From positions 124,001-188,000 of the forward strand of contig PHAB01000002.1 in the NCBI GenBank assembly GCA_002840275.1: a stretch of 64,000 nt of DNA. The letters run 5' to 3'. The notes under the pieces were generated by a model. That model worked only from the letters and a program-made list of their open reading frames with translations, was not told where the DNA came from and made no database searches. The translations under genes and the position numbers were made by a program. Shown here piece after piece: positions 1-64,000 of the stretch. Source of the stretch: Firmicutes bacterium HGW-Firmicutes-14. GTDB lineage: Bacteria; Bacillota; Thermincolia; Thermincolales; UBA2595. The number at the start of each line of letters is the position of its first letter. Position 1 is the first letter of the stretch.

Positions 1-378
1 AATAACCACCAGGTCATATTCGTTCTCAAGGATCAGGCTCCGGTTCTCATCCCGTTTTGCCTTATCAAGTGACCCCACCACATATTGCCCCGACCAGGCC
101 CAGGGTCCTTTCCTGGTAACCCAGAAATTCATTCCGAATTTTTCGTTCAGTTCAGTCCACCACTGCTGGACAAGGGAAGCCGGGGTCAGGACCAGTATCC
201 GGCCGGCCTGTCCTGTCATAATAAGCTCTTTTATGATAAGCCCTGCTTCGATAGTTTTTCCCAGGCCGACTTCATCTGCGATCAGTGCCCGGCACCCCAT
301 ATCATACATGACTTTTTTCGCTGTCTGCACCTGGTAATCATGGGGTTTGAAGGGTAGTTCGGGAAGACAAGCTAACAA
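1..378 (-). CDS. SNF2/RapA-family DEAD-like helicase, N-terminal part (runs off window)
   Basis: Reading the minus strand from a TTG at 378-376 gives an uninterrupted frame to the window edge, so the C-terminal bulk is missing. A ribosome site GGAGG at 390-386 sits 7 nt before the TTG, which decides the start. The protein opens with a Q-motif-like LPFKPHDYQVQTA and the Walker A segment DEVGLGKTIEAG, followed by the Ia motif LVLTPASLVQQWW. DEVGLGKTIEAG is the form seen in RapA-like SNF2 ATPases that move along duplex DNA or displace polymerase. Function beyond a nucleic-acid-dependent ATPase cannot be set from about 125 residues. Confidence 0.85.
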   Translation of the reverse strand, partial: MLACLPELPFKPHDYQVQTAKKVMYDMGCRALIADEVGLGKTIEAGLIIKELIMTGQAGRILVLTPASLVQQWWTELNEKFGMNFWVTRKGPWAWSGQYVVGSLDKAKRDENRSLILENEYDLVVI

Positions 379-604
379 AAAACCACCTCCTTATCGTCCC
401 ATTCAATAGTATGGCTGAATCGGTTCAGGACAATAGGAGGTAAGTTATGTATCATTCGGACCTTATTGGATAGCTTCAGCGATAAGCCGTAATTTGGCCA
501 CATCAATAGCCGTTAAAGGAAAATATGTTTTAGCCGCGAATTTTAAATGTAGCCGTTTCCGGTAATATTATCGTAAAACGGTATAATGTCCGGAGGTTAA
601 GTTT

Positions 605-1588
605 ATGGAACAAGGCAGGGCCAGGTATAACGAATATTCGTCATACCTGAAGAGGAAATACGGAGAAAAAGTATATAAACTGCCTGTAAACCTGCCCGGC
701 ACGTGTCCTAACAGGGACGGAACGGTGAGTACCGGCGGGTGTATTTTCTGTGATGAAGAGGGCGCCGGGTTTGAATGTCTGCCCAGTTCCATGGAGGCAG
801 CCAGGCAGGTAAAGGAAAACAAGGCATTTTTCATTAAACGGTTCAATGCCCGCAAGTTTTTTGTCTATTTTCAGGCATTCAGCAACACATATTGTGATCT
901 GGAATTGTTCAGACAAAATGTTTTGTCGGCTGTAGAAGACAAAGATGTGATAGGGATTTCTATTTCCACCCGGCCTGACTGCATAAGCAGCTCATACCTG
1001 GATTTTCTCGCCGGAATCAAGGCGGAGAAGGGCCTTGACATCAATATAGAGCTGGGGCTTCAAACGGTGAACTACCATACCCTGAAAAAAATAAACCGCG
1101 GCCACACCCTGGCCGAATTTATTGATGCGGTTTTACGTATCAAAAAGTATTCCATGGAAGTTGTGACCCACCTGATTCTTAACCTCCCATGGGATGACGA
1201 AACAGATGTTGCCGAATCTGCCAGGATATGCTCTGCTCTTGGGGTAGATTTCATAAAGATTCATTCCCTCTATGTGGTCCAAAACACGGTGCTGGGGGAT
1301 ATGTACGAGAGAGGGGAATTCCAAATCATTTCCCTGGATGAATATATAGACAGGGTCATTCTCTTCCTGGAGCACCTAAACCCAGAGATTGTTATTCAAA
1401 GGCTGGTTGGGAAAGGGCCGCAGGGGAATCTGCTTTTCTGCAACTGGGGGACCAGCTGGTGGAAGATTAAACGTAAAATAGAAGAGACAATGGAAGAGAG
1501 AGATACATGGCAGGGGAAGAGGTTTGACTATATAGACGGAGCGGCCCTGAAAAAACGGGGCTTTGACCAAAGGCCTGTTCTTACCTAA
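605..1588 (+). CDS. Radical SAM protein, YhcC/TIGR01212 family
   Basis: 327 residues, the usual length for the family. Cysteines C34, C46 and C49 lie in CPNRDGTVSTGGCIFC and form the CX11CX2C cluster-binding loop typical of the Elp3-like YhcC radical SAM group; downstream ISISTRPDC and ELGLQT are SAM-barrel motifs. A [4Fe-4S] cluster would cleave S-adenosylmethionine to a 5'-deoxyadenosyl radical; the substrate of YhcC proteins is not established. ATG follows CGGAGGTTAAGTTT, with a TATAAT-like box at 582-587 but no clear -35. It converges on the next gene and overlaps its end by 4 nt. Confidence 0.9.
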   Translation: MEQGRARYNEYSSYLKRKYGEKVYKLPVNLPGTCPNRDGTVSTGGCIFCDEEGAGFECLPSSMEAARQVKENKAFFIKRFNARKFFVYFQAFSNTYCDLELFRQNVLSAVEDKDVIGISISTRPDCISSSYLDFLAGIKAEKGLDINIELGLQTVNYHTLKKINRGHTLAEFIDAVLRIKKYSMEVVTHLILNLPWDDETDVAESARICSALGVDFIKIHSLYVVQNTVLGDMYERGEFQIISLDEYIDRVILFLEHLNPEIVIQRLVGKGPQGNLLFCNWGTSWWKIKRKIEETMEERDTWQGKRFDYIDGAALKKRGFDQRPVLT

Positions 1589-2640
1589 TATTCAATCAGG
1601 GTCAGGATGACTTCAAACACAATCAGGCCTACAATAGCCAGTTCCACAAGCAGGGACCGGTAGTTGACCACCTCATCGTTGAGCATTGAATATGTTCTCT
1701 GTATCAGCTGGATCTTATGCTGGATACTTTCCGTCCACTCCCTGGTGCGGAATATGGACAGAGCTGAACCATAGACCCGTGCATAGAAAACATCCTCGGT
1801 AACAGTTATCTGTTTCTGAATTCTTTCGGTTATGTCTGTAATATCGATTACTATTTCCATAAAGTTTTTCATGATCCGGCGGTACTGCCTGATCTTTGTC
1901 CACCAGCCCTGTTTGTCCGCCATTTCAATGGAATCATACATGCGGTCCAGTTCTCTGGTAAGTACGGTATCATAATATCTCAGCTCCAAAAGCTGGGTTG
2001 TGGCAAACTCCAACAGGTCGGGGATGTCGGTACTGCCTTCAGAATCATATACCAGGGCCGAATCCCAGGTAATTATGGCCATGTCACCGGTCCCGTAGGA
2101 AAAAGAGTTCTTCAGGGTTTCCCTTACAGTTTGTTCACTGAGGGGTTCTTTTTCAGCCAGCAGTATGGGAGTTGGATTCCACGACTTGTCCCAGGTCCGG
2201 AAAAAATATATGGAGAAATCTTCTACAAAGCTGTTCCCATCAGGCCGGTCCGGTATATCCAGGCTGGTTTTTATGATGGCCAGGAAACCTTCGAAAATTG
2301 CCTCAAGGTCAGTGGTCTGGTACAGGAAAACCGAAAGGTCCCGCAACTGTTCATATTTAATATGAGGGTCTAGGTCAAGCTTCAAAACGATGCTGACAAC
2401 TCCCAGGTCAAAGATCCTGGCAGTTGCCGTGGAATGATATTCTGAACCGTTGAGGACGGTTTTACTGCTGCCAAGTTCCACGGTTACCGGAGGATTGTCT
2501 ATATGAATGGACTTGGGCCTGACCCGGCTGAGTCTCAGCCGGCTGGTCGGTTTATCAGGGGACAGCTTTTCCTCCACTCTTCGCAGGTCAATTTCTTCTG
2601 TAATGTCATAAATCCGGTAAATCCAGATGGAATTGCCCAT
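1585..2640 (-). CDS. RMD1/YagE (DUF155) family membrane-anchored protein
   Basis: The frame is open to 2724, but the ribosome site GGGAGGG lies just upstream of the ATG at 2640, so I start there (351 residues, beginning MGNSIWIYRIYD). The central region shows the RMD1/DUF155 pattern (FDLGVVSIVLKLD, then a long helical segment ending in RTYSMLNDEVVNYRSLLVE) and a single C-terminal membrane helix LAIVGLIVFEVILTLI. Family members in yeast mitochondria act in sporulation and translation; bacterial roles are not defined. Likely tail-anchored with a cytoplasmic domain. Assignment rests on overall pattern, so family is likely but not certain. Confidence 0.7.
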   Translation of the reverse strand: MGNSIWIYRIYDITEEIDLRRVEEKLSPDKPTSRLRLSRVRPKSIHIDNPPVTVELGSSKTVLNGSEYHSTATARIFDLGVVSIVLKLDLDPHIKYEQLRDLSVFLYQTTDLEAIFEGFLAIIKTSLDIPDRPDGNSFVEDFSIYFFRTWDKSWNPTPILLAEKEPLSEQTVRETLKNSFSYGTGDMAIITWDSALVYDSEGSTDIPDLLEFATTQLLELRYYDTVLTRELDRMYDSIEMADKQGWWTKIRQYRRIMKNFMEIVIDITDITERIQKQITVTEDVFYARVYGSALSIFRTREWTESIQHKIQLIQRTYSMLNDEVVNYRSLLVELAIVGLIVFEVILTLIEY

Positions 2641-2803
2641 ATTCAGCCCTCCCTTGAACAATTTTGTCCTCACCTTTGAGATTTTGTCTGCACTTTTTGT
2701 CTTTGACCATATTTTACCCAACATTGATATGAATGTACACTCCTTACCGGCTTAGCATAACATATATTGAGTAAAAAAAACGATGTTAAGCGGGGGAGTG
2801 AAG

Positions 2804-3247
2804 ATGTTCACAGATTTCAATAAGTTTATCATGGACCTGCAGACAGCTATAAACGGGGAATCTGAGGCTATCGAATTCTATAATAAACTGTTAGAAATTG
2901 CACCCTGTGAGGAAGCCCGGGATTTTATCAGACATATCAGGGATGATGAAATGAAACACTACAGGATGTTTACCCAGCTGTATATATCCCTCTGCGGTCG
3001 TCCGCCGGTTGTCATGGAGCCACAGGTAAGAGTCACAGAATTCTGCCGGGATGTAAAGAAAGCGGTAAAAGATGAGCTGGAGGCTGCTGAACTATACAGG
3101 AGCATGCTGCTTTCCACCACAAATATGAGGATAAGGGACATAATGTTTGAAACAATGACCGATGAGATGGAACATGCCACCAGGCTAACTTTCATTTATA
3201 GTATGTCTGACTGTCATGAACCTGAATGTGAAACCGGCACAAATTAA
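2804..3247 (+). CDS. Ferritin-like (rubrerythrin-type) diiron protein
   Basis: 147 residues from the ATG at 2804, chosen over the upstream in-frame start because GGGGGAG (2792-2798) is placed correctly for it. Two helix pairs each carry the diiron pattern: NGESEAIEFYNKLL with DDEMKHYRMF, and KDELEAAELYRSML with DEMEHATRL (two ExxH-like ligand sets). There is no rubredoxin-type CxxC domain, so this is the erythrin-only form. Such proteins remove peroxide or handle iron in anaerobes. It is followed at once by a strong terminator and appears monocistronic. The C-terminus has a short Cys pair (DCHEPEC) of unknown meaning. Confidence 0.8.
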   Translation: MFTDFNKFIMDLQTAINGESEAIEFYNKLLEIAPCEEARDFIRHIRDDEMKHYRMFTQLYISLCGRPPVVMEPQVRVTEFCRDVKKAVKDELEAAELYRSMLLSTTNMRIRDIMFETMTDEMEHATRLTFIYSMSDCHEPECETGTN

Positions 3248-3273
3248 GAGAGCGGATTAACCTTAACCTTAAG

Positions 3274-3299
3274 AAAAGGAAGGCAATTGCCTTCCTTTT
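3274..3299. terminator. Bidirectional Rho-independent terminator
   Basis: AAAAGGAAGGCAA and its exact reverse complement form a perfect 13-bp palindrome with A and T tracts at its ends. It sits between the converging ferritin-like gene (+) and MATE gene (-) and can end transcription from both sides. Confidence 0.85.
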
Positions 3300-3308
3300 C
3301 TGTGCAGC

Positions 3309-4658
3309 CTATATTGTGTGAGGTGCAAACAATGTTTTCCTGTCTTTTAATAATATAAAGACAGCCAGTAGAAATGCTAATCCGTCAGCCAGGGCAAATG
3401 ACAGCCATATACCTGTTAAACCCAAAAAATGGGGGAGTATGAGAACCAGGGGAATCAAGAATAACACCGGCCTGGAGATCGATAAAATAAACGCTTTTTT
3501 GGCTTTGCCAATCGCCTGATAAAGACCTCCGGTAACTATCGACAGCCCAATCATGGGAGCAACGAGGAAAATCCTCCTCAATGCTTCGGTACCATTCACG
3601 ATGACCTCCGGGTCTGTGGAGAAGATATTCATCAGAAACCCGGGGACGGTCAGAATTACGATCCATGCAGTCAATGCGATTGCGGTCGCTGTATATGCAC
3701 CTAATTTAAAGGTCCGGGTAACTCTGTCGGCTAAGCCTGCTCCGTAATTAAATCCGATGATAGGCTGCATTCCCTGGACAATGCCATTTATTGGCATGAT
3801 GGAAATAGTGATGAGTCGATTAATGATGCCAAAGATTGCGACTTGGGTTTCTCCGCCGAATGTAACCAGTACCCAGTTCACACAGGCCACCATCAGGCTG
3901 GTGGATGACATCATCATAAAAGCAGGCAGGCCAATCAGGATAATTTCCTTCACCAGGCGCAATTCCGGCTTCCAACCGATCCAGCTTATATGAAGGGAGC
4001 TTTTCCCACCCAAAAAATACTTTAGCAACCACATTGCTGCAGTACTTTGGCCTATGATCGTCGCTAAAGCTGCGCCCCGCATGCCCATATCCAAACCAAA
4101 AATAAAAACAGGGTTGAGGATGACGTTCACAACGGCTCCAATGACCATGGTATACATGGCTATTTTAGCGTTGCCTTCCGAGCGGACAACATTATTCATT
4201 CCCATAGCAAAGGAAAAAATCATGGAACCCATGAGGATAACCAGTAAGTAATCCATGGCATAAGGTAATATAAGATCCGTTGCTCCAAAGGCTTTTAACA
4301 GGGGTTCCAGGAATAACAATGCTGTGGTCATTGAAATCGCGCTGAAAAATATAATCAGCCATAAGATATGTCCGAATACTTTATTAGCTTCATCTACACG
4401 TTTTGCTCCCAATCGTCTTGAGATAACAGAAGCTCCGCCGATGCCAAAAGTCGCTGCCCCAGCCGCCATAATCATTTGAATGGGAAAGGCAATAGATAAA
4501 GCGGCTACCCCCATTGTCCCCACACCCCGGGCAATGAAGATGGCATCTATGACATTATAAAGGGCAGCTACGAACATACCGATGAATGCGGGCAGCGATA
4601 AGTTCAATAACAACTTGGGGATTTTTTCGGTCCCCAGACGGCTGGCTTGTTCCTTCAT
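3309..4658 (-). CDS. MATE-family multidrug efflux transporter
   Basis: 449 residues with twelve hydrophobic segments in two homologous halves, the standard MATE architecture: the N-half begins IPKLLLNLSLPAFIGMFVAAL and carries GVAALSIAFP, and the C-half has VFGIINRLITISIMPINGIVQG and PIIGFNYGAG. MATE proteins export cationic drugs or metabolites using a Na+ or H+ gradient. Its ATG overlaps the end of the upstream MarR gene by 4 nt (ATGA), so the two are translationally coupled and share the operator-covered promoter upstream. Substrate cannot be inferred. Confidence 0.92.
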   Translation of the reverse strand: MKEQASRLGTEKIPKLLLNLSLPAFIGMFVAALYNVIDAIFIARGVGTMGVAALSIAFPIQMIMAAGAATFGIGGASVISRRLGAKRVDEANKVFGHILWLIIFFSAISMTTALLFLEPLLKAFGATDLILPYAMDYLLVILMGSMIFSFAMGMNNVVRSEGNAKIAMYTMVIGAVVNVILNPVFIFGLDMGMRGAALATIIGQSTAAMWLLKYFLGGKSSLHISWIGWKPELRLVKEIILIGLPAFMMMSSTSLMVACVNWVLVTFGGETQVAIFGIINRLITISIMPINGIVQGMQPIIGFNYGAGLADRVTRTFKLGAYTATAIALTAWIVILTVPGFLMNIFSTDPEVIVNGTEALRRIFLVAPMIGLSIVTGGLYQAIGKAKKAFILSISRPVLFLIPLVLILPHFLGLTGIWLSFALADGLAFLLAVFILLKDRKTLFAPHTI

Positions 4659-5113
4659 TGAGTATCATCCTTTTCCAGTTTGCGAATATGATCAACAGCA
4701 TTACCGGATATTTTTTTTAACATTTTAAGCAGCAAATCTCTTTCATCTTCTGTAAAACCTTGTACTAAAATTTCCGTCCATGCCTGCATCGTAGATTTTA
4801 TATGGGGCTGTATATCCAGAGCTTTCTGTGAAAGAAAGACCAAATTGATACGGCGGTCTTGTTCACCCGGCCTGCGTTTGACAAATCCCATTTCTTCAAG
4901 CTTTTGGACCGCCCGGGCAGTTGTCGTTTTATCCATATTTAACTTTTGAGCCAATTCATCCTGGGAAATGCCGTCTTTTTGGTACAACACGCTCAAAAAT
5001 CCTAATTGACCGGCTCCAATGCCATATGCAATGAAGCTGCGCGATTTATAGATCATACTATAACGATGAATCGTTGAAATCCATTTTCCTACTGATTCAT
5101 GATGGTTCAACAA
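4655..5113 (-). CDS. MarR-family transcriptional regulator
   Basis: 152 residues from a TTG at 5113, preceded by AGGAAGGG. The winged-helix core is visible: FLSVLYQKDGISQDELAQKL, MDKTTTARAVQKLEEMGFV (recognition helix) and KRRPGEQDRRINLVFLSQKA (wing with the conserved DxR). MarR proteins bind palindromes as dimers and release on ligand binding. Here two GTTGYATNTGCAAC-like palindromes lie in the promoter of this gene, which suggests autorepression together with the coupled MATE pump. The likely signal is a pump substrate, by analogy. Confidence 0.92.
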   Translation of the reverse strand: MLNHHESVGKWISTIHRYSMIYKSRSFIAYGIGAGQLGFLSVLYQKDGISQDELAQKLNMDKTTTARAVQKLEEMGFVKRRPGEQDRRINLVFLSQKALDIQPHIKSTMQAWTEILVQGFTEDERDLLLKMLKKISGNAVDHIRKLEKDDTQ

Positions 5114-5137
5114 TCCGACACATCCCTTCCTAATAAG

Positions 5138-5189
5138 GTTGTATTTGCAACTAAATCAAAGTATAGCAGAAAAAAGTTGCATATGCAAC
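5138..5189. promoter_or_regulatory. Twin MarR operators
   Basis: GTTGCATATGCAAC at 5176-5189 is a perfect 14-bp palindrome and GTTGTATTTGCAAC at 5138-5151 is a near copy; their starts are 38 bp apart. The first overlaps the -35 box of the minus-strand marR promoter and the second lies just downstream of its -10 box, so bound repressor would block both polymerase binding and escape. That MarR is the ligand of these sites is inferred from position. Confidence 0.75.
5160..5188 (-). promoter_or_regulatory. Promoter of the marR-MATE operon
   Basis: On the minus strand TTGCAT (5188-5183) is followed after 17 bp by TATACT (5165-5160), a good SigA-type match. The -35 hexamer is embedded in the perfect operator palindrome. 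Confidence 0.75.
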
Positions 5190-5286
5190 AGTGCTTGTCT
5201 CTTGCATGCTAATATAATATTTAGTATAATTTATTAGGGTTCAAAAATAAATGGTTATAAATAATTATAAATAAAATGAAAGAGTG

Positions 5287-5517
5287 ATGGGCGTGTCAAA
5301 GGGTTATGAGAATAAAGAGTTTAAATACAAATCAGACTATCCGGAGATTATGACTATCAACCAGGTCGCGGAGTATTTTCAAATAAGTGAAATGACTACT
5401 TATAAGCTGGTACAGGAAGGGAGTATTCCCGCCTTTAAAATCGGCCGTCACTGGCGTGTGAAGAGGGATGACCTGGATGAATTTATTGAAAGACTAAAAC
5501 GGGGTGAAAGAATTTGA
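5287..5517 (+). CDS. Excisionase-type (HTH_17) DNA-binding protein
   Basis: About 76 residues. After a charged N-terminal tail, residues about 20-70 form the MerR-like winged helix of excisionase-family proteins: MTINQVAEYFQISEMTTYKL, then VQEGSIPAFKIGRHWRVKRD and DLDEFIER. Such small proteins bind DNA as architectural or regulatory factors and are common in chromosomes outside phages. The start is uncertain: GTG at 5284, ATG at 5287 and GTG at 5293 all follow only a weak GAAAGAG site. Its stop overlaps the TTG start of RNase J by 4 nt, so the pair is translationally coupled, which hints at a regulatory link. Confidence 0.75.
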   Translation: MGVSKGYENKEFKYKSDYPEIMTINQVAEYFQISEMTTYKLVQEGSIPAFKIGRHWRVKRDDLDEFIERLKRGERI

Positions 5518-7211
5518 ATTCAAAAAACAGTAGTGGAACTAAGGTGAAAAAGACTAAGAGCGGTCTAAGCATTATTCCTCTCGGAGGCGTTGGGGAAATT
5601 GGTAAAAACATGATGGTTTTTGAATTTGGTGACGATATTATAGTTGTCGACGCCGGTGTTGCTTTTCCAGGTGAGGAATTGTATGGGATAGACCTGGTCA
5701 TCCAGGATATAAGTTACCTGACAGAAAACAAAGAGCGGGTAAGGGGAATTTTTATCACCCATGGGCATGAAGACCATATAGGGGCTTTGCCTTATGTCCT
5801 CAAAGAAATTGACGTGCCTGTATATGGTACCAGGCTTACCATCGGTCTGATTAAAAAGAAATTGACGGAACATGGCATGGTTAAAAACGCAAAACTTATC
5901 GAAATCCATCCTGATGATACTATCAGTGCAGGAGTTTTTAAGGTTGAATTTTTCAGGGTAAACCACAGCATTCCCGATGGCGTCGGTTTGGCAATCAATA
6001 CCCCTGAGGGGCTGGTGGTGCATTCCGGAGACTTTAAGCTGGACCATACTCCGATTGACGGCAGGGTGACAGAACTGCACAAATTAACCGGATACGGCGC
6101 CAGGGGAGTACTGTTATTCATGTGTGACAGTACCGGAGTGGAAAACGAAAGCTATACACCTTCTGAAAAAGTAGTGGGAGAGACATTTGATAAGGAATTT
6201 GAAAGGGCAAAAGGGCGGATAATCGTGGCCACGTTCGCTTCGAATGTTCACAGGATACAACAGGTAGTAAATGCCGCAGTGGAGTATGACCGTAAAGTTG
6301 CTGTGGTAGGCAGGAGTATGGTAAATGTTGTGGAAGCGGCAAGGGAATTAGGTTATTTATCCTGCCCGGATTCAGTTATGATTGATGTTGAGGAAATAAA
6401 TAAACATGCCCCACACCGCATTGTCATAATCACAACCGGCAGCCAGGGGGAACCGATGGCAGCCCTGACACGGATTGCCGGAGGCAGCCACAGGCAGATC
6501 GAACTTCAACCGGGGGACACGGTAATTGTATCGGCAACCCCTATCCCGGGCAATGCCAAGCACGTTTACCGGACAATCAATAACCTTTTTAAAGGAGGAG
6601 CGCGTGTGGTCTACAGGGATGTTGCCTCTGTCCATGTGTCCGGACATGCGGCCAGGGAGGAAATAAAGACCCTGATAAACATGGTTAAACCACGGTATGC
6701 CATGCCCTTTCACGGGGAGTACAGGCACCTGGTAAAGTTTAAAAAAACAGCTTCCGAACTGGGGATACCTGAACAAAATGTTATAATCAGCGCTATAGGT
6801 GACAGAAATGTTTTTCGCCGGGGGAAATACAGCATGCAGGGCAAGGTTCATGCCGGCAGCATAATGATTGACGGTCTCGGGGTTGGTGATGTAGGCAACA
6901 TAGTTTTACGCGACAGAAGGCTTTTGGCCGAAGACGGAGTTGTTATAGCTGTGCTGACAATTGACAAGGCTACGGGCGCTGTATTATCAGGCCCTGATAT
7001 CGTTTCACGCGGGTTTGTGTATATCCGCGATTCTGAGGAATTGCTGGCCAGGATGAAGCATGAACTGGACCGGACGGTAAAAAGCTGTGAAGCAAAACAT
7101 ATCAGGGAATGGACGACAATTAAGGAACAGATTCGAAAGACATTGAGTAATGTTATGTATTCCGAAACAAAACGGAAGCCCCTCGTTTTGCCGATAATAA
7201 TGGAGGTCTAG
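5514..7211 (+). CDS. rnj: Ribonuclease J
   Basis: 565 residues, full family length. The metallo-beta-lactamase core has GGVGEIGKNM, VVDAGVAFPGEE and the zinc site HGHEDH (H83, H85, D87, H88), then the beta-CASP domain (MCDSTGVENESYT, TFASNVHRIQQ, ITTGSQGEP, PFHGEYRHL) and the RNase J C-terminal domain ending in KRKPLVLPIIMEV. The enzyme has 5'-exonuclease and endonuclease activity in mRNA decay and rRNA maturation. It starts with TTG inside the stop region of the HTH gene (4-nt overlap) and is followed by a strong terminator. Whether the genome has a second RNase J cannot be told here. Confidence 0.95.
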   Translation: MNSKNSSGTKVKKTKSGLSIIPLGGVGEIGKNMMVFEFGDDIIVVDAGVAFPGEELYGIDLVIQDISYLTENKERVRGIFITHGHEDHIGALPYVLKEIDVPVYGTRLTIGLIKKKLTEHGMVKNAKLIEIHPDDTISAGVFKVEFFRVNHSIPDGVGLAINTPEGLVVHSGDFKLDHTPIDGRVTELHKLTGYGARGVLLFMCDSTGVENESYTPSEKVVGETFDKEFERAKGRIIVATFASNVHRIQQVVNAAVEYDRKVAVVGRSMVNVVEAARELGYLSCPDSVMIDVEEINKHAPHRIVIITTGSQGEPMAALTRIAGGSHRQIELQPGDTVIVSATPIPGNAKHVYRTINNLFKGGARVVYRDVASVHVSGHAAREEIKTLINMVKPRYAMPFHGEYRHLVKFKKTASELGIPEQNVIISAIGDRNVFRRGKYSMQGKVHAGSIMIDGLGVGDVGNIVLRDRRLLAEDGVVIAVLTIDKATGAVLSGPDIVSRGFVYIRDSEELLARMKHELDRTVKSCEAKHIREWTTIKEQIRKTLSNVMYSETKRKPLVLPIIMEV

Positions 7212-7221
7212 TTCTAACATG

Positions 7222-7267
7222 AAAAGACCCCCTATAGCTGCTGAATACTATAGGAGGTCTTTTTATT
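7222..7267 (+). terminator. Rho-independent terminator after rnj
   Basis: AAAAGACCCCCTATAG pairs with CTATAGGAGGTCTTTT (one mismatch in 16) across a short loop and ends in a T-rich run. It may also serve the converging DUF1015 gene. Confidence 0.85.
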
Positions 7268-7317
7268 TTGATATCGGGACCGGGGTCTCAGTGCAGGTAA
7301 GAGCCAGCTCCGTCAAA

Positions 7318-8619
7318 TTACTTCTTATAATCGTTGATTACCATTCCGGTTATTACTTTCGGGTAGAAGAAGGTTGACTTCTGAGGCATCTTCTCTCCAC
7401 CGGTTGCTATTTCCGTAACTTCTTCAACCCTGGTGGCATTCATAAAGAACACCAGTTGGGCGGAACCACTGTCAACTGCTTGTTTGGCAGATTCCTCGTC
7501 CCTAACATATACGAGGTTGCTTTCATCAGCCCGCTGCCGGCTCCCGATACCCAGCAGGCTTTCCAGGATAAGAGTATGTAAAATCGAAACATCAAGCCGC
7601 CGCCATGCTGCAGAACGGCCTTCCATCGTCAGGGTATCCATTTTACCTTCATTCTTCAGGCTTAAAAGATAATATTCGCTGTTGCCGGAGTACAGGCCGA
7701 AGGATGTGGTTTTCTCTCCCCTGGCCTCCAGTTGGTTGATAAACTCCCTGAGGGAGATGCCTTCGGGAAGAATTTCAACCTCAAAGTTTTCAGTCAGGTC
7801 CCGGAGCAGTTTTTCTATGTCAAGGTTATTTAGATTTTTAATGACACGGTGGGTTGGGAATACGACCAGTCCCTCATTATAGAGATTAACCAGGCAGATC
7901 ATCAGGTAATCATAACCGTCCTTGCCCAGGGCAGCCATTTCCTTGCCAAAATTAACGGCTGTTTCATACCTGTGGTGGCCGTCAGCAATAAATATCTTTT
8001 TGTCGGTCATCTGTTCCACCACGCTTTTGAGAGTTTCTTCATCTGAAACCACCCACAGCCTGTTGACCACACCTGTATCATCGGTAACCTCGATATCCGG
8101 GGAACGGTTACCCTTGGCGATGTTAAGGGCCTTTTCGACCACATAGTCCCGGTCTGCGTACAGGCCGAAGATAGGGCTGAAATTTGCCAGGGTGGTTTTC
8201 ATCAGGTTCAGACGGTCTGCCTTATGTTTTGGCAGGGTTTCTTCATGGGGAAGGACTTCACCTTTACTGTAATCATTGGCCCTGATACCGGCTATATAGC
8301 CGCTTCTGACCTTTTTTTCACCCCTGGCGGTGAATTCCTGCTCATAAAGGTAGACAGAAGGTTTGTCATCATGGGTCAGAATACCGGAATTCAGCCATTC
8401 CCTAAGGAATCCCGCTGCCCTGGTATACCTGTTGTTTTTGTCATCATCTTCCGGGAAGATTTTTCCCAGTTCAAGCCGTATCACATTATACGGGTTTTTT
8501 TCGTAGAAATGCTCCTGGCCTGCTGAATCTATTACGTCATAAGGTGGGGTAATAACTTCATTCACATCTACTTTTGTGCTGTTATACCTAATGCCTTTAA
8601 AGGGTAAAACTGTCGCCAC
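7318..8619 (-). CDS. DUF1015 (COG4198) family protein
   Basis: 433 residues from a GTG at 8619 (VATVLPFKGIRYN). The frame opens nine codons earlier, but AAAGGAGGT lies inside that extension and is spaced correctly for the GTG. Family hallmarks are the opening LPFKGIRYNSTKV, the ITPPYDVID motif, VRLELGK-like segment, IFIADGHHRYETA and LVNLYNEGLVVFPTHR. DUF1015 proteins are soluble and widespread in anaerobes, often near serine or one-carbon metabolism genes; the reaction is not firmly known to me. It stands alone, transcribed against its neighbours. Confidence 0.85.
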   Translation of the reverse strand: MATVLPFKGIRYNSTKVDVNEVITPPYDVIDSAGQEHFYEKNPYNVIRLELGKIFPEDDDKNNRYTRAAGFLREWLNSGILTHDDKPSVYLYEQEFTARGEKKVRSGYIAGIRANDYSKGEVLPHEETLPKHKADRLNLMKTTLANFSPIFGLYADRDYVVEKALNIAKGNRSPDIEVTDDTGVVNRLWVVSDEETLKSVVEQMTDKKIFIADGHHRYETAVNFGKEMAALGKDGYDYLMICLVNLYNEGLVVFPTHRVIKNLNNLDIEKLLRDLTENFEVEILPEGISLREFINQLEARGEKTTSFGLYSGNSEYYLLSLKNEGKMDTLTMEGRSAAWRRLDVSILHTLILESLLGIGSRQRADESNLVYVRDEESAKQAVDSGSAQLVFFMNATRVEEVTEIATGGEKMPQKSTFFYPKVITGMVINDYKK

Positions 8620-8776
8620 TGGTTGTACCTCCTTTATTATTCTCATTTATTTTAATACATTACAGGCTAAATTTCAATTAAGTTTTGGCCTAATGAAGGC
8701 TAAGGGAGGTAAATGTCGAATACAGCATTATGAACTAAAAATTTGTTAATTACGAGAATATTTAGGAGGACCTGTT

Positions 8777-9619
8777 TTGAGAACCAAGCTGGCACTTCTT
8801 ATATTTATTATCCTGTTATCATTCACGACTTCAGGATGTTCAGTCAATCCGGGGAATAAACCCACCGGTTTTGCGTATATTATGCAGGAAGCCAACGAAC
8901 TGCAGAAAGCCAACAAGCTGCAGAAAGCCAACGAACTACAGGAAGCCGGTGGTCTGCAGGGAGACGATATCACAAAAAACGGCTTTCCGGAACCGGACCC
9001 CAAAACAAACCCCGGGCAGGCCGGCCCTGAAAAAACCGGAACAGTATACCTGACTTTTGACGACGGTCCGGATAACGCTGTTACACCGCTGGTCCTGAAT
9101 ATCCTGGAAACATACGGTATTAAGGCTACTTTTTTTGTAATCGGCACCAGTATTGAAGAAAACCCGGAGGTTTTCAGAGATATAGTCAGAAGAGGCCATT
9201 CTATCGGTAACCATACATACAGCCACAGGTACAAAGAAATTTTTTCCGATGAAAACGGCTTTATGAAATCAATCAGGGCCAATGAAGAAGTAATTTTCCG
9301 CATTTCCGGGCTGCGGCCCCGAATAGTAAGGAACCCGGGCGGTAAAAACGGGAACAGCGATGCCCTGGAACGTATCTTGGCTGAGAATGGTTACCGGATG
9401 GTTTACTGGAACGTGGATTCTTATGATTCCCGTAAGCCGTTTCCCGACGGGCGCCAAATAGCTGAATCTGTTATTAACCAGGCCGGGCAGAAACACCTTT
9501 GGCCGGGAATGGTGATATTGATGCATGACAGCAGGGGTCACGCGGCTACTGCAGAAGCCCTGCCGCCTATTATTGATTACCTCATTAAACAGGGGTTTGA
9601 ATTCGATGTTCTGAGATAA
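8777..9619 (+). CDS. Polysaccharide deacetylase (NodB domain) lipoprotein
   Basis: 280 residues from a TTG preceded by AGGAGG. A lipoprotein signal with lipobox TSGC (C21) puts it on the outer face of the membrane. Residues 37-61 are an Ala/Lys/Gln/Leu linker made of 6-residue repeats. The CE4/NodB domain follows: TFDDGPDN (catalytic and metal Asp at 95-96), GHSIGNHTYSH (H146 and H150 as metal ligands), RNPGGKNGNS, YWNVDSYD and ILMHDS. It would N-deacetylate peptidoglycan or another wall glycan. The RxPY-type motif 3 is altered to RNPGG, so substrate may differ from PgdA-type enzymes. Confidence 0.9.
   Translation: MRTKLALLIFIILLSFTTSGCSVNPGNKPTGFAYIMQEANELQKANKLQKANELQEAGGLQGDDITKNGFPEPDPKTNPGQAGPEKTGTVYLTFDDGPDNAVTPLVLNILETYGIKATFFVIGTSIEENPEVFRDIVRRGHSIGNHTYSHRYKEIFSDENGFMKSIRANEEVIFRISGLRPRIVRNPGGKNGNSDALERILAENGYRMVYWNVDSYDSRKPFPDGRQIAESVINQAGQKHLWPGMVILMHDSRGHAATAEALPPIIDYLIKQGFEFDVLR
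8888..8959 (+). repeat. Four tandem 18-bp repeats in the deacetylase linker
   Basis: Units at 8888, 8906, 8924 and 8942, each close to GAAGCCAACGAACTGCAG, encode the heptad-like linker (E/K)A(N/G)xLQ. In-frame unit length means that copy-number change would lengthen the linker without frameshift. Confidence 0.85.
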
Positions 9620-9691
9620 ACAGTGGTTCCCCTTTTTATAAATATTTTGTTTAACAGGCCACTGTATGAGTGAACCTCTGTTTTACAGACT

Positions 9692-10006
9692 TTACAGCCT
9701 GTCGGCTATTTTAGCAGTCAGGTCCCTGACCAGGTCAAAATTAACTGACTCTACTTCAACTTCAAGCTCACTGTCGGAAACCTCGATTTCAATCTCAATG
9801 TTCACATTGCTTTTGGCAATTTCTATATCTCCTTCGTGTTCGTGGACAAATTCGTTCTTCTCCAGTTTTATTTCGTCTGATTTAAGTTTCTTAATGGAAA
9901 ACCCCTCATCTTCAGACAGGTATTTCAACAGGCCTAACAGGTCCTTTGCACTGTAATTGTCTCCGACCTTTATCTTTCCCTCAAATTTTACGGTTTTACC
10001 GGCCAT
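9692..10006 (-). CDS. Hypothetical protein, 104 residues, acidic and beta-rich
   Basis: Starts at an ATG after GGGGGTG and begins MAGKTVKFEGKIKVGDNYS. The C-terminal half alternates charged and hydrophobic residues (VNIEIEIEVSDSELEVEVE), which suggests long amphipathic beta strands, and it ends in a short helix. No signal peptide, cysteines or known motif. I do not recognise the family. It is a single gene between a deacetylase (+) and the envelope operon (-). Confidence 0.6.
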   Translation of the reverse strand: MAGKTVKFEGKIKVGDNYSAKDLLGLLKYLSEDEGFSIKKLKSDEIKLEKNEFVHEHEGDIEIAKSNVNIEIEIEVSDSELEVEVESVNFDLVRDLTAKIADRL

Positions 10007-10075
10007 TAAATTACACCCCCAAGACTAATATTGTCCATATTATAACCTTATATTATGTGGGAAGTAAACCAATTA

Positions 10076-12451
10076 TCATCCTTCTTCAACCAGGTAGGGT
10101 TTGATTTTTTTCTCGGGAGGTTCCAGGTTAATCCCTGCCCCGTTATAGTCCCAGAATTTGAAGAATACTTCCTGGTACATTGAACCGGCTCCCGGCACCG
10201 GCATAGTCGTTTCTGACTTAAACTGGTAGATGAAGTTATCATCTCTGCTATCTTCATCTTTGCCAACCCAGACGGTATATTTCATTTGCAGCCGGTCAAA
10301 GTATTCCGGATCGGCCTGGCCGGAGGGTTCGCCGGGTTCCAGCCCCATCGCCCGGGCAGCCCTGATTGCTTCTGCAGAGTCAAGGGTTACACTGTAGACA
10401 TCACAATTTTTTCCCAGCACTTCCTCGTCCGGAAGTTTTACGGTTTTACCGGCCGGGAATTCAAGTTTCATAAAATCACTGAAAGGCTCGAGGGGTACAG
10501 AGGAAGGATCTGCCCTGCGCCATTTTTCTCTTTCAGAAACATAGACCTCACTGCCCCACCGGTAATAACGGTAAGGCTGGCCGAAAACCCTTGCATCCAG
10601 TTGGTAGCCTTTCGACTTATCATAGCTCCCTGTAGCGTAAAAACCTGTATTTCTCTTCTGGACCCGGGTAACCGTCCAGCCGGAAAACATAAACTTCCGG
10701 CCGTTTTCAACGGTGTTTTTAAAGGCCCCGGCCAGTTTTTCCGCTGCTTCTGGTGCGGGTTTCAGCGGCGGCACCGGCTGATTCTCAAACTCCCTGGGGC
10801 CTGACTGGATCGCACATCCTGAAAAAATGACAGACAGAACCAGGACAAATACAGCCGTCAATTTGCCCGATTGACCGGGTTTTCTGCCCCGGAACCGGAG
10901 GAAAAAACCGTACAGGATCAGGCCGCCTGTCAGAAGGTATAACAGCAGGACCACGGGTATGTTATGTTTTTCCAGCACAAGGATCCTGTGGCCACGGTAC
11001 AGGTAACCCACCAGTTCATTATAACCGTCCCCGTCAATATCGCCTGCCCTGAGATTAATGAGCCCCGTGAAAACCCGCCATTTCTGATGAAGGGTCCCGT
11101 CCCTGTATGTATATCCGGTCATATACCGGGTGGGATTGTCCCTAACATTGCTTTTGGAAAGGGCAATAATGTCAGGGGATGTTTCCCTGCCCAGGGGGGC
11201 GAAATCCTCAAAGCGGAATTTCTGGAACCTTGTTTTGCTGTTAAATGGCTCCGGATTAGCCCAAAGGGTGTTCCATCTGCCCTCGGCGGACAGCTCCATA
11301 ATCCTGGATTCTTCCACTGTCAGCAGGAGTTCATCGGTTTTATCACTGTCCACATCCCCGGTGAGTATTTCCCCGAGCCCGATGTCAGGAACCTGTTCTG
11401 CAGACAGTTTCCCAATGGCTTTATTGTCCGGACCCGGTTCTCTGACCACCAGGTTATTGTCAATAGCCACCGTCTCTTCCGGGGGGCCGGGGACCAGGTC
11501 TCCCCGGGCCAATGCCTTGGTCTGAACCGGCTGTAAATTTACAGGCTGCAAGGGGCCGGGGCGGTTTTCGATGGCAGCGCTCAGACTTTCCCGGGTCAGC
11601 ATGAGCATCTGAAAAGGAATACTGCCGAAATCCACAGCCTGCTCTACCAGGGAAGCCCTGTTCACAAGAGGTGTCATCTCCTGTTCAATATTGCCGTTTT
11701 TAACCGTAACCGAGGATTTGTACAGGGGGAATCCCGGATAATCCACCGGCAGAAAACCGGCCAGTTTTATAGGGTCATACTGTCCTGGGGGAACCAGGCT
11801 AAAGGTATCTCCATTCCATTTATAAACAGCGAAAACGTTATCTTCCGGTTCAAGTATATGCTGAATGGCACTGTCAGCAGAGGTTTCCTGCAGCTCTTGT
11901 TTTGCCAGAACCAGGTTCTGCTGGGTGATGATTTCATCAGCACCGTCCCCGTCAACATCTGCCAGGGTGACAGGAAAGTAATCGACTGCAGCCAATTTCC
12001 CATAAAGTGCAGGACTCTGCCATTTCACCGTGAATTCCGTCCAGAAAGGTACCTGGGACATGTCCAGGGCCGTGTTGATAATCAGGGCTGTCACGAAAAA
12101 AGCAATATACCTGCGCAGGGTAAACCGGCCCAGGAGTTTGCCGGTCACGAGAAGGACAAAAAAGATAAATATTATGCCAAAGGCCTGTTTCCACATGGGA
12201 AAGGCTTTTATATTGTCCAATGCCTGTACTGTCAACAGAAAAGTGACCCCCAGGACGGTGGTGGACAGCCTTTTATCAGCCGGAATGCACCAGATTAGCA
12301 TACCAACCAGAAAAATTGCCAGACCCACTCCATAGAAAGACCAGTCAAGGATTGCCGGGATAAGAAGAAGTTCATATAAAACAAACAGGTACAGGGCCGT
12401 TAGAAATGTTTTAGTTAATACCCAGAGTAAGCTAAGGGCTTTTTTAGTCAA
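10076..12451 (-). CDS. FG-GAP repeat membrane protein with C-terminal lipoprotein-like domain
   Basis: About 791 residues from a TTG at 12451; GGGAGGCGG precedes it and the start overlaps the upstream stop by 8 nt, so the two genes are coupled. The N-terminal 130 residues hold about four membrane helices. An extracellular region with FG-GAP/VCBS calcium-type loops follows (ADVDGDGADE, GDVDSDKTDE, GDIDGDGYNE). Then come two hydrophobic segments, the second ending in a lipobox-like VIFSGC, and a 200-residue beta-rich domain resembling LolA/LppX-like lipoproteins (YRYYRWGSEVYVSE, KNCDVYSVTLD). It may have arisen by fusing a membrane FG-GAP protein with a separate lipoprotein. No catalytic motif seen; an envelope role is inferred. 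Confidence 0.7.
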   Translation of the reverse strand: MTKKALSLLWVLTKTFLTALYLFVLYELLLIPAILDWSFYGVGLAIFLVGMLIWCIPADKRLSTTVLGVTFLLTVQALDNIKAFPMWKQAFGIIFIFFVLLVTGKLLGRFTLRRYIAFFVTALIINTALDMSQVPFWTEFTVKWQSPALYGKLAAVDYFPVTLADVDGDGADEIITQQNLVLAKQELQETSADSAIQHILEPEDNVFAVYKWNGDTFSLVPPGQYDPIKLAGFLPVDYPGFPLYKSSVTVKNGNIEQEMTPLVNRASLVEQAVDFGSIPFQMLMLTRESLSAAIENRPGPLQPVNLQPVQTKALARGDLVPGPPEETVAIDNNLVVREPGPDNKAIGKLSAEQVPDIGLGEILTGDVDSDKTDELLLTVEESRIMELSAEGRWNTLWANPEPFNSKTRFQKFRFEDFAPLGRETSPDIIALSKSNVRDNPTRYMTGYTYRDGTLHQKWRVFTGLINLRAGDIDGDGYNELVGYLYRGHRILVLEKHNIPVVLLLYLLTGGLILYGFFLRFRGRKPGQSGKLTAVFVLVLSVIFSGCAIQSGPREFENQPVPPLKPAPEAAEKLAGAFKNTVENGRKFMFSGWTVTRVQKRNTGFYATGSYDKSKGYQLDARVFGQPYRYYRWGSEVYVSEREKWRRADPSSVPLEPFSDFMKLEFPAGKTVKLPDEEVLGKNCDVYSVTLDSAEAIRAARAMGLEPGEPSGQADPEYFDRLQMKYTVWVGKDEDSRDDNFIYQFKSETTMPVPGAGSMYQEVFFKFWDYNGAGINLEPPEKKIKPYLVEEG

Positions 12452-13694
12452 CCGGACCGCCTCCCATCCGGGTGGCAGCAAAAGGCAGGGAGGCCAATAG
12501 CCCTGCTACCAGCCAAAAATAGGTGTTCAGGTAGGGTATCTCAAAAATGTTTTCCACAAAATTATGGAGCGCTATTACCGACAATCCGCCCAGCATACCG
12601 GCAGCCATATATTTCAGCCCGGGGGAAGACAGCTTTTTAATTGCATTGTAACCTTCTTTAAGGGATCCCAGGATCAGCCAAAAAAACATTGTTACTCCCA
12701 ACAATCCCATCTCAGCCATGGTCTTGAGATAATAATTGTCGGTATATGGGACACTGTAAGTGCGCCTGGCCACAGCTCCACCGTAATGCCCCAGGCCGGC
12801 GCCGAAGAGAGGGCTGTTTCTCATCTGGTCATAAGCATCAAGCCAACGGCTGATACGCCCGCTTTGGGCGCTTTTCATCATGTATTCCGGGGTGAAGAGG
12901 TATGTGACCCGTTCCGTGACAGCCGGGACAAACAGCACTGCCGCAACAGCGCCGGCGATGCCCAGAAACAATATGCGGCGGTCATAAATTACCCCTAAAA
13001 GTCCAATTGCCCCCGCAAAAGCCAGCCATGCGCCGCGGGAGCCGGTAAACACCAGGCAGGCTGCCATAACAGCTGCCATGGCAAGCCAGAGAGACTTCTT
13101 CAATAGGTTTTTCTCCTCCATGAACAGGCCCAGGGCCACAGGAGCCAGCATGGCCATCTGGCTTCCCAGCGCATTGGGACTGCCGATAATAGAAAAAGCC
13201 CTGGTTTTCACGGCTTCGGTTGTATCTACCCAGCCACTGGGCATGGGGACCTTGATTATCCACTGGTAGATCCCGTAAAGCCCTATCAGGGAACCGGTTA
13301 TCACTGCCAATGCCAGAAGAGATTTTATATGTTCCGGCCGGTCAATCAGATAGAACCCGATAAAAAAAACGAACATGTACTGGAAAACGGCCCTAAAACC
13401 CTCAAGATTGACAGAAAGGGATATAAGGTCCAGGGTCAGGTAAGCCAAACCAATCAGTATCAGGACGAATATCTGTTTTGTAATCCTGGTGCTGCGCCGG
13501 GGGCTGCCAAAAATGAGGCGGATACAGACCAGCATAAGGCCTCCGGCCAGCAGCATTTCATCCCAAAGGGATGAAATCAGCGGAATAGGCAGGATATCCC
13601 GGAGTATGTAATCGATGACAGGAAAGGCCATAAAAAGGGCTATAATGATATAATAGATTTTTTCCCTAAAGCTTGAGGATTTCACCCAGAGCAT
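12444..13694 (-). CDS. O-antigen ligase-like (Wzy_C) membrane protein
   Basis: 416 residues with 10-12 hydrophobic segments. The Wzy_C/WaaL signature is present: FTGSRGAWLAFAGAIG in a membrane helix and a large extracellular loop with GRISRWLDAYDQMRNSPLFG and GLGHYGG, then DNYYLKTMAEMGLLG. In Gram-positives such proteins polymerise or ligate cell-surface polysaccharide or glycosylate surface proteins. ATG follows GGGGGAAAGAG. It is first in an operon with the FG-GAP protein. Confidence 0.85.
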   Translation of the reverse strand: MLWVKSSSFREKIYYIIIALFMAFPVIDYILRDILPIPLISSLWDEMLLAGGLMLVCIRLIFGSPRRSTRITKQIFVLILIGLAYLTLDLISLSVNLEGFRAVFQYMFVFFIGFYLIDRPEHIKSLLALAVITGSLIGLYGIYQWIIKVPMPSGWVDTTEAVKTRAFSIIGSPNALGSQMAMLAPVALGLFMEEKNLLKKSLWLAMAAVMAACLVFTGSRGAWLAFAGAIGLLGVIYDRRILFLGIAGAVAAVLFVPAVTERVTYLFTPEYMMKSAQSGRISRWLDAYDQMRNSPLFGAGLGHYGGAVARRTYSVPYTDNYYLKTMAEMGLLGVTMFFWLILGSLKEGYNAIKKLSSPGLKYMAAGMLGGLSVIALHNFVENIFEIPYLNTYFWLVAGLLASLPFAATRMGGGPVD

Positions 13695-13767
13695 CTCTTT
13701 CCCCCAATCTTTGACATGTCATTTCAAATTATTATATCATAAACAGGTCGAGCTCAACAATTGATTG

Positions 13768-13807
13768 AAAGAAACAAAAAAGGGGCTGCCCCCTTTTTTG
13801 TTTCTTT
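13768..13807. terminator. Bidirectional terminator with perfect 18-bp stem
   Basis: AAAGAAACAAAAAAGGGG at 13768-13785, loop CTGC, and its exact complement at 13790-13807. The T-rich outer arms suit termination in both directions; its clear client is the minus-strand Q-rich gene ending at 13811. Confidence 0.9.
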
Positions 13808-13810
13808 GAA

Positions 13811-14350
13811 TTATGAATTCAGGTCCCTGTTAGTGTTGAAGGCAGAACGCCCGGTTGGTATCTGTCCCGGGTTTACACCCGCAAAGGCGTACTGACCGGT
13901 ACCACCATACTGGCCTGCACCACCGAACTGGCCTGCACCACCGAACTGGCCTGCACCGCCATATTGGCCTACAGGGGTGAAGTTGCCGGTCGGAATCTGC
14001 CTGTTAGCCCATTCGCTGGTCTGCGAGTAAGGTGCCTGAGTCCCGCCAATGAATCCGGTCTGGCCTGTGAAGGTCTGCATTCCCATCGGCACAGCGGAAA
14101 CCTGGCTGGCCACCTGGGACATCAGACTGCTCATCTGGGACATCTGCTGGCTCAACTGGGAAGCCAGCTGCTGCATTTGCTGCAATCTTTGGCTCGCGCT
14201 CTGTTCAGCCTGCTGCATCTGCTGGAGCTGGTTGACATTTGAACGCTCTGACTGGGCCAGTTGAGAGCAAATCTGGCTGAACTGGTTCAGGCTTGACTGG
14301 AACTGCTGAATCTGGCTGCTCAACTGTTGAATAGTTTGATGATATGGCAT
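13811..14350 (-). CDS. Gln/Ser-rich coiled-coil protein with C-terminal Gly-rich repeats
   Basis: 179 residues from the second of two adjacent ATGs (AAAGGAGG is 7 nt upstream of it; the first ATG at 14353 would be 4 nt away). Residues 1-85 are a Gln/Ser/Leu/Met heptad-like region (IQQLSSQIQQF, LQQMQQLASQLSQQMSQM) that should form coiled coil. Residues 125-155 are GQ(Y/F)GGAG-type repeats, followed by GQIPTGRSAFNTNRD. No signal peptide or membrane helix. Composition resembles spore coat or inner structural proteins, but this is inference only. Flanked by its own strong ribosome site and terminator, so probably well expressed. Confidence 0.7.
   Translation of the reverse strand: MPYHQTIQQLSSQIQQFQSSLNQFSQICSQLAQSERSNVNQLQQMQQAEQSASQRLQQMQQLASQLSQQMSQMSSLMSQVASQVSAVPMGMQTFTGQTGFIGGTQAPYSQTSEWANRQIPTGNFTPVGQYGGAGQFGGAGQFGGAGQYGGTGQYAFAGVNPGQIPTGRSAFNTNRDLNS
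13893..13972 (-). repeat. Tandem 18-bp repeats encoding GQFGGA units
   Basis: Copies of TGGCCTGCACCACCGAAC (plus-strand form) start at 13911 and 13929 and more degenerate copies flank them. They encode the Gly-rich six-residue repeats at the C-terminus of the Q-rich protein. Confidence 0.75.
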
Positions 14351-14534
14351 CATATCACCTCCTTTAAGTAATAATACATTGTGTAAAAAAGTGAACCTTC
14401 ACGCAGTAGTATCTTACAATTATGCCAAACTTATTAATGGGAATATGTGGATCACTAGTGAATTCTCCTCTTGAAGGAAAATGGGCTGGGCATATTGAAT
14501 CCTTTCCTAAGGGAAACACACTGGAGGAGATTAT

Positions 14535-15770
14535 ATGATTAATATCCCGGACCGGAACAAAAGCTATAGGGCCAGGGCCTGCCTGGCAGTTATTCTGGCT
14601 GCCCTGGCCGTGTTGGCCTTTGCAGGGTGCGGCATGGTTGATTATGGTACGGGCGGGCCTGCGGATACTCCCGCTGTTTCCAAAAAGATCTATACTCCGC
14701 CCAGAATTGAAACTGTTGAAATTGCCCTGGTTGGCGATATAATGGTCCATAAAGACATGCTGGTTTCGGCCTATGATTCTAAAACCGGAGGATATTCTTT
14801 TGCAGGGTTTTTCAGTGAGGCGGAGCCTTATCTCAGTTCTGCCGACCTGACCATAGGCAATCTGGAAACAACTGTTGCCGGTCCGGAAAAAGGGTTTACC
14901 GGATACCCCCAGTTCAATACCCCGTCGGAATTACTGACTGCCCTGAGAAGTGCGGGTTTTGACGTCCTCACCACCGCCAATAACCATTCCCTGGACAGGA
15001 GGGAATACGGTGTGTTGAAGACCATAGAGAACCTCGAATCTGCAGGGTTGGAACATACAGGCACTTTTTCTTCCGCCGAAGAACGCGGCCGGTATTTAAT
15101 TATCGAACGGAATGGGATTAAAACCGGGATTTTGGCTTACACGTACGGTACAAACGGGATACCGGTTCCTCAGGGAAAGGATTACCTGGTAAACCTTTTA
15201 GACATGGAGCGAATCAAGGAGGATATTATTAAAATAAGGAATATGGGCGCCGATATTGTCCTGGTTTATCCCCATTTTGGTATTGAATACAGGCGTAACC
15301 CGGGGGAACAGGAAAAGAAACTGGTAGAGGAGCTTTTTGCCGCAGGGGCAGACATTGTGGCTGGCAGCCATCCTCACGTTCTTCAGCCGATGGAAAGAAG
15401 GGACCGGGAAGCGGGGAAAAGCGGCTTTTTTGCAGCTTATTCACTGGGTAACTTTATATCCGGCCAGCGGGGCCGTTTTAAGGACAGCGGAGTAATAGTA
15501 AGTTTAAAGTTTGAAAAGAACTTTAAGACCAATGAAATAAAACTAATCGAATCAGGCTATATCCCTACCTGGGTCCATAAATACTGGGACGGGGGCAGGC
15601 GCCGGTTCCGCATAGTGGCCGTGGAGAAGGCTAAAAAAGATTATGAGGACGGGAAGGACAGTAAACTTAATGCCGGTGACTATGCACGGCTGAAACAGGT
15701 CTGGGAGGAAACCGGGAGTATGCTGTCAGGTCCGGGGGCACCGGAACTAAGACAAGTTAACGGTAGTTGA
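14535..15770 (+). CDS. CapA-family (PgsA-like) metallophosphatase lipoprotein
   Basis: 411 residues; ATG after GGAGGAG. Lipobox FAGC at C32 predicts a surface lipoprotein. The CapA domain is clear: IALVGDIMVHKDML at the start, GNLETTVAG, TANNHSLDR, AYTYGTNG, YPHFGIEYR and AGSHPHVLQPME, ending in YSLGNFISGQ. CapA proteins are calcineurin-like-fold proteins linked to poly-gamma-glutamate or capsule formation; no capBC genes adjoin it here, so a capsule role is not supported by context. It points away from the Q-rich gene and shares the 14354-14534 intergenic stretch. Confidence 0.9.
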   Translation: MINIPDRNKSYRARACLAVILAALAVLAFAGCGMVDYGTGGPADTPAVSKKIYTPPRIETVEIALVGDIMVHKDMLVSAYDSKTGGYSFAGFFSEAEPYLSSADLTIGNLETTVAGPEKGFTGYPQFNTPSELLTALRSAGFDVLTTANNHSLDRREYGVLKTIENLESAGLEHTGTFSSAEERGRYLIIERNGIKTGILAYTYGTNGIPVPQGKDYLVNLLDMERIKEDIIKIRNMGADIVLVYPHFGIEYRRNPGEQEKKLVEELFAAGADIVAGSHPHVLQPMERRDREAGKSGFFAAYSLGNFISGQRGRFKDSGVIVSLKFEKNFKTNEIKLIESGYIPTWVHKYWDGGRRRFRIVAVEKAKKDYEDGKDSKLNAGDYARLKQVWEETGSMLSGPGAPELRQVNGS

Positions 15771-15936
15771 AAGCTGAAAAATAACTTCTTATTATTTTTC
15801 AAAGGTTTGGATATTCTAATAGTACCCCATCCGGTAATGTTGACCTGTTTTTTAAACACGACGATTTGGAAATAAAACATGTCAGCGTTATCTGAAGAGG
15901 CAATAATTAGAAGAATTCCCTTGGGAGGAATACGTT

Positions 15937-17130
15937 ATGGCTAAAAGGGTTGTCATACTGGGGGCAGGTTATGGTGGGGTCAAATGTGCCCAGACCCTGG
16001 AGCGGAAAAGCAGCCGGGATGAAACGGAGATAATTCTGGTAAACAAGCACGATTACCACCAGTTTATTGCCCAGATTCATGAATCTGCGGTAGGATTGCG
16101 GGATAATGAAGACATAAGGGTATCCCTGGCTGAAATTTTCGATGAAACAAGGGTCAGGATAATTAAGGACATAGTCCTTCATATCCTGCCCAAAGAAAAC
16201 AAAATCCTTTTAGAACAGGGAACGGTGACATATGATTACCTTGTGGTGGCCCTTGGCAGTGAACCGGAATATTTTAATATCCCGGGAATCGAGCGCCACA
16301 GCTTAACCCTGAGAAGCCTGAACAGCGCAAAACTTATCAGAACCCACATAGAAAACAGGTTTGCGGCATTTAAGGCCAATCCCCTGAAAAGGGAGTTCCT
16401 GACCATCGTGGTAGGCGGCGCGGGGTTTACCGGTATTGAACTGGCCGGGGAGCTGGCTGACTGGGTACATGAACTGGTGAAAGAATTTGATCTGCCGGAA
16501 AACCTTGTTTCGGTTATCAATATTGAGGCAGCATCAACCATCCTGAAGGAATATGACAGGCAGCTAATTGAAAATGCCTATCATGTCCTCCGGGAAAAGG
16601 GTGTCAGGATAGTCACTGATACGTCAATTGAAGAGGTCACGGAGAATAGGATAGAACTAAGCAGTGGGGAGGTAATCAAAACCGGGACCTTTATATGGAC
16701 GGGAGGTATCAGGGCTAACCGGGTGGTTGCCCGGTCGGGATTCACCAGCGCCGTGCGGGGCAGGGCAAGGGTCAATAAATACCTTCAGGCAGTGGATTAT
16801 CCCAATGTATATATAATTGGAGATAATGCTTTTATAACAGACCCGGCTACCGGTGACGTAATGGGTCCGACGGCCCAGGTGGCCATACAGGGAGGGTATA
16901 TTGCAGCACATAATATCATGGCTGACGCCAGGGGGGATGACCTGAAAGTGTTTTATCCCCGGGAGCTGGGCAGGGTAGTTTCTCTCGGCAGGAATGTGGC
17001 AGTTGGCCAGATTGGGAAGAAATTCAAATCTAAGGGCAGGGTAGCCGGCCTGCTGAAACAGGCCATCCAGTGGAAATACCTCTATTCAATCGGAGGAGTT
17101 AAGCTGGTTACCAAAAAACTGCTGAAATAG
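15937..17130 (+). CDS. ndh: Type II NADH dehydrogenase (NDH-2), FAD-dependent
   Basis: 397 residues; ATG after GGGAGGAA. FAD-binding GxGxxG (VVILGAGYGGVKCAQ) at the N-terminus and a second nucleotide fold around residue 155 (VVGGAGFTGIELAGE) for NADH, then NVYIIGDNAF and PTAQVAIQGG, as in the NDH-2/pyridine nucleotide-disulphide family. It oxidises NADH with quinone reduction at the membrane without pumping protons; the C-terminal helix KQAIQWKYLYSIGGVKLV is the usual membrane-binding part. The 12-nt gap to the next gene suggests one transcript. Electron acceptor in an anaerobe is open. Confidence 0.88.
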   Translation: MAKRVVILGAGYGGVKCAQTLERKSSRDETEIILVNKHDYHQFIAQIHESAVGLRDNEDIRVSLAEIFDETRVRIIKDIVLHILPKENKILLEQGTVTYDYLVVALGSEPEYFNIPGIERHSLTLRSLNSAKLIRTHIENRFAAFKANPLKREFLTIVVGGAGFTGIELAGELADWVHELVKEFDLPENLVSVINIEAASTILKEYDRQLIENAYHVLREKGVRIVTDTSIEEVTENRIELSSGEVIKTGTFIWTGGIRANRVVARSGFTSAVRGRARVNKYLQAVDYPNVYIIGDNAFITDPATGDVMGPTAQVAIQGGYIAAHNIMADARGDDLKVFYPRELGRVVSLGRNVAVGQIGKKFKSKGRVAGLLKQAIQWKYLYSIGGVKLVTKKLLK

Positions 17131-17142
17131 GAGGAATTATTC

Positions 17143-18237
17143 TTGAAAAAGCTCAAGGTAGGAATCATCGGTACCGGTATGGCGTTTGAACGTCTGCATT
17201 ACCCGGCATACATGGAATTAAAGGACAGGTATGAGATAACAGCATTGAGTGACCCGGATATGGAAAAGGCCGGCGAGTGGGCCAAAAGGCTTAATATCCC
17301 CGGGGAGAATGTCTATAATGATTACAGGGAAATGATTAAAAGGCCGGACTTGGATATGTTTGATATCATGGTCCCAATAAGTGAGAATTATAAGGTGACC
17401 GAAGAAGCTGCCAGGGCCGGCAAACCGATTATATGCGAGAAACCGCTGGCCCCTGATATGGAACAGGCGAAGGCCCACAGGGAGCTTCCCAAAAAGTATA
17501 ATATACCTGTCATGATTGCAGAAAACTATCGCTATAACGAAGAAATCAACATGATCAGGGATATGCTCCGGACTGAAAAAGTGGGCAAACCTGTTTACTT
17601 TATCCAGAACAGGGTCATGAATTTCCCCAAAGATATGCTGGAGAACAAATTCGCAGCCAGGGAATGGCGGCAGCACCCGGATTTCCCCGGGGGTATTATC
17701 CTCGATACAGGGGTACACGACCTGGCGGCCCTCAGGCATTTCTTCGGGGGTATTGATGAGGTCCACGCTTTCGGTGTTCCCCAGGATGATGAATTTGCCC
17801 CATATGCCGTGATAAATGCCAATCTGAAATTTAAGAGCGGTGTAACAGGGCAGTTTACCTTTTTCTGTGCCGGACCGGAGATGCAGAGGCCTTTGATCGG
17901 ACTCCGGATTTTCTGTTCCAATGGTATGATTTACCTTGAAGAAAGGGACTCCGGCACAATAAATGTGGCATATAATGACGGGCGCTCGGAAAAGGTTCCG
18001 TATCGTCCCCAGAGAGGTTTTTACAATGAACTTCTGAATTTCTATAATGCTGCTATCGGTAGTGAACCAATATCCGTTACCCCTGAACTGGAATATGGGG
18101 ATGCCAAAACAGTTTTTGATATGGTCAGGTCAGTCCGTGAGGGCAGACCTGTAAAAGTTGACGATGAAGCCGGATTTGTACCGGCATACTCTGAGGTTGA
18201 GGGGGATGTTGCAAGGCCCCCCGGGTATTTGATGTAG
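17143..18237 (+). CDS. Gfo/Idh/MocA-family oxidoreductase
   Basis: 364 residues from a TTG 12 nt after ndh with GGAGG between. The N-terminal Rossmann fold begins LKVGIIGTGMAFERLHYPAY; the family EKP motif is ICEKPLAPD (about residue 98), and GGIILDTGVHDL with H as a likely active-site residue lies in the C-terminal domain. These enzymes oxidise or reduce sugars, inositols or related alcohols with NAD(P). The substrate cannot be inferred. Co-transcription with NDH-2 is likely; the functional connection is unclear. Confidence 0.88.
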   Translation: MKKLKVGIIGTGMAFERLHYPAYMELKDRYEITALSDPDMEKAGEWAKRLNIPGENVYNDYREMIKRPDLDMFDIMVPISENYKVTEEAARAGKPIICEKPLAPDMEQAKAHRELPKKYNIPVMIAENYRYNEEINMIRDMLRTEKVGKPVYFIQNRVMNFPKDMLENKFAAREWRQHPDFPGGIILDTGVHDLAALRHFFGGIDEVHAFGVPQDDEFAPYAVINANLKFKSGVTGQFTFFCAGPEMQRPLIGLRIFCSNGMIYLEERDSGTINVAYNDGRSEKVPYRPQRGFYNELLNFYNAAIGSEPISVTPELEYGDAKTVFDMVRSVREGRPVKVDDEAGFVPAYSEVEGDVARPPGYLM

Positions 18238-18266
18238 TGTTAAATTTGTATAAATGCATTTTACTG

Positions 18267-18306
18267 ACAAAGCCGCCGGCAGGACTCATCTGCACGACGG
18301 CTTTGT
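18267..18306. terminator. Terminator between Gfo/Idh and flavodoxin genes
   Basis: ACAAAGCCG (18267-18275) pairs with CGGCTTTGT (18298-18306). Located between converging genes; the flanking A/T bases are modest, so strength is moderate. Confidence 0.7.
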
Positions 18307-18310
18307 TAAA

Positions 18311-18916
18311 TTAAGCCTGTGGCCGGCCCAGGGCAAACCCCGCGCCATGTACTTCTTCCAGGGCTTCCGGGTGTTCCAGGACAGCGCCTTTTTTATCTAT
18401 GGACGGGTAGCAGTAACATCCGGCATATTCAGCTTCCAGCATTAAGAAGAAATATTTCGCCACTCTTTCAGACCCGTCAAATATACTCTCCCTGTCCGAA
18501 CCGGCGGCAGATATAAACATCCCTTTTCGGGTCGGTCTCTTCTCTTTATCGACAATTACATCTCTTTTCAGGATGTATTTTGTGGACCAGAACCTCTGGG
18601 TCCTGTCAATCATGGCCTTGGCCTGGGCGCACATGCCCATGGAAAATATGGGTGCTGCCAGGATTATCCGGTTTGTACCCAGCAGTTTTTCATAAATCAA
18701 CTGCATATCATCTTTTACCACACACCTTCCTTCTTTAAAACAACCGTCACAGGCCAGGCAGGGTGAAAAACGGTAATCATTCAGGTAAATCAATTCTGTT
18801 TCCGCACCTGCCGCTGATGCACCTTCCAGGGCTCTTTGCAGCAGTATGGAAGTATTGCCATTTCGCCTGGGACTGGTGGATATACCCAGACAGTGAATTT
18901 TTTGGCCGTCCGGCAA
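18311..18916 (-). CDS. Flavodoxin/NADPH-dependent FMN reductase family protein
   Basis: About 201 residues. The frame opens at an ATG at 18946, but GAGGTGA is 5 nt before an in-frame TTG at 18916 (LPDGQKIHCLGISTS), which I prefer. FMN-binding flavodoxin-like fold: GISTSPRRNGNTSILLQRAL (phosphate loop), a Cys-rich stretch CLACDGCFKEGRC and APIFSMGMCAQAKAMIDR. The CxxCxxCxxxxxC stretch fits the iron-sulphur flavoprotein (Isf) type, where a [4Fe-4S] cluster sits near FMN, with spacing typical of that group. Role: electron transfer in an anaerobe, possibly from the ferredoxin encoded next to it. Confidence 0.82.
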   Translation of the reverse strand: MPDGQKIHCLGISTSPRRNGNTSILLQRALEGASAAGAETELIYLNDYRFSPCLACDGCFKEGRCVVKDDMQLIYEKLLGTNRIILAAPIFSMGMCAQAKAMIDRTQRFWSTKYILKRDVIVDKEKRPTRKGMFISAAGSDRESIFDGSERVAKYFFLMLEAEYAGCYCYPSIDKKGAVLEHPEALEEVHGAGFALGRPQA

Positions 18917-19001
18917 TTCAGTCACCTCGCTGTTTTTAACATGCAAATATTTTTAGCCTTTTTCCCAGTTTATCATTTTACGGTATAAATCAAAAGCCCT
19001 G

Positions 19002-19051
19002 AAAATAAGCAGGGAGGTTAGGGTAAATCCATTAACCTCTCTGCTTATTTT
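19002..19051. terminator. Strong terminator after the ferredoxin gene
   Basis: AAAATAAGCAGGGAGGTTA (19002-19020) pairs with the complementary arm at 19033-19051 with one mismatch in 19. It lies 6 nt past the minus-strand ferredoxin stop and would end that transcript before the flavodoxin gene. Confidence 0.85.
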
Positions 19052-19056
19052 TGAGT

Positions 19057-19374
19057 TTAATGTACCGGGACGGCGGCCGGGGGAACTCCCCTCCCCTTGT
19101 GTTCTATGTGTATGGCCGCATCAGGACAGACAGTCTGGCAGATTCCGCACACAATACACCCTTCGATTATCGGTCTGACAAGAGGGGTGCCCATAAACCC
19201 CAGCTCTTTTGACCATTCAATCACCCTCACCGGACACTTTTCTATACACAGACCGCAGCCCTTGCACAGGCCTGGATACACATTCCACCGGCCTTTTTCA
19301 TTTTCAAAGGTGTTTGCTTCCCAACGGCGCCCGTCTTCAACCGGGCCTTCAGATTTTTTTTCAACGTCTTTCAT
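19057..19374 (-). CDS. 2x[4Fe-4S] ferredoxin-like protein
   Basis: 105 residues from the ATG at 19374, which follows AAAGGGGGT with 7-nt spacing; a longer open frame to 19482 lacks such a site. Two bacterial ferredoxin motifs are complete: CKGCGLCIEKCPVRV and CIVCGICQTVCPDAA. The spacing and the GFMGTPLVRP segment between them resemble the small delta-type subunits of 2-oxoacid:ferredoxin oxidoreductases, but no alpha or beta subunit is nearby, so it probably acts as a free electron carrier. Confidence 0.88.
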   Translation of the reverse strand: MKDVEKKSEGPVEDGRRWEANTFENEKGRWNVYPGLCKGCGLCIEKCPVRVIEWSKELGFMGTPLVRPIIEGCIVCGICQTVCPDAAIHIEHKGRGVPPAAVPVH

Positions 19375-19567
19375 TTCATAACCCCCTTTGGACATTATTT
19401 TTTCACAACATAGGCGGATTATGCCTTGCAAAAAATTTAGCAGCACCATGTCCGCGGGACATCCAGGACTAAAACACCGCACAGCAGTGTACTGAATAAT
19501 GAGCTGTCTTTATAGTTATACTAACCCGTGAGAAATTATCAGTAAATATTAAACGGAGGTGGCTGGT

Positions 19568-19837
19568 TTGGCCAGGAAACGTGTAGCTATTGAAAATACT
19601 ATGGGCAATATGAGAGACTACCTTAGTGAGAAGGGGTATGAGGTAGTCCAGCTCGATCCTCACACCCAGACAGGTATCGAACTTAAGAATTGTGATGCCG
19701 TGGTTATTGCAGGCACAGATGAAAACCTCATGGGGATAAATTCTATTAAAACTGAATCCCCGGTGATAGATGCCCGGGGCATGTCACCTCAGCAGGTTTT
19801 AAACAGACTGGAAGAAACTTTTAAAAATTTAGATTAA
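19568..19837 (+). CDS. ykuS: UPF0180 (YkuS) family protein
   Basis: About 89 residues from a TTG at 19568; GGAGG at 19555-19559 is 8 nt away and overlaps the alternative GTG at 19559. The sequence follows the YkuS pattern: VAIENTMGNMRDYLSEKGYE, VVQL, CDAVVIAGTDENLMGI and APVIDARG-like SPVIDARGMSPQQVLNRLEE. Small soluble protein of unknown function, common in Firmicutes. Monocistronic, followed by the promoter of the riboswitch leader. Confidence 0.85.
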   Translation: MARKRVAIENTMGNMRDYLSEKGYEVVQLDPHTQTGIELKNCDAVVIAGTDENLMGINSIKTESPVIDARGMSPQQVLNRLEETFKNLD

Positions 19838-19840
19838 TGG

Positions 19841-19869
19841 TTGTCTTTTCCATGAAAATGGCTTAAAAT
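19841..19869 (+). promoter_or_regulatory. Promoter of the manganese riboswitch transcript
   Basis: TTGTCT, 17-bp spacer, TAAAAT. Start of transcription would be near 19877, about 20 nt before the aptamer. Confidence 0.7.
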
Positions 19870-19895
19870 TATTAGTGATAAACCTATTAAGAATG

Positions 19896-20013
19896 TTAAA
19901 GGGGAGTAGCTGGCTTTTATGGCAGGGTAGAGTCAACATGCTGGCATGAATATCCGGAGGGTATAGATGCCTGGTTCTACCGTTGGAGTTGATCCGATTA
20001 GCGAGACCTTTAA
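19896..20013 (+). ncRNA. yybP-ykoY manganese riboswitch aptamer
   Basis: TTAAAGG (19896-19902) pairs with CCTTTAA (20007-20013) as helix P1. Just inside it are the conserved GGGGAGTAGC on the 5' side and GCGAGACC on the 3' side, the hallmark of the yybP-ykoY Mn2+ sensor; the two internal arms lie between. The gene downstream belongs to a family often controlled by this riboswitch. The 3' strand of P1 is also the 5' strand of the terminator hairpin, so Mn2+ binding that stabilises P1 should prevent termination and turn the exporter on. Confidence 0.88.
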
Positions 20014-20060
20014 CACGGGACATGTGTCTCAACATGACCCGTGTTAAAGGTCTTTAGTTT
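20004..20060 (+). terminator. Riboswitch-controlled terminator
   Basis: AGACCTTTAACACGGG (20004-20019) pairs perfectly with the arm at 20038-20053, then a T-rich tail. The first arm includes the 3' strand of aptamer P1, so formation of the two helices is mutually exclusive. Confidence 0.88.
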
Positions 20061-20090
20061 TACTGTAGGAATGAATTTTGGGGGATATTT

Positions 20091-20675
20091 ATGGAAGCAT
20101 TGATCGGTTCCCTGTTTTTTATAACCATGGCAGAAATGGGGGACAAGACCCAGTTGGTGGCCCTGGCATTTGCCACCAGGTACCGGCTGAGGGATGTAAT
20201 AGGAGGGATTTTTGCTGCCACCCTCCTGATCCACTTCTTTTCCGTGATTATTGGGCAGTTTATGGGCCAAATAATCCCTCTTGTCTATATTAAATTCATT
20301 GCCGGTGCATCATTTATCGGTTTTGGTATCTGGACCCTGAGGGGGGATGAACTGGACGGCGCTGATGAAAAGGTGACCAGGTTCAGCCCGTTCATGACTG
20401 TGGCAGCAGCCTTTTTCCTGGCTGAACTGGGTGACAAGACACAATTAGCCACCATATCTCTGGCTGCCAGTTACGGCAGTACTACGGCAGCCTATTACAG
20501 TACTTTTATCCAGGTTTGGCTCGGTTCCACCCTGGGGATGGTAATTGCCGACGGCTTGGCTATAGTAATTGGTATCGTATTGGGGAGAAGGCTTCCGGAA
20601 AAAATAATCAAGTGGGTGTCTGCCGCAATATTTATCAGTTTTGGTATCCTGACTTTGGCCGAAATCTGGTTTTAA
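20091..20675 (+). CDS. TMEM165/Gdt1 (UPF0016) family manganese exporter, MneA-like
   Basis: 194 residues, six membrane helices in two repeats. Each repeat carries the family signature: TMAEMGDKTQLVALAF and FLAELGDKTQLATISL, where the ExGD(K)T acidic residues bind the cation. The family moves Mn2+ or Ca2+ against H+; bacterial members controlled by yybP-ykoY RNAs export Mn2+. ATG at 20091. The leader carries exactly that riboswitch and terminator, so expression should rise with cytoplasmic Mn2+. Substrate assignment combines family and regulation. Confidence 0.92.
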   Translation: MEALIGSLFFITMAEMGDKTQLVALAFATRYRLRDVIGGIFAATLLIHFFSVIIGQFMGQIIPLVYIKFIAGASFIGFGIWTLRGDELDGADEKVTRFSPFMTVAAAFFLAELGDKTQLATISLAASYGSTTAAYYSTFIQVWLGSTLGMVIADGLAIVIGIVLGRRLPEKIIKWVSAAIFISFGILTLAEIWF

Positions 20676-20736
20676 ATTTTGCGGCCCGGGGGAACCACCG
20701 GTGGATATAAGGCAAATTCGGACAGGAGTGGATTAA

Positions 20737-21621
20737 ATGACAACAGGCTTAATAGACCTGCATATACATACGACTGCTTCAGATGGCACAATGACACCCG
20801 CCAGGATGGTTTTTCATGCTGCCGGCTCAGGCCTGAAGGCTGTGGCAATAACTGACCATGACACTGTTGACGGTGTGTCTGAAGCAATCGCTGCCGGGAA
20901 AGAAGCCGGTATTGAAGTTGTGCCGGGAGTGGAAATCGGGGTCGATTATCCCGGGGAAATGCATATCCTTGGGTATTACATCGACCATAAAAACAGCGGA
21001 CTGGCACGGGGACTTAGCTGCCTGCGCCGCTACCGGGAAGAGCGCAATCCCATGATGATTGAAAAACTAAGGGAACTGGGTTTTGATATAACCCTGGAGG
21101 AAGTGGCAGGCATAGCCGGAGGAAATGTTATAGGGAGGCCTCATTTCGCGGCACTTCTTACCAGGAAGGGGTATACGGCAGATAACAGGGAAGCCTTTGA
21201 CCGGTATCTCGGAGCCGGAAAACCTGCTTATGTCAAAAAGGACAGGCTGTCTCCCCAGGATGGGATTAAAATGATTATCGAAGCAGGCGGCATTCCTGTA
21301 CTGGCACATCCCAGGTACCTAAGGATAAGGGAAGACCACAGCCTGAAGGAGTTAATTCATGAATTACGGGGATTTGGATTGAAAGGAATAGAGGTTTTCT
21401 ATCCGGAACATACCCCCGAAGAAACTGAGAGGTTTTATCAACTGGCTTCTGCCACCGGGCTTTTGGTCACCGGGGGAACGGATTTTCACGGGACCAATAA
21501 ACCCGGTTTAAAAATAGGTACAGGCCCTGGTGACCTAAGGGTCAGGTATAGCCTTTTGGAAAAGCTGAAAAAGAATATTCCCAACCCGTCAAAAAACAAC
21601 GGGTCTCTACGAATTTATTAA
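20737..21621 (+). CDS. PHP-domain phosphoesterase (YciV/RNase AM-like)
   Basis: 294 residues. PHP metal motifs: DLHIHTTASDGTMTP near the N-terminus, AITDHDTVDG, EIGVDYPGEMHILGYYID, IGRPHFAALL, VLAHPRY and GGTDFHG near the end. The architecture with an inserted helical domain matches the YciV/TrpH group; E. coli YciV is a 5'-3' exonuclease on short RNA and 5' ends of rRNA. Acts in the cytoplasm. Distance of 61 nt from the exporter makes a shared transcript possible but not required. Confidence 0.88.
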   Translation: MTTGLIDLHIHTTASDGTMTPARMVFHAAGSGLKAVAITDHDTVDGVSEAIAAGKEAGIEVVPGVEIGVDYPGEMHILGYYIDHKNSGLARGLSCLRRYREERNPMMIEKLRELGFDITLEEVAGIAGGNVIGRPHFAALLTRKGYTADNREAFDRYLGAGKPAYVKKDRLSPQDGIKMIIEAGGIPVLAHPRYLRIREDHSLKELIHELRGFGLKGIEVFYPEHTPEETERFYQLASATGLLVTGGTDFHGTNKPGLKIGTGPGDLRVRYSLLEKLKKNIPNPSKNNGSLRIY

Positions 21622-21742
21622 TAAATACGCCATATTCAGATACGGTTCTGCGGAAGGCTGGTCTAAAGGTTTCCAGTTGAGTTTAATTATGGTGGTTTTC
21701 ACGGTATAATAGAAATAACATAAACGGGGGAGAGGATGAAGT

Positions 21743-24700
21743 TTGATTAGAAGCTTATTTAATGCAGCGGCTAAATGGACAAGGTTAATGGCAGGCACAA
21801 GTACCAGTACCAGGGCCAGGACGAAAATTACGGCATGGGTAACCCTGCTGGTATTTTTTCTGTCTTTATCCTGGCCGGCCGGTTTAGCAGGGGCCTACAC
21901 GGAAACATCCAGGACCTCCGAAACCGAGCCTGTGGCTGAGGGTGTTACCGTTGAACGGTTGAATATCCGCACAACTGAGGGGCCGCTGAACATATATGTA
22001 ATGAAAGTGGATATGGCCAATGAATATGTGAAAGTGGATACCCTTGTCGGAAGCGGCGGGGTTATTACGACTAACCGGAGTACAAGCAACCTGGCCAAAG
22101 AAGCAGGAGCGGTTGCCGCTGTTAACGGAGACTTCTTCCAGATGAAAGAAAAGGCACCTATAGGCATTACTGTGCAATCGGGTGAACTCGTTACCTCCCC
22201 GGCCCTGACTACCAGTATGAATGCCTTCGGTCTGACCGGGGACAATGTACCGGTTTTTACCGTTTTTGGTTTTCAGGGTGCAGTTACAGCCCCGTCAGGG
22301 ATCCAGCACCAGTTGTCAGGGATTAACAAGCCTACATACCAGGTTACCAAGGATGTCAATTCAGATGTTAACCGTCTGAATATGTATACTCCACGCTGGG
22401 GGGCCAAAAGCAGGGGACTCCTGCAGGGGCTGACCGGCACAGTGGAGATGGTGGTTGAGTATGACAGGGTAAAAGAATTCCGTTTGGATCAGCCAGGGAC
22501 CGATATCCCTGCAAGCGGTTATGTCCTTGCCGGACATGGAACGGCTGCTGAATTTCTGCAGCAAAATTTTTTAGTTGGCGACCAGGTTCAGGTAAGCTAC
22601 AAGGTTATCCCGGAAACAGACAACCTCCAGGCAGCCATCGGCGGACAGGCGATTCTTATAAAAGATGGGAAACGGCACTGGTTCAGTAATACCATTTTCG
22701 GGAATCATGCCAGAACCGCAATAGGGGCTTCCCGGGACGGAAAAACACTGTACCTGGTGGTGGCGGACGGTGGACAGACCAGCAGGGGAATGACCCAGGA
22801 AGAAATGGCTGATTTTATGATATCTGTCGGTGCATGGACAGCCCTGAACCTGGACGGCGGCGGTTCCTCCGCTATGGCTGTCAGGCAGTTGGGGGATGAA
22901 ACCGTTACCCTGATTAATAATCCTTCACAAGGGTCTGAAAGGTCCATACCGACCGGATTGGGGATATTTTCCACAGCACCTCCGGGAGAATTAGCCGGGT
23001 TAAAGGTTACAGGCCCCAGGGTCATGGTAGTAGGGACAACCAAGAATTTTACCGCCAAGGGTTATGACGAGCATTACAATCCCTATTATGTAATGATTGA
23101 TGATATAAGCTGGACCGTATCCCCCGGTTCTTTGGGCAGATTTGACGGAAGCGCCTTTGGTGCAGAGGGGAGTGGAGAGGGGAAGGTAAAGGCCTCTTAC
23201 CGGGGTGTTACCCGGGAATACCCTGTACGGGTCCTGGGCAGTGCCGATATTGCCAGGCTTGAAGTGAATCCGTCGGCTATCGCTGTAAGGCCGGGAGAAA
23301 GTGTTGCTTTTTCTGTTAAAGTGGTAACCAAGCAGGGGGAAGTGTTCAACCTGCAGCCCGGAGAATATGAGGTGAGGGTCGGCGGGGACGTTGGGACTGT
23401 AACCGGCAATAAGTTTACGGCCGGGAAAAGTTTTGCTTCCGGCCAGGTTACGATAAAAGTGGATTCGACGCAGGCGGTGGTCAGAGTTGCTGTCGGGTCT
23501 GTGGAAAAACCCTTTTATGGTTTTGAAACAGCGCGGAACCTCAAGTACAGGGGATATCCTGAAGGACAGGTTCCCGGCAGTTTCAGGCTGATAAAACCGG
23601 ATGAGCCGTCCTTCCGGGGAGTGGGGGCAGCCAGGCTGGAATATGACTTTACCGCTACAGATAAGACCCGGGCTGCATACGGGAATTTTGAAGGCGGACT
23701 GGCCCTGCCCGGTCAACCGATGGGGATAGGGCTTTGGGTATTGGGTGACGGAGGAAACAGCCACTGGCTGAGGGCCAGGATTACTGATGCATCAGGCACG
23801 GAAAAACTTATTGACCTGGCCAGGAATGTTGACTGGAAGGGCTGGAAGCACGTGACCGGCGATTTGCCGGCAGGGATCCAGTATCCTGTTACCCTGACGG
23901 ATATATACCTGGTGGAACCGGAAAAAGGGCCAGGGGATAAGGGAGTAATATATTTCGATGAAATATCCCTGATTTATCCCCCGGAAGCCGGGGAAACAGG
24001 AACTGCTCCTGAAGCGCAGTCTGTTCAGAAGGTGATTGACCCCGGTATTCCTGTTCCGGTGAAACTGGGGACTGACCTGGAAATGACTTTTAACAATCCG
24101 GCGAAATCGCCTGTCTATACCGTTAAAGCCCGCCAATTATGGGAAACTGAGCTTGGAACACCCGGATATAATCCTGTTATGCCGCTGTTTACTGTTTCCG
24201 GTGAAGCAGATGGGGACACGCAGGAACGTCTTCCCGGGCCTGTTAAGATAACAATAGGTTTTAAAGGCATATCAGAACCAAACAGGTTAAGGGTTATGTG
24301 GTGGAACGGAAAAAAAGCAGCTTGGCAGTCGATTCCCGCGGTTACAGACATCGGGGCAGGAACTGTTACGGCAAAAACAGACCGCCTGGGCACATTGGGA
24401 TTGATGGTTGATGCCAGGCCCCTGCCGCGTTTCTCTGATACTGATTCCAGCTGGGCAAAGGGTATAATCAGCGACATGGCCGGAAAAAGAATAGTTAACG
24501 GATATCCTGACGGAAGCTTTTTACCGGCCAAAGGAGTTACAAGGGCCGAATTTGTAACCCTCCTGACCAATACCCTTGGATGGGAGCCTGAAGCGGAAGG
24601 TCTCAACTTCAGTGATTCAATCCCGGCCTGGGCCCAGGGCAGCACCGCAGCTGCTGTTAAACTTGGTGTTGTGAGAGGGTATGAAGACGGGACCTTCAGG

Positions 24701-24955
24701 CCGCACAGGGTAATTACCAGGGCCGAAATGGCCGCTATCCTTAATCAGGCCCTGGCCTTGCCGGACAGTACCACACCATCCAGCTATGATGACTGGAGGG
24801 ACATAGCATCATGGGCTGTTCAGCCTGTCAGGAACACAAAGGAAGCCGGGGTTATGCAGGGAAGCGGCAATAAGTTCCGTCCCCGGGATATTGCCAACAG
24901 GGCAGAGGCTACAGCTGTTATGGCCAGGGTACTTGAATATTATGTTACCCACTGA
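21743..24955 (+). CDS. Surface phosphodiester-glycosidase (NAGPA-like) protein with three SLH domains
   Basis: 1070 residues from a TTG after GGGGGAGAGG. Signal peptide at about 27-52. Residues about 70-415 are the phosphodiester glycosidase/NAGPA domain: VAAVNGDFF, ARTAIGASRDGKTLYLVVADG, TSRGMTQEEMADFM and NLDGGGSSAM. Bacterial Ig-like regions follow (about 420-580), a beta-sandwich likely to bind carbohydrate (about 590-760), and three SLH motifs in the last 180 residues (WAKGIISDMAGKRIVNGYPD, AAVKLGVVRGYEDGTFRP and a third) that tether it to the cell wall. It would cleave sugar-phosphodiester bonds in secondary wall polymer or environmental glycans. Confidence 0.9.
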   Translation: MIRSLFNAAAKWTRLMAGTSTSTRARTKITAWVTLLVFFLSLSWPAGLAGAYTETSRTSETEPVAEGVTVERLNIRTTEGPLNIYVMKVDMANEYVKVDTLVGSGGVITTNRSTSNLAKEAGAVAAVNGDFFQMKEKAPIGITVQSGELVTSPALTTSMNAFGLTGDNVPVFTVFGFQGAVTAPSGIQHQLSGINKPTYQVTKDVNSDVNRLNMYTPRWGAKSRGLLQGLTGTVEMVVEYDRVKEFRLDQPGTDIPASGYVLAGHGTAAEFLQQNFLVGDQVQVSYKVIPETDNLQAAIGGQAILIKDGKRHWFSNTIFGNHARTAIGASRDGKTLYLVVADGGQTSRGMTQEEMADFMISVGAWTALNLDGGGSSAMAVRQLGDETVTLINNPSQGSERSIPTGLGIFSTAPPGELAGLKVTGPRVMVVGTTKNFTAKGYDEHYNPYYVMIDDISWTVSPGSLGRFDGSAFGAEGSGEGKVKASYRGVTREYPVRVLGSADIARLEVNPSAIAVRPGESVAFSVKVVTKQGEVFNLQPGEYEVRVGGDVGTVTGNKFTAGKSFASGQVTIKVDSTQAVVRVAVGSVEKPFYGFETARNLKYRGYPEGQVPGSFRLIKPDEPSFRGVGAARLEYDFTATDKTRAAYGNFEGGLALPGQPMGIGLWVLGDGGNSHWLRARITDASGTEKLIDLARNVDWKGWKHVTGDLPAGIQYPVTLTDIYLVEPEKGPGDKGVIYFDEISLIYPPEAGETGTAPEAQSVQKVIDPGIPVPVKLGTDLEMTFNNPAKSPVYTVKARQLWETELGTPGYNPVMPLFTVSGEADGDTQERLPGPVKITIGFKGISEPNRLRVMWWNGKKAAWQSIPAVTDIGAGTVTAKTDRLGTLGLMVDARPLPRFSDTDSSWAKGIISDMAGKRIVNGYPDGSFLPAKGVTRAEFVTLLTNTLGWEPEAEGLNFSDSIPAWAQGSTAAAVKLGVVRGYEDGTFRPHRVITRAEMAAILNQALALPDSTTPSSYDDWRDIASWAVQPVRNTKEAGVMQGSGNKFRPRDIANRAEATAVMARVLEYYVTH

Positions 24956-24975
24956 TTAACAGAGTTCTTACGAGG

Positions 24976-25644
24976 ATGGTTCAGTTGAAAAGAGTTGAAG
25001 CAGTTCCAGCCGTTTTTAAAGGGAAAATGGGGTATAACATAAAAGTAAATGACCCCCGGGCCACTTTACAGGATTATATTGATGCTGTCGAAATGTTTAT
25101 TTCCGGAAGTGGGTGCTTCCGCTCCCGGAAACCGGAGCTTGAGACCTGTTATGGCTGTGACCTGTGCTGCCAGGAACGTATACCTGTAACCATGGTTGAT
25201 GTTTTTAATTTAACCGGGCCGAATGTTGAAGAAGCCTTTAAAAAGTTTCTTCATGTTTATGTGGACAGAAGGGTTGTTGATATCACCATGGCCCTGGATG
25301 GCCGGGGGAAATGCATTTTCCTGGATAACACAAAAGGAACGTGTACTGTTTATAACATGCGTCCATTGGTGTGCCGGACTTTTATCTGCTGCCCTTCAAC
25401 AGGCGGAGCAAAGAAACTGAGGGAAGAAATTGTAAATACCGGTGAGGATGAACTGGTAAGAAGCTGGTTTTTGACAGGGGAAAATGGTATTACCCCGATA
25501 ATCCATGAGGGAGTATCCCCTTCGCCGGATATCTCAGATTATCCACCGACTCCGTTTGCCCGGACCCGGGATTACAATAAGATAAGAATAAAAGATGTGT
25601 GTTCACCGCAAACCTGGAAAAGGCTGACAACAACAAACAAATAA
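24976..25644 (+). CDS. YkgJ-family Cys-rich metal/cluster-binding protein
   Basis: 222 residues. The family motif CYGCDLCCQERIP (CX2CX2CC) is followed by CIFLDNTKGTCTVYNMRPLVCRTFICCPS, giving the eight-cysteine zinc or Fe-S site of UPF0153/YkgJ proteins. Function is not established for the family. Lies 20 nt after the SLH protein, in the same direction; the ribosome site (GAGG) is weak. Cytoplasmic. Confidence 0.85.
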   Translation: MVQLKRVEAVPAVFKGKMGYNIKVNDPRATLQDYIDAVEMFISGSGCFRSRKPELETCYGCDLCCQERIPVTMVDVFNLTGPNVEEAFKKFLHVYVDRRVVDITMALDGRGKCIFLDNTKGTCTVYNMRPLVCRTFICCPSTGGAKKLREEIVNTGEDELVRSWFLTGENGITPIIHEGVSPSPDISDYPPTPFARTRDYNKIRIKDVCSPQTWKRLTTTNK

Positions 25645-25764
25645 CTTATGCAGAAATAAAGAAGGTTTTTAAAATATAGATGTCGAATGTTAGTAGAAGT
25701 TATTATTAAATTATACCCCGATTCTAAGTGACACGCAGTATCCTGACTGAATGGGGGAAATTGG

Positions 25765-27402
25765 ATGAATACATCTCAAGACAACCGGGTCAACGAACCA
25801 AAACTGCTGAAAAGCAAAATCGGCAGAAGGTTACTGGAAAAAGTCGAGGAAATTGCTGTCCAGGTCAGCGGTCTGTTTGACCGGGGTAAAGACCTGAAAT
25901 CTTATGAGAAGGTTATTCGCAAATTATTTCACAAAGACCTTGGCAGACTGGAATATATCCTGCTTATCGATAAAGAAGGCAGGGCCCTTATACACACCAA
26001 CCGCCTGCGGGAAGGAGTGGTTTTTAACGATGAAGCCGGTTCCGCGGCTGCACGGACCGAGAGGCCCCTTCTCCAGATTTACTACAGGAATACGGGTGAA
26101 GTGCTTCTGGATGCTTCGTGTCCGGTAATGGTGGAAGGGGAAGCCAGGTATGGTGTCCGAATCGGTTATGTTATCCGTGAATTTACCCTGGGCTGGAAAC
26201 TAATAGCGGCATCTGTTCTGCCGGTGATTATAATGATGGGTTTATATTTATTAAATATAAACCCATCCATAGTGTTTATATCAGGTTTTCTGTTAAGTGT
26301 CATAAGTGCGCTCTTTGTCAGGGAACAGCTCTCAAATGTGCGTGATGCCGTGCGGGAAGGCACCAAAGCTATATCACAGGGAACTCTGACTAAGGTTATA
26401 GCACCGCCTTCCAGGGATGAAGTAGGTCAGATGATATTTGAGATTAACAAAATAAGTATAGGCCTTGGTTCTATTATAAAAAAGATGAAGTATTTTTCCC
26501 AGGAGATAAAGACCGCATGTGATGAACAGAGCAGATCCACTGAACAGTTTAACAATGCTTCCTCCCAGATTGCTGCAACTTCCCATGAACTTGCAGACGG
26601 TGCCAAAAGCCAGCTTGAAAGGATTAATTCAGCCAAGATATTCAGTGAAGAAATTACGGCTGCTATCGAAGAGATGCTTTGGAACTCCCAGGATGGTCTG
26701 AGGCAGTCCGAAAACTCTCTGGTCAAGGCTGGTGAGGGTATGAAGAATCTAAGTGCATCAGAGGAACAGATGAACAAGATCCATAATTCCTTTGACCATA
26801 CCGCTCATGTTATAGAGGCCCTGGCTGCCCAGTCTACCCAGATAGAAGCCATTATTAACACCATAACTGAAGTAGCCCAGCAAACCAACCTCCTGGCCCT
26901 TAATGCAGCCATTGAAGCTGCCCGGGCCGGCGAACACGGCCGTGGGTTTGCGGTGGTTGCCGAGGAAATCAGGACCCTTGCTGAATCAACGGCGGTTTTT
27001 GCCAAAGAGATCAAGGATATTATTACAAACAATATGAAGACTACATCTGAGGCCGTTGAGATGATGAGGTCCGGTGTCAGGGAAGTTGAAAAGGGACGGA
27101 ATGTCCTGGATGAAACGGTCTCCTCAATAGATAGGATTATTGAAAGTGTGGAGCTGATGTCAGTACAGGTGAAAACCGGATTCGACAAGGCTTCTGAGAT
27201 TTGTAAACGAAGTGAAATCCTGGTCAGGGACCTGGATGCATGCCGGAGAATTGCTATGGAGACAGTTGATTCAGCAGAAACCATTTCCAGTTCAACAGAG
27301 GAGCAGGCAGCTGCCAGCGAATCCCTGGCGGGCACGGCCCACGCCTTGTTGAGGGCAGCATCGGAAATGGAACAACTGGTTGACAGGTTCACCGTTGACT
27401 AA
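25765..27402 (+). CDS. Methyl-accepting chemotaxis protein with cytoplasmic N-terminal sensor
   Basis: 545 residues. About 130 N-terminal residues come before any membrane segment and contain a PAS/Cache-like strand pattern (GRLEYILLIDKEGRALIHTN, GVVFNDEAG). Two adjacent helices form a hairpin (about 147-195: LIAASVLPVIIMMGLYLL and VFISGFLLSVISALFV), followed by HAMP (REGTKAISQGTLTKV) and the signalling domain with the tip ITEVAQQTNLLALNAAIEAA. The sensor is thus predicted on the cytoplasmic side, unlike the usual periplasmic loop. Followed by a terminator. Confidence 0.9.
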   Translation: MNTSQDNRVNEPKLLKSKIGRRLLEKVEEIAVQVSGLFDRGKDLKSYEKVIRKLFHKDLGRLEYILLIDKEGRALIHTNRLREGVVFNDEAGSAAARTERPLLQIYYRNTGEVLLDASCPVMVEGEARYGVRIGYVIREFTLGWKLIAASVLPVIIMMGLYLLNINPSIVFISGFLLSVISALFVREQLSNVRDAVREGTKAISQGTLTKVIAPPSRDEVGQMIFEINKISIGLGSIIKKMKYFSQEIKTACDEQSRSTEQFNNASSQIAATSHELADGAKSQLERINSAKIFSEEITAAIEEMLWNSQDGLRQSENSLVKAGEGMKNLSASEEQMNKIHNSFDHTAHVIEALAAQSTQIEAIINTITEVAQQTNLLALNAAIEAARAGEHGRGFAVVAEEIRTLAESTAVFAKEIKDIITNNMKTTSEAVEMMRSGVREVEKGRNVLDETVSSIDRIIESVELMSVQVKTGFDKASEICKRSEILVRDLDACRRIAMETVDSAETISSSTEEQAAASESLAGTAHALLRAASEMEQLVDRFTVD

Positions 27403-27421
27403 ATCAAAACAGCAAGTTAAC

Positions 27422-27458
27422 AGGGCTGCCCAAAAGTAATTTGGGCAGCCCTCTGTTT
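27422..27458. terminator. Terminator between MCP and rsgI
   Basis: AGGGCTGCCCAAA (27422-27434) pairs exactly with TTTGGGCAGCCCT (27440-27452), then CTGTTTCATTT. Lies between converging genes. Confidence 0.85.
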
Positions 27459-28624
27459 CATTTATTAATTTCTCCCCAGGCAGTTTTTTGTTTCTGTTCC
27501 TGTTGCTGCTGTTCCTGTTGCTGCTGTTCCTGTTGCTGCTGTTCCTGTTGCTGCTGTTCCTGTTGCTGCTGTTCCTCCTGTTGCTGCTGTTCCTCCTGTT
27601 GCTGCTGTTCCTCCTGCTGTCGCTGTTCCTCCTGCTGTCGCTGTTGTTGCTGTCCCTGCTGCTGTTGTTTTTCAGTCTTTGTTCCAGCCGGCAGATTATT
27701 ATTGTTCCCGGAATTATCTTTATCCTGCCCATGGCCTTTGTTGTCCGGGCCTATACGCTTTCCTCCATTATCATGACTGTTGCCGGGAATATCTCCGGCA
27801 TTTTCCTCATCAAGGTTTTCGGGCTTGTTGCCACCGGAGACACGAATCATTTTGACAATAAGTTTCTTATTGTTTGGCAGAAGTTTGGTCTTAAGAAGTA
27901 AGGCCAGGTCTGATGTGCTGGTTTGTTTAATCTGGCCTAGTGATATCGGGGTGTCAGACCCGGCAGCTTCACTGTAAACAAGGAATTTACCTGTTGACAG
28001 GCCTTGTTTCTTTGCTTTGGTACGAACCGACAAATCTGTGGAAGCGATTATGAGATCAACATCCAGCCCGTGTCCCTGGAATCCTGATGTTAATGTCTGA
28101 CTTAAGCTCTCGTAATTTACGGCGTCTTTGTCTTCACCCCTAATGGTGACTGTTGATATGACATAGTTACTTTGCCCGGGTTTAAGGAAACCCTCCTTGA
28201 CAGACTGACTCATAATAGAATCAATACATTCGGACAGGCCGAGGCCCTTAAGGGACATAAGGGAAAGACGTTCTGCGGCATCACTGTTCAGAGGAGAAAT
28301 GCCGGTTACTTTCAGGTCTTCACTAATTTCAAGTTCAATACTGGGGTTGATATCCAGCGATATATATGCGAAAACCGCCGGCCCTTCTGCCATTTGGAAA
28401 ATGCCGAATCCAACGCACAATATCAGCAGGCATGCAACCAGGGCAACCTGTTTCCCGTAACGGAACCGGTGGGGAACAGAATCTTGAACCGGAGAAAACT
28501 CTATCTCTGCTCCTACAACGGGATTTCGGGAATCGTCAGCAGGCACCTTATGATAAGTCCCATCTCTGGATACGACCAGCCAGTGAGAATTTTTAATCTT
28601 AACAACCATGCCTTTGCCTGTCAT
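27458..28624 (-). CDS. rsgI: Anti-sigma-I factor RsgI-like protein with poly-Gln/Glu tail
   Basis: 388 residues from an ATG at 28624, chosen because AAAGGGTGG precedes it; an earlier GTG at 28648 overlaps sigI. RsgI N-terminal domain (GMVVKIKNSHWLVVSRDGTYHKVP), one membrane helix (VALVACLLILCVGFGIF) and an external domain beginning AYISLDINPSIELEISED, the RsgI hallmark. The C-terminal part is rich in Asn/Gly/Asp and then almost pure Gln/Glu from tandem repeats. RsgI holds SigI inactive at the membrane until an outside signal (in cellulolytic clostridia, polysaccharide) is sensed. No carbohydrate-binding module is present; the Q/E tail takes its place. Confidence 0.88.
   Translation of the reverse strand: MTGKGMVVKIKNSHWLVVSRDGTYHKVPADDSRNPVVGAEIEFSPVQDSVPHRFRYGKQVALVACLLILCVGFGIFQMAEGPAVFAYISLDINPSIELEISEDLKVTGISPLNSDAAERLSLMSLKGLGLSECIDSIMSQSVKEGFLKPGQSNYVISTVTIRGEDKDAVNYESLSQTLTSGFQGHGLDVDLIIASTDLSVRTKAKKQGLSTGKFLVYSEAAGSDTPISLGQIKQTSTSDLALLLKTKLLPNNKKLIVKMIRVSGGNKPENLDEENAGDIPGNSHDNGGKRIGPDNKGHGQDKDNSGNNNNLPAGTKTEKQQQQGQQQQRQQEEQRQQEEQQQQEEQQQQEEQQQQEQQQQEQQQQEQQQQEQQQQEQKQKTAWGEINK
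27501..27665 (-). repeat. Gln/Glu-coding minisatellite in rsgI
   Basis: Five 15-bp units TGTTGCTGCTGTTCC (plus-strand form) from 27501 to 27575, then 18-bp versions with an extra TCC, then degenerate copies. They encode EQQQQ and EEQQQQ. All units are multiples of three, so slippage changes only tail length. Confidence 0.9.
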
Positions 28625-28637
28625 TGGGACCACCCTT

Positions 28638-29369
28638 TCAATGTGCACCGTCAGGATTTATATATGAACGCAGATAAGGGAATTTCATAGGATAATAAAA
28701 CACCAGAGCAGTGGCTATAATAAATTTCCGGCCTTTCTCAATGGTCTTCCGGTTAATACCGGTTTTAAACATCAGTTTGCTGACCGGGAGCTGTTTCTTT
28801 TTCAGCAGGTAATCCATCGTTTCCCTGTCCCTGACAAGCATTGCGGCAGCTCTGAACAGGGATTTGCGTGAATCAGTGTGCTTTGGGGATACTTCCGCCA
28901 AAGCTTCAAAATCAATACCAAAGGTTTTCAACAGCTCTTCGTAATCTTCCAGTTCTTCCCGCCTCTCATCTTCAATGGTCCTGTTGCGGTAGTCTTCCCA
29001 GGCAGACTGGACCTCTGCCGGGCTCAGCAACTTTCCCTCAAAGGTTTCAGTTTCCAGGGGACAATCACTATTGTGGCGGGCCTCTTTGCGGAAATGGTCT
29101 TTAAGACGGTTTTGTATAACAATTCTTGCATATGGCAGGAACGGCACTTTTTTATCCAGGTCATAAGTATCGACAGCATCATTAAACGCTATCAGGGAGA
29201 TACTTAATTCGTCACTGTTTTCCCATTCAAGCGGCCGTTTACACATATTCATCGCTGTTTTTGCTACAAAGGGCATATACTCAGACAGGAAGTCTTCCCT
29301 GACCTGAGTGTCCCCGGTTTGTATCCTGCGGAGCAAATCAAAAATATCACTGTTTTTCCCCGGGGTCAT
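28638..29369 (-). CDS. sigI: RNA polymerase sigma factor SigI
   Basis: 243 residues; ATG after CGAGGTG. Region 2-like segment DVYDLDKKVPFLPYARIVIQ-type (here VDTYDLDKKVPFLPYARIVI) and C-terminal HTH-like LPVSKLMFKTGINRKTIEKG match SigI. It directs transcription of heat-, wall- or polysaccharide-responsive genes and is paired with RsgI in one operon (rsgI starts 14 nt after the sigI stop region). On the minus strand upstream there is an ACCCCA and a downstream CGTATA that faintly resemble SigI promoter elements, which would mean autoregulation; this is weak. Confidence 0.9.
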   Translation of the reverse strand: MTPGKNSDIFDLLRRIQTGDTQVREDFLSEYMPFVAKTAMNMCKRPLEWENSDELSISLIAFNDAVDTYDLDKKVPFLPYARIVIQNRLKDHFRKEARHNSDCPLETETFEGKLLSPAEVQSAWEDYRNRTIEDERREELEDYEELLKTFGIDFEALAEVSPKHTDSRKSLFRAAAMLVRDRETMDYLLKKKQLPVSKLMFKTGINRKTIEKGRKFIIATALVFYYPMKFPYLRSYINPDGAH

Positions 29370-29437
29370 TTTAACACCTCGTCATCTTTATATACGTTAC
29401 ACCGGAAGGTTTTAATGGGGTATAGTTCGACAAAAAG

Positions 29438-29568
29438 GCTGGTAAATCCTGTTACCAGGCAACTAAACTTAAGAGGGAGGTTAAAACTCCATCTTAAGCA
29501 AGTTCCCTTTGTTAACCTTCGGGACCCGGTGGTGCATAGCATATACCAGGAAAGTAGAAACCACCGGG
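29438..29568 (+). other. Structured 5' leader of the patatin gene
   Basis: Three nested or successive hairpins can be drawn: CTGGTAA/TTACCAG (29439-29458), GGAGGTTAA with a near-complementary TTAACCTTC further on, and CCCGGTGGT (29525-29533) with ACCACCGGG (29560-29568). The last arm overlaps the Shine-Dalgarno GGGAGG of the patatin gene, so the hairpin would hide it. I do not recognise a known riboswitch class. Confidence 0.5.
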
Positions 29569-29580
29569 AGGTAATTAAAT

Positions 29581-31182
29581 ATGCCTTTACAACATAGAAG
29601 GAAGCTGGCCCTGGTTTTTACAGGGGCTGTTTCCCTGGGTAGTTTTGAAGCCGGGGTGGCTTACGAAATTTTAAAGCATATCAATGAAGGCGGGAACCCC
29701 GGACTGGAAGTGGATGTTATTGTGGGAACATCAGCCGGTGCCCTTACAGGGGCCCTTGCCGCCCTGTGCCTGGTCTGGGGTATTTCCCCTGAAATCATGG
29801 AGGAAGCATGGCTTTCCGTGAAACTGGAAGACCTCCTGAGATTAAACCGTGGCGACAGGTCGGTTCTGTCCAGCAGTAAAGTGGAGGATCTGATAAAAAA
29901 ATATATCAGCCCTCCTCCGGCAAGCCTGATTAAAGAAAAAGCACCCAACAGAACGGTGAATTTCGTAGCGGTTGTCACAAACCTGGATGGGATAAAATAC
30001 AGGATTCACAAAGCCTGTGGAAAGGAATTTTCCATCGGGGCAATTGGGTATGAGGATGCCATGAAGTTCAGGATAGACCGGACGTTTACCGACTGGGAGA
30101 GGCTGAGGATGGCTGTCAGGGCTTCCAGCGCCTTTCCTGCTGCCTTGGAACCCAAGACGGTTTACAGGTCAAATGAGGAGTTCCGGGCTCTGGTCAGGTA
30201 CAACTTTTCCGGAAAGGACCAAAAAGAATTTCATTATTCAGATGGGGGTATAGTCAATAACCAGCCATTGAACAGGGCGATTGAAGTAGTAAATGACCTT
30301 CCGGAAACCGGTTCCGCCGGTACTCATGAGCGGGTTTTCCTGGTTGTTGACCCGTCACCTCCCATGGGGAGCAGCCCCAGGGATGAATACGGGGTGTTTG
30401 ATGTTTTATCCAAAGCGGTGTGGACAATTCCCCGCAACCAGACCCTATATAAGGATTTGCTGCTGCTGGAAAAAGTTAACCGCCGGATTCAGTGGAAAAA
30501 TGCTTATGTCTCCCTGCTGGCCGACATTTGGAATACATGTGATATCCCTCCTGAAAAGAGCAGGAAGCTGGACAGCCTGTGCAGGGAGGTGGCATTATTT
30601 AAGGGAAGCAGGATACTGGAAATCGATCAGGCCGATTACCTGAGGGCTGAAGAGAAGAGAATCAGGGATGCATATAAGAAGGAAATCAATAAGGTACGGG
30701 ATAAGGATTTTTTTACAAAATACTGTTACTTGCTGGAACAAGTCGCAGATCTTCGCAATAAACATGAAATTGCCGTGGAAATGATAACCCCCCAGGATGC
30801 AGACCGGGAGCTGGCAGGAGTAATCTTCGGTAATTTTGGAGGTTTCCTGGACAGTGAGTTTATGAAACACGATTTTAATGTCGGCCGCATCTATGCCGGC
30901 CGGTGGCTCAAAAAGGAAAGGGAATTGAACAGGCTTGTCCTCTGCCGGCATCAAGGCGTATCACCGAAAATAAACCGCAGGGTTTTTCAAATGATGTTTG
31001 ACAACACTATCCCCCTGATAGTTGAAGATATAGGGCCAAGGCTGTTTGCCGGGGGGACGGAAGAGGGATTGGGCCCTGGGAAGTTAACCCTGCTGGGAAT
31101 GTTTGCCGTCAGCATGGCCAGGTACCTGGTGAAAAAAACAGTCTCAATGGGTTGTTTTTTGTTTTCCCGGGGCGTAAGATAG
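29581..31182 (+). CDS. Patatin-like phospholipase
   Basis: 533 residues, ATG after GGGAGGTAATTAAAT. The patatin core has LALVFTGAVSLGSFEAGVAY (oxyanion region), nucleophile elbow GTSAG (S51) and the dyad Asp in HYSDGGIVNNQPL (D221). The long C-terminal extension (about 280 residues, helical, charged) and a final hydrophobic stretch are not part of the minimal domain. Would hydrolyse acyl esters of phospholipids. The leader hairpin covering its ribosome site suggests control of translation. Overlaps or abuts the DUF3147 genes downstream. Confidence 0.85.
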   Translation: MPLQHRRKLALVFTGAVSLGSFEAGVAYEILKHINEGGNPGLEVDVIVGTSAGALTGALAALCLVWGISPEIMEEAWLSVKLEDLLRLNRGDRSVLSSSKVEDLIKKYISPPPASLIKEKAPNRTVNFVAVVTNLDGIKYRIHKACGKEFSIGAIGYEDAMKFRIDRTFTDWERLRMAVRASSAFPAALEPKTVYRSNEEFRALVRYNFSGKDQKEFHYSDGGIVNNQPLNRAIEVVNDLPETGSAGTHERVFLVVDPSPPMGSSPRDEYGVFDVLSKAVWTIPRNQTLYKDLLLLEKVNRRIQWKNAYVSLLADIWNTCDIPPEKSRKLDSLCREVALFKGSRILEIDQADYLRAEEKRIRDAYKKEINKVRDKDFFTKYCYLLEQVADLRNKHEIAVEMITPQDADRELAGVIFGNFGGFLDSEFMKHDFNVGRIYAGRWLKKERELNRLVLCRHQGVSPKINRRVFQMMFDNTIPLIVEDIGPRLFAGGTEEGLGPGKLTLLGMFAVSMARYLVKKTVSMGCFLFSRGVR

Positions 31183-31211
31183 AGGTATCAACTTTTGGAG
31201 GGACCCGGGCG

Positions 31212-31592
31212 GTGAGTTTTTCCGATATAACCCTGACAGGGGTATTCCTGAGATTTGTCCTGGGAGGCGGGGCTGTTGCAGTTTCCTATATTATTGCCCG
31301 CCGCGCAGGAGCCCGATGGGGATGGATATTTGCGGCCTTCCCGGCAGTATATATTGCTTCTGTAATTACCGTTGCTATGGGTACTCCCGCAACCGAGGGG
31401 GTACCCCTTGCATTGGGTGTGTCCAGGGGGGCATTGGCAGCAATGGTGAGCAACATCGTGTGTTCTGTGGCGGCGTTTTGGCTTATAGGGCGGAAAGGCT
31501 GGAAAAAGGGGCTGGTATATGCCCTTTTAATCTGGCTGGGCTGTGTGGCGGTTATTTACGTGGCAGTTTTGAAATCCGGGTTATTGGGGTGA
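31212..31592 (+). CDS. DUF3147-family membrane protein, first copy
   Basis: About 126 residues from a GTG at 31212 with GGAGGG upstream; the open frame extends back into the patatin gene but lacks a better site. Four predicted membrane helices; FVLGGGAVAVSYIIARRAGARWGWIFAAFPAVYIAS is the family core (shown here by its flanks only: FVLGGGAVAVSY and FAAFPAVYIAS). Function unknown. It is a diverged paralogue of the next gene and is probably co-transcribed with patatin. Confidence 0.75.
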   Translation: MSFSDITLTGVFLRFVLGGGAVAVSYIIARRAGARWGWIFAAFPAVYIASVITVAMGTPATEGVPLALGVSRGALAAMVSNIVCSVAAFWLIGRKGWKKGLVYALLIWLGCVAVIYVAVLKSGLLG

Positions 31593-31595
31593 TAG

Positions 31596-31985
31596 ATGAT
31601 GAAATTCCGTTGGCCGGTATTAACGGAGACAGGGGTGCGCTTTGTTCTGGGAGGCACAGCTGTAGTATTGTGTTACGTAATATCTGTTATTTCACCGGTC
31701 AAGTTTATCGGGGGTGTGTTTGCCGGTTTCCCGGCGGTAATGGTGGCAGCTGTCCTGATGGCCGGTTTGAAGGATGGGGACAGGGAAGCGGCAGAGGTGG
31801 CCAGGGGAGCTGTAGCCGGTATGATTGGGTGTACGGCATGTGTTCTGGCGGCGCTCTGTTTAATCGGGGTCATGGGATCCTGGCCTCTGGGACTGGTGGC
31901 TGCAATCCTGGTTTGGGGGGTGACAGCCGGTACCGGTAATATGATTATTTCCGGAAAAAACCGGGTTTTGACCGGGAAAAAATGA
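31596..31985 (+). CDS. DUF3147-family membrane protein, second copy
   Basis: 129 residues, starting 4 nt after the first copy. Shares FVLGGTAVVLCYVIS and GVFAGFPAVMVAA with it, and also has four helices. The tandem arrangement suggests a two-subunit membrane complex formed from duplicated halves, as seen in small paired transporters; that is inference. Confidence 0.75.
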   Translation: MMKFRWPVLTETGVRFVLGGTAVVLCYVISVISPVKFIGGVFAGFPAVMVAAVLMAGLKDGDREAAEVARGAVAGMIGCTACVLAALCLIGVMGSWPLGLVAAILVWGVTAGTGNMIISGKNRVLTGKK

Positions 31986-32127
31986 CCTGTAATTTAGGAC
32001 AGGGTAAATATTTTCCTGCATAAGGTGAAATTCCCCTGTGTTATAATTGAGCCGATGGCTAACCGCCGCTAGATATTCTGGAAATAGATGAGAATAAGTG
32101 GCGCGACCGGGGGAGGGACACGAAACC

Positions 32128-33075
32128 ATGGATCCACTGACTCATGCACTGGTTGGGGCAGGTGTCGCTGCCCTGACAGGGGATAAGTTATCCCTGGCTG
32201 ACCCCCGCCACCTGGGAGCAATGCTGGGGGCGCTGGCACCTGACATTGATATAGCATTTCAATTACTTGGGGACATACCATACCTCACACATCACAGGGG
32301 GTCTTCCCACTCTGTAATTGGTGTGGTGGGAGCATCTTTGGCCATAGCAGCGGGTTTATGGGTATTAATGGGTGGAGCCGGCCTGGGTGCCGTCTTTTTG
32401 TGGACATTCCTGGGGGCGGTATCACATGTTGTCTTAGATATTCTAAATTCTTATGGCGCTAAGGTCTTTTGGCCGTTCAGCCAAAAAAAAATAAGCCTCA
32501 ACCTTCTGGTTCTGGCCGACCCGGTAATTATTGTCCTTTTCGCCGGAGCGGTACTTCTGCCGGGAGGCCAGGAATATACTGCGAAGGCTGTTTTTTGGCT
32601 AACCTTTTTTTACCTGGGAACCAGGATTTGGTTTAAGCGGAAGGCATACCACACTCTCAGGTATAAATACCGGGACAAGGGTGTCAAGAGGATTGTGGTC
32701 ATGCCGGCAATGGTAAGCCTCCTGAACTGGGCGTTTCTGGTGGAAACAAAGGATGCGTATGTCGTTGGGGAGATGCCGTTATTGACCCTGCACCCGGGGG
32801 TTAAGAAAATCCTTGATAAAGGGCCGGGGAACGCCTGGACAGGGAAAGCGCTGAAAAGCAGGCTGGGCAGGATATTTCAGAATTTTACCCCCTATTTTTA
32901 TATTTATCACTGTCTGGAAGACGGGAAACATATCGTAAGATTCTGTGACCTGAGATATTATTTTAAGGAGGACTTCCTTCATAATGCCACCGTTATTTTT
33001 GATGAAACCCAGACCATGGTGGATGCTGTTTTTCAGCCATACAACAAGAACAGGAAAATCAGGATAATGGGGTAA
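32128..33075 (+). CDS. YdjM/DUF457-family membrane-bound metal-dependent hydrolase
   Basis: 315 residues from the ATG at 32128 (MDPLTHALVGAG), with GGGGGAGGG about 10 nt upstream; the open frame begins earlier at a GTG. Family residues D2, H6, the APDID motif (LGALAPDIDIAF) and HHRGSSHS form the presumed metal site, and SHVVLDILNSYG the second. Five or so membrane helices and a soluble C-terminal domain of about 130 residues. E. coli YdjM is SOS-regulated; no LexA-type site was evident here. Confidence 0.85.
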   Translation: MDPLTHALVGAGVAALTGDKLSLADPRHLGAMLGALAPDIDIAFQLLGDIPYLTHHRGSSHSVIGVVGASLAIAAGLWVLMGGAGLGAVFLWTFLGAVSHVVLDILNSYGAKVFWPFSQKKISLNLLVLADPVIIVLFAGAVLLPGGQEYTAKAVFWLTFFYLGTRIWFKRKAYHTLRYKYRDKGVKRIVVMPAMVSLLNWAFLVETKDAYVVGEMPLLTLHPGVKKILDKGPGNAWTGKALKSRLGRIFQNFTPYFYIYHCLEDGKHIVRFCDLRYYFKEDFLHNATVIFDETQTMVDAVFQPYNKNRKIRIMG

Positions 33076-33183
33076 ATGTTTTTCCATTATTCTGGTTTTG
33101 ATAGTATTTTCTGGCAGGAATTCGCAAGCAAAAGTAGAATAAAATATTTCAGAAACCGATGAAGATTGGGGAGGATTGCTGGA

Positions 33184-34044
33184 ATGGGACTAAAGGAAAA
33201 ACTGGGCAAACAATTTATTATCACCACAGAACTGGGACCCACTGACGGGACAGATGTGCAGACAACCCTTGAAAAAGCAAGGAGTTATATCAAACTGGAC
33301 GGTATCAATATCCACGACTGCCCGATGGCCAGACTGAGGATCAATTCCATAGCGCTGGCCCATATTGTGCAGTCTGAATTAGGTATTGATACAATTCCCC
33401 ATTTTACCTGCCGTGACCGGAGTCTCCTGGGCACCCAGGCAGACCTTTTGGGGGCCCATGCCCTGGGTATCCGGTTTCTCCTGCCGACCACGGGTGACCC
33501 CCCGAACCACGGACCTTTCCCGTCAAGTGCCGTATATGACCTGAATACCCTTTCCCTTATAAGCCTTATTAAAAAGATGAATCAGGGGCAAGATGCGGCA
33601 AACAAGGAATTCAAGGGTCCGACAGACTTTATGGTCAGCGGTACGACCAGCACCTCAGCGGCTAACATGGGGGCTGTATACAGCAGGGTAAAGCGAAAGA
33701 TAGACGCCGGAGTTGATTTCTTTCAGACCCAGCCCTGTTACGATGCAGAAAAAGCCCTTGCTTTTGCAGAAAAGATGAAGGATTTCGGAAAGCCCGTGAT
33801 TATGGGAATGATGCCGTTAAAAAGCGTGAAAATGGCTGAATATATGAATGACAGTGTGGAAGGGATTGAAATCCCTGAAGAGGTATTGGCCAAAATAAGG
33901 GAGGGTGTCCCGGGAGCCAGGATTGCCTGTGAATTTGTTGACAAAGTATATAAACATATAGACGGAATCCATATTATGGCCATGGGTGATGTTAAGGCTT
34001 CTAATGAAATCATAGAACATACCCTCAGCCTGATAGGAGCCTGA
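33184..34044 (+). CDS. Methylenetetrahydrofolate reductase (MetF-like)
   Basis: 286 residues from an ATG at 33184 just after GGGGAGGATTGCTGGA. Beta/alpha barrel motifs of the MTHFR family: FIITTELGPTDGTDV at the N-terminus (catalytic Glu), IPHFTCRDRS, LLPTTGDPPNHG (the family GDxP loop), FFQTQPCYD (the FQTQ motif) and PVIMGMMPLKS. Reduces 5,10-methylene-THF to 5-methyl-THF for methionine or the methyl branch of the Wood-Ljungdahl pathway. No metV or other Wood-Ljungdahl gene is adjacent, so which role applies is open. Confidence 0.9.
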   Translation: MGLKEKLGKQFIITTELGPTDGTDVQTTLEKARSYIKLDGINIHDCPMARLRINSIALAHIVQSELGIDTIPHFTCRDRSLLGTQADLLGAHALGIRFLLPTTGDPPNHGPFPSSAVYDLNTLSLISLIKKMNQGQDAANKEFKGPTDFMVSGTTSTSAANMGAVYSRVKRKIDAGVDFFQTQPCYDAEKALAFAEKMKDFGKPVIMGMMPLKSVKMAEYMNDSVEGIEIPEEVLAKIREGVPGARIACEFVDKVYKHIDGIHIMAMGDVKASNEIIEHTLSLIGA

Positions 34045-34053
34045 AAGAGATTG

Positions 34054-34092
34054 AAAGCCGCGCATTGAGGCAAAAAAATGCGTGGCTTTTTA
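34054..34092 (+). terminator. Rho-independent terminator after the MTHFR gene
   Basis: AAAGCCGCGCATT (34054-34066) pairs with AATGCGTGGCTTT (34077-34089; one G-U) and is followed by T residues. Confidence 0.85.
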
Positions 34093-34130
34093 ATTTAGTG
34101 CCCCTTCCGGAACCTTGAAGGTGACCAGAA

Positions 34131-34316
34131 TTAATCTACCTGTCGATACTTTTTTCCCTCCTCGTCTTCCGGGAACTGTCCCAGGGGAATAATATCCACA
34201 AACTCGGCCTGCAGTGTTTTGGGGGTATCGAAGTCTTCCATCTCCTGAAGAGATGTCTTTGATTTCTGAATTAGATTGTTGACTTTTTTTAACTGTTCTT
34301 TTCCGTCATCTCTCAT
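34131..34316 (-). CDS. Small hypothetical protein, 61 residues
   Basis: ATG at 34316 with GGGAGGTG six nt upstream; the frame extends to 34355 but without a ribosome site. Sequence MRDDGKEQLKKVNNLIQKSK then a charged tail with DIIPLGQFPEDEEG. Helical N-terminus, no membrane segment. Not recognised. A good ribosome site and isolation between a terminator and the thioredoxin promoter region support it as real. Confidence 0.5.
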   Translation of the reverse strand: MRDDGKEQLKKVNNLIQKSKTSLQEMEDFDTPKTLQAEFVDIIPLGQFPEDEEGKKYRQVD

Positions 34317-34424
34317 GACAAACACCTCCCGGTTTAGTTTTCCCGGAAAAATCATTTTTAGGATTCAGAATGGGTATTATTAATGTTATAATTACTGTAA
34401 CACATGATGGAGAGGGGTGTAACA

Positions 34425-34880
34425 GTGAGAGTAAATGTAAAAGCCCTGATATTTGTTATAGTAATACTGGCAGTCGGTATCATTTTTGTAATACCTTACC
34501 TGAATCCGGGGCCGGGGGAATTATCCGGCAACGGTGGACGGGAGTTTTCGCTAACCACACAGCCGGCCGAGAAACTGCAGGAGGCCAAGGCAGCAGGACG
34601 TCCTGTATTCCTCGAATTTTATGCTGCCACATGACCGGCATGCCGTGAAATGGAGCCGGTGGTGCTGGCCCTGGAAGAGAAGTATGAAAAAGATGTGGAA
34701 TTTATAATTGCCGATACAAATAGTCAAGAGGGCAGAAGGCTGGGAGGGGAGTTTGACATCTACTACATTCCCGCCATCTTTATATTAGGCGGTGATGGGG
34801 AAGTCAGGTATTCCGAAGAAGGGGTCCGGCCCCTCTCTGAACTTGATGCAGAGTTATCTGAGGTTACCGGTGGGAAGTGA
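34425..34880 (+). CDS. Candidate selenocysteine thioredoxin-like membrane-anchored protein (UGA at codon 70)
   Basis: The frame from GTG 34425 (RBS AGAGGGG, 7 nt) runs through an in-frame TGA at 34632-34634 to a TGA at 34878-34880: 151 codons. N-terminal anchor ALIFVIVILAVGIIFVIP, then a complete thioredoxin fold: AAGRPVFLEFYAAT-U-PACREMEPVV, FIIADT, FDIYYIPAIFILGGDGEV with cis-Pro at P116. TGA stands exactly where the first cysteine of CxxC belongs, giving U70-P-A-C73. A stem-loop fit for a bacterial SECIS lies 25 nt past it. CcdA, which feeds electrons to such proteins, follows with overlap. Alternative: a TGC/TGT-to-TGA mutation that made a pseudogene. The intact remainder argues against long decay. 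Confidence 0.72.
34655..34669 (+). promoter_or_regulatory. Candidate bacterial SECIS stem-loop
   Basis: GCCGG, loop TGGTG, CTGGC (one G-U pair), with the loop starting 25 nt after the TGA and a G in its first two positions, as expected for SelB binding. The flanking GG and CC can extend the stem past one mismatch. An alternative pairing of 34635-34639 with 34655-34659 exists. Drawn by eye, not folded. Confidence 0.45.
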
Positions 34881-35595
34881 GATCAATACCGTGTTTGAGA
34901 ATTTTATCGACACCATATTGCCCCGGGCTGTCGGTAGTTTCAGCCCTGTAACATTTATAATTGTATATATTGGCGGGGTGCTTACCAGCATAAGCCCCTG
35001 TATCCTGACAATGGTTCCGGTTATTGTAGGGTATATCGGCGGGTATGGAGAACAGGATAACAACAACTCTCGCCTAAAGGGCTTTGCCATGTCATCTGTT
35101 TTTGTCCTGGGGATGTCCGTGACTTTTTCAGCATTCGGTATAATTGCCGTGACCCTGGGCCGGATTGTGGGGCAGGCCGGGGTAATCTGGTATTACATAC
35201 TTGCTGCAATAGCTATCATTATGGGTCTCCAGCTTCTCGGGGTGCTTAATATCAGATTCCCCACCCTAAACAGGCTTCCTGCCGGGAAAGGGGGGCTGGT
35301 TCCTGCGTTTCTCATCGGACTTGCGTTTGGACTGGTGGCATCACCATGTGCCACTCCGGTGCTGGCTGTTATTATTACCTATGTTGCTTCAACGGGCAGT
35401 TTCTATTATGGTGCCGCCCTTCTTTTTGTTTACGGCCTGGGGCACGGGCTTCCCCTGATTGCTGCCGGAACCTTTACGGCAGTTATCAAACAGCTTCCCA
35501 GGTTTCAGAAGTATTCCCGCTATATAACCTCAGCCAGTGGTGTCATATTGATACTCCTTGGATTGTATTTTCTCGCCTCTGTAAGGTTATTTTAA
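34870..35595 (+). CDS. ccdA: CcdA-type cytochrome c biogenesis/thiol-disulphide transporter
   Basis: About 241 residues from GTG 34870 (GAGG six nt upstream; overlaps the thioredoxin stop by 11 nt). GTG 34891 is an alternative start. Six membrane helices with the CcdA/DsbD cysteines in SPCILTMVPVIVGYIGGYGE (first half) and ASPCATPVLAVIITYVA (second half). It moves reducing power from cytoplasmic thioredoxin across the membrane to an extracytoplasmic thioredoxin-like partner, here most likely the product encoded just upstream. Ends in FLASVRLF. Confidence 0.9.
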   Translation: MGSEINTVFENFIDTILPRAVGSFSPVTFIIVYIGGVLTSISPCILTMVPVIVGYIGGYGEQDNNNSRLKGFAMSSVFVLGMSVTFSAFGIIAVTLGRIVGQAGVIWYYILAAIAIIMGLQLLGVLNIRFPTLNRLPAGKGGLVPAFLIGLAFGLVASPCATPVLAVIITYVASTGSFYYGAALLFVYGLGHGLPLIAAGTFTAVIKQLPRFQKYSRYITSASGVILILLGLYFLASVRLF

Positions 35596-35623
35596 AAAAA
35601 AATTTTAAAAAGTGTCATACATA

Positions 35624-35687
35624 CTTGTCCCCCCTAATATAGTTTAGTGAAAAGGACAAACAGTTAAAAAAAATTAGGGGGGACAAG
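35624..35687 (+). promoter_or_regulatory. Perfect 15-bp inverted repeat covering the GerMN ribosome site
   Basis: CTTGTCCCCCCTAAT (35624-35638) and its exact complement (35673-35687) are separated by 34 nt. The right arm contains the G-run that must act as Shine-Dalgarno for the GTG at 35690. In RNA the site would be hidden; as DNA it could be an operator. No T-run follows, so it is not a terminator. Confidence 0.6.
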
Positions 35688-35689
35688 CT

Positions 35690-36382
35690 GTGAAATTATT
35701 TAAGGTGAGCGGGAAAAAAATCATTGCGGGGATCGGCATCCTGCTGTTGTTGGGGGTGACTGCGGGTTGCAGCGAGTCACAGAACCTTTCCTGGGAACAG
35801 CTTAAAAAAACTCATTACAAAATGGTAACAGGAAAATCCCCGGACACAAAGAATAAGGCTGCAGATAAAGAGGGACAAGCTGCATCAGGGGATGAAGACA
35901 CCACAGGGGAAATCCGGGGACAGGGCAATACAGAAACAGCCCAAGCCCAGGAAACCCAGGGGGAAAAGGTAACCCTGGCCCTCTGTTTTGCTGACCAGAA
36001 CGGGGATTACCTGACGATTGAACAGAGGGAAATAGCCCTTGTTCCGGGTCTGGCCCGGGCAGCTGTAAATGAGCTTATCAGGGGTCCGGAAGGGAAGGGG
36101 TTATCAACGACCATACCCGAGGGCACCAGGCTGCTGGATATTAACATAGACAACGGACTCTGTACAGTTGACTTCAGCAGTGAATTCAGGGAAAATCACT
36201 GGGGCGGCTCCAGTGGAGAGATACTGACAGTTTATTCGGTTGTCAATACCCTGACCCAGTTCGCGACGGTTGAAAAAGTTGAAATCCTGGTTGAAGGCCA
36301 AAGGATTGAAACCCTGGCCGGACATATGGACCTGACAGTTCCGGTATACCGTAATACACAAATCATCAGAGACACAGAGTAA
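35690..36382 (+). CDS. GerMN-domain lipoprotein
   Basis: 230 residues from a GTG. Signal and lipobox TAGC (C27), a 60-residue Gln/Asp/Glu-rich linker, then a GerMN domain: VTLALCFADQNGDYLTIEQRE, AAVNELIRGPEGKGLSTTIP, EGTRLLDINIDNGLCTVDFS, and VEILVEGQRIETLAGHMDL. GerMN proteins include GerM of sporulation and germination, and other surface lipoproteins. Its ribosome site lies inside the inverted repeat just described. The neighbouring amidase also acts on peptidoglycan. Confidence 0.88.
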   Translation: MKLFKVSGKKIIAGIGILLLLGVTAGCSESQNLSWEQLKKTHYKMVTGKSPDTKNKAADKEGQAASGDEDTTGEIRGQGNTETAQAQETQGEKVTLALCFADQNGDYLTIEQREIALVPGLARAAVNELIRGPEGKGLSTTIPEGTRLLDINIDNGLCTVDFSSEFRENHWGGSSGEILTVYSVVNTLTQFATVEKVEILVEGQRIETLAGHMDLTVPVYRNTQIIRDTE

Positions 36383-36418
36383 ATACTGCTCATTATTAAC
36401 TAAGAAAGACATACAGGG

Positions 36419-36468
36419 GCGGTTGATGAATCCTGACGGAAGGCGCCGGGACATCGACCGCTTTTTTT
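36419..36468 (+). terminator. Terminator after the GerMN gene
   Basis: GCGGTTGATG (36419-36428) pairs with CATCGACCGC (36452-36461; one G-U) and is followed by seven T residues. Loop is long (23 nt). Confidence 0.7.
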
Positions 36469-36602
36469 CCAGTTTTTTGCATAATTTTCCGCGGGGAAGG
36501 AAGGAATTTCGACAATTATGTCGAACCTTACAGACAGGCGGCATTTCTAAAATTTAGTAACTCAGGAATGCCTTGCAGTTTTAGGGAAAGGGGGTGGCAC
36601 AA

Positions 36603-38180
36603 TTGTCGGGTAAAAAAAGGAAAACAAATTTCTTGGCAGGTTTTTTGACAACCCTGTTTTTCCTGGGAATATCCCTGTTTTTTGCTGGAACTGCCCTGGC
36701 CGCAACAGACAACTATACCGGTTCTGCTGTGGAAGGTAAAACTGTTGTTGTAAACGCTCCCACAGCCAACATCAGGAGCAGTTCAACCCTTGGCGGCAAA
36801 AAGGTTGAGACAGTGGCCAGAGGCCGTGAACTTAAAGTAACCGGCGAATCCAGGGGATGGTACCGGGTCAGCCTTGCCGGTGGACAAGAAGGCTGGGTTG
36901 CGGGATGGCTGGTAAGGGAAATAATGGATTCTTCCAGCGGCGGTGATTCAGAGACCCAGTTTGAACCTGTTGCCGGAATGTTCCTGGTTATCAAAGAGAG
37001 CAGTGTGAATATCCGTTCCGGTGCAGGCACTACTTATGATATTATAGGAAAGGCTAAAGCAGGAGACTTGTATGATATTACGGGTAAGGCTGGGGAATGG
37101 TACAAAATTGCTCTCCCGGACCGCAGTCCCGGGTGGATTGCCGGATGGCTGGCCGAGGTCAGGGCTGTTAGTTCACCGTCAAGAGATGACCCACCGGATA
37201 TCCCCCCGGACACCGGATCAGATTCCGGAGATTCCGGGTCAGGTTCCGAACCCGGCAGTGAAGATGAGGATTCCCAGTCCTCCGTCAAACTTGTTAATAT
37301 CGAATTCAGGAACGGGGACAACAACGAAGAGAAACTGGTTATCAAGAGTGAAGGTGGAATTGAGTACACAAAATTTAGGCTTAAAGGACCTGAGAGGTTT
37401 GTAATCGACATCCGGAATGCAGATATCAATGGATTAAAGGACTTTTCTCCGGACAGCAGATTTGTCAGCAGGGTCAGGATGGCCCAGTTCAGCCTGACAC
37501 CCATGACCGTGAGAATTGTGCTTGACCTGAAAGAAATTACGGGTTGTTCCACAGTTCTGGATGATACGGGTGAGGTCCTGACTGTTACCTTATCAGAACC
37601 GTCTATTGGCGGCAAGGTTATTGTGATTGATGCCGGCCATGGTGGTTATGACCCGGGAGCCATAGGGGTCACGGGCCTGGAAGAAAAAGAGTTTAACCTG
37701 GAGACAGCACTGCTGGTAGAGCAAAAACTAACCGAACTCGGGGCTACAGTCATACTTACCAGGAAGAATGACAGCTTTGTCAGTCTTACAGGGCGGGCAG
37801 ATATAGCCAACAAAGCGGAGGCCGACGTCTTTGTAAGCATACATGCCAATTCTACGGAGAGGTCGTCAAAGAAGGGTACTTCGACATATTATTACGCCCC
37901 CGCATCGGACCCGCTCCTTTATGCCCAGGCAGAACAGAGGAAATCTCTGGCTGGGGCGGTCCAGGAGAATCTGATTGGGCAGCTGGGAACAACGAACCTG
38001 GGTACACTTCAGGCCAATTTTGCGGTGCTGAGATGTACTGAAATGCCTTCAATCTTAGTGGAATCCGCATTTCTGTCCAACCGGGAGGATGAAGCATTAT
38101 TGAAAGACCCGGGCTTCCGTGAAAAGGTGGCTCAGGGCATTGCCGACGGGTTGGTTGAATACTTTACTATGGGTTATTAA
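36603..38180 (+). CDS. N-acetylmuramoyl-L-alanine amidase with two SH3 domains and AMIN domain
   Basis: About 525 residues from TTG 36603 (GGGGG 8 nt upstream). Order: signal peptide (FLAGFLTTLFFLGISLFFAG), SH3b 1 (TANIRSSSTLGGKKVETVAR to GWVAGWLV), SH3b 2 (SVNIRSGAGTTYDIIGKAKA to GWIAGWLAE), acidic Ser/Asp/Pro linker, AMIN domain (VKLVNIEFRNGD to LDLKEITG) and C-terminal Amidase_3 (VIVIDAGHGGYDPGAIG, LTRKNDSF, VFVSIHANST, ESAFLSNREDE). Zinc ligands H, E, H and catalytic E are in place. Cleaves the lactyl-peptide bond of peptidoglycan, in cell separation, sporulation or lysis. Confidence 0.93.
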   Translation: MSGKKRKTNFLAGFLTTLFFLGISLFFAGTALAATDNYTGSAVEGKTVVVNAPTANIRSSSTLGGKKVETVARGRELKVTGESRGWYRVSLAGGQEGWVAGWLVREIMDSSSGGDSETQFEPVAGMFLVIKESSVNIRSGAGTTYDIIGKAKAGDLYDITGKAGEWYKIALPDRSPGWIAGWLAEVRAVSSPSRDDPPDIPPDTGSDSGDSGSGSEPGSEDEDSQSSVKLVNIEFRNGDNNEEKLVIKSEGGIEYTKFRLKGPERFVIDIRNADINGLKDFSPDSRFVSRVRMAQFSLTPMTVRIVLDLKEITGCSTVLDDTGEVLTVTLSEPSIGGKVIVIDAGHGGYDPGAIGVTGLEEKEFNLETALLVEQKLTELGATVILTRKNDSFVSLTGRADIANKAEADVFVSIHANSTERSSKKGTSTYYYAPASDPLLYAQAEQRKSLAGAVQENLIGQLGTTNLGTLQANFAVLRCTEMPSILVESAFLSNREDEALLKDPGFREKVAQGIADGLVEYFTMGY

Positions 38181-38339
38181 AAAACGACAGTTATGGGCTG
38201 TATCATACGCCGCGCTTTATTCGGTGATGAACAGCCTTTTCTTTTTCCCCCGGAAATGCGCAATTAAAAAAGATGACAGGAATCACCGGTCGGGTTATAG
38301 TATATTTATAATGATAAAAACTTGTGGTGGTGATCAGGT

Positions 38340-39305
38340 ATGGCTTTTGACCTGGACAAGGGTAAAGGGATCCCCAAATACATGCAGCTGATGAATGAAA
38401 TTAAAAGGCTTATTCAAACCGGGGAGTGGGAACCCGGTATGCAGGTACCCACTGAGAGGGACCTGGCGGATAAGCTTAATATAAGCAGAAATACCGTCAG
38501 TGCCGCTTATAAGGAGCTTGAGGCCGAGGGCATCCTTGTTTCAACCCAGGGGAGGGGCACTTTTGTCACAGACAGTGATGCGGTTATCAAGAGGGAATCC
38601 CGGAAGGAGCGCCTCCTGAAAATAATCGATATTGCCATCGAAGAGGCTGCGGAGCTGGGATTCAATATTGACGAGTTCCTGGTATTGACCCACCGGCGTG
38701 TAATGGCGAAAAAGGAAATGCTTAGCAGGGTTAAAGTGGTATTTATAGAATGCAATAAAGAACAATTGGACCACTTTTCCCGGGAACTCCACCTGGATCC
38801 GGGGGTATCCATTGTCCCTGTCCTGCTGGATGATTTCCGGAATGAGCCGGAACGGGTCAACAAACTGGTAGCCGGATCTGACCTGGTTCTGACGACTTTT
38901 TTTCATTTGGAGGAAGTAAAGAAACTGGTAACAGTTAAGGGTGTGGACATAATTGGCATAGCCCTGGACCCACAGCTTGAAACAATTGTAAAAATAGCCC
39001 GCCTTCCCCAGGGAACCCGTTTGGGGATAGTATGCCTGTCTGAAACTTTTATCTCAAAAATTAAGGGTTCCCTGAAACGGGCCGGAATAGACCACCTGGA
39101 TATTTGCTCTACCACTTCCAAAAATGCCGAAGAACTGGAGGGCTTTCTCAGCAAGGTTGATGCCATAGTTGTATCTCCCAACCGGCACAGGGAAGTGACG
39201 GAATATAACCCGAAGCACAAACAGGAGATCGAGTTCATGTATACTCCCGATACGGGGTCGGTAAACGTGGTCAAGACAGCTTTACTGGAACTTAAGAGAA
39301 ACTAA
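38340..39305 (+). CDS. GntR-family regulator with C-terminal effector-like domain
   Basis: 321 residues. N-terminal GntR winged helix at residues 10-80: QLMNEIKRLIQTGEWEPGMQ, VPTERDLADKLNISRNTVSA, GRGTFVT. A helical linker is followed by about 210 residues with alternating strands and helices (VVFIECNKEQLDHF, VIGIALDP-like DIIGIALDP, RLGIVCLSETF) that look like a small-molecule sensing Rossmann-like domain. It ends 19 nt before the HgdB-like gene and is its likely regulator. Its ligand is unknown; a substrate or metal of the dehydratase is the natural guess. Confidence 0.85.
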   Translation: MAFDLDKGKGIPKYMQLMNEIKRLIQTGEWEPGMQVPTERDLADKLNISRNTVSAAYKELEAEGILVSTQGRGTFVTDSDAVIKRESRKERLLKIIDIAIEEAAELGFNIDEFLVLTHRRVMAKKEMLSRVKVVFIECNKEQLDHFSRELHLDPGVSIVPVLLDDFRNEPERVNKLVAGSDLVLTTFFHLEEVKKLVTVKGVDIIGIALDPQLETIVKIARLPQGTRLGIVCLSETFISKIKGSLKRAGIDHLDICSTTSKNAEELEGFLSKVDAIVVSPNRHREVTEYNPKHKQEIEFMYTPDTGSVNVVKTALLELKRN

Positions 39306-39323
39306 AAGAAGGGAAGAAGTGCT

Positions 39324-40301
39324 TTGGCAAGGATCGGTATTACGACAACTGTACCTATAGAAATAATATATGCTGCCGGACACATTCCGGTGGACCTGAA
39401 CAATATCTTCATTACAGATGCCAATCCGCACGGTCTTATTGAAGAAGCCGAACTTGCCGGGTACCCGCGGAATATCTGTGCCTGGATTAAAGGGATATAT
39501 ACCACTGTGTTAAAAAACAGGGATATAACCAGGGTGATAGCAGTTACCCAGGGCGACTGCAGCAATACCCACGCCCTGATGGAAACCCTGCATCTTGAAG
39601 GGGTGGAAATTATCCCGTTTGCTTATCCTTATAACCGGGACAGGGATATACTCAGGCTTCAGATGGAAAAGCTGGCTGAGTTTTTTGAAGTTGACCGGCA
39701 AAAGGTGTCGAAAACCAAAAAGAGACTGGATAGGATCAGGTCTCTGGTCAGGCGTATTGACGAACAGACCTGGCAGAGTAACAGGGTGAGGGGATTTGAC
39801 AACCACCTGTGGCAGGTTAGCTGCAGCGACTTCAACGGTGACCCGGAGGGTTTTGGCCGGGAAGCTGCCCGATTCCTGGACAGCCTGGAGGAAGCCGGTG
39901 AGATTGATGCCCCTGTCAGGCTGGGATATATAGGTGTCCCTCCGATAATGACCGATTTATACGATTACCTGGAATCCCGGGGTGCCAAGGTAGTTTTCAA
40001 CGAAATCCAGAGGCAGTTTACCATGCCTTTTGATACTGAAGATATCGTTGAACAATATGCCCTTTATACCTATCCATATGATATATTCCACAGGCTCAAT
40101 GATATCTCAGAGGAAATAGGGCGGCGGGACATCCACGGAATCATTCATTATGCCCAGAGCTTTTGTTACCGGCAGATCCAGGATCTGATAATCAGAAGAA
40201 AGCTAGCTGTCCCAATCCTTACCATTGAGGGTGACAGGCCGCTGCACCTGGATGCCCGGACCAGGATGAGGATTGATACATTTGTGGAAATGCTTAAATG
40301 A
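39324..40301 (+). CDS. 2-hydroxyacyl-CoA dehydratase (HgdB/YjiM) family protein
   Basis: 325 residues from a TTG after GGGAAGAAG. Matches the BcrB/HgdB fold: RIGITTTVPIEIIYAAGHIP, then cysteines in NICAWIKG, GDCSNTHALME and QSFCYRQIQD that can ligate a [4Fe-4S] cluster. Only one such subunit is present, as in E. coli YjiM-YjiL and the double-cubane cluster proteins rather than two-subunit HgdAB, so it may reduce a small molecule instead of dehydrating an acyl-CoA. Its activator-like partner is encoded 1.2 kb further on, now separated by a GntR gene and a decayed transporter. Confidence 0.85.
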   Translation: MARIGITTTVPIEIIYAAGHIPVDLNNIFITDANPHGLIEEAELAGYPRNICAWIKGIYTTVLKNRDITRVIAVTQGDCSNTHALMETLHLEGVEIIPFAYPYNRDRDILRLQMEKLAEFFEVDRQKVSKTKKRLDRIRSLVRRIDEQTWQSNRVRGFDNHLWQVSCSDFNGDPEGFGREAARFLDSLEEAGEIDAPVRLGYIGVPPIMTDLYDYLESRGAKVVFNEIQRQFTMPFDTEDIVEQYALYTYPYDIFHRLNDISEEIGRRDIHGIIHYAQSFCYRQIQDLIIRRKLAVPILTIEGDRPLHLDARTRMRIDTFVEMLK

Positions 40302-40389
40302 ATGAAGGAGTGTTAGTTGTGGTTAGCCACCGGATAAACAATAAATATTTACAGGGAGCGATTTGCTTCCTGTTTTTTTTCGGGAACTA

Positions 40390-40418
40390 TTGACAACTAA
40401 AAACATATTGTATATACT
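40390..40418 (+). promoter_or_regulatory. Promoter of the ytrA-type gntR gene
   Basis: TTGACA, 17-bp spacer, TATACT: a near-consensus SigA promoter. The -10 box lies within the operator palindrome. Confidence 0.85.
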
Positions 40419-40433
40419 GTGTATATACAATAT
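40405..40433. promoter_or_regulatory. GntR (YtrA-type) operator
   Basis: Two exact 13-bp arms, ATATTGTATATAC and GTATATACAATAT, around TGT. A further half-site-like GATATATACAGTA follows. Its overlap with the -10 box and position before the gntR gene suggest autorepression. Confidence 0.8.
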
Positions 40434-40475
40434 AATTGATATATACAGTATTAACGGTTAGGAGGTGGAGCTTGT

Positions 40476-40868
40476 TTGAAGATATTAATCTCATATTCTT
40501 CTCAGGAACCCATATATGAGCAAATAACAAAACAGATCAAAAACAGTATATTAAGGGGAGAGATGGTCCCCGGTGACTCCCTGCCGTCCATCAGGAACCT
40601 GGCGAAGGACCTCCAGATAAGTGTTATTACCACCAAAAGGGCATATGAGGAACTTGAAAAGGAAGGGCTTATAGAAACCGTTGGGGGAAAAGGTTCATTT
40701 ATAGCCGGTCAGAACCGGGAACTGCTGCGGGAAAAAAGGCTGAAGTCGGTTGAGGACAGGCTTGCGGAAATTGTGGCAGAAGCAAAGGTTCTGGACATCA
40801 GTTTACAGGAACTGCTGGAAATGATCAAACTTCTTTATGGGGGGGAGAAAAGTGGAAAAGATTCTTGA
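40476..40868 (+). CDS. GntR-family regulator, YtrA type
   Basis: 130 residues; TTG start after AGGAGGTGG. Short form with only the winged helix (PIYEQITKQIKNSILRGEMV, DSLPSIRNLAKDLQISVITT, GGKGSFIAGQ) and a 40-residue helical dimerisation tail, as in YtrA proteins that control ABC transporter operons. Complete and apparently functional, with promoter and operator intact, although the ABC transporter it should control is broken just downstream (genes overlap by 17 nt). Confidence 0.9.
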   Translation: MKILISYSSQEPIYEQITKQIKNSILRGEMVPGDSLPSIRNLAKDLQISVITTKRAYEELEKEGLIETVGGKGSFIAGQNRELLREKRLKSVEDRLAEIVAEAKVLDISLQELLEMIKLLYGGEKSGKDS

Positions 40869-41467
40869 AGTATCAAAGGTGAGAAAAGAATAGCCGGATT
40901 TTACTTTAAAGGATATTTCATTCAGCCTGGAAAAAGGGTTTATTATGGGATTTATCGGGCCAAACGGCGCAGGTAAGACCACTACTATAAAAATAATCAT
41001 GAACCTGATAAAAAGGGACAGCGGCCGGATAAGGGTGCTTGGCCTGGATAATATCGAGAATGAGCAGGATATAAAGGACAGGATAGGTGGCTCTGGCCCT
41101 GTCTCACAATGCTGACCTGATAATTATGGATGAACCCACCTCCGGTCTTGACCCCGTTTTCAGGAACGAAGTTCTGGATATATTAAGAGGCCTGATGCTG
41201 GATGAAAATAAAGGGGTCCTGTTTTCCACCCATATCACCACAGACCTGGATAAGGTAGCTGACTATATCACTTTTATTAACAGGGGTGAAATCATATTTA
41301 GCAATTCAAGGGAATCAATAATGGAGAAATACGCGGTGGTTAAGGGCGGCCGGGATACTGGGAACCGGGATGATACTGGCGGCAGTATTTATGCTGGCAT
41401 CTATGGCTGTTTCGATGAGGATTTACCAAAACAAGGAATTTTAGCTCGTCCCACGGGTTTTGTATGA
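40852..41467 (+). pseudogene. Decayed ABC transporter ATPase
   Basis: Starts GTG overlapping gntR. An in-frame TAG at 40891-40893 cuts the frame after 13 codons. The Walker A (GFIGPNGAGKTTT) and a following segment survive, then the frame shifts near 41085 and the C-terminal part resumes (ALSHNADLIIMDEPTSGLDP, LFSTHITTDLDKVADYI). The stretch between, including the Q-loop and LSxG signature (roughly 50 codons in this family), is deleted. It was a YtrB-like multidrug-type ATPase. Confidence 0.85.
41370..41444 (+). pseudogene. C-terminal scrap of an ABC-2 permease
   Basis: In a different frame from the ATPase remnant, MILAAVFMLASMAVSMRIYQ ends in NKEF and a TAG. A last membrane helix followed by SxRIYxxKEF is how ABC-2 type permeases commonly end. 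The bulk of the permease is gone, which means the deletion ran through most of the operon. Confidence 0.55.
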
Positions 41468-41526
41468 ACTTGCGCTCCCACTGCAACAATGCTAAAATTG
41501 AAAATAGTGGAATTGGGGTGGATTTA

Positions 41527-42306
41527 ATGTATTGTGGAATAGACCTGGGCAGTCGGAACGTAAAAATTACCCTGGCCCGGAATAACGGAATAACAGCCCT
41601 TCATTCATATAATACGATAGAATTCTATAAGAAATACGGCCGTAAAGAGGGAGACTGCCTGACGGTTGATTTTTCAGGACTTGGTCTGCCGCAGCTGGAT
41701 TTAGGTCCCGGTGGTACAGACAAACTGGTCACCACCGGGTATGGCCGGAATACGATAAAAATAAAGGGCGGGAAAGACATTCCCGAAATAAAAGCTCATG
41801 TCCTGGGAGCGGCCTGGCAGACCGGCCTGAAGGATTTTACCCTTCTGGACCTGGGAGGGCAGGACAGTAAAGTTGTCTTGGTAAGGGACGGGAAAATTTC
41901 GGATTTTCAGACCAATGATAAATGTGCGGCAGGGTCAGGCCGGTACCTGGAAAACATGTGTGCCGTCCTGGGCATGAATCTTGAAGACCTGAGCGGCTGC
42001 CGGCATAATCCCGTTGATCTCAATGCCACCTGCGCCATTTTCGGAGAATCCGAGCTGGTTGGGAAGATAATTGAAGGTTATCCGGTTGAAGAACTGGCTG
42101 CCGGTGTAAACTATACTATATATAGGAGAGTAAAACCCCTGCTCCTGCATTTGGCAAGCCGGGTCCTGGTATTCACAGGAGGAGTGGCTAAGAGCGCTGC
42201 CCTGGGCGAAATTCTCAGGGATGAACTGGGGGCTGAAGTGGTTATCCCCCGTTATCCCCAATATAACGGTTCCATTGGCTGCTGTGTTCACGCGGGGTTG
42301 GAGTGA
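41527..42306 (+). CDS. 2-hydroxyacyl-CoA dehydratase activator (HgdC/YjiL) family ATPase
   Basis: 259 residues from ATG 41527, with GGGGTGG upstream. BadF/BcrA-HgdC ASKHA fold: YCGIDLGSRNVKITLAR (phosphate 1), LLDLGGQDSKVVLVRDGK (phosphate 2) and VFTGGVAKSAALGE (adenosine). Cluster cysteines are in NDKCAAGSGRYLENM and NATCAIFGESEL, by which a homodimer holds one [4Fe-4S] cluster. ATP hydrolysis drives a low-potential electron onto the HgdB-like partner encoded at 39324. The original operon neighbour is likely separated by the gntR-ABC insert. Confidence 0.9.
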   Translation: MYCGIDLGSRNVKITLARNNGITALHSYNTIEFYKKYGRKEGDCLTVDFSGLGLPQLDLGPGGTDKLVTTGYGRNTIKIKGGKDIPEIKAHVLGAAWQTGLKDFTLLDLGGQDSKVVLVRDGKISDFQTNDKCAAGSGRYLENMCAVLGMNLEDLSGCRHNPVDLNATCAIFGESELVGKIIEGYPVEELAAGVNYTIYRRVKPLLLHLASRVLVFTGGVAKSAALGEILRDELGAEVVIPRYPQYNGSIGCCVHAGLE

Positions 42307-42324
42307 AGAGAGGTGTTCATCTGA

Positions 42325-43134
42325 ATGAAACTTACGGTTCTTGGCTGCTGGGCTCCTTATCCAAGGGCCGGAGGAGCCTGTTCCGGGTATCTCCTGGAGG
42401 ACGGTGGGGAAAATATCCTGGTGGAATGCGGCAATGGAGTGCTTAGCAACCTGCAGAAATACATCGATTTCAGGAGACTGGATGCCGTAATAATTTCTCA
42501 TTGGCACCCTGACCACTACATGGACCTGTATTGTCTGAGGCACGCCATAAGCGGGGCCAGAAGGCTGGAACCCCAGATGAAACCTCTTCCCCTGTTTGCA
42601 CCCGGGGTTCCGGAGGAAACGTTCACCAAGATCAGTCACTATAAGGATTCTTTTCAGGTTACCCCTGTTGAACGACTTCCGGCCACCCAGGTAAACGGGA
42701 TTTCGGTGTATGAAACCTTTATCGGCAGAATCAGGATAAGTTTCACAGGGACTGACCACCCGATGCCTGCATATGCAATGAGGTTTGAGGCTAACGGTAA
42801 GTTATTTTATTCCGCCGATACCCGGTGGAATGACAATCTGGCCGATTTTGCCTCAGGTGTTGACCTGGCCCTCTGTGAGGCCAGTGTCATCGAAGAAGAC
42901 AGGGATTATACCTCAGTGGGACATCTTACGGCCAGGCAGGCTGGGAGCCTTGCCCGCGCTGCCTGTGCCGGGCAGTTTATGGCCACTCATTTCTGGCCTG
43001 AATATGACCTTGAAACAATAAGGGCGGAAGCCGAATCGGGTTTCAAAGACAAAACCATCCTGGCCCGGGAGGGCCTTGAAGTACAAGTAGAGCCTTTTGC
43101 TCTGCTGCAGGCTCCGTCCCCGAAAATGATTTGA
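42325..43134 (+). CDS. Metallo-beta-lactamase-fold hydrolase (RNase Z/ElaC-like)
   Basis: 269 residues. Opening MKLTVLGCWAPYPRAGGACSG and LVECGNGVLSNL are typical of the RNase Z-like branch; the metal site is SHWHPDHYMD and later GTDHPMPAYAMR, YSADT, and a C-terminal ATHFWPEYD. Lacks the long exosite arm of tRNase Z, so a role in tRNA 3' processing is unsure; many such short proteins act on small phosphodiesters. 18 nt after the activator gene. Confidence 0.83.
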   Translation: MKLTVLGCWAPYPRAGGACSGYLLEDGGENILVECGNGVLSNLQKYIDFRRLDAVIISHWHPDHYMDLYCLRHAISGARRLEPQMKPLPLFAPGVPEETFTKISHYKDSFQVTPVERLPATQVNGISVYETFIGRIRISFTGTDHPMPAYAMRFEANGKLFYSADTRWNDNLADFASGVDLALCEASVIEEDRDYTSVGHLTARQAGSLARAACAGQFMATHFWPEYDLETIRAEAESGFKDKTILAREGLEVQVEPFALLQAPSPKMI

Positions 43135-43149
43135 AACTGGAGGAATTTT

Positions 43150-43899
43150 ATGACACGCAGTGATGGAAGGGCCGCGGACCAACTGCGGCAGGTAAAGATA
43201 ATCCGGGATTACATGAAATATGCCGAGGGTTCGGTGATGATTGAAGTGGGAAACACCAAAGTTATTTGTACCGCTACGGTTGATGACAAGGTCCCTCCCT
43301 TTCTGAAGGGAGGAGGTAAGGGCTGGATAACGGCAGAATATTCCATGCTGCCAAGGTCCGCCCCGGTCAGGGTGGTTCGCGAATCAGCCAGGGGAAAGGT
43401 CACTGGCAGGACTCATGAAATCCAGAGGCTGGTAGGGCGTTGCCTGAGGTCTGTTGTTGACCTGGCGGCCCTGGGAGAACGGACGATTCTTATTGACTGT
43501 GACGTTATCCAGGCTGACGGGGGGACCAGGACAGCATCAATTACAGGGTCCTTTGTGGCATTGATAGAGGCCCTGGGAAAACTAGTGGAACAGAAAGTAC
43601 TGGCCAAAATACCGGTTAATGAATTCCTGGCCGCTGTCAGTGTCGGCAAGGTCGGTGGAGAGATACTTTTGGACCTGGCCTTTGATGAGGACAGTGCTGC
43701 TGAAGTGGATATGAATGTAGTTATGACCGGTACCGGTAAGTTCGTGGAGGTCCAGGGTACGGCTGAAGAAAGCCCTTTTTCCAGAGAAGAGTTTGACGGC
43801 CTGCTCAAAATGGCTCACAAGGGTATAGGAGAACTGGCAGCTATTCAGAAGCAGGCCCTTGGTGAACTGGGAGTTAAAATCGGGGGGACCGGAGAATGA
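43150..43899 (+). CDS. rph: Ribonuclease PH
   Basis: 249 residues; GAGGAATTTT precedes the ATG. RNase PH motifs throughout: [80 protein letters not shown] and [18 protein letters not shown]. Phosphorolytic trimming of tRNA 3' ends. First in a three-gene operon with rdgB and yfcE (overlaps of 4 and 16 nt). Confidence 0.96.
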
Positions 43900-44519
43900 A
43901 AATTGTACTGGCGACGGGGAACCAGGGGAAGGTCAGGGAGCTTGCAGAGATCCTGGGAGACCTGGAAGTCCAGGTGCTTTCCCTGAAGGATTTCCCGGAA
44001 ATCGGAGAGATTATTGAAGACGGACTCACCTTTGAGGAGAATGCGGTAAAAAAAGCCATAGCGGTTATGGAGGCAACCGGCCTTACTGCACTGGCAGATG
44101 ATTCAGGGCTGGAAGTTGATGCCCTTGACGGCGCCCCGGGGATTTACTCCGCCCGTTTTGCGGGGGAAGGAAAAAACGACATGGATAACAACCTCAAGTT
44201 GTTGTCACTTATGAAGGAAGTCCCTGATCAAAAAAGGACCGCCAGGTTCAGGTGTGTGATTGCCATTTCAACACCCTGCGGGGAACTTTACACATCTGAC
44301 GGGTCATGTGAAGGAGTCATCGGGCACGAGGTAAAGGGAGACAAAGGGTTTGGTTATGATCCCCTTTTTTACCTTCCGGAATACGGCCGGACCTTTGCCG
44401 AACTGGATTCCGATATAAAAAACCGGGTCAGCCACAGGGGGCGGGCACTGGTTAAGGCCAAGAACATCATGGCCGGTATTATTGAAAGGGTTGAGATGGA
44501 ACAATGCGGATTGGGGTAG
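43896..44519 (+). CDS. rdgB: Non-canonical purine NTP pyrophosphatase (RdgB/Ham1)
   Basis: 207 residues. Starts at ATG in the ATGA overlap with rph. [20 protein letters not shown], the [20 protein letters not shown]-type helix, [20 protein letters not shown] and [19 protein letters not shown] are family signatures. Hydrolyses dITP, XTP and similar nucleotides to monophosphates and keeps them out of DNA and RNA. Confidence 0.96.
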
Positions 44520-44989
44520 TTAGTGATACCCATGGGAAACCGGAGTTTTTCCGCCGGGCTGTTGAACAGATGGGCAAAATAGACCTGCTTATCCATGCCG
44601 GCGACCATTACAAAGATGCTTTAAGTATTGGCAAAGAAGCGGGTTTAAAGGTTGTTGCCGTAGGGGGGAATTGTGACTGGTTTTCTCCCGGACCTGATGA
44701 AGAGGAACTGGAGATTGAGGGATACAGGATTTTGGTCACCCATGGACACATGTATGGGGTTAAGGCCGGCACTTCCCGGCTGGCTGAGAAACTAAGGGAA
44801 GGTAAATATGACCTGGTAGTTTACGGCCATTCCCATGTGCCGGAAATTACCCGCCTGCAGGCAGGATACCTCATGAACCCCGGCAGTGTCTCTTCACCAC
44901 GCATGGGGTGCAAAAGGACATATGGGATAGTGGAAATTGACAAAAACGGGCTGATACCGCATATAAGGGAACTGGATTGGCCATCATAA
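44504..44989 (+). CDS. YfcE/MJ0936-family metallophosphodiesterase
   Basis: 161 residues, ATG inside the end of rdgB. Calcineurin-like metal site: [37 protein letters not shown] and YGHSHVPEI. Acts on phosphodiesters in vitro; physiological substrate unknown. The rph-rdgB-yfcE order is common in Firmicutes. Ends in ELDWPS. Confidence 0.92.
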   Translation: MRIGVVSDTHGKPEFFRRAVEQMGKIDLLIHAGDHYKDALSIGKEAGLKVVAVGGNCDWFSPGPDEEELEIEGYRILVTHGHMYGVKAGTSRLAEKLREGKYDLVVYGHSHVPEITRLQAGYLMNPGSVSSPRMGCKRTYGIVEIDKNGLIPHIRELDWPS

Positions 44990-45130
44990 AGGATGTTGAG
45001 AAAAGGCCTGAATTATGCTATACTAGATACTGACCTGGCGAAATTAAGGCTTTGCCAGAGCAGATTTCTATAAACGGATTATAATGTAAATTAATGATAT
45101 TTGGAGTAAATATAGGCATGTGAAAAAGTA

Positions 45131-45159
45131 TTGACGGTATTATATTTTTGAGTTATACT
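45131..45159 (+). promoter_or_regulatory. Promoter of the tRNA cluster
   Basis: TTGACG, 17-bp spacer, TATACT, about 18 bp before the first tRNA. Confidence 0.85.
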
Positions 45160-45176
45160 ATTCATTGTCAGTTCGG

Positions 45177-45253
45177 CGGGATGTAGCGCAGTTTGGTAGC
45201 GCACTTGCCTTGGGAGCAAGGGGTCGGGGGTTCAAATCCCTCCATCCCGACCA
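45177..45253 (+). tRNA. tRNA-Pro (anticodon TGG)
   Basis: 77 nt. Acceptor CGGGATG/CATCCCG, anticodon stem CTTGC/GCAAG with loop CTTGGGA, T-loop TTCAAAT, discriminator A and encoded CCA. Confidence 0.97.
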
Positions 45254-45323
45254 TAAATATCTCCTGGTGAGGCAGGGAGCTGCTACAGCAGGTGAAACAG
45301 TTTCAGACCGGAACAGACTATTT

Positions 45324-45397
45324 GCGGGTGTAGCTCAATGGTAGAGCCCTAGCCTTCCAAGCTAGTCGCGTGGGTTCGATTCCCATCACCCGCTCCA
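45324..45397 (+). tRNA. tRNA-Gly (anticodon TCC)
   Basis: 74 nt. Acceptor GCGGGTG/CACCCGC, anticodon loop CTTCCAA between CTAGC and GCTAG, encoded CCA. Confidence 0.97.
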
Positions 45398-45406
45398 TTT
45401 ATTTAG

Positions 45407-45483
45407 GCGCCTATAGCTCAGTTGGACAGAGCAACGGACTTCTAATCCGTGTGTCGGAGGTTCGAGTCCTCCTAGGCGCGCCA
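45407..45483 (+). tRNA. tRNA-Arg (anticodon TCT)
   Basis: 77 nt. Acceptor GCGCCTA/TAGGCGC, anticodon loop CTTCTAA between ACGGA and TCCGT, discriminator G, encoded CCA. Confidence 0.97.
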
Positions 45484-45487
45484 TTAA

Positions 45488-45530
45488 TGACAATTGACAA
45501 TTGACGATGGACAATGGACAATTGACAATT
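45488..45530. repeat. Short tandem GACAATT spacer repeat
   Basis: Five to six imperfect copies of TGACAATT/TGGACAAT between tRNA-Arg and tRNA-His. The block is partly self-complementary through the AATT cores. Confidence 0.8.
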
Positions 45531-45562
45531 TATATAACAGTTCAGATTAGTTGTTTATATAC

Positions 45563-45639
45563 GGTGGCTGTAGTCAAGCGGTCAAGACACAGGATTGTGG
45601 CTCCTGCACTCGTGGGTTCGAATCCCATCAGCCACCCCA
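45563..45639 (+). tRNA. tRNA-His (anticodon GTG)
   Basis: 77 nt including G-1 (45563), which pairs with discriminator C. Acceptor GTGGCTG/CAGCCAC, anticodon loop TTGTGGC between CAGGA and TCCTG, encoded CCA. Confidence 0.97.
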
Positions 45640-45642
45640 TAA

Positions 45643-45786
45643 TGTGAAATGGGAAGTGAGAGGTTAGAGGTGAGAAAAAACCAAAAACCTGCACTTCTTG
45701 ATAATAAACAGGATAGGCGTGAAGTGACTGGTGTTTTCCTGGATTTTCCCACCTCACACCTCACACCTCACACCTCACACATCTCA
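45643..45786. repeat. Imperfect inverted repeat with 7-bp tandem CACCTCA units
   Basis: Four exact CACCTCA copies (45750-45777) flanked by TTTTCCC form an arm roughly complementary to the purine-rich arm at 45643-45680 (GTGAGAGGTTAGAGGTGAG). The pair encloses about 65 bp between tRNA-His and tRNA-Gln. Possibly a small mobile or palindromic repeat. Confidence 0.65.
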
Positions 45787-45788
45787 AT

Positions 45789-45864
45789 TGGGGCGTAGCC
45801 AAGTTGGTAAGGCAACGGACTTTGACTCCGTCATGCGTTGGTTCGAGTCCAGCCGCCCCAGCCA
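45789..45864 (+). tRNA. tRNA-Gln (anticodon TTG)
   Basis: 76 nt. Starts with T as usual for tRNA-Gln; acceptor TGGGGCG/CGCCCCA, anticodon loop CTTTGAC between ACGGA and TCCGT, discriminator G, encoded CCA. Confidence 0.96.
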
Positions 45865-45867
45865 TAT

Positions 45868-45943
45868 GAGCCATTAGCTCAGTTGGAAGAGCACCTGACT
45901 TTTAATCAGGGTGTCGTTGGTTCGAGTCCAACATGGCTCACCA
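45868..45943 (+). tRNA. tRNA-Lys (anticodon TTT)
   Basis: 76 nt. Acceptor GAGCCAT/ATGGCTC, anticodon loop CTTTTAA between CCTGA and TCAGG, encoded CCA. Confidence 0.97.
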
Positions 45944-45955
45944 GTTATTAAATTT

Positions 45956-45989
45956 ACCTTCGGAGATATTATTTCCGAAGGTTTTTTTG
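45956..45989 (+). terminator. Terminator of the six-tRNA transcript
   Basis: ACCTTCGGA pairs with TCCGAAGGT, followed by a run of T. Ends the transcript after tRNA-Lys. Confidence 0.88.
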
Positions 45990-46023
45990 CTTTTGGAATT
46001 GAGCTGGGGTTGGCCAAAGTTCC

Positions 46024-46052
46024 TTGACACCCTATTTTAGCTGTGTTAGAAT
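46024..46052 (+). promoter_or_regulatory. Promoter of tRNA-Leu
   Basis: TTGACA, 17-bp spacer, TAGAAT; 25 bp before the tRNA. Confidence 0.85.
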
Positions 46053-46076
46053 CATTAATGCATTAAAAAATTATAT

Positions 46077-46161
46077 GCGGATGTGGCGGAACTGGCAGAC
46101 GCACCAGACTTAGGATCTGGCGGGTAACACCGTGGGGGTTCGAGTCCCTTCATCCGCACCA
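46077..46161 (+). tRNA. tRNA-Leu (anticodon TAG)
   Basis: 85 nt, class II with long variable arm. Acceptor GCGGATG/CATCCGC, anticodon loop CTTAGGA between CCAGA and TCTGG, encoded CCA. Own promoter; the AT-rich island begins downstream. Confidence 0.97.
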
Positions 46162-46236
46162 AGATAAGTTGACAAACTTGTTTTTGGAGAAAGGTACGAA
46201 AAGCGGGTTTGTTTTATTTTATATTGATTAATTTTT

Positions 46237-46270
46237 AGCCATGATGTTTACTGCGTCATGGCTTTTTTGT
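46237..46270 (+). terminator. Terminator after tRNA-Leu
   Basis: AGCCATGA (46237-46244) pairs with TCATGGCT (46256-46263), then six T residues. Confidence 0.75.
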
Positions 46271-46320
46271 TGCCAAAAAATAAATAAAATAGAAAGTGAA
46301 TACTTAAAAACGGAATTCGA

Positions 46321-46476
46321 AAATGCTTTAAAGCCGGTAATTACAAAATCGCAGATAAAGTCTGCTACGGATACACCAAAGCCGCCGACGGCAACCTTGT
46401 CATGAACGAGGAAGAAGCGCAGATCGTCCGTTGGATCTTTAACCGCTACTCTCCGGCGACAGCCTTGGTAAAATAG
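46321..46476 (+). pseudogene. Serine recombinase fragment
   Basis: One 51-codon open stretch reads KVCYGYTKAADGNLVMNEEE and AQIVRWIFNRYSP before TAG. This is the start of the Recombinase domain (GYxxxxDGxLVxxxxEAxIVRxIFxxY) of large serine integrases. Both the catalytic resolvase domain and the rest are missing. It marks past insertion of an element between the tRNAs and the AT-rich cassette. Confidence 0.7.
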
Positions 46477-46621
46477 CAGACGGGCTTCACCTCGTGGTGG
46501 CTTCCAGCTAAGCACTTGAAATCTTCCCGGATTAGAGATGAAGTTTTTTTCGCCTCTTTACAAAGCCTTGCTAGTCAATGGATTTTTAATCTGCAAAATG
46601 TCATCTAATGACCCAAAAGTA

Positions 46622-46650
46622 TTGACTATACCCAACCAAAATATTATTAT
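46622..46650 (+). promoter_or_regulatory. Promoter of the methylase-MBL cassette
   Basis: TTGACT, 17-bp spacer, TATTAT. Transcription would begin near 46657, so the first gene most likely starts at the GTG at 46696. Confidence 0.7.
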
Positions 46651-46695
46651 AATAATATGAGTAACAGTAATACTATTAATACTGGAGGTAAATTT

Positions 46696-47088
46696 GTGCA
46701 AAGAGAGCAAAAGTTTGTTGCAGATAAAGAATATAGCACTAGTAAAAATCTAGCGGGCTGTGCTGAAAATGGGCAAGAAACAGCTGACTACAATGAGCAT
46801 AGCACTGCTCTTTTTTCTATTAGTGAAATAATGGAACTAAAAGAACTACTTCAAATAAAAGATAAATTAATGTCAGTAGTAAAAGAAGAAGGCAGTAGTT
46901 ATAATAGTATTAATAATATTCATAGTATTAATAACTATGTTTTTGACGATATAAAACCTCAAACGATATATATAAGCCAAAAGGTTTTCAAAGAGTTTAA
47001 AATGTTTACCAAAGAGCATAATACGACTTTAAAGCAGGCGGTATCATCGGCTTTGCTCCATTATATGAACAGTTTTAAAAATAAATGA
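46696..47088 (+). CDS. Putative ribbon-helix-helix regulator of the methylase cassette
   Basis: 130 residues from GTG 46696, with GGAGG 7 nt before; an ATG at 46657 would be at the transcription start and has no ribosome site. The N-terminal 80 residues are polar and partly helical (ISEIMELKELLQIKDKLMSV). The C-terminal 45 residues have the strand-helix-helix pattern of RHH proteins: QTIYISQKVFKEFKMFTKEH then TTLKQAVSSALLHYMNSF. Probably a DNA-binding autoregulator of the cassette. The methylase ATG follows 13 nt later. Family not recognised by name. Confidence 0.6.
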   Translation: MQREQKFVADKEYSTSKNLAGCAENGQETADYNEHSTALFSISEIMELKELLQIKDKLMSVVKEEGSSYNSINNIHSINNYVFDDIKPQTIYISQKVFKEFKMFTKEHNTTLKQAVSSALLHYMNSFKNK

Positions 47089-47101
47089 AGGAGGTTCTGT
47101 A

Positions 47102-49759
47102 ATGGACCGATTTTCAGCCCTTAAAAAAGTTGAAAATTTAATTCTAACCTGTGGATATGATCAGAATGCAATAAGACGTGACTATAGGTTTATTGATGAT
47201 AAGAAGGTCATCTGCTCTGCAGACATGGTTGTATTTAGTGAAAATAAGCATCTGGACGTAAGTACTTCATGCATAGCTGTTGTTTGGACGGAAAATGGAG
47301 GGGATGCCGATAATCTTATACAAAGGTATCGGTTTTTAGCAGCTCCATTTATAATAATTTTAAATCCTTTAGAAGTTAATATATATGACCTGCGAAAACA
47401 GGAAAGATATAAAAGTATAGTTTCCTATAAGCTGTTAGAGAAATATTTTTCTGTTAACCGCTTAAATTATGATAAGCAAAATTTGTTAACAGCTAAGAAT
47501 ACCGATTATTTTTATCAAATTACTTTATTTGCAGTAAATGCAACCAAATATAAATTGGTAGAGCTGTTTGAGTCTGCCATAAGGTCAGAAAAGAACCGTT
47601 TAGGCGAGAAATATAATGATGATATTACTCATGTTGCAATACATGTTCTTGCTGCTTGTATTATAGAAGATAAATTGTGGGGCTATGATACACGTGTGGG
47701 CAATGCAGTTGAGCTGATTGAGAAGTGCTTACGGTACTTTCACAATTATTTTAAAGGAATTATCGGAGAACCGGTTAAAGAACAAATAGCCCAAAATATT
47801 TTCGAGGACATCAGAAATCAGCTTACTTTTCAGGCTTTGACCAATGATATTTTAGGTCATCTATATGAATTTGCTATCTTAGATAATGATATACGCAAAA
47901 TGTTTGGAATTCATTGGACAGAGGAGAACCTTGCACAGCAAATATGTAAATGCATGCCTTTTGAATTAATACCTGAGGACAAAAGATACGTATTGGATGG
48001 TACTTGCGGTTCAGGCAGCTTTTTAATTGCTGCCTGTAATAGACTCAATAAACTGCTTCCTATGAAAATGGACCGCCAATATAAGCATGATTTGCTTACA
48101 GAAAGAATAACCGGAGTTGAGTTAGATAAGTTTGCTTCTGAAGTAGCAAAATTGTCGCTGTTGGTATATAGCATCCCTTATGGCAATAGATGGAATATAA
48201 TTAACAGCGATTTCTTCCAAGTACCTTTAAACAGAAAGCCATCAATAATCATGACAAACCCGCCTTTTGACTATGATAAGAATAAAGAAATAGCAGCTAA
48301 ATTTATGGATAAATATCTTGATGCTTTGGAGCCAGGGGGGATCATGGCGATCATACTTCCTGCTACATATCTTGAGGGTAGCAAATGCGTAAAATCAAGG
48401 AATAAACTTCTTAATTCAGCCAGAATATATGAGATATGGTATTTGCCGGAGAATTCGTTTGAAACATCTGATGTTCCTGTCGTTGTTATTATTTTAAGGA
48501 AGTCTGAAGTCGGCCAGCGCTTCTCTAAGTATCCTGTAAAATCTCTTTTTGTCTCTAACAATGATTATAAATTATTCAAAAAAAGTGGCCGGGCTACAAA
48601 GGTAATTTTTAATAATGCCGAAGAATGGATTAATTCACCGCAAAAAATCATCTCCAATTCAATTTTGGATTCCTGTTTAAAAAGGATAAAAGTTGAAACG
48701 AGCATTGGAAAACTTGTCAGTATTGATAGAGGCATAGAACCTAAAATCAAATCAAATGAAGATTTTTGTAATGAAATAGCATATGATAGTGCTGCCAACT
48801 GGGAAAAGTGGTTGCAGTCCCCCGGAGAAAATATTTTGGAACCCTATAAGATCACCTGGAAAAACTATAGAGGCCATAATAGGCTCTATGTTAGATATCC
48901 GGGCAAGCATCACCGCGGGAAAGAAAAAGTTCCATTCAAGTCTGAAAAGATACTATTGAACGTGACAAGAAATTCTTTGAGCAAATGGAGAATATATGGG
49001 GCGATAGACCGGGATGGTTATTATGTAAGTCACGGATTTTATATAATGTATGATAGGACAAGCAGTATTTCTTATGAAGAATTAATTGCGGTTATAAATC
49101 ATCCGCTAACGAGCTTATATATTGATAAGTATAATAAGAAAAAATACCTTAATAAGGACACAGTAAAAAATATCCCATTCCCTAAATTTACGGAAACTCA
49201 AAAGCGGATAATTATTAACAGTGTTAATAGAATTAGCGAGCTGAAAAATAAAAAAGGTCCTAATTGGCAGCATGAAGTATGCGGGCTTATTATTGATGTT
49301 GATAATATTGTCTACGATGCTTTTCAAGTGCCTGAGTTTGAACGTGAAAAGATTGCAGAATATTTTTCCGATGTATGTAGGCCGGGAGAAGAATGGAAAG
49401 ACTTTATTAGTAAAAAAGCTAATTCAATGCAGAGTGATTTTCCGAACGCTGAAAGAACCTGGAAGGTTTTCGGTACGATTAAGAGCATTGATATCGACAA
49501 ACAGACAGTTACCTTATCAATAGATGAATATGATGGTGAACAAACAATACCTATTCCTCCTGCAATGCCAGGCTGGGCATTAGAACAAGGAACGGTATTT
49601 GAGGCTGTAATTCCGTTTGCGCAAAGAAATGAAGTATCGTTGAGCAGAGTTAATTTTTTGAGTTTTCGGATGATTGATTACGGGTATTTGTCTGATGATG
49701 AATTTTATTTTATGGAGCAAACAAGTAATAATCCTCCTGTCATTTCAGGAGGTGAATGA
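47102..49759 (+). CDS. N6-adenine DNA methyltransferase with degenerate nuclease-like N-terminus
   Basis: 885 residues; ATG after AAGGAGG. Residues 1-115 resemble a type I HsdR/type IIG nuclease fold (ADMVVFSENKHLDV with D41) but the expected ExK is VVWTEN, so it looks inactive. A helical region (about 160-270) leads into the methylase: SAM motif I DGTCGSGSF (about 299-307), then catalytic motif IV TNPPFDY (N386). Residues about 530-760 should be the target-recognition region, and the last 100 residues are an added beta-rich domain (VFGTIKSIDIDKQTVTLSID). No specificity or restriction subunit is nearby. Overlaps the MBL gene region by a few nt. Confidence 0.82.
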   Translation: MDRFSALKKVENLILTCGYDQNAIRRDYRFIDDKKVICSADMVVFSENKHLDVSTSCIAVVWTENGGDADNLIQRYRFLAAPFIIILNPLEVNIYDLRKQERYKSIVSYKLLEKYFSVNRLNYDKQNLLTAKNTDYFYQITLFAVNATKYKLVELFESAIRSEKNRLGEKYNDDITHVAIHVLAACIIEDKLWGYDTRVGNAVELIEKCLRYFHNYFKGIIGEPVKEQIAQNIFEDIRNQLTFQALTNDILGHLYEFAILDNDIRKMFGIHWTEENLAQQICKCMPFELIPEDKRYVLDGTCGSGSFLIAACNRLNKLLPMKMDRQYKHDLLTERITGVELDKFASEVAKLSLLVYSIPYGNRWNIINSDFFQVPLNRKPSIIMTNPPFDYDKNKEIAAKFMDKYLDALEPGGIMAIILPATYLEGSKCVKSRNKLLNSARIYEIWYLPENSFETSDVPVVVIILRKSEVGQRFSKYPVKSLFVSNNDYKLFKKSGRATKVIFNNAEEWINSPQKIISNSILDSCLKRIKVETSIGKLVSIDRGIEPKIKSNEDFCNEIAYDSAANWEKWLQSPGENILEPYKITWKNYRGHNRLYVRYPGKHHRGKEKVPFKSEKILLNVTRNSLSKWRIYGAIDRDGYYVSHGFYIMYDRTSSISYEELIAVINHPLTSLYIDKYNKKKYLNKDTVKNIPFPKFTETQKRIIINSVNRISELKNKKGPNWQHEVCGLIIDVDNIVYDAFQVPEFEREKIAEYFSDVCRPGEEWKDFISKKANSMQSDFPNAERTWKVFGTIKSIDIDKQTVTLSIDEYDGEQTIPIPPAMPGWALEQGTVFEAVIPFAQRNEVSLSRVNFLSFRMIDYGYLSDDEFYFMEQTSNNPPVISGGE

Positions 49760-49764
49760 TAATC

Positions 49765-50760
49765 ATGTCCGGTATTTTGCAAGTCGCTTTTTTAGAGGTT
49801 GGGCATGGAGATTCTATTGTAATTATATATCCGGACGGTTCAACAGCAACAGTAATTGATACGCCAAACTCTAAATTGACTTTTGATTTTCTTGAGAAAC
49901 ATGGAATTGTTCATGTTGACTGGGCAATAGTGTCGCATGGCGATGGTGACCACTACAGAGGAATAGCAAGTCTTGTTGCCAACTTGCAAAACTCCGGCGT
50001 AGCGGTATCAAAACTTGGTTATATAAGAGGAGATAAAAGTATCCGCAGGGAAAGCGGGTATAAAAAACTAAGAAGGCAGTTTGCTGAATTTGAAACAAAA
50101 TACGGTATTAAATGTATTTCGCCATATTCTCAATTTCTAACAGGAACAATAGCGAGTTCGGATGACGTAAATCTCAGTTGTGTCTTCCCTCACAGCCCTG
50201 CCGATGTAGATATGGCGGGAGATGAATCTAATAATTGGTCTATTGTGCTTATTCTAGAACATGAAAATTACAGGATTTTATTGCCAGGTGACCTTCAAGG
50301 GAAAGGATGGTATAGATTACAGAGTAAGTTAGCTAAAATGGGGAAATCCTTACAAGCTGATATTCTTAAATTGCCCCACCATGACCGGTGGTTTGCCGGA
50401 GGTCCTGAATCCTTAGCGTTGGATAATGTAATAGATATTGTTGATGCTTCAATTGGAATAGTATCAGCAGGATATCATGATAGAATAAGCTGTCCTTCAC
50501 CGGAAACAATCCAGGCTCTAAAAAAGTCGAAGCGTTTTTCAAGAGTGTTGTGCACTGGAAGTGGCAAAACATGCCATGATGGAAAACGAATAGGACATAC
50601 GCCATCCGGTATAACTTTGGGGAAATCTGCCGATGGTATAAGTGTACCCTGCGCAGGCACGATAATTGTTAAGATAAGCAGAGAGGGTATCAATATTTGT
50701 CCTTCGCAAAAGGATCATGCGGATGTTATATCAAAACTTAAAAGTCCTATCTGTATCTGA
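49765..50760 (+). CDS. ComEC-type metallo-beta-lactamase-fold hydrolase of the methylase cassette
   Basis: 331 residues from ATG 49765, which GGAGGTGA precedes by 9 nt; an ATG at 49756 is too close to that site. Begins LQVAFLEVGHGDSIVIIYPD as in ComEC C-terminal nuclease domains (FLDVGQGD-like). Metal site SHGDGDHYRG, then LLPGDLQGKG and KLPHHDRW. No membrane helix, so a soluble form of the fold; ComEC-like domains have DNase activity, and relatives cut nucleotides or RNA. Its coupling to a DNA methylase suggests it is the effector that replaces a classic restriction nuclease, or that it acts on a signal molecule. This is inference. Confidence 0.8.
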   Translation: MSGILQVAFLEVGHGDSIVIIYPDGSTATVIDTPNSKLTFDFLEKHGIVHVDWAIVSHGDGDHYRGIASLVANLQNSGVAVSKLGYIRGDKSIRRESGYKKLRRQFAEFETKYGIKCISPYSQFLTGTIASSDDVNLSCVFPHSPADVDMAGDESNNWSIVLILEHENYRILLPGDLQGKGWYRLQSKLAKMGKSLQADILKLPHHDRWFAGGPESLALDNVIDIVDASIGIVSAGYHDRISCPSPETIQALKKSKRFSRVLCTGSGKTCHDGKRIGHTPSGITLGKSADGISVPCAGTIIVKISREGINICPSQKDHADVISKLKSPICI

Positions 50761-51108
50761 TAGTTTCTTATGTAAACCTGATAACAATTTGATAATATTC
50801 CCCAAAACACCTCTTATTAACAGGTTATACGGCATAACACCAAGAAGCATATCAAACCATTGATATAAGCAGATTTGAGAGCATTTATCATACTAAGTAA
50901 CACCCTGTGAAACGGTTAAATTCCAAATTGTATGATGGCTAATACTATTTCGGTGCGACATGGCTGTTATTCAGAAGATAACTGAGCCGCCTCTCTGGTA
51001 AAATGGGTAATCTATATAATCATGTGAAGGTGATTGCGCTCTAAAACAGTCTAAAAGAGTTAAACATAAGGATGAAAGTACGGATCTAATTGTACACACT
51101 GTATATTG
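50761..51108. other. AT-rich intergenic stretch ending the island
   Basis: About 350 bp without a convincing gene. Only short frames such as a 34-codon one near 51005 are present, with no ribosome site. No inverted repeats of note. Base composition stays AT-rich until about 51200. Confidence 0.5.
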
Positions 51109-51129
51109 AGGACGCAAGTCCTTTTTTTA
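51109..51129 (+). terminator. Short terminator at the island edge
   Basis: AGGAC, GCAA loop, GTCCT, then seven T residues. Stable GNRA-type tetraloop. Confidence 0.65.
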
Positions 51130-51130
51130 T

Positions 51131-51159
51131 TTGAAACTTTTCTTCCCCAATGTTATAAT
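51131..51159 (+). promoter_or_regulatory. Promoter of the phosphatase-like/GT39 operon
   Basis: TTGAAA, 17-bp spacer, TATAAT. Confidence 0.8.
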
Positions 51160-51249
51160 ATGCCATATCTCACAGTTTTCTTTTAAGTTATCCCCGTTTT
51201 ACCAGGGAAAAAGGAGAAAATGTGCGAATACATAAAGGGAAGGGGAAAT

Positions 51250-53517
51250 ATGAGAACAGTCCGTCTGCTTACATGGGCAATTATTTCGGCGGTTGTAATG
51301 ACCCTGTTTCTTAATTCCATAAGTGTAATACATGCCGGGGCCGGAGAAGACAGGCCGAAGGCTGTGATGGTCATTGTAAACAGGGTAAATTTCGAGGACA
51401 TTACAGACCCGCGTTATAAGAATATCAGCAGGATGATTTCCCTCGGGTCTTTGGGTGTGATGACCATCAATACCGGAGGGGACTATTCAGATACCGATTC
51501 TTATATGACAATCGGCGGGGGAGACCGGTTAACCGGTTCAAGCCTGGCCGGTGAATGTTATAACAGGGATGAAATACTTGTTGACGGTTCCCGGGCTTGG
51601 GAGGCCTACTTCAGAAATACCGGGGAAAATTCAGGTGACAGTGAAGTCCTGAATATTGCGGTGGCGTCCGCTATCAAGGCCAATGACAAGAAGTACAGGG
51701 CTTCAACCCCTGGCCGGTTAGGAACGGTTTTGCATGAATTCGGGTTAACGACCGCGGTCATCGGTAATAGCGATTTTGTCCAATATGGACCGCCAAACCG
51801 GCTGGCCGCGAATATTGTCATGGATGACCTTGGCCGTGTGGATTATGGCAATGTGGGGAGGGACCTGCTCAAAGGGGACCCTAAATCACCTTTCGGGTGG
51901 AAAACAGATTATGAAAGACTGGAGACAGAGCTCAAAAGGGTATGGGACAAGGCTGATTTTATCGTTATAGAAACAGGGGATACCCTTAGGGCGAACAGCA
52001 GCAGCGGCAGTCAGTTTAAACAGATGGTGGATTATCACCGTTCCATGGCTTTAAGGGATGCAGACCGGTTTATCGGCCGGCTGCTGGACAGGGTGGATAA
52101 CCGTATAATGATTATGCTGGTTTCGCCGCTTCCCACGGGTCTGGCCTTCAGGGACGGGACCCGTCTTTCCCCATTGGTTGTGGCAGGAGGGGCGGTTGAA
52201 CCCGGTACTGTCCTGGTATCCCCGACTACCAGGCAGTCAGGCCTGGTTGCCAACTATGACCTTACGGCTACCGTACTTTCTCACCTGCAGATTAAAAAAC
52301 CGGCCGGGATTGTAGGGCTGCCGGTACAGGGCGTCTATGGAACGGGCAGGGATAGCGGAGACCAGATAGGCACAGTCGCGGATGTATACAGTTCCCTGAC
52401 CGCCGATTGGCGGCAAAGGACCGGTGTACTGTATTATTTTACAAGGTACCATTGGATTGTTTACGGCCTTGTATTTCTGATGATTATTTTCAGCTATAAA
52501 AAGCAAAACCGGTGTAATGTAAAGCTGGCAAGGTTTTTTATGACAGGGATACTGTTATATCCACTGGCTGTTTTCCTTGTCCCCCTGACAGGGTCCCTTA
52601 ACAGATGGTTGTCCATATTTTTGTCTCTTATAATTTTGTTGATTTTAACCGTTTTTTTCACCAAGATAAAAAGTGATCTCAAGTTATTTGCGGCGGTAAG
52701 TTTGGTCAATGTTGCCCCTTATGTGGCAGATGTGCTGACCGGCGCCAGACTAATGAAAAAAGCTGCCCTGGGGTATGACCTGGTGGTCGGCGGGCGGTTT
52801 TACGGGATAGGCAACGAATATATGGGGATAATCATCGGTTCAGCTATATTGGGGGCTGCTGTCCTGTTCCAGATGTTTCCCAGGGCAGGAAAACTGCCCT
52901 GGCTTTTGAGCGGTTCGGTTTTTGCCTGCCTGATAATCTTTTTTGCCGCTCCCTGGGCAGGGACTAACGCCGGGGGAGCGCTGGCCGCTGTATCGGGTTT
53001 CGCTGTTTCAATGTATTGTTTTACGGGCCGGAAGGCAACTTTCCGATCGGCCCTGATACTGGCGGCTATACTGGCAGGCGGATTTGGAGTCCTTGTCGCA
53101 GTAAACTACTTCTTCTTGTCCGGGTCTTCATCCCATATTGGGCGGGCCGTCAGCAGTCTGCTGCAGGGAGATCTTGCTGTTATTTGGTACACCATCCAGA
53201 GGAAATGGGTGGCAAACATCCACCTGCTTAAAAATTCTCCTTTCAGTGTACTGCTTATTATGCAGGTACTGATTTGGGCAGGGCTGGTTCTTAGGAACAG
53301 GGTTGTTATAAAAGAAATATTTAAAGACTATCCCTATTTTAAAGCAGGTATTACAGGTATGTTGTCAGGTGCCCTGGCCGCATTCATCTTTAATGACTCC
53401 GGTGTGATTGCTTCAGCATTGATGTTAAATTACCTTGTGGTGCCGGTTATTATAATTGCTGTATCAGGATATATGACAGGCGGGAATAACAATTCCCCGG
53501 CAAACGGAGGGCAATGA
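51250..53517 (+). CDS. Alkaline-phosphatase-like membrane protein
   Basis: 755 residues from ATG 51250 (GGGAAGGGGAAAT just upstream; an earlier ATG at 51220 lacks a site). Signal helix, then about 360 extracellular residues with the pattern of alkaline-phosphatase-superfamily folds: KAVMVIVNRVNFEDITD, IGGGDRLTG, TTAVIGNSDF, DFIVIETGDTLRAN, IMLVSPLP and LVANYDLTATVLSHL. Few of the classic metal residues are certain, so activity is open. The C-terminal half has about ten membrane helices (GYDLVVGGRFYGIGNEYMGI lies in the middle). Coupled by a 4-nt overlap to a GT39 enzyme; a surface glycopolymer role is likely. Confidence 0.7.
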   Translation: MRTVRLLTWAIISAVVMTLFLNSISVIHAGAGEDRPKAVMVIVNRVNFEDITDPRYKNISRMISLGSLGVMTINTGGDYSDTDSYMTIGGGDRLTGSSLAGECYNRDEILVDGSRAWEAYFRNTGENSGDSEVLNIAVASAIKANDKKYRASTPGRLGTVLHEFGLTTAVIGNSDFVQYGPPNRLAANIVMDDLGRVDYGNVGRDLLKGDPKSPFGWKTDYERLETELKRVWDKADFIVIETGDTLRANSSSGSQFKQMVDYHRSMALRDADRFIGRLLDRVDNRIMIMLVSPLPTGLAFRDGTRLSPLVVAGGAVEPGTVLVSPTTRQSGLVANYDLTATVLSHLQIKKPAGIVGLPVQGVYGTGRDSGDQIGTVADVYSSLTADWRQRTGVLYYFTRYHWIVYGLVFLMIIFSYKKQNRCNVKLARFFMTGILLYPLAVFLVPLTGSLNRWLSIFLSLIILLILTVFFTKIKSDLKLFAAVSLVNVAPYVADVLTGARLMKKAALGYDLVVGGRFYGIGNEYMGIIIGSAILGAAVLFQMFPRAGKLPWLLSGSVFACLIIFFAAPWAGTNAGGALAAVSGFAVSMYCFTGRKATFRSALILAAILAGGFGVLVAVNYFFLSGSSSHIGRAVSSLLQGDLAVIWYTIQRKWVANIHLLKNSPFSVLLIMQVLIWAGLVLRNRVVIKEIFKDYPYFKAGITGMLSGALAAFIFNDSGVIASALMLNYLVVPVIIIAVSGYMTGGNNNSPANGGQ

Positions 53518-54725
53518 TGCGCGGCAGATATACATTCAGGTCACGACGGCTCTTCAGGGGCGAAACGGTCATTTTGGCCCTCGTACTGCTTATAACTCTG
53601 GCGGTCCGGTTATATTATATATATAAATTTCCCCAGGCATGGCTTTCCCATGATGAAATAGGGTACCACGAGATGACCCTTCAGTTTCTGGAAAAAGGGT
53701 TTTTGGGGTATTATTCCGATAGGCCGAGCGCTTTCGTCACTCCAGGGTACCCGCTATTCCTGGCAGCCATGTATTACTTAAGCGAATTGGTGCATAATAA
53801 CCCTCTGGTAACGGTTCGCACGGCCCAGGCAATTATAAGTGTGGGTTCAGTTCTCCTGGTATACCTGATGGCGAGAAAAGCGGGAGGTATACCGGCGGGA
53901 ATTATTGCAGCGGTACTGGTGGCAATATACCCAACGTCAAATATGGCCAACACCAGGCTTTTGACTGAGGTCCTGTATATTTTTCTTATGCTGGGCTATA
54001 TGTATGCATTAATCATGGCCTTCGATGAACCGGGTTTCATCCGGCATGCTGCCTCAGGAGCGCTGCTGGCGCTGGCTGTCCTTGTCAGACCTATGGCCGG
54101 GCCTTTTCTGGTAATCCCGTATCTGGTCCACCTGGTTTTTAAACGGGATTTTGGCATTATAAAATACCTCATAACCGCAGTGGCAGCATTTTGCCTGGTT
54201 ATGTCACCATGGTGGGTCCGTAATTATATGGTCTTTGATAAGTTCATACCTTTTGCTACCCAGTCAGGAAACCCTTTGCTCAGGGGCACAGATCCATATG
54301 ACCCATATGACAAGGAAGGGCCATCCATCATAGAAAATGTCCCTGAACCTGAAATGACCAAGGTGGCCATACAGAGGATTAAAGAAGGATTTAAGACTGA
54401 ACCCTGGCTTTGGTTTAAGTGGTTTACTATTGGGAAATTCTCTTTTCTCTGGGGTAAATCGTGGGGAGCATATTCAGGCTGGGCCCAAACCCTTCACCTA
54501 TGGGGTTTTGTAGTCCTGGGCTGGCTGGGGGTATTGGTCAGCCTCTTTGACCAAAGAATGCGCTGGCCGGCATTGATGATTGTATTTTCAGCCCTGCTTC
54601 ATCAGGTATTCATACCTATTACCAGATATATATATCCACTGACTCCTCTTATGGCAGTAATGACTGCTGTTCTAATTGTCAAAATTGCGGCAAAAATACT
54701 TGACACTGTTTATGTAAATAGTTAA
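53514..54725 (+). CDS. Glycosyltransferase family 39 (PMT/ArnT-like) membrane protein
   Basis: 403 residues with about ten membrane helices. The first extracellular loop has the acidic catalytic region LSHDEIGYHEMTLQF and TPGYPLFLAAMYYL, typical of GT-C enzymes that use polyprenyl-phosphate sugars. ATG sits in an ATGA overlap with the upstream gene. Would move a sugar to a lipid, protein or polymer at the outer membrane face. A tRNA promoter lies inside its last 30 nt. Confidence 0.87.
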   Translation: MMRGRYTFRSRRLFRGETVILALVLLITLAVRLYYIYKFPQAWLSHDEIGYHEMTLQFLEKGFLGYYSDRPSAFVTPGYPLFLAAMYYLSELVHNNPLVTVRTAQAIISVGSVLLVYLMARKAGGIPAGIIAAVLVAIYPTSNMANTRLLTEVLYIFLMLGYMYALIMAFDEPGFIRHAASGALLALAVLVRPMAGPFLVIPYLVHLVFKRDFGIIKYLITAVAAFCLVMSPWWVRNYMVFDKFIPFATQSGNPLLRGTDPYDPYDKEGPSIIENVPEPEMTKVAIQRIKEGFKTEPWLWFKWFTIGKFSFLWGKSWGAYSGWAQTLHLWGFVVLGWLGVLVSLFDQRMRWPALMIVFSALLHQVFIPITRYIYPLTPLMAVMTAVLIVKIAAKILDTVYVNS

Positions 54726-54728
54726 AAT
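54700..54728 (+). promoter_or_regulatory. Promoter of tRNA-Gly(GCC)
   Basis: TTGACA, 17-bp spacer, TAAAAT, overlapping the end of the GT39 gene. Confidence 0.85.
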
Positions 54729-54764
54729 ATAATATAGTTTGGTAGTGGTGTGTATTATGTCTGT

Positions 54765-54839
54765 GCGGAAGTGGCTCAGTGGTAGAGCATCGCCTTGCCA
54801 AGGCGAGGGTCGCGGGTTCGAATCCCGTCTTCCGCTCCA
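54765..54839 (+). tRNA. tRNA-Gly (anticodon GCC)
   Basis: 75 nt. Acceptor GCGGAAG/CTTCCGC, anticodon loop TTGCCAA between TCGCC and GGCGA, encoded CCA. Second Gly tRNA of the window. Confidence 0.97.
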
Positions 54840-55047
54840 TAAATACATTGAAAGGGATGATTCCCCTGACCACAGGGAAGCCAGGCTCACACTTACCAAC
54901 GGTTTTTGGTGGTTACATCGAAGTTAAAGTCGACCTCAGATGACCTCGGTAGTGATTATATTCACCCACCGGGGTGTTGTTTTATGGATATGGAACGTAT
55001 TTTGTTTAAATACATATAATTATTTCAGAGATATAGGAGGAGCATAA

Positions 55048-56337
55048 ATGAAAGTGAACATGGAAAAGATAGAAGGAAATGTCGTGGCCCTGGAAATCGA
55101 AATTGAACAGGACAGGATGGAAGAGGCAGTTGAAAAGGCCTATAGGAAGGTCGTTAAAAAGGTAACAATTCCCGGTTTCAGGAAAGGCAAGGCTCCAAGG
55201 TCACTGGTTGAAAGACATGTGGGCAAGGACTATCTTAATGAAGAAGCCCTGGATTTCGTGGTTCCTGAAGCATATTTTGAAGCAGTAAAGGAAAGCGGCA
55301 TTGAACCTATCGATAAGCCGAAGGTTGACATTATTCAGATGGAAGACGGAAAACCTCTGGTGATTAAAGCTACCGTCGAGGTAAAACCAGAAGTTGAACT
55401 GGGGCAGTACATAGGTTTGGAAGTGGAAAAGCAGGAAGCGGAAGTAACCGATGAAGATGTTAATGCCGAACTGGAGAAACTGAGAAACCGCCATGCTCAA
55501 CTGGTGAGTGTGGAAGAAGGTACTGCGGCTGTTAAGGATACAGTCATCATTGACTTTGAAGGATTTATTGATGATGTTGCTTTCCCGGGCGGCGCAGGAA
55601 CCGATTATTCCCTTGAGCTGGGGTCCGGTACTTTTATTCCGGGGTTTGAGGAACAGTTGACAGGTTCGGCCATTGGAGAAAACAGAGAGGTAAAAGTCAC
55701 ATTCCCTGAAAACTATCATTCTGCCGAACTGGCTGGGAGGGAAGCTGTGTTCAAAGTAACGGTGAAGGGTATTAAGAGGAAAGAGCTGGCTGATCTGGAT
55801 GATGAATTTGCCAAGGATGTAAGTGAATATGAAACCCTTGAGGAATTAAAAAATGATATTATGAATAGACTAAAAGAGGCAGAAAAGGACCAGGCACGCA
55901 ACAGGCTCAAGGATGCGCTGGTTGACAAGGTTGTGGAAGGTTCCAAAGTCGATACCCCGGAGATTATGATTCAGGAAAAAATAGATTTTATGCTGCAAAG
56001 CCTTACGCGCAGGTTGTCCATGCAGGGGCTGAATATAGAAGATTATCTGAAGAGTACCGGTACAGATTTGGAAGAAGTAAAAAAGGAATACCACCCAGCT
56101 GCGGAAAAGGCTGTTAAAACCGACCTGATCCTTGAAGCCATTGCGGCAAAAGAAAATATTGAACCCACTGAAGACGACATTGACGCCAAGGTGGCTGAAA
56201 TGGCGGCCCATTATAATTCTGAGCCGGCAACCTTCAAACAATGGCTGGAAAGCGGAGGCAACCTTGAACCATTGAAAAAGAGTATAGCTATTGATAAAAC
56301 TGTCGAATTTTTGGAGGAAAAAGCGGTGATACAATAG
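55048..56337 (+). CDS. tig: Trigger factor
   Basis: 429 residues; AGGAGGAGCATAA before the ATG. Ribosome-binding signature GFRKGKAPRSLVERHVG near residue 44, FKBP-type PPIase core (DTVIIDFEGFIDDVAFPGGAG, FIPGFEEQLTGSAIGE) and the helical C-terminal chaperone domain. Nascent-chain chaperone on the ribosome and the usual neighbour of clpP and clpX in Firmicutes. Confidence 0.97.
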   Translation: MKVNMEKIEGNVVALEIEIEQDRMEEAVEKAYRKVVKKVTIPGFRKGKAPRSLVERHVGKDYLNEEALDFVVPEAYFEAVKESGIEPIDKPKVDIIQMEDGKPLVIKATVEVKPEVELGQYIGLEVEKQEAEVTDEDVNAELEKLRNRHAQLVSVEEGTAAVKDTVIIDFEGFIDDVAFPGGAGTDYSLELGSGTFIPGFEEQLTGSAIGENREVKVTFPENYHSAELAGREAVFKVTVKGIKRKELADLDDEFAKDVSEYETLEELKNDIMNRLKEAEKDQARNRLKDALVDKVVEGSKVDTPEIMIQEKIDFMLQSLTRRLSMQGLNIEDYLKSTGTDLEEVKKEYHPAAEKAVKTDLILEAIAAKENIEPTEDDIDAKVAEMAAHYNSEPATFKQWLESGGNLEPLKKSIAIDKTVEFLEEKAVIQ

Positions 56338-56356
56338 AATATTTTCAATATATACC

Positions 56357-56382
56357 AGGCGGAATTTAAAACCGCCTTGTTT
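56357..56382 (+). terminator. Hairpin between tig and clpP
   Basis: AGGCGG pairs with CCGCCT around a 9-nt AT loop, then TTGTTT. Probably a weak terminator or attenuator before the clpP promoter region (TATAAT at 56404-56409). Confidence 0.55.
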
Positions 56383-56430
56383 ACCAATTGCAAACTGTTG
56401 TTGTATAATTGAGAAAAGAGGGTGAATGTA

Positions 56431-57015
56431 ATGAGTTTGGTTCCGATGGTAGTTGAACAGACTAACCGGGGCGAACGCGCGTATGATATCTATTCACGTT
56501 TACTAAAAGATAGAATAATTTTTATCGGGGGGCAGATTGATGACTATGTAGCAAACCTGGTAATTGCCCAGTTGCTGTTCCTTGAGGCTGAAGACCCTGA
56601 TAAAGATATACACCTTTATCTTAATTCCCCTGGTGGGGTAGTTACTGCCGGGATGGCAATTTATGATACCATGCAGTATATTAAACCTGATGTTTCGACA
56701 ATATGTCTGGGACAGGCGGCAAGCATGGGAGCCTTTCTGTTAGCATCAGGCGCCAAGGGTAAGCGATTTGCCCTGCCTTATGCCAGGATCATGATTCACC
56801 AGCCTATGGGCGGGGTTCAGGGTCAGGCAACCGAGATTGAGATTCACGCCAGAGAAATCTTGCGTATGAAGGAAGTACTGAACAAGCTTCTCGCTAAACA
56901 CACCGGCCAGCCGCTGGAGAAAGTGGCCCAGGATGCTGAACGTGATTTCTTTATGTCGGCACAGGAAGCAAAGGAATACGGTGTCGTTGACGAGGTGATC
57001 GACGTTCGGAAGTAA
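56431..57015 (+). CDS. clpP: ATP-dependent Clp protease proteolytic subunit ClpP
   Basis: 194 residues from ATG 56431 (GAGGGTGAATGTA upstream), which puts the catalytic serine of [11 protein letters not shown] at position 98 as in other ClpPs. An in-frame GTG at 56422 is less likely. Catalytic His is in RIMIHQP and Asp in the [17 protein letters not shown] helix. Forms the 14-mer that degrades proteins fed by ClpX or ClpC. 20 nt before clpX. Confidence 0.97.
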
Positions 57016-57035
57016 ATGATTTGAGGTGATTTACT

Positions 57036-58295
57036 ATGTATAAGTTCAGTGATGAAAAGGGCCAGCTTAAGTGTTCGTTTTGCGGAAAGCTCCAGGACCA
57101 GGTTAAGAAATTGGTTGCCGGTCCGGGTGTGTATATCTGTGATGAGTGCATTGAACTTTGCAACGAAATAATTGAAGAAGAGCTTAGCGAAGACCTGGGT
57201 CTTGAAATGAGTGACCTGCCTAAACCAAAGGAGATTAAAGATATCCTGGATCAATATGTCATCGGTCAGGAATCAGCCAAGAAGTCTCTTGCGGTTGCTG
57301 TTTACAACCATTATAAGAGGATAAACATAGGCAGTAAAGTAGATGATGTGGAACTTCAGAAGAGCAACATTGTGATGCTGGGGCCCACGGGAAGCGGAAA
57401 AACCCTTCTGGCACAGACTCTGGCCAGGCTTCTAAATGTTCCGTTCGCTATAGCTGATGCTACCTCCCTTACTGAAGCGGGCTATGTCGGTGAAGATGTG
57501 GAAAATATTCTCCTGAAACTTATTCAGGCCGCTGATTATGATGTGGAGAAAGCTGAAAAAGGTATTGTATATATTGATGAAATTGACAAAATCGCCCGTA
57601 AGTCTGAGAACCCCTCAATTACGAGGGATGTCTCCGGTGAGGGTGTCCAGCAGGCCCTTCTGAAGATTCTTGAAGGTACTGTAGCCAGTGTGCCTCCCCA
57701 GGGCGGCCGTAAACATCCCCATCAGGAGTTTATCCAGCTGGATACTACCAATATCCTGTTTATCTGTGGAGGCGCTTTTGACGGCATCGACAAGATTATC
57801 CAGCACAGGATCGGTAAAAAAAGTATGGGTTTTGGGGCAGATATTAAATCGGGTAAAGAAAAGGATAACAGCGCTATTCTTAAGCACATATTGCCTGAAG
57901 ACCTGTTGAAATACGGTTTGATTCCCGAGTTTGTCGGGCGTCTGCCTGTGATTGTAACCCTGGAAGCCCTTGACGAAGGTGCACTGGTAGAGATCCTTAG
58001 CAGACCCAAGAACGCCCTTGTCAAACAGTACCAGAAGCTCTTCGAAATGGACGGAATCAACCTTGAATTTAAGGAAGATGCCCTGGCCACAATCGCCAGG
58101 GAGGCCATGAAGAGAAATACCGGGGCCAGGGGGTTGAGGGCCATAATCGAGGACATAATGCTTGACGTTATGTATGAGATACCCTCAAGGGATGATGTCA
58201 CTAAGTGTACCATTACAAATGATGTTGTGGAAAAAAAGGAACGCCCCATCCTCCTTACAGTTGACAGGAAAAAGAAAAAAGAAGAAAGTGCATAA
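57036..58295 (+). CDS. clpX: ATP-dependent Clp protease ATPase subunit ClpX
   Basis: 419 residues. N-terminal zinc domain with C13, C16, C35 and C38; Walker A GPTGSGKT (116-123); Walker [11 protein letters not shown]; pore loop region [14 protein letters not shown]-type loop region near [18 protein letters not shown]; sensor [10 protein letters not shown]. Unfolds substrates and feeds them to ClpP. Ends at a strong terminator. Confidence 0.97.
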
Positions 58296-58321
58296 AAAAC
58301 TGCCTCAGGGCAGTTTTTTTT
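58295..58321 (+). terminator. Terminator of the clpP-clpX transcript
   Basis: AAAAACTGCC, loop TCAG, GGCAGTTTTT with a longer T-run. Confidence 0.9.
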
Positions 58322-58376
58322 GCCTGCATTTTTTAGTATTTATTTACCCAGTATATTGGCTGAAAATTGCAGGATA

Positions 58377-58405
58377 TTGTCGTTAAATAGTGAAATATGT
58401 ATAAT
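58377..58405 (+). promoter_or_regulatory. Promoter upstream of the 58446 membrane protein
   Basis: TTGTCG, 17-bp spacer, TATAAT. Confidence 0.7.
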
Positions 58406-58445
58406 GATAAATCTTTAACTGTGTTTACCGGTTAGGAGTCGCTAT

Positions 58446-59435
58446 ATGAACAAAAGGCAGATGTCAGATGCACAAAAAGAAAAAACAATTGCAGCCATTG
58501 TAGTTGTGCTCAGTATTTCCGTTTTAGCCGGACATGTGGCCGAGTCCGGCAACGGGTGGTTCCGGGATTTGTCGTACACCCTGCGCCAGTTTATAGACCC
58601 GGTCCAATATATGATTAGCATGCTGGTACTTAATTTTATCTTTGTCATTGCCGCTATCAGGAAATATAAACAGTATCCAAACCCCTTCATCGATACCCTC
58701 AAATGGTATTTCTCCATATTGATGATCAATGACTTTCTTATCCTGGTACTGAGGATTATCCAGAAGGAGAACTTTATTACCCTGAGCAGTGGAATGACAT
58801 TTGGAGTTGGCAGGTCTTATATGATGCTGGCAGCCGCGAGGGGAATGCTGGACCTGACCATGACTTCTGCTGCAACCCTTCTCCTTGTCTATGGGCTAAT
58901 AAAGTACAGGCCATGCAACGGTGAAGGTCCTCCCGGCATTGGCGAAAAAATCGGCAGAACCATGCTGGGGCTTATTGTTTTTAACTGGCTTGTTTCCATA
59001 CCGGTCAATTTTTCGGGGTTTATGAGCGGGAGAGCTCTATTTGCCTGGTCCCTGGGGATGGGGCAGCTCGCCCAGGTGGGAATTGCAGCACTTATATACT
59101 GGGTGGTCAAGGAATACCACAGGCATTACCATATGAGGTTTTATCGCTATCTAACCTGGTATTTCGGTATTAGCTTTATTCTGACCGGCCTAAATTTTAC
59201 ATATTCCATGGGCTCATTCGGGATTATCCAGAGATTCCCTGCCGGTGAAGTAGAACTGATTGGCGGATTTGGGCAGTTTGTCTATTACCTCTCCCGCATT
59301 ACCCAGGTGCTTTTAAACTATATCATGTTTATTGCCATCACCGGATATGCTGAGCAGAATACTCCCGGAATTGTTTGTCCAAAACAAGGTAGTCCAAAAC
59401 CAAATACTGCCGGTCTCTCGAATGTTCAAAGATGA
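58446..59435 (+). CDS. Polytopic membrane protein of unknown family
   Basis: 329 residues, about eight hydrophobic segments (KTIAAIVVVLSISVLAGH, ISMLVLNFIFVIAAI, FSILMINDFLILVLRI and others), mostly separated by short polar loops. C-terminal 25 residues are polar. No recognised motif. ATG after TAGGAG. It lies between clpX and lonB with its own promoter; no functional link to proteolysis is visible. Confidence 0.65.
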   Translation: MNKRQMSDAQKEKTIAAIVVVLSISVLAGHVAESGNGWFRDLSYTLRQFIDPVQYMISMLVLNFIFVIAAIRKYKQYPNPFIDTLKWYFSILMINDFLILVLRIIQKENFITLSSGMTFGVGRSYMMLAAARGMLDLTMTSAATLLLVYGLIKYRPCNGEGPPGIGEKIGRTMLGLIVFNWLVSIPVNFSGFMSGRALFAWSLGMGQLAQVGIAALIYWVVKEYHRHYHMRFYRYLTWYFGISFILTGLNFTYSMGSFGIIQRFPAGEVELIGGFGQFVYYLSRITQVLLNYIMFIAITGYAEQNTPGIVCPKQGSPKPNTAGLSNVQR

Positions 59436-59566
59436 TACAAGGGTCAGATACTGCGGAGCTATGGAAAAACGCTGCCGCACCTGACCCTTCGCTTATATTT
59501 TCCTTCCTGGCAGGCAATACTATGCCTGTTATGTCAGACACGTACATATGTCAAGGAGGGTAAACA

Positions 59567-61249
59567 GTGAATTATTTGACCGGTATTGGAGGTTTTTTAA
59601 GTTTTGTGCAGATTTTTTTTGCCATTGTTATCGGCCTCTACTTCTTAAACCTGCTGAAGGCCCAGCAGGGGAACAAGGTTGCGGTCCAGAGGGAATCCAA
59701 AAAGGAAATGGATAAGCTCCAGCAGCTCCGGCAGCTCAGCCTGACGGAACCCCTGGCAGAAAAGACCAGGCCCGCAAAATTTGAAGAAATAATAGGCCAG
59801 GCAGAGGGTTTAAAGGCCCTGAGAGCTGCCCTGTGCGGCCCCAACCCACAGCATGTCCTGGTTTACGGACCGCCCGGAGTAGGGAAAACGGCTGCTGCCA
59901 GGCTAATCCTTGGGGAAGCCAGGAGAAATCCTGATTCACCTTTTAATGAAAAATCAAAATTTATTGAACTGGATGCAACCACAGCCAGATTTGATGAACG
60001 GGGGATAGCTGACCCCCTTATCGGTTCTGTCCATGACCCCATCTACCAGGGGGCCGGACCCCTTGGTATGGCGGGAATTCCTCAGCCCAAGACGGGAGCT
60101 GTGACCAAGGCCCACGGAGGCATGCTGTTCATTGATGAAATAGGGGAACTCCATCCTGTACAGATGAATAAGCTTTTGAAGGTTCTTGAGGACCGTAAAG
60201 TATTTCTGGAAAGCGCATATTACAGTTCAGAAGATACAAATATCCCAACCCATATTCACGACATTTTTCAGAACGGTTTGCCGGCAGATTTCCGTATGGT
60301 AGGGGCAACCACCAGGATGCCCCAGGATATTCCGCCTGCCATCAGGTCCCGGTGCCTGGAGGTGTTTTTCCGGGCGCTGCTGCCCCATGAAATCGCCCTG
60401 ATAGCCGAAAATGCCGCCCGGAAAATCGGTTTTCAGCTTGAAGACGGCAGTATTGAAGTACTCAAGAGATATGCTGCCAATGGCAGGGAAGCGGTCAATA
60501 TGATCCAGATATCCGCCGGGGTTGCTTTGACGGAAAGACGCAGGGAAATCAGGACCGCAGATATAGAATGGGTAGTAAACAGCGGACAATACAGCCCCCG
60601 CCCGGAGAAAAAAATACCCCTTATTCCCCAGATCGGGTTTGTCAACGGGCTGGCGGTATACGGCCCCAGCATGGGGACACTTGTAGAGATTGAAGCAACG
60701 GCGGCCAGGATAGGTAAAGGCAAAGGCCGGCTGGTAATCACCGGGGTAGTGGATGAAGAGGAAATTGGCAGCGGCAATAAGGTGATGAAGCGTAAAAGTA
60801 TGGCCAGGGGTTCAGTGGAAAACGTCCTGACTACCCTGAAGAACTGCCTTAAAGTTGACCCGGGAGACTATGACATCCACGTCAATTTTCCGGGAGGGGT
60901 CCCCATTGACGGACCTTCAGCCGGTGTTGCGGTTGCTGTGGCAATATATTCAGCCATTAAGAATAAGCCTGTTGACAACAAAGTGGCTGTTACCGGGGAA
61001 CTCTCTATCAGGGGCATGATCAAGCCTGTAGGCGGCATAGTGGCTAAAGTTGAGGCTGCAAGACAGGCCGGAGTGAAGCGGGTTTTTATTCCCCGGGAAA
61101 ATTACCAGGAAATATTTAAAGATTTGGACGGGATAGAAGTAATAGGTGTTGACAGCCTCAACGAAGTATTCAATGAATCTGTTATTGCAGAAACAGCCGG
61201 CCAGGAAGTATATTTTGCCCCAGATACACTGAGCGCTGCGCCAATGTAG
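59567..61249 (+). CDS. lonB: ATP-dependent protease LonB
   Basis: 560 residues from a GTG after AAGGAGG. One N-terminal membrane helix (FLSFVQIFFAIVIGLYFLNLL), then AAA+ domain with Walker [12 protein letters not shown] and Walker B MLFIDEIGELH, and a Lon protease domain with catalytic S451 in DGPSAGVAVAVA and Lys in VGGIVAKVEAARQAG. No LonA substrate-binding N-domain. In Bacillus LonB acts in the forespore under SigF; here a sporulation role would be by analogy. Confidence 0.94.
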   Translation: MNYLTGIGGFLSFVQIFFAIVIGLYFLNLLKAQQGNKVAVQRESKKEMDKLQQLRQLSLTEPLAEKTRPAKFEEIIGQAEGLKALRAALCGPNPQHVLVYGPPGVGKTAAARLILGEARRNPDSPFNEKSKFIELDATTARFDERGIADPLIGSVHDPIYQGAGPLGMAGIPQPKTGAVTKAHGGMLFIDEIGELHPVQMNKLLKVLEDRKVFLESAYYSSEDTNIPTHIHDIFQNGLPADFRMVGATTRMPQDIPPAIRSRCLEVFFRALLPHEIALIAENAARKIGFQLEDGSIEVLKRYAANGREAVNMIQISAGVALTERRREIRTADIEWVVNSGQYSPRPEKKIPLIPQIGFVNGLAVYGPSMGTLVEIEATAARIGKGKGRLVITGVVDEEEIGSGNKVMKRKSMARGSVENVLTTLKNCLKVDPGDYDIHVNFPGGVPIDGPSAGVAVAVAIYSAIKNKPVDNKVAVTGELSIRGMIKPVGGIVAKVEAARQAGVKRVFIPRENYQEIFKDLDGIEVIGVDSLNEVFNESVIAETAGQEVYFAPDTLSAAPM

Positions 61250-61312
61250 CCGGTTTCCCAAATAACCGGGGGACCCTCAGGAATCCTATGAGGCTTTAAA
61301 ACAGTGTCCGGG

Positions 61313-61341
61313 TTGAGTTAACTCAGAAATAGTTATATAAT
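61313..61341 (+). promoter_or_regulatory. lon promoter with a palindrome over the -35 box
   Basis: TTGAGT, 17-bp spacer, TATAAT. The perfect 10-bp palindrome GAGTTAACTC (61315-61324) overlaps the -35 hexamer and may be a repressor site. It does not match CIRCE or CtsR boxes. Confidence 0.75.
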
Positions 61342-61407
61342 AGATTATGCAACTTTTATATTAACCTTTTATGGTTATTATTTCACGAGACCCGGAGGTG
61401 GTAATAA

Positions 61408-63741
61408 ATGGCTGAAGAAAACACAACACAAAACTCCATACGTCAGTTGCCTCTTCTTCCTTTGCGCGGAATACTGGTTTTTCCCTACATGATTATACAT
61501 CTGGATGTGGGTCGTGACAAATCGGTTAAAGCCATAGAGGAAACCATGATGCAGGACAGGATCATCTTCCTTGCTACCCAGAAAGAGGCCCAGACCGATG
61601 AACCCGGTGAAGATGACATTTATGACATCGGTACCGTGGCTGAAATTAAGCAACTGCTCAAGCTGCCCGGTGGGACAATAAGGGTGCTTGTGGAAGGCCT
61701 GGCCAGGGGCAAGATAGAAAAATACCTCGACCACGAACCGTATTTTAAGGTTGAAGTGACCGAGTATCTGGAAACAGGCAAAATTACACCTGAGGTTGAG
61801 GCCCTGATGAGAAGCCTTATCAACCAGTTTGAGCAATATGTCAAAATGAGCAAAAGGATTCCGCCTGAAACGGTTGTAACAGTTGTCAACCTTGAGGAAC
61901 CTGGCAGACTGGCTGATATCGTTGCCTCCCACCTGGCCCTGAAAATCGAAGATAAGCAGAGGGTACTGGAAGCGGTAGATATTTCTGACAGGCTGGAAAT
62001 CCTTTGCGGGATACTGGCAAAGGAAATGGAAATACTGGAACTTGAACGGAAGATTAACCTGAGGGTCAGGAAACAGATGGAAAAGACCCAGAAGGAATAC
62101 TACCTCAGGGAACAGCTGAAGGCTATTCAGAAGGAGCTTGGTGAGAAGGATGAACGGGTAGCCGAAGGTGAGGAATACAGGGAGAAAATAGCCAAGGCCA
62201 AACTTTCTAAAGAGGTAGAAGAAAAAGCGCTTAAGGAGGTTGAACGCCTGGAAAAAATGCCTCCCATGGCAGCTGAATCCGGGGTTATCCGGACATACCT
62301 GGACTGGCTTCTGGTCCTCCCGTGGAACAAACAGACCAAGGACAGGCTTGATATCAATAAAGCTGAAGGTATCCTTAATGAGGACCACTACGGACTTGAT
62401 AAGGTAAAAGAACGTATTTTGGAATACCTGGCTATCAGGAAGCTGGCCAAAAAGATGAAGGGGCCAATCCTTTGCTTTATCGGGCCTCCCGGGGTTGGTA
62501 AGACATCCCTGGCCAAATCGGTAGCCCGGGCCCTGGAAAGGAAGTTTGTCCGCATGTCCCTGGGCGGCGTCCGGGATGAAGCCGAGATTCGGGGCCACAG
62601 GAGGACATATGTGGGTGCCCTGCCCGGCAGGATTATACAGGGTATCAGGCAGGCGGGGTCGAAGAACCCGGTTTTCCTGCTGGACGAGATTGACAAGATG
62701 AGTATGGATTTCCGGGGGGACCCCTCTGCTGCATTGCTGGAGGTTCTTGATCCCGAACAGAATAACTCGTTTAGTGACCATTATATCGAGGCACCTTTTG
62801 ACCTTTCCCATGTAATGTTCATTACAACGGCCAATATTATGCATCCCATCCCCCGGCCGCTCCTTGACCGGATGGAAGTAATTTATATTTCCGGCTACAC
62901 TGAGGAGGAGAAGGTAAACATAGCGATCAGATACCTGATTCCCAAGCAGATGAAAGAGCATGGCTTAAAGGGTAAGATGCTTTCTATCTCTGAGAACACG
63001 GTGCGTAAAATAATAAGGGAATATACCAGGGAAGCAGGGGTCCGGAACCTGGAGCGGCAGATTGCGGCCATCTGCCGCAAGGCTGCCAGGCAGATAGTCC
63101 AGGGCCAGACCAAACAGGTGAAGGCCACTGTTCAGAACCTGGAACAGTTCCTGGGCATTCCCCGTTTCCGCTACGGGATGGCGGAGAAAGAGGATGACGT
63201 TGGAATTGCCACCGGACTGGCCTGGACGGAAACCGGAGGTGATGTGCTGGCCATTGAAGTTACAGTTGTCAGGGGTACAGGCAAACTAACCCTGACCGGC
63301 AAGCTGGGAGATGTTATGAAGGAATCAGCCCAGGCCGGGTTCACATATATCCGTTCAAAGGCCGAAGAGCTGGGGATTTCCGAGGATTTTTACGAGAAAA
63401 ATGATATTCACATTCATGTACCTGAAGGGGCAATCCCCAAGGATGGCCCGTCGGCAGGCATAACCATGGCCACAGCTATCGCCTCGGCCATTACCAACAG
63501 GAAGACCAGGCGCGAGGTTGCCATGACCGGAGAAGTTACTTTACGCGGCCGGGTCCTTCCTATCGGAGGAGTCAAGGAAAAGGTTCTCGCCGCCCACCGG
63601 GCCGGTATCAAAACTGTCATCCTTCCGGATGAGAACCGAAAGGATCTGGAGGAAATCCCGCAAAAAGTCAAGAGCAAACTGGAGTTTATCTTTGTGGAAC
63701 ACATGGATCAGGTATTGCCAAGGGCCCTGGAGGAAGCGTAA
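61408..63741 (+). CDS. lon: ATP-dependent protease Lon (LonA)
   Basis: 777 residues; GGAGGTGG before the ATG. N-terminal LON domain ([20 protein letters not shown]), coiled-coil region, AAA+ domain ([29 protein letters not shown]) and protease domain with catalytic S682 in [12 protein letters not shown] and Lys in [14 protein letters not shown]. Removes damaged and regulatory proteins in the cytoplasm. engB follows 1 nt after the stop. Confidence 0.97.
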
Positions 63742-63742
63742 A

Positions 63743-64000
63743 ATGCGGATCCTCTCTGCTGAATATATAATTAGCGCTCCGGGGCCAAAACAGTATCCGG
63801 AAGACAATCTTCCCGAAATTGCCTTTGCCGGGCGGTCAAATGTGGGTAAATCCTCATTGATAAACCGGCTGGTTAATCGCAAGGCGCTTGCCAGGACCAG
63901 TGGCAGCCCGGGGAAAACAAGGCTGCTGAACTTCTACAGGATTAATGACAACTTCTATTTCGTTGACCTGCCGGGGTATGGCTTTGCCAAGGTCCCCAGG
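63743..64000 (+). CDS. engB: Ribosome biogenesis GTPase EngB/YsxC, N-terminal part (runs off window)
   Basis: 86 codons visible, ATG 1 nt after the lon stop, with GGAGGAAGC inside lon. G1 loop [10 protein letters not shown], switch region [13 protein letters not shown] and G3 DLPGYGFAK identify EngB/YsxC, which assembles the 50S subunit. The lon-engB pair is the classic Firmicutes order. Confidence 0.95.

Follow-up and report, generated by a model that had tools for sequence, protein, structure and literature searches.

A probable membrane-anchored selenocysteine thioredoxin encoded next to ccdA in Firmicutes bacterium HGW-Firmicutes-14 and its relatives

Several thioredoxins act on the outer side of the cytoplasmic membrane. 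ResA consists of one anchor helix and an extracytoplasmic thioredoxin domain, takes its electrons from CcdA and serves cytochrome c maturation. StoA, a thioredoxin of the spore cortex, is likewise anchored and CcdA-dependent. Selenocysteine can also be part of such redox centers. Thioredoxins with a UxxC motif (PF00085) and selenocysteine-containing thiol:disulfide interchange proteins are already listed in two inventories (PMC13188914; PMC1794560), and a thioredoxin is among the selenoproteins given there for Carboxydothermus (PMC1794560).

The gene described here is located in a stretch of 64,000 nucleotides of Firmicutes bacterium HGW-Firmicutes-14 (contig PHAB01000002.1, positions 124,001 to 188,000 of the forward strand), hereafter the window, in whose numbering all positions without a contig name are given. 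Its product has the thioredoxin domain, the UxxC motif and the bacterial SECIS in common with the selenocysteine thioredoxins of PMC13188914 and PMC1794560. What sets the window form apart is its membrane anchor and its pairing with CcdA, which becomes a fusion in some relatives. The features are as follows.

34425..34880, + strand: probable selenoprotein gene, membrane-anchored thioredoxin with a U-P-A-C active site; 151 residues, GTG start, TGA stop
34437..34502, + strand: predicted N-terminal membrane helix, residues 5-26; AlphaFold helix, hydrophobic sequence, kept in relatives
34632..34634, + strand: TGA read as probable selenocysteine, residue 70, first position of CxxC; the same column holds TGA in 35/59 and Cys in 24/59 relatives
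34641..34643, + strand: resolving cysteine C73, invariant in the alignment
34652..34672, + strand: bacterial SECIS-like hairpin, loop GGU at 34661-34663; alignment columns 21-41 from the TGA
34770..34772, + strand: cis-proline P116, invariant in the alignment
34891..35595, + strand: CcdA (DsbD-type transmembrane domain), probable electron donor; 234 aa from the likely GTG start, PF02683 at 104 bits

The window protein resembles several described families. With the predicted selenocysteine thiol:disulfide interchange family (PF13098, WP_011366075.1), a likeness drawn by description, it shares the UxxC motif and the thioredoxin-like character, and it scores 30 bits against this profile (cut-off 27). 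The layout of anchor and thioredoxin domain is that of ResA. The sequence match is weak, nonetheless, with selenocysteine in place of the first cysteine and 35.2 bits against an NCBIfam cut-off of 170. The NCBIfam scores also stay below the cut-offs for StoA (17.8 bits against 210) and SaoT (15.8 bits against 65). TsoB (NF045694), a selenoprotein resembling a rhodanese/DsbD fusion, has selenocysteine in a DsbD-type system as well, and the window proteins match its thioredoxin and transmembrane parts; however, they reach 27.8 and 105 bits against 805, lack the rhodanese domain and follow another domain order. Since all these scores are far under the NCBIfam cut-offs, the window protein was not filed under ResA, StoA, SaoT or TsoB.

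The original prediction, made from the letters of the window, described a candidate selenoprotein encoded by a single frame, intact except for one TGA where the CxxC motif should begin, with C73, the cis-proline P116 and a membrane anchor. All of these elements were recovered. The TGA at 34632-34634 is codon 70, sits directly before P-A-C73 and is the sole internal stop before the terminal TGA at 34878-34880. The GTG start at 34425 is preceded by a stretch resembling a ribosome-binding site (GGAGAGGGG). With the TGA read as a residue, the protein reaches 46 bits with the Pfam Thioredoxin profile (PF00085, cut-off 23.5); it also matches the Redoxin profile. An AlphaFold model, for which two sequences were the input, runs from a transmembrane helix (residues 5-26) over a loose linker to a confidently modeled thioredoxin domain. 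The closest solved folds to this model are ordinary thioredoxins, and their list also includes the DsbD C-terminal domain and a ResA-type protein. The PF00085 match, C73, P116 and the model thus place the protein in the thioredoxin superfamily, as judged by [C/U]xxC and the cis-proline.

The TGA is widespread among relatives. A first protein search covering 41 genomes returned 13 further genomes with one TGA within a good match. From a later profile search of 398 sampled genomes of the phylum, 59 full-length rows were extracted and aligned. TGA is found in 35 of them and Cys in 24, always in one column, and no row has another stop in frame. The TGA form occurs in the window genome and 33 other sampled genomes, and 34 other rows share the column; this recurrence indicates that the TGA of the window copy is more than chance. 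Every TGA-form genome has selB (34/34), compared with 266 of 398 (67%) overall (Fisher p=5e-7, which overstates independence as the rows are related). In a tree of the rows, the window copy falls inside an all-TGA group of seven (97/99), and at least five changes between Sec and Cys are needed. The Cys paralogue on contig C26 of the host falls in another group, which includes two members of the same taxonomic family (genomes G001 and G002) with TGA, so Sec and Cys have been exchanged between near relatives. The alignment proposed with the original prediction therefore came out in its favor, with Cys at position 70 in 24 relatives and TGA kept in both close and distant ones. The opposite outcome, close relatives with TGC or TGT and further disabling mutations in the window copy, did not occur.

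The host is equipped to insert selenocysteine. Its genome (3.65 Mb, 99.96% complete) has, all above the model cut-offs, a tRNA-Sec (75 bits; anticodon tca according to ARAGORN), selA, selB and two selD genes (L049 on contig C15 and L050 on contig C4). Both selD genes carry an in-frame TGA as well, in a U-x-x-K context, by which they appear to encode selenoproteins themselves. UGA decoding is thus evidently in use elsewhere in this genome. A genome without sel genes or tRNA-Sec had been named as evidence against the prediction, and the full set is present.

A stem-loop fitting a bacterial SECIS, with its loop starting 25 nt downstream, had also been claimed. The hairpin is real, and the measured loop start is 26 nt after the UGA. 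According to PMC13188914, bacterial SECIS elements have a loop of 3-9 nt with a G among its first two positions, a stem of 4-16 bp, a distance of 16-37 nt from UGA to loop and an energy no higher than -7.5 kcal/mol. All of this holds for the window hairpin (upper stem of 6 bp, loop GGU, -10.8 kcal/mol), which has one A.C mismatch in the lower stem. Of the 35 TGA forms, 30 pass this rule, compared with 1 of the 24 Cys forms and 83 of 490 positions taken from these genes as controls. The five failing TGA forms miss the energy limit by 0.1-0.5 kcal/mol, and three of the passing rows have another best-scoring hairpin, which lies a few bases upstream. Across 34 sequences, related to one another, 88.7% of the stem cells are paired, more than in every shuffled and slid version, and both sides are altered in three of the six stem pairs. 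Codon choice in the stem is also biased, although the rows are related: Glu77 is GAG in 25/26 TGA forms (128/350 Glu codons elsewhere in the same genes), and the Ala codon of the other arm is GCT in 22/25 (111/447 elsewhere). To judge from these synonymous codons, constraint on the protein alone is no explanation. Scanned against Rfam at gathering scores, the window yielded tRNAs only, a result of no weight against a SECIS.

CcdA is present downstream, as the original prediction had it. Its likely start is the GTG at 34891, which is 10 nt past the thioredoxin stop and aligned with the starts in relatives; the start at 34792 in the list of open reading frames would make it overlap the thioredoxin gene. 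A profile search of the flanking stretch found a CcdA domain in 49 of the 59 rows and none in the examined stretch of the other 10. In 43 rows, a separate ccdA frame follows directly, and in one genome (G041) it lies upstream. Five rows carry both domains in one frame of 377-421 residues with the TGA inside (L120 in G097, L125 in G349, L128 in G189, L138 in G128 and L146 in G056), possibly selenocysteine-containing fusions in a single chain. The coupling of thioredoxin and CcdA is common, not universal. Gene order, together with the single-frame fusions in other genomes, makes a working link between the two proteins probable.

One of the separate downstream frames, L121 of genome G237, breaks after about 148 residues of CcdA and continues as an Lgt-like sequence in another frame, which looks like either a rearrangement or an assembly fault. 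The break was considered as a second selenocysteine, in CcdA, and rejected, as the frame runs into this unrelated sequence.

Taken together, the window gene is best read as that of a selenoprotein, an anchored UxxC thioredoxin with a SelB-read UGA that is recharged by CcdA and reduces extracytoplasmic disulfides. We give this reading a probability of roughly 85%. It draws on the conserved TGA, the decoding genes, the SECIS-like hairpin largely missing from the Cys forms, the anchor helix and the ccdA coupling, all of them sequence evidence; which way the electrons flow and which clients are served is what we infer from it. SelB and Sec-tRNA would read the UGA as selenocysteine, guided by the hairpin on its 3' side. 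The single N-terminal helix would anchor the thioredoxin domain to the cytoplasmic membrane, on its outer side. CcdA would pass electrons across the membrane and reduce the Se-S bond of the thioredoxin, and the reduced selenol/thiol pair would then reduce disulfides of extracytoplasmic clients.

The likeliest client in the host may be apocytochrome c (CxxCH) on its way to heme ligation by ResB/CcsA, a tentative assignment with odds a little short of even. The host has five ResB modules (L163, L165, L166, L167 and L168), most with a CcsA-like frame and four of them beside multiheme CxxCH frames; by these genes it is a cytochrome-rich organism. Only two CcdA proteins are encoded in the genome, and the second pairs with a Cys thioredoxin. 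With five ResB modules and two CcdA proteins, the window pair would be an obvious candidate for keeping apocytochrome c reduced. ResB is enriched in the TGA-form genomes (17 of 34) relative to the whole sample (110 of 398; p=0.003, independence again being overstated among related rows). Half of the TGA-form genomes are thus without ResB, so the clients probably differ or are broader in many species. A further point against a cytochrome client is that the window gene is not adjacent to any ResB module. A Redoxin search of the host genome for a competing ResA gave no match, yet the window gene, itself a Redoxin match, was also unlisted, and the result carries no weight. Separately, genome G190 has a ResB match that contains a single in-frame TGA (contig C3, 71917-72681).

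Other explanations of the UGA have been considered. A fresh nonsense mutation, or a Cys codon misread as TGA in sequencing, would look alike, namely a single in-frame stop in a decaying or misread copy. The chance of this is negligible, as the same column holds TGA in 34 other rows from many families, the frame is otherwise intact, and the hairpin and its synonymous codons are conserved. The UGA might also be a true stop, with a product ending at residue 69 and ccdA translated alone. To our knowledge, selenocysteine insertion is never complete and UGA can terminate. Such a product would, however, be without most of the thioredoxin domain, yet the frame is conserved to the cis-proline and beyond, and five relatives have the TGA within a frame that also encodes CcdA. 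Termination as the gene's regular outcome is therefore highly improbable.

Granting a selenoprotein, its task could be another. Stress or metal(loid)-related thiols could be served rather than cytochromes. Indeed, the Cys thioredoxin-CcdA pair of the host (L054, contig C26, 5175-6333) adjoins an ArsP-like permease and an ArsM-like methyltransferase, both recognized by eye, the window CcdA weakly matches the ArsG model (43 bits, cut-off 200), and the TGA-form genomes without ResB fit this option too. None of the genes seen beside the window copy is of this kind, and this task is considered unlikely. A spore-related job, like that of StoA and CcdA in Bacillus, would be to reduce a disulfide of some protein that takes part in cortex synthesis. 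Downstream of ccdA, the window (35690-38180) has genes for a GerM-domain lipoprotein and an SH3/AMIN/amidase protein, as do close relatives, the only ones in which the flanking order is kept. This neighborhood is confined to the same class, GerM and amidase domains occur in non-spore proteins too, and the StoA score is far too low, as given above, which makes a spore role the less likely of these two. On the other side of the thioredoxin gene, a methylenetetrahydrofolate reductase-like gene lies at 33166-34044.

UxxC thioredoxins are known selenoproteins, and the membrane-anchored form coupled or fused to CcdA appears to be undescribed in the literature consulted. The passages on these proteins in PMC13188914 and PMC1794560 contain no mention of it, the word CcdA is absent from PMC13188914, and a literature search for selenoproteins with CcdA or cytochrome c biogenesis gave nothing relevant. 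A member of the family may already be catalogued as the plain thioredoxin of Carboxydothermus in PMC1794560.

The anchored, CcdA-recharged selenocysteine thioredoxin has several implications. Under the standard code, the window gene ends at residue 69, and there are at least 35 such genes in the sampled genomes. A wider proposal is more doubtful than the assignment of apocytochrome c as client in the host. The proteins could form a distinct selenocysteine subfamily of anaerobic Gram-positive-type bacteria, in which UxxC thioredoxin and CcdA make up one transmembrane path for reductant, sometimes in a single chain, that keeps multiheme apocytochromes c reduced in cytochrome-rich members. If so, selenium would be used in cytochrome c maturation. 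The window system would connect selenium with transmembrane thiol transfer. Moreover, Sec and Cys forms coexist in close relatives and share the CcdA partner, so that the family is a natural experiment on the benefit of selenocysteine to an extracytoplasmic thioredoxin.
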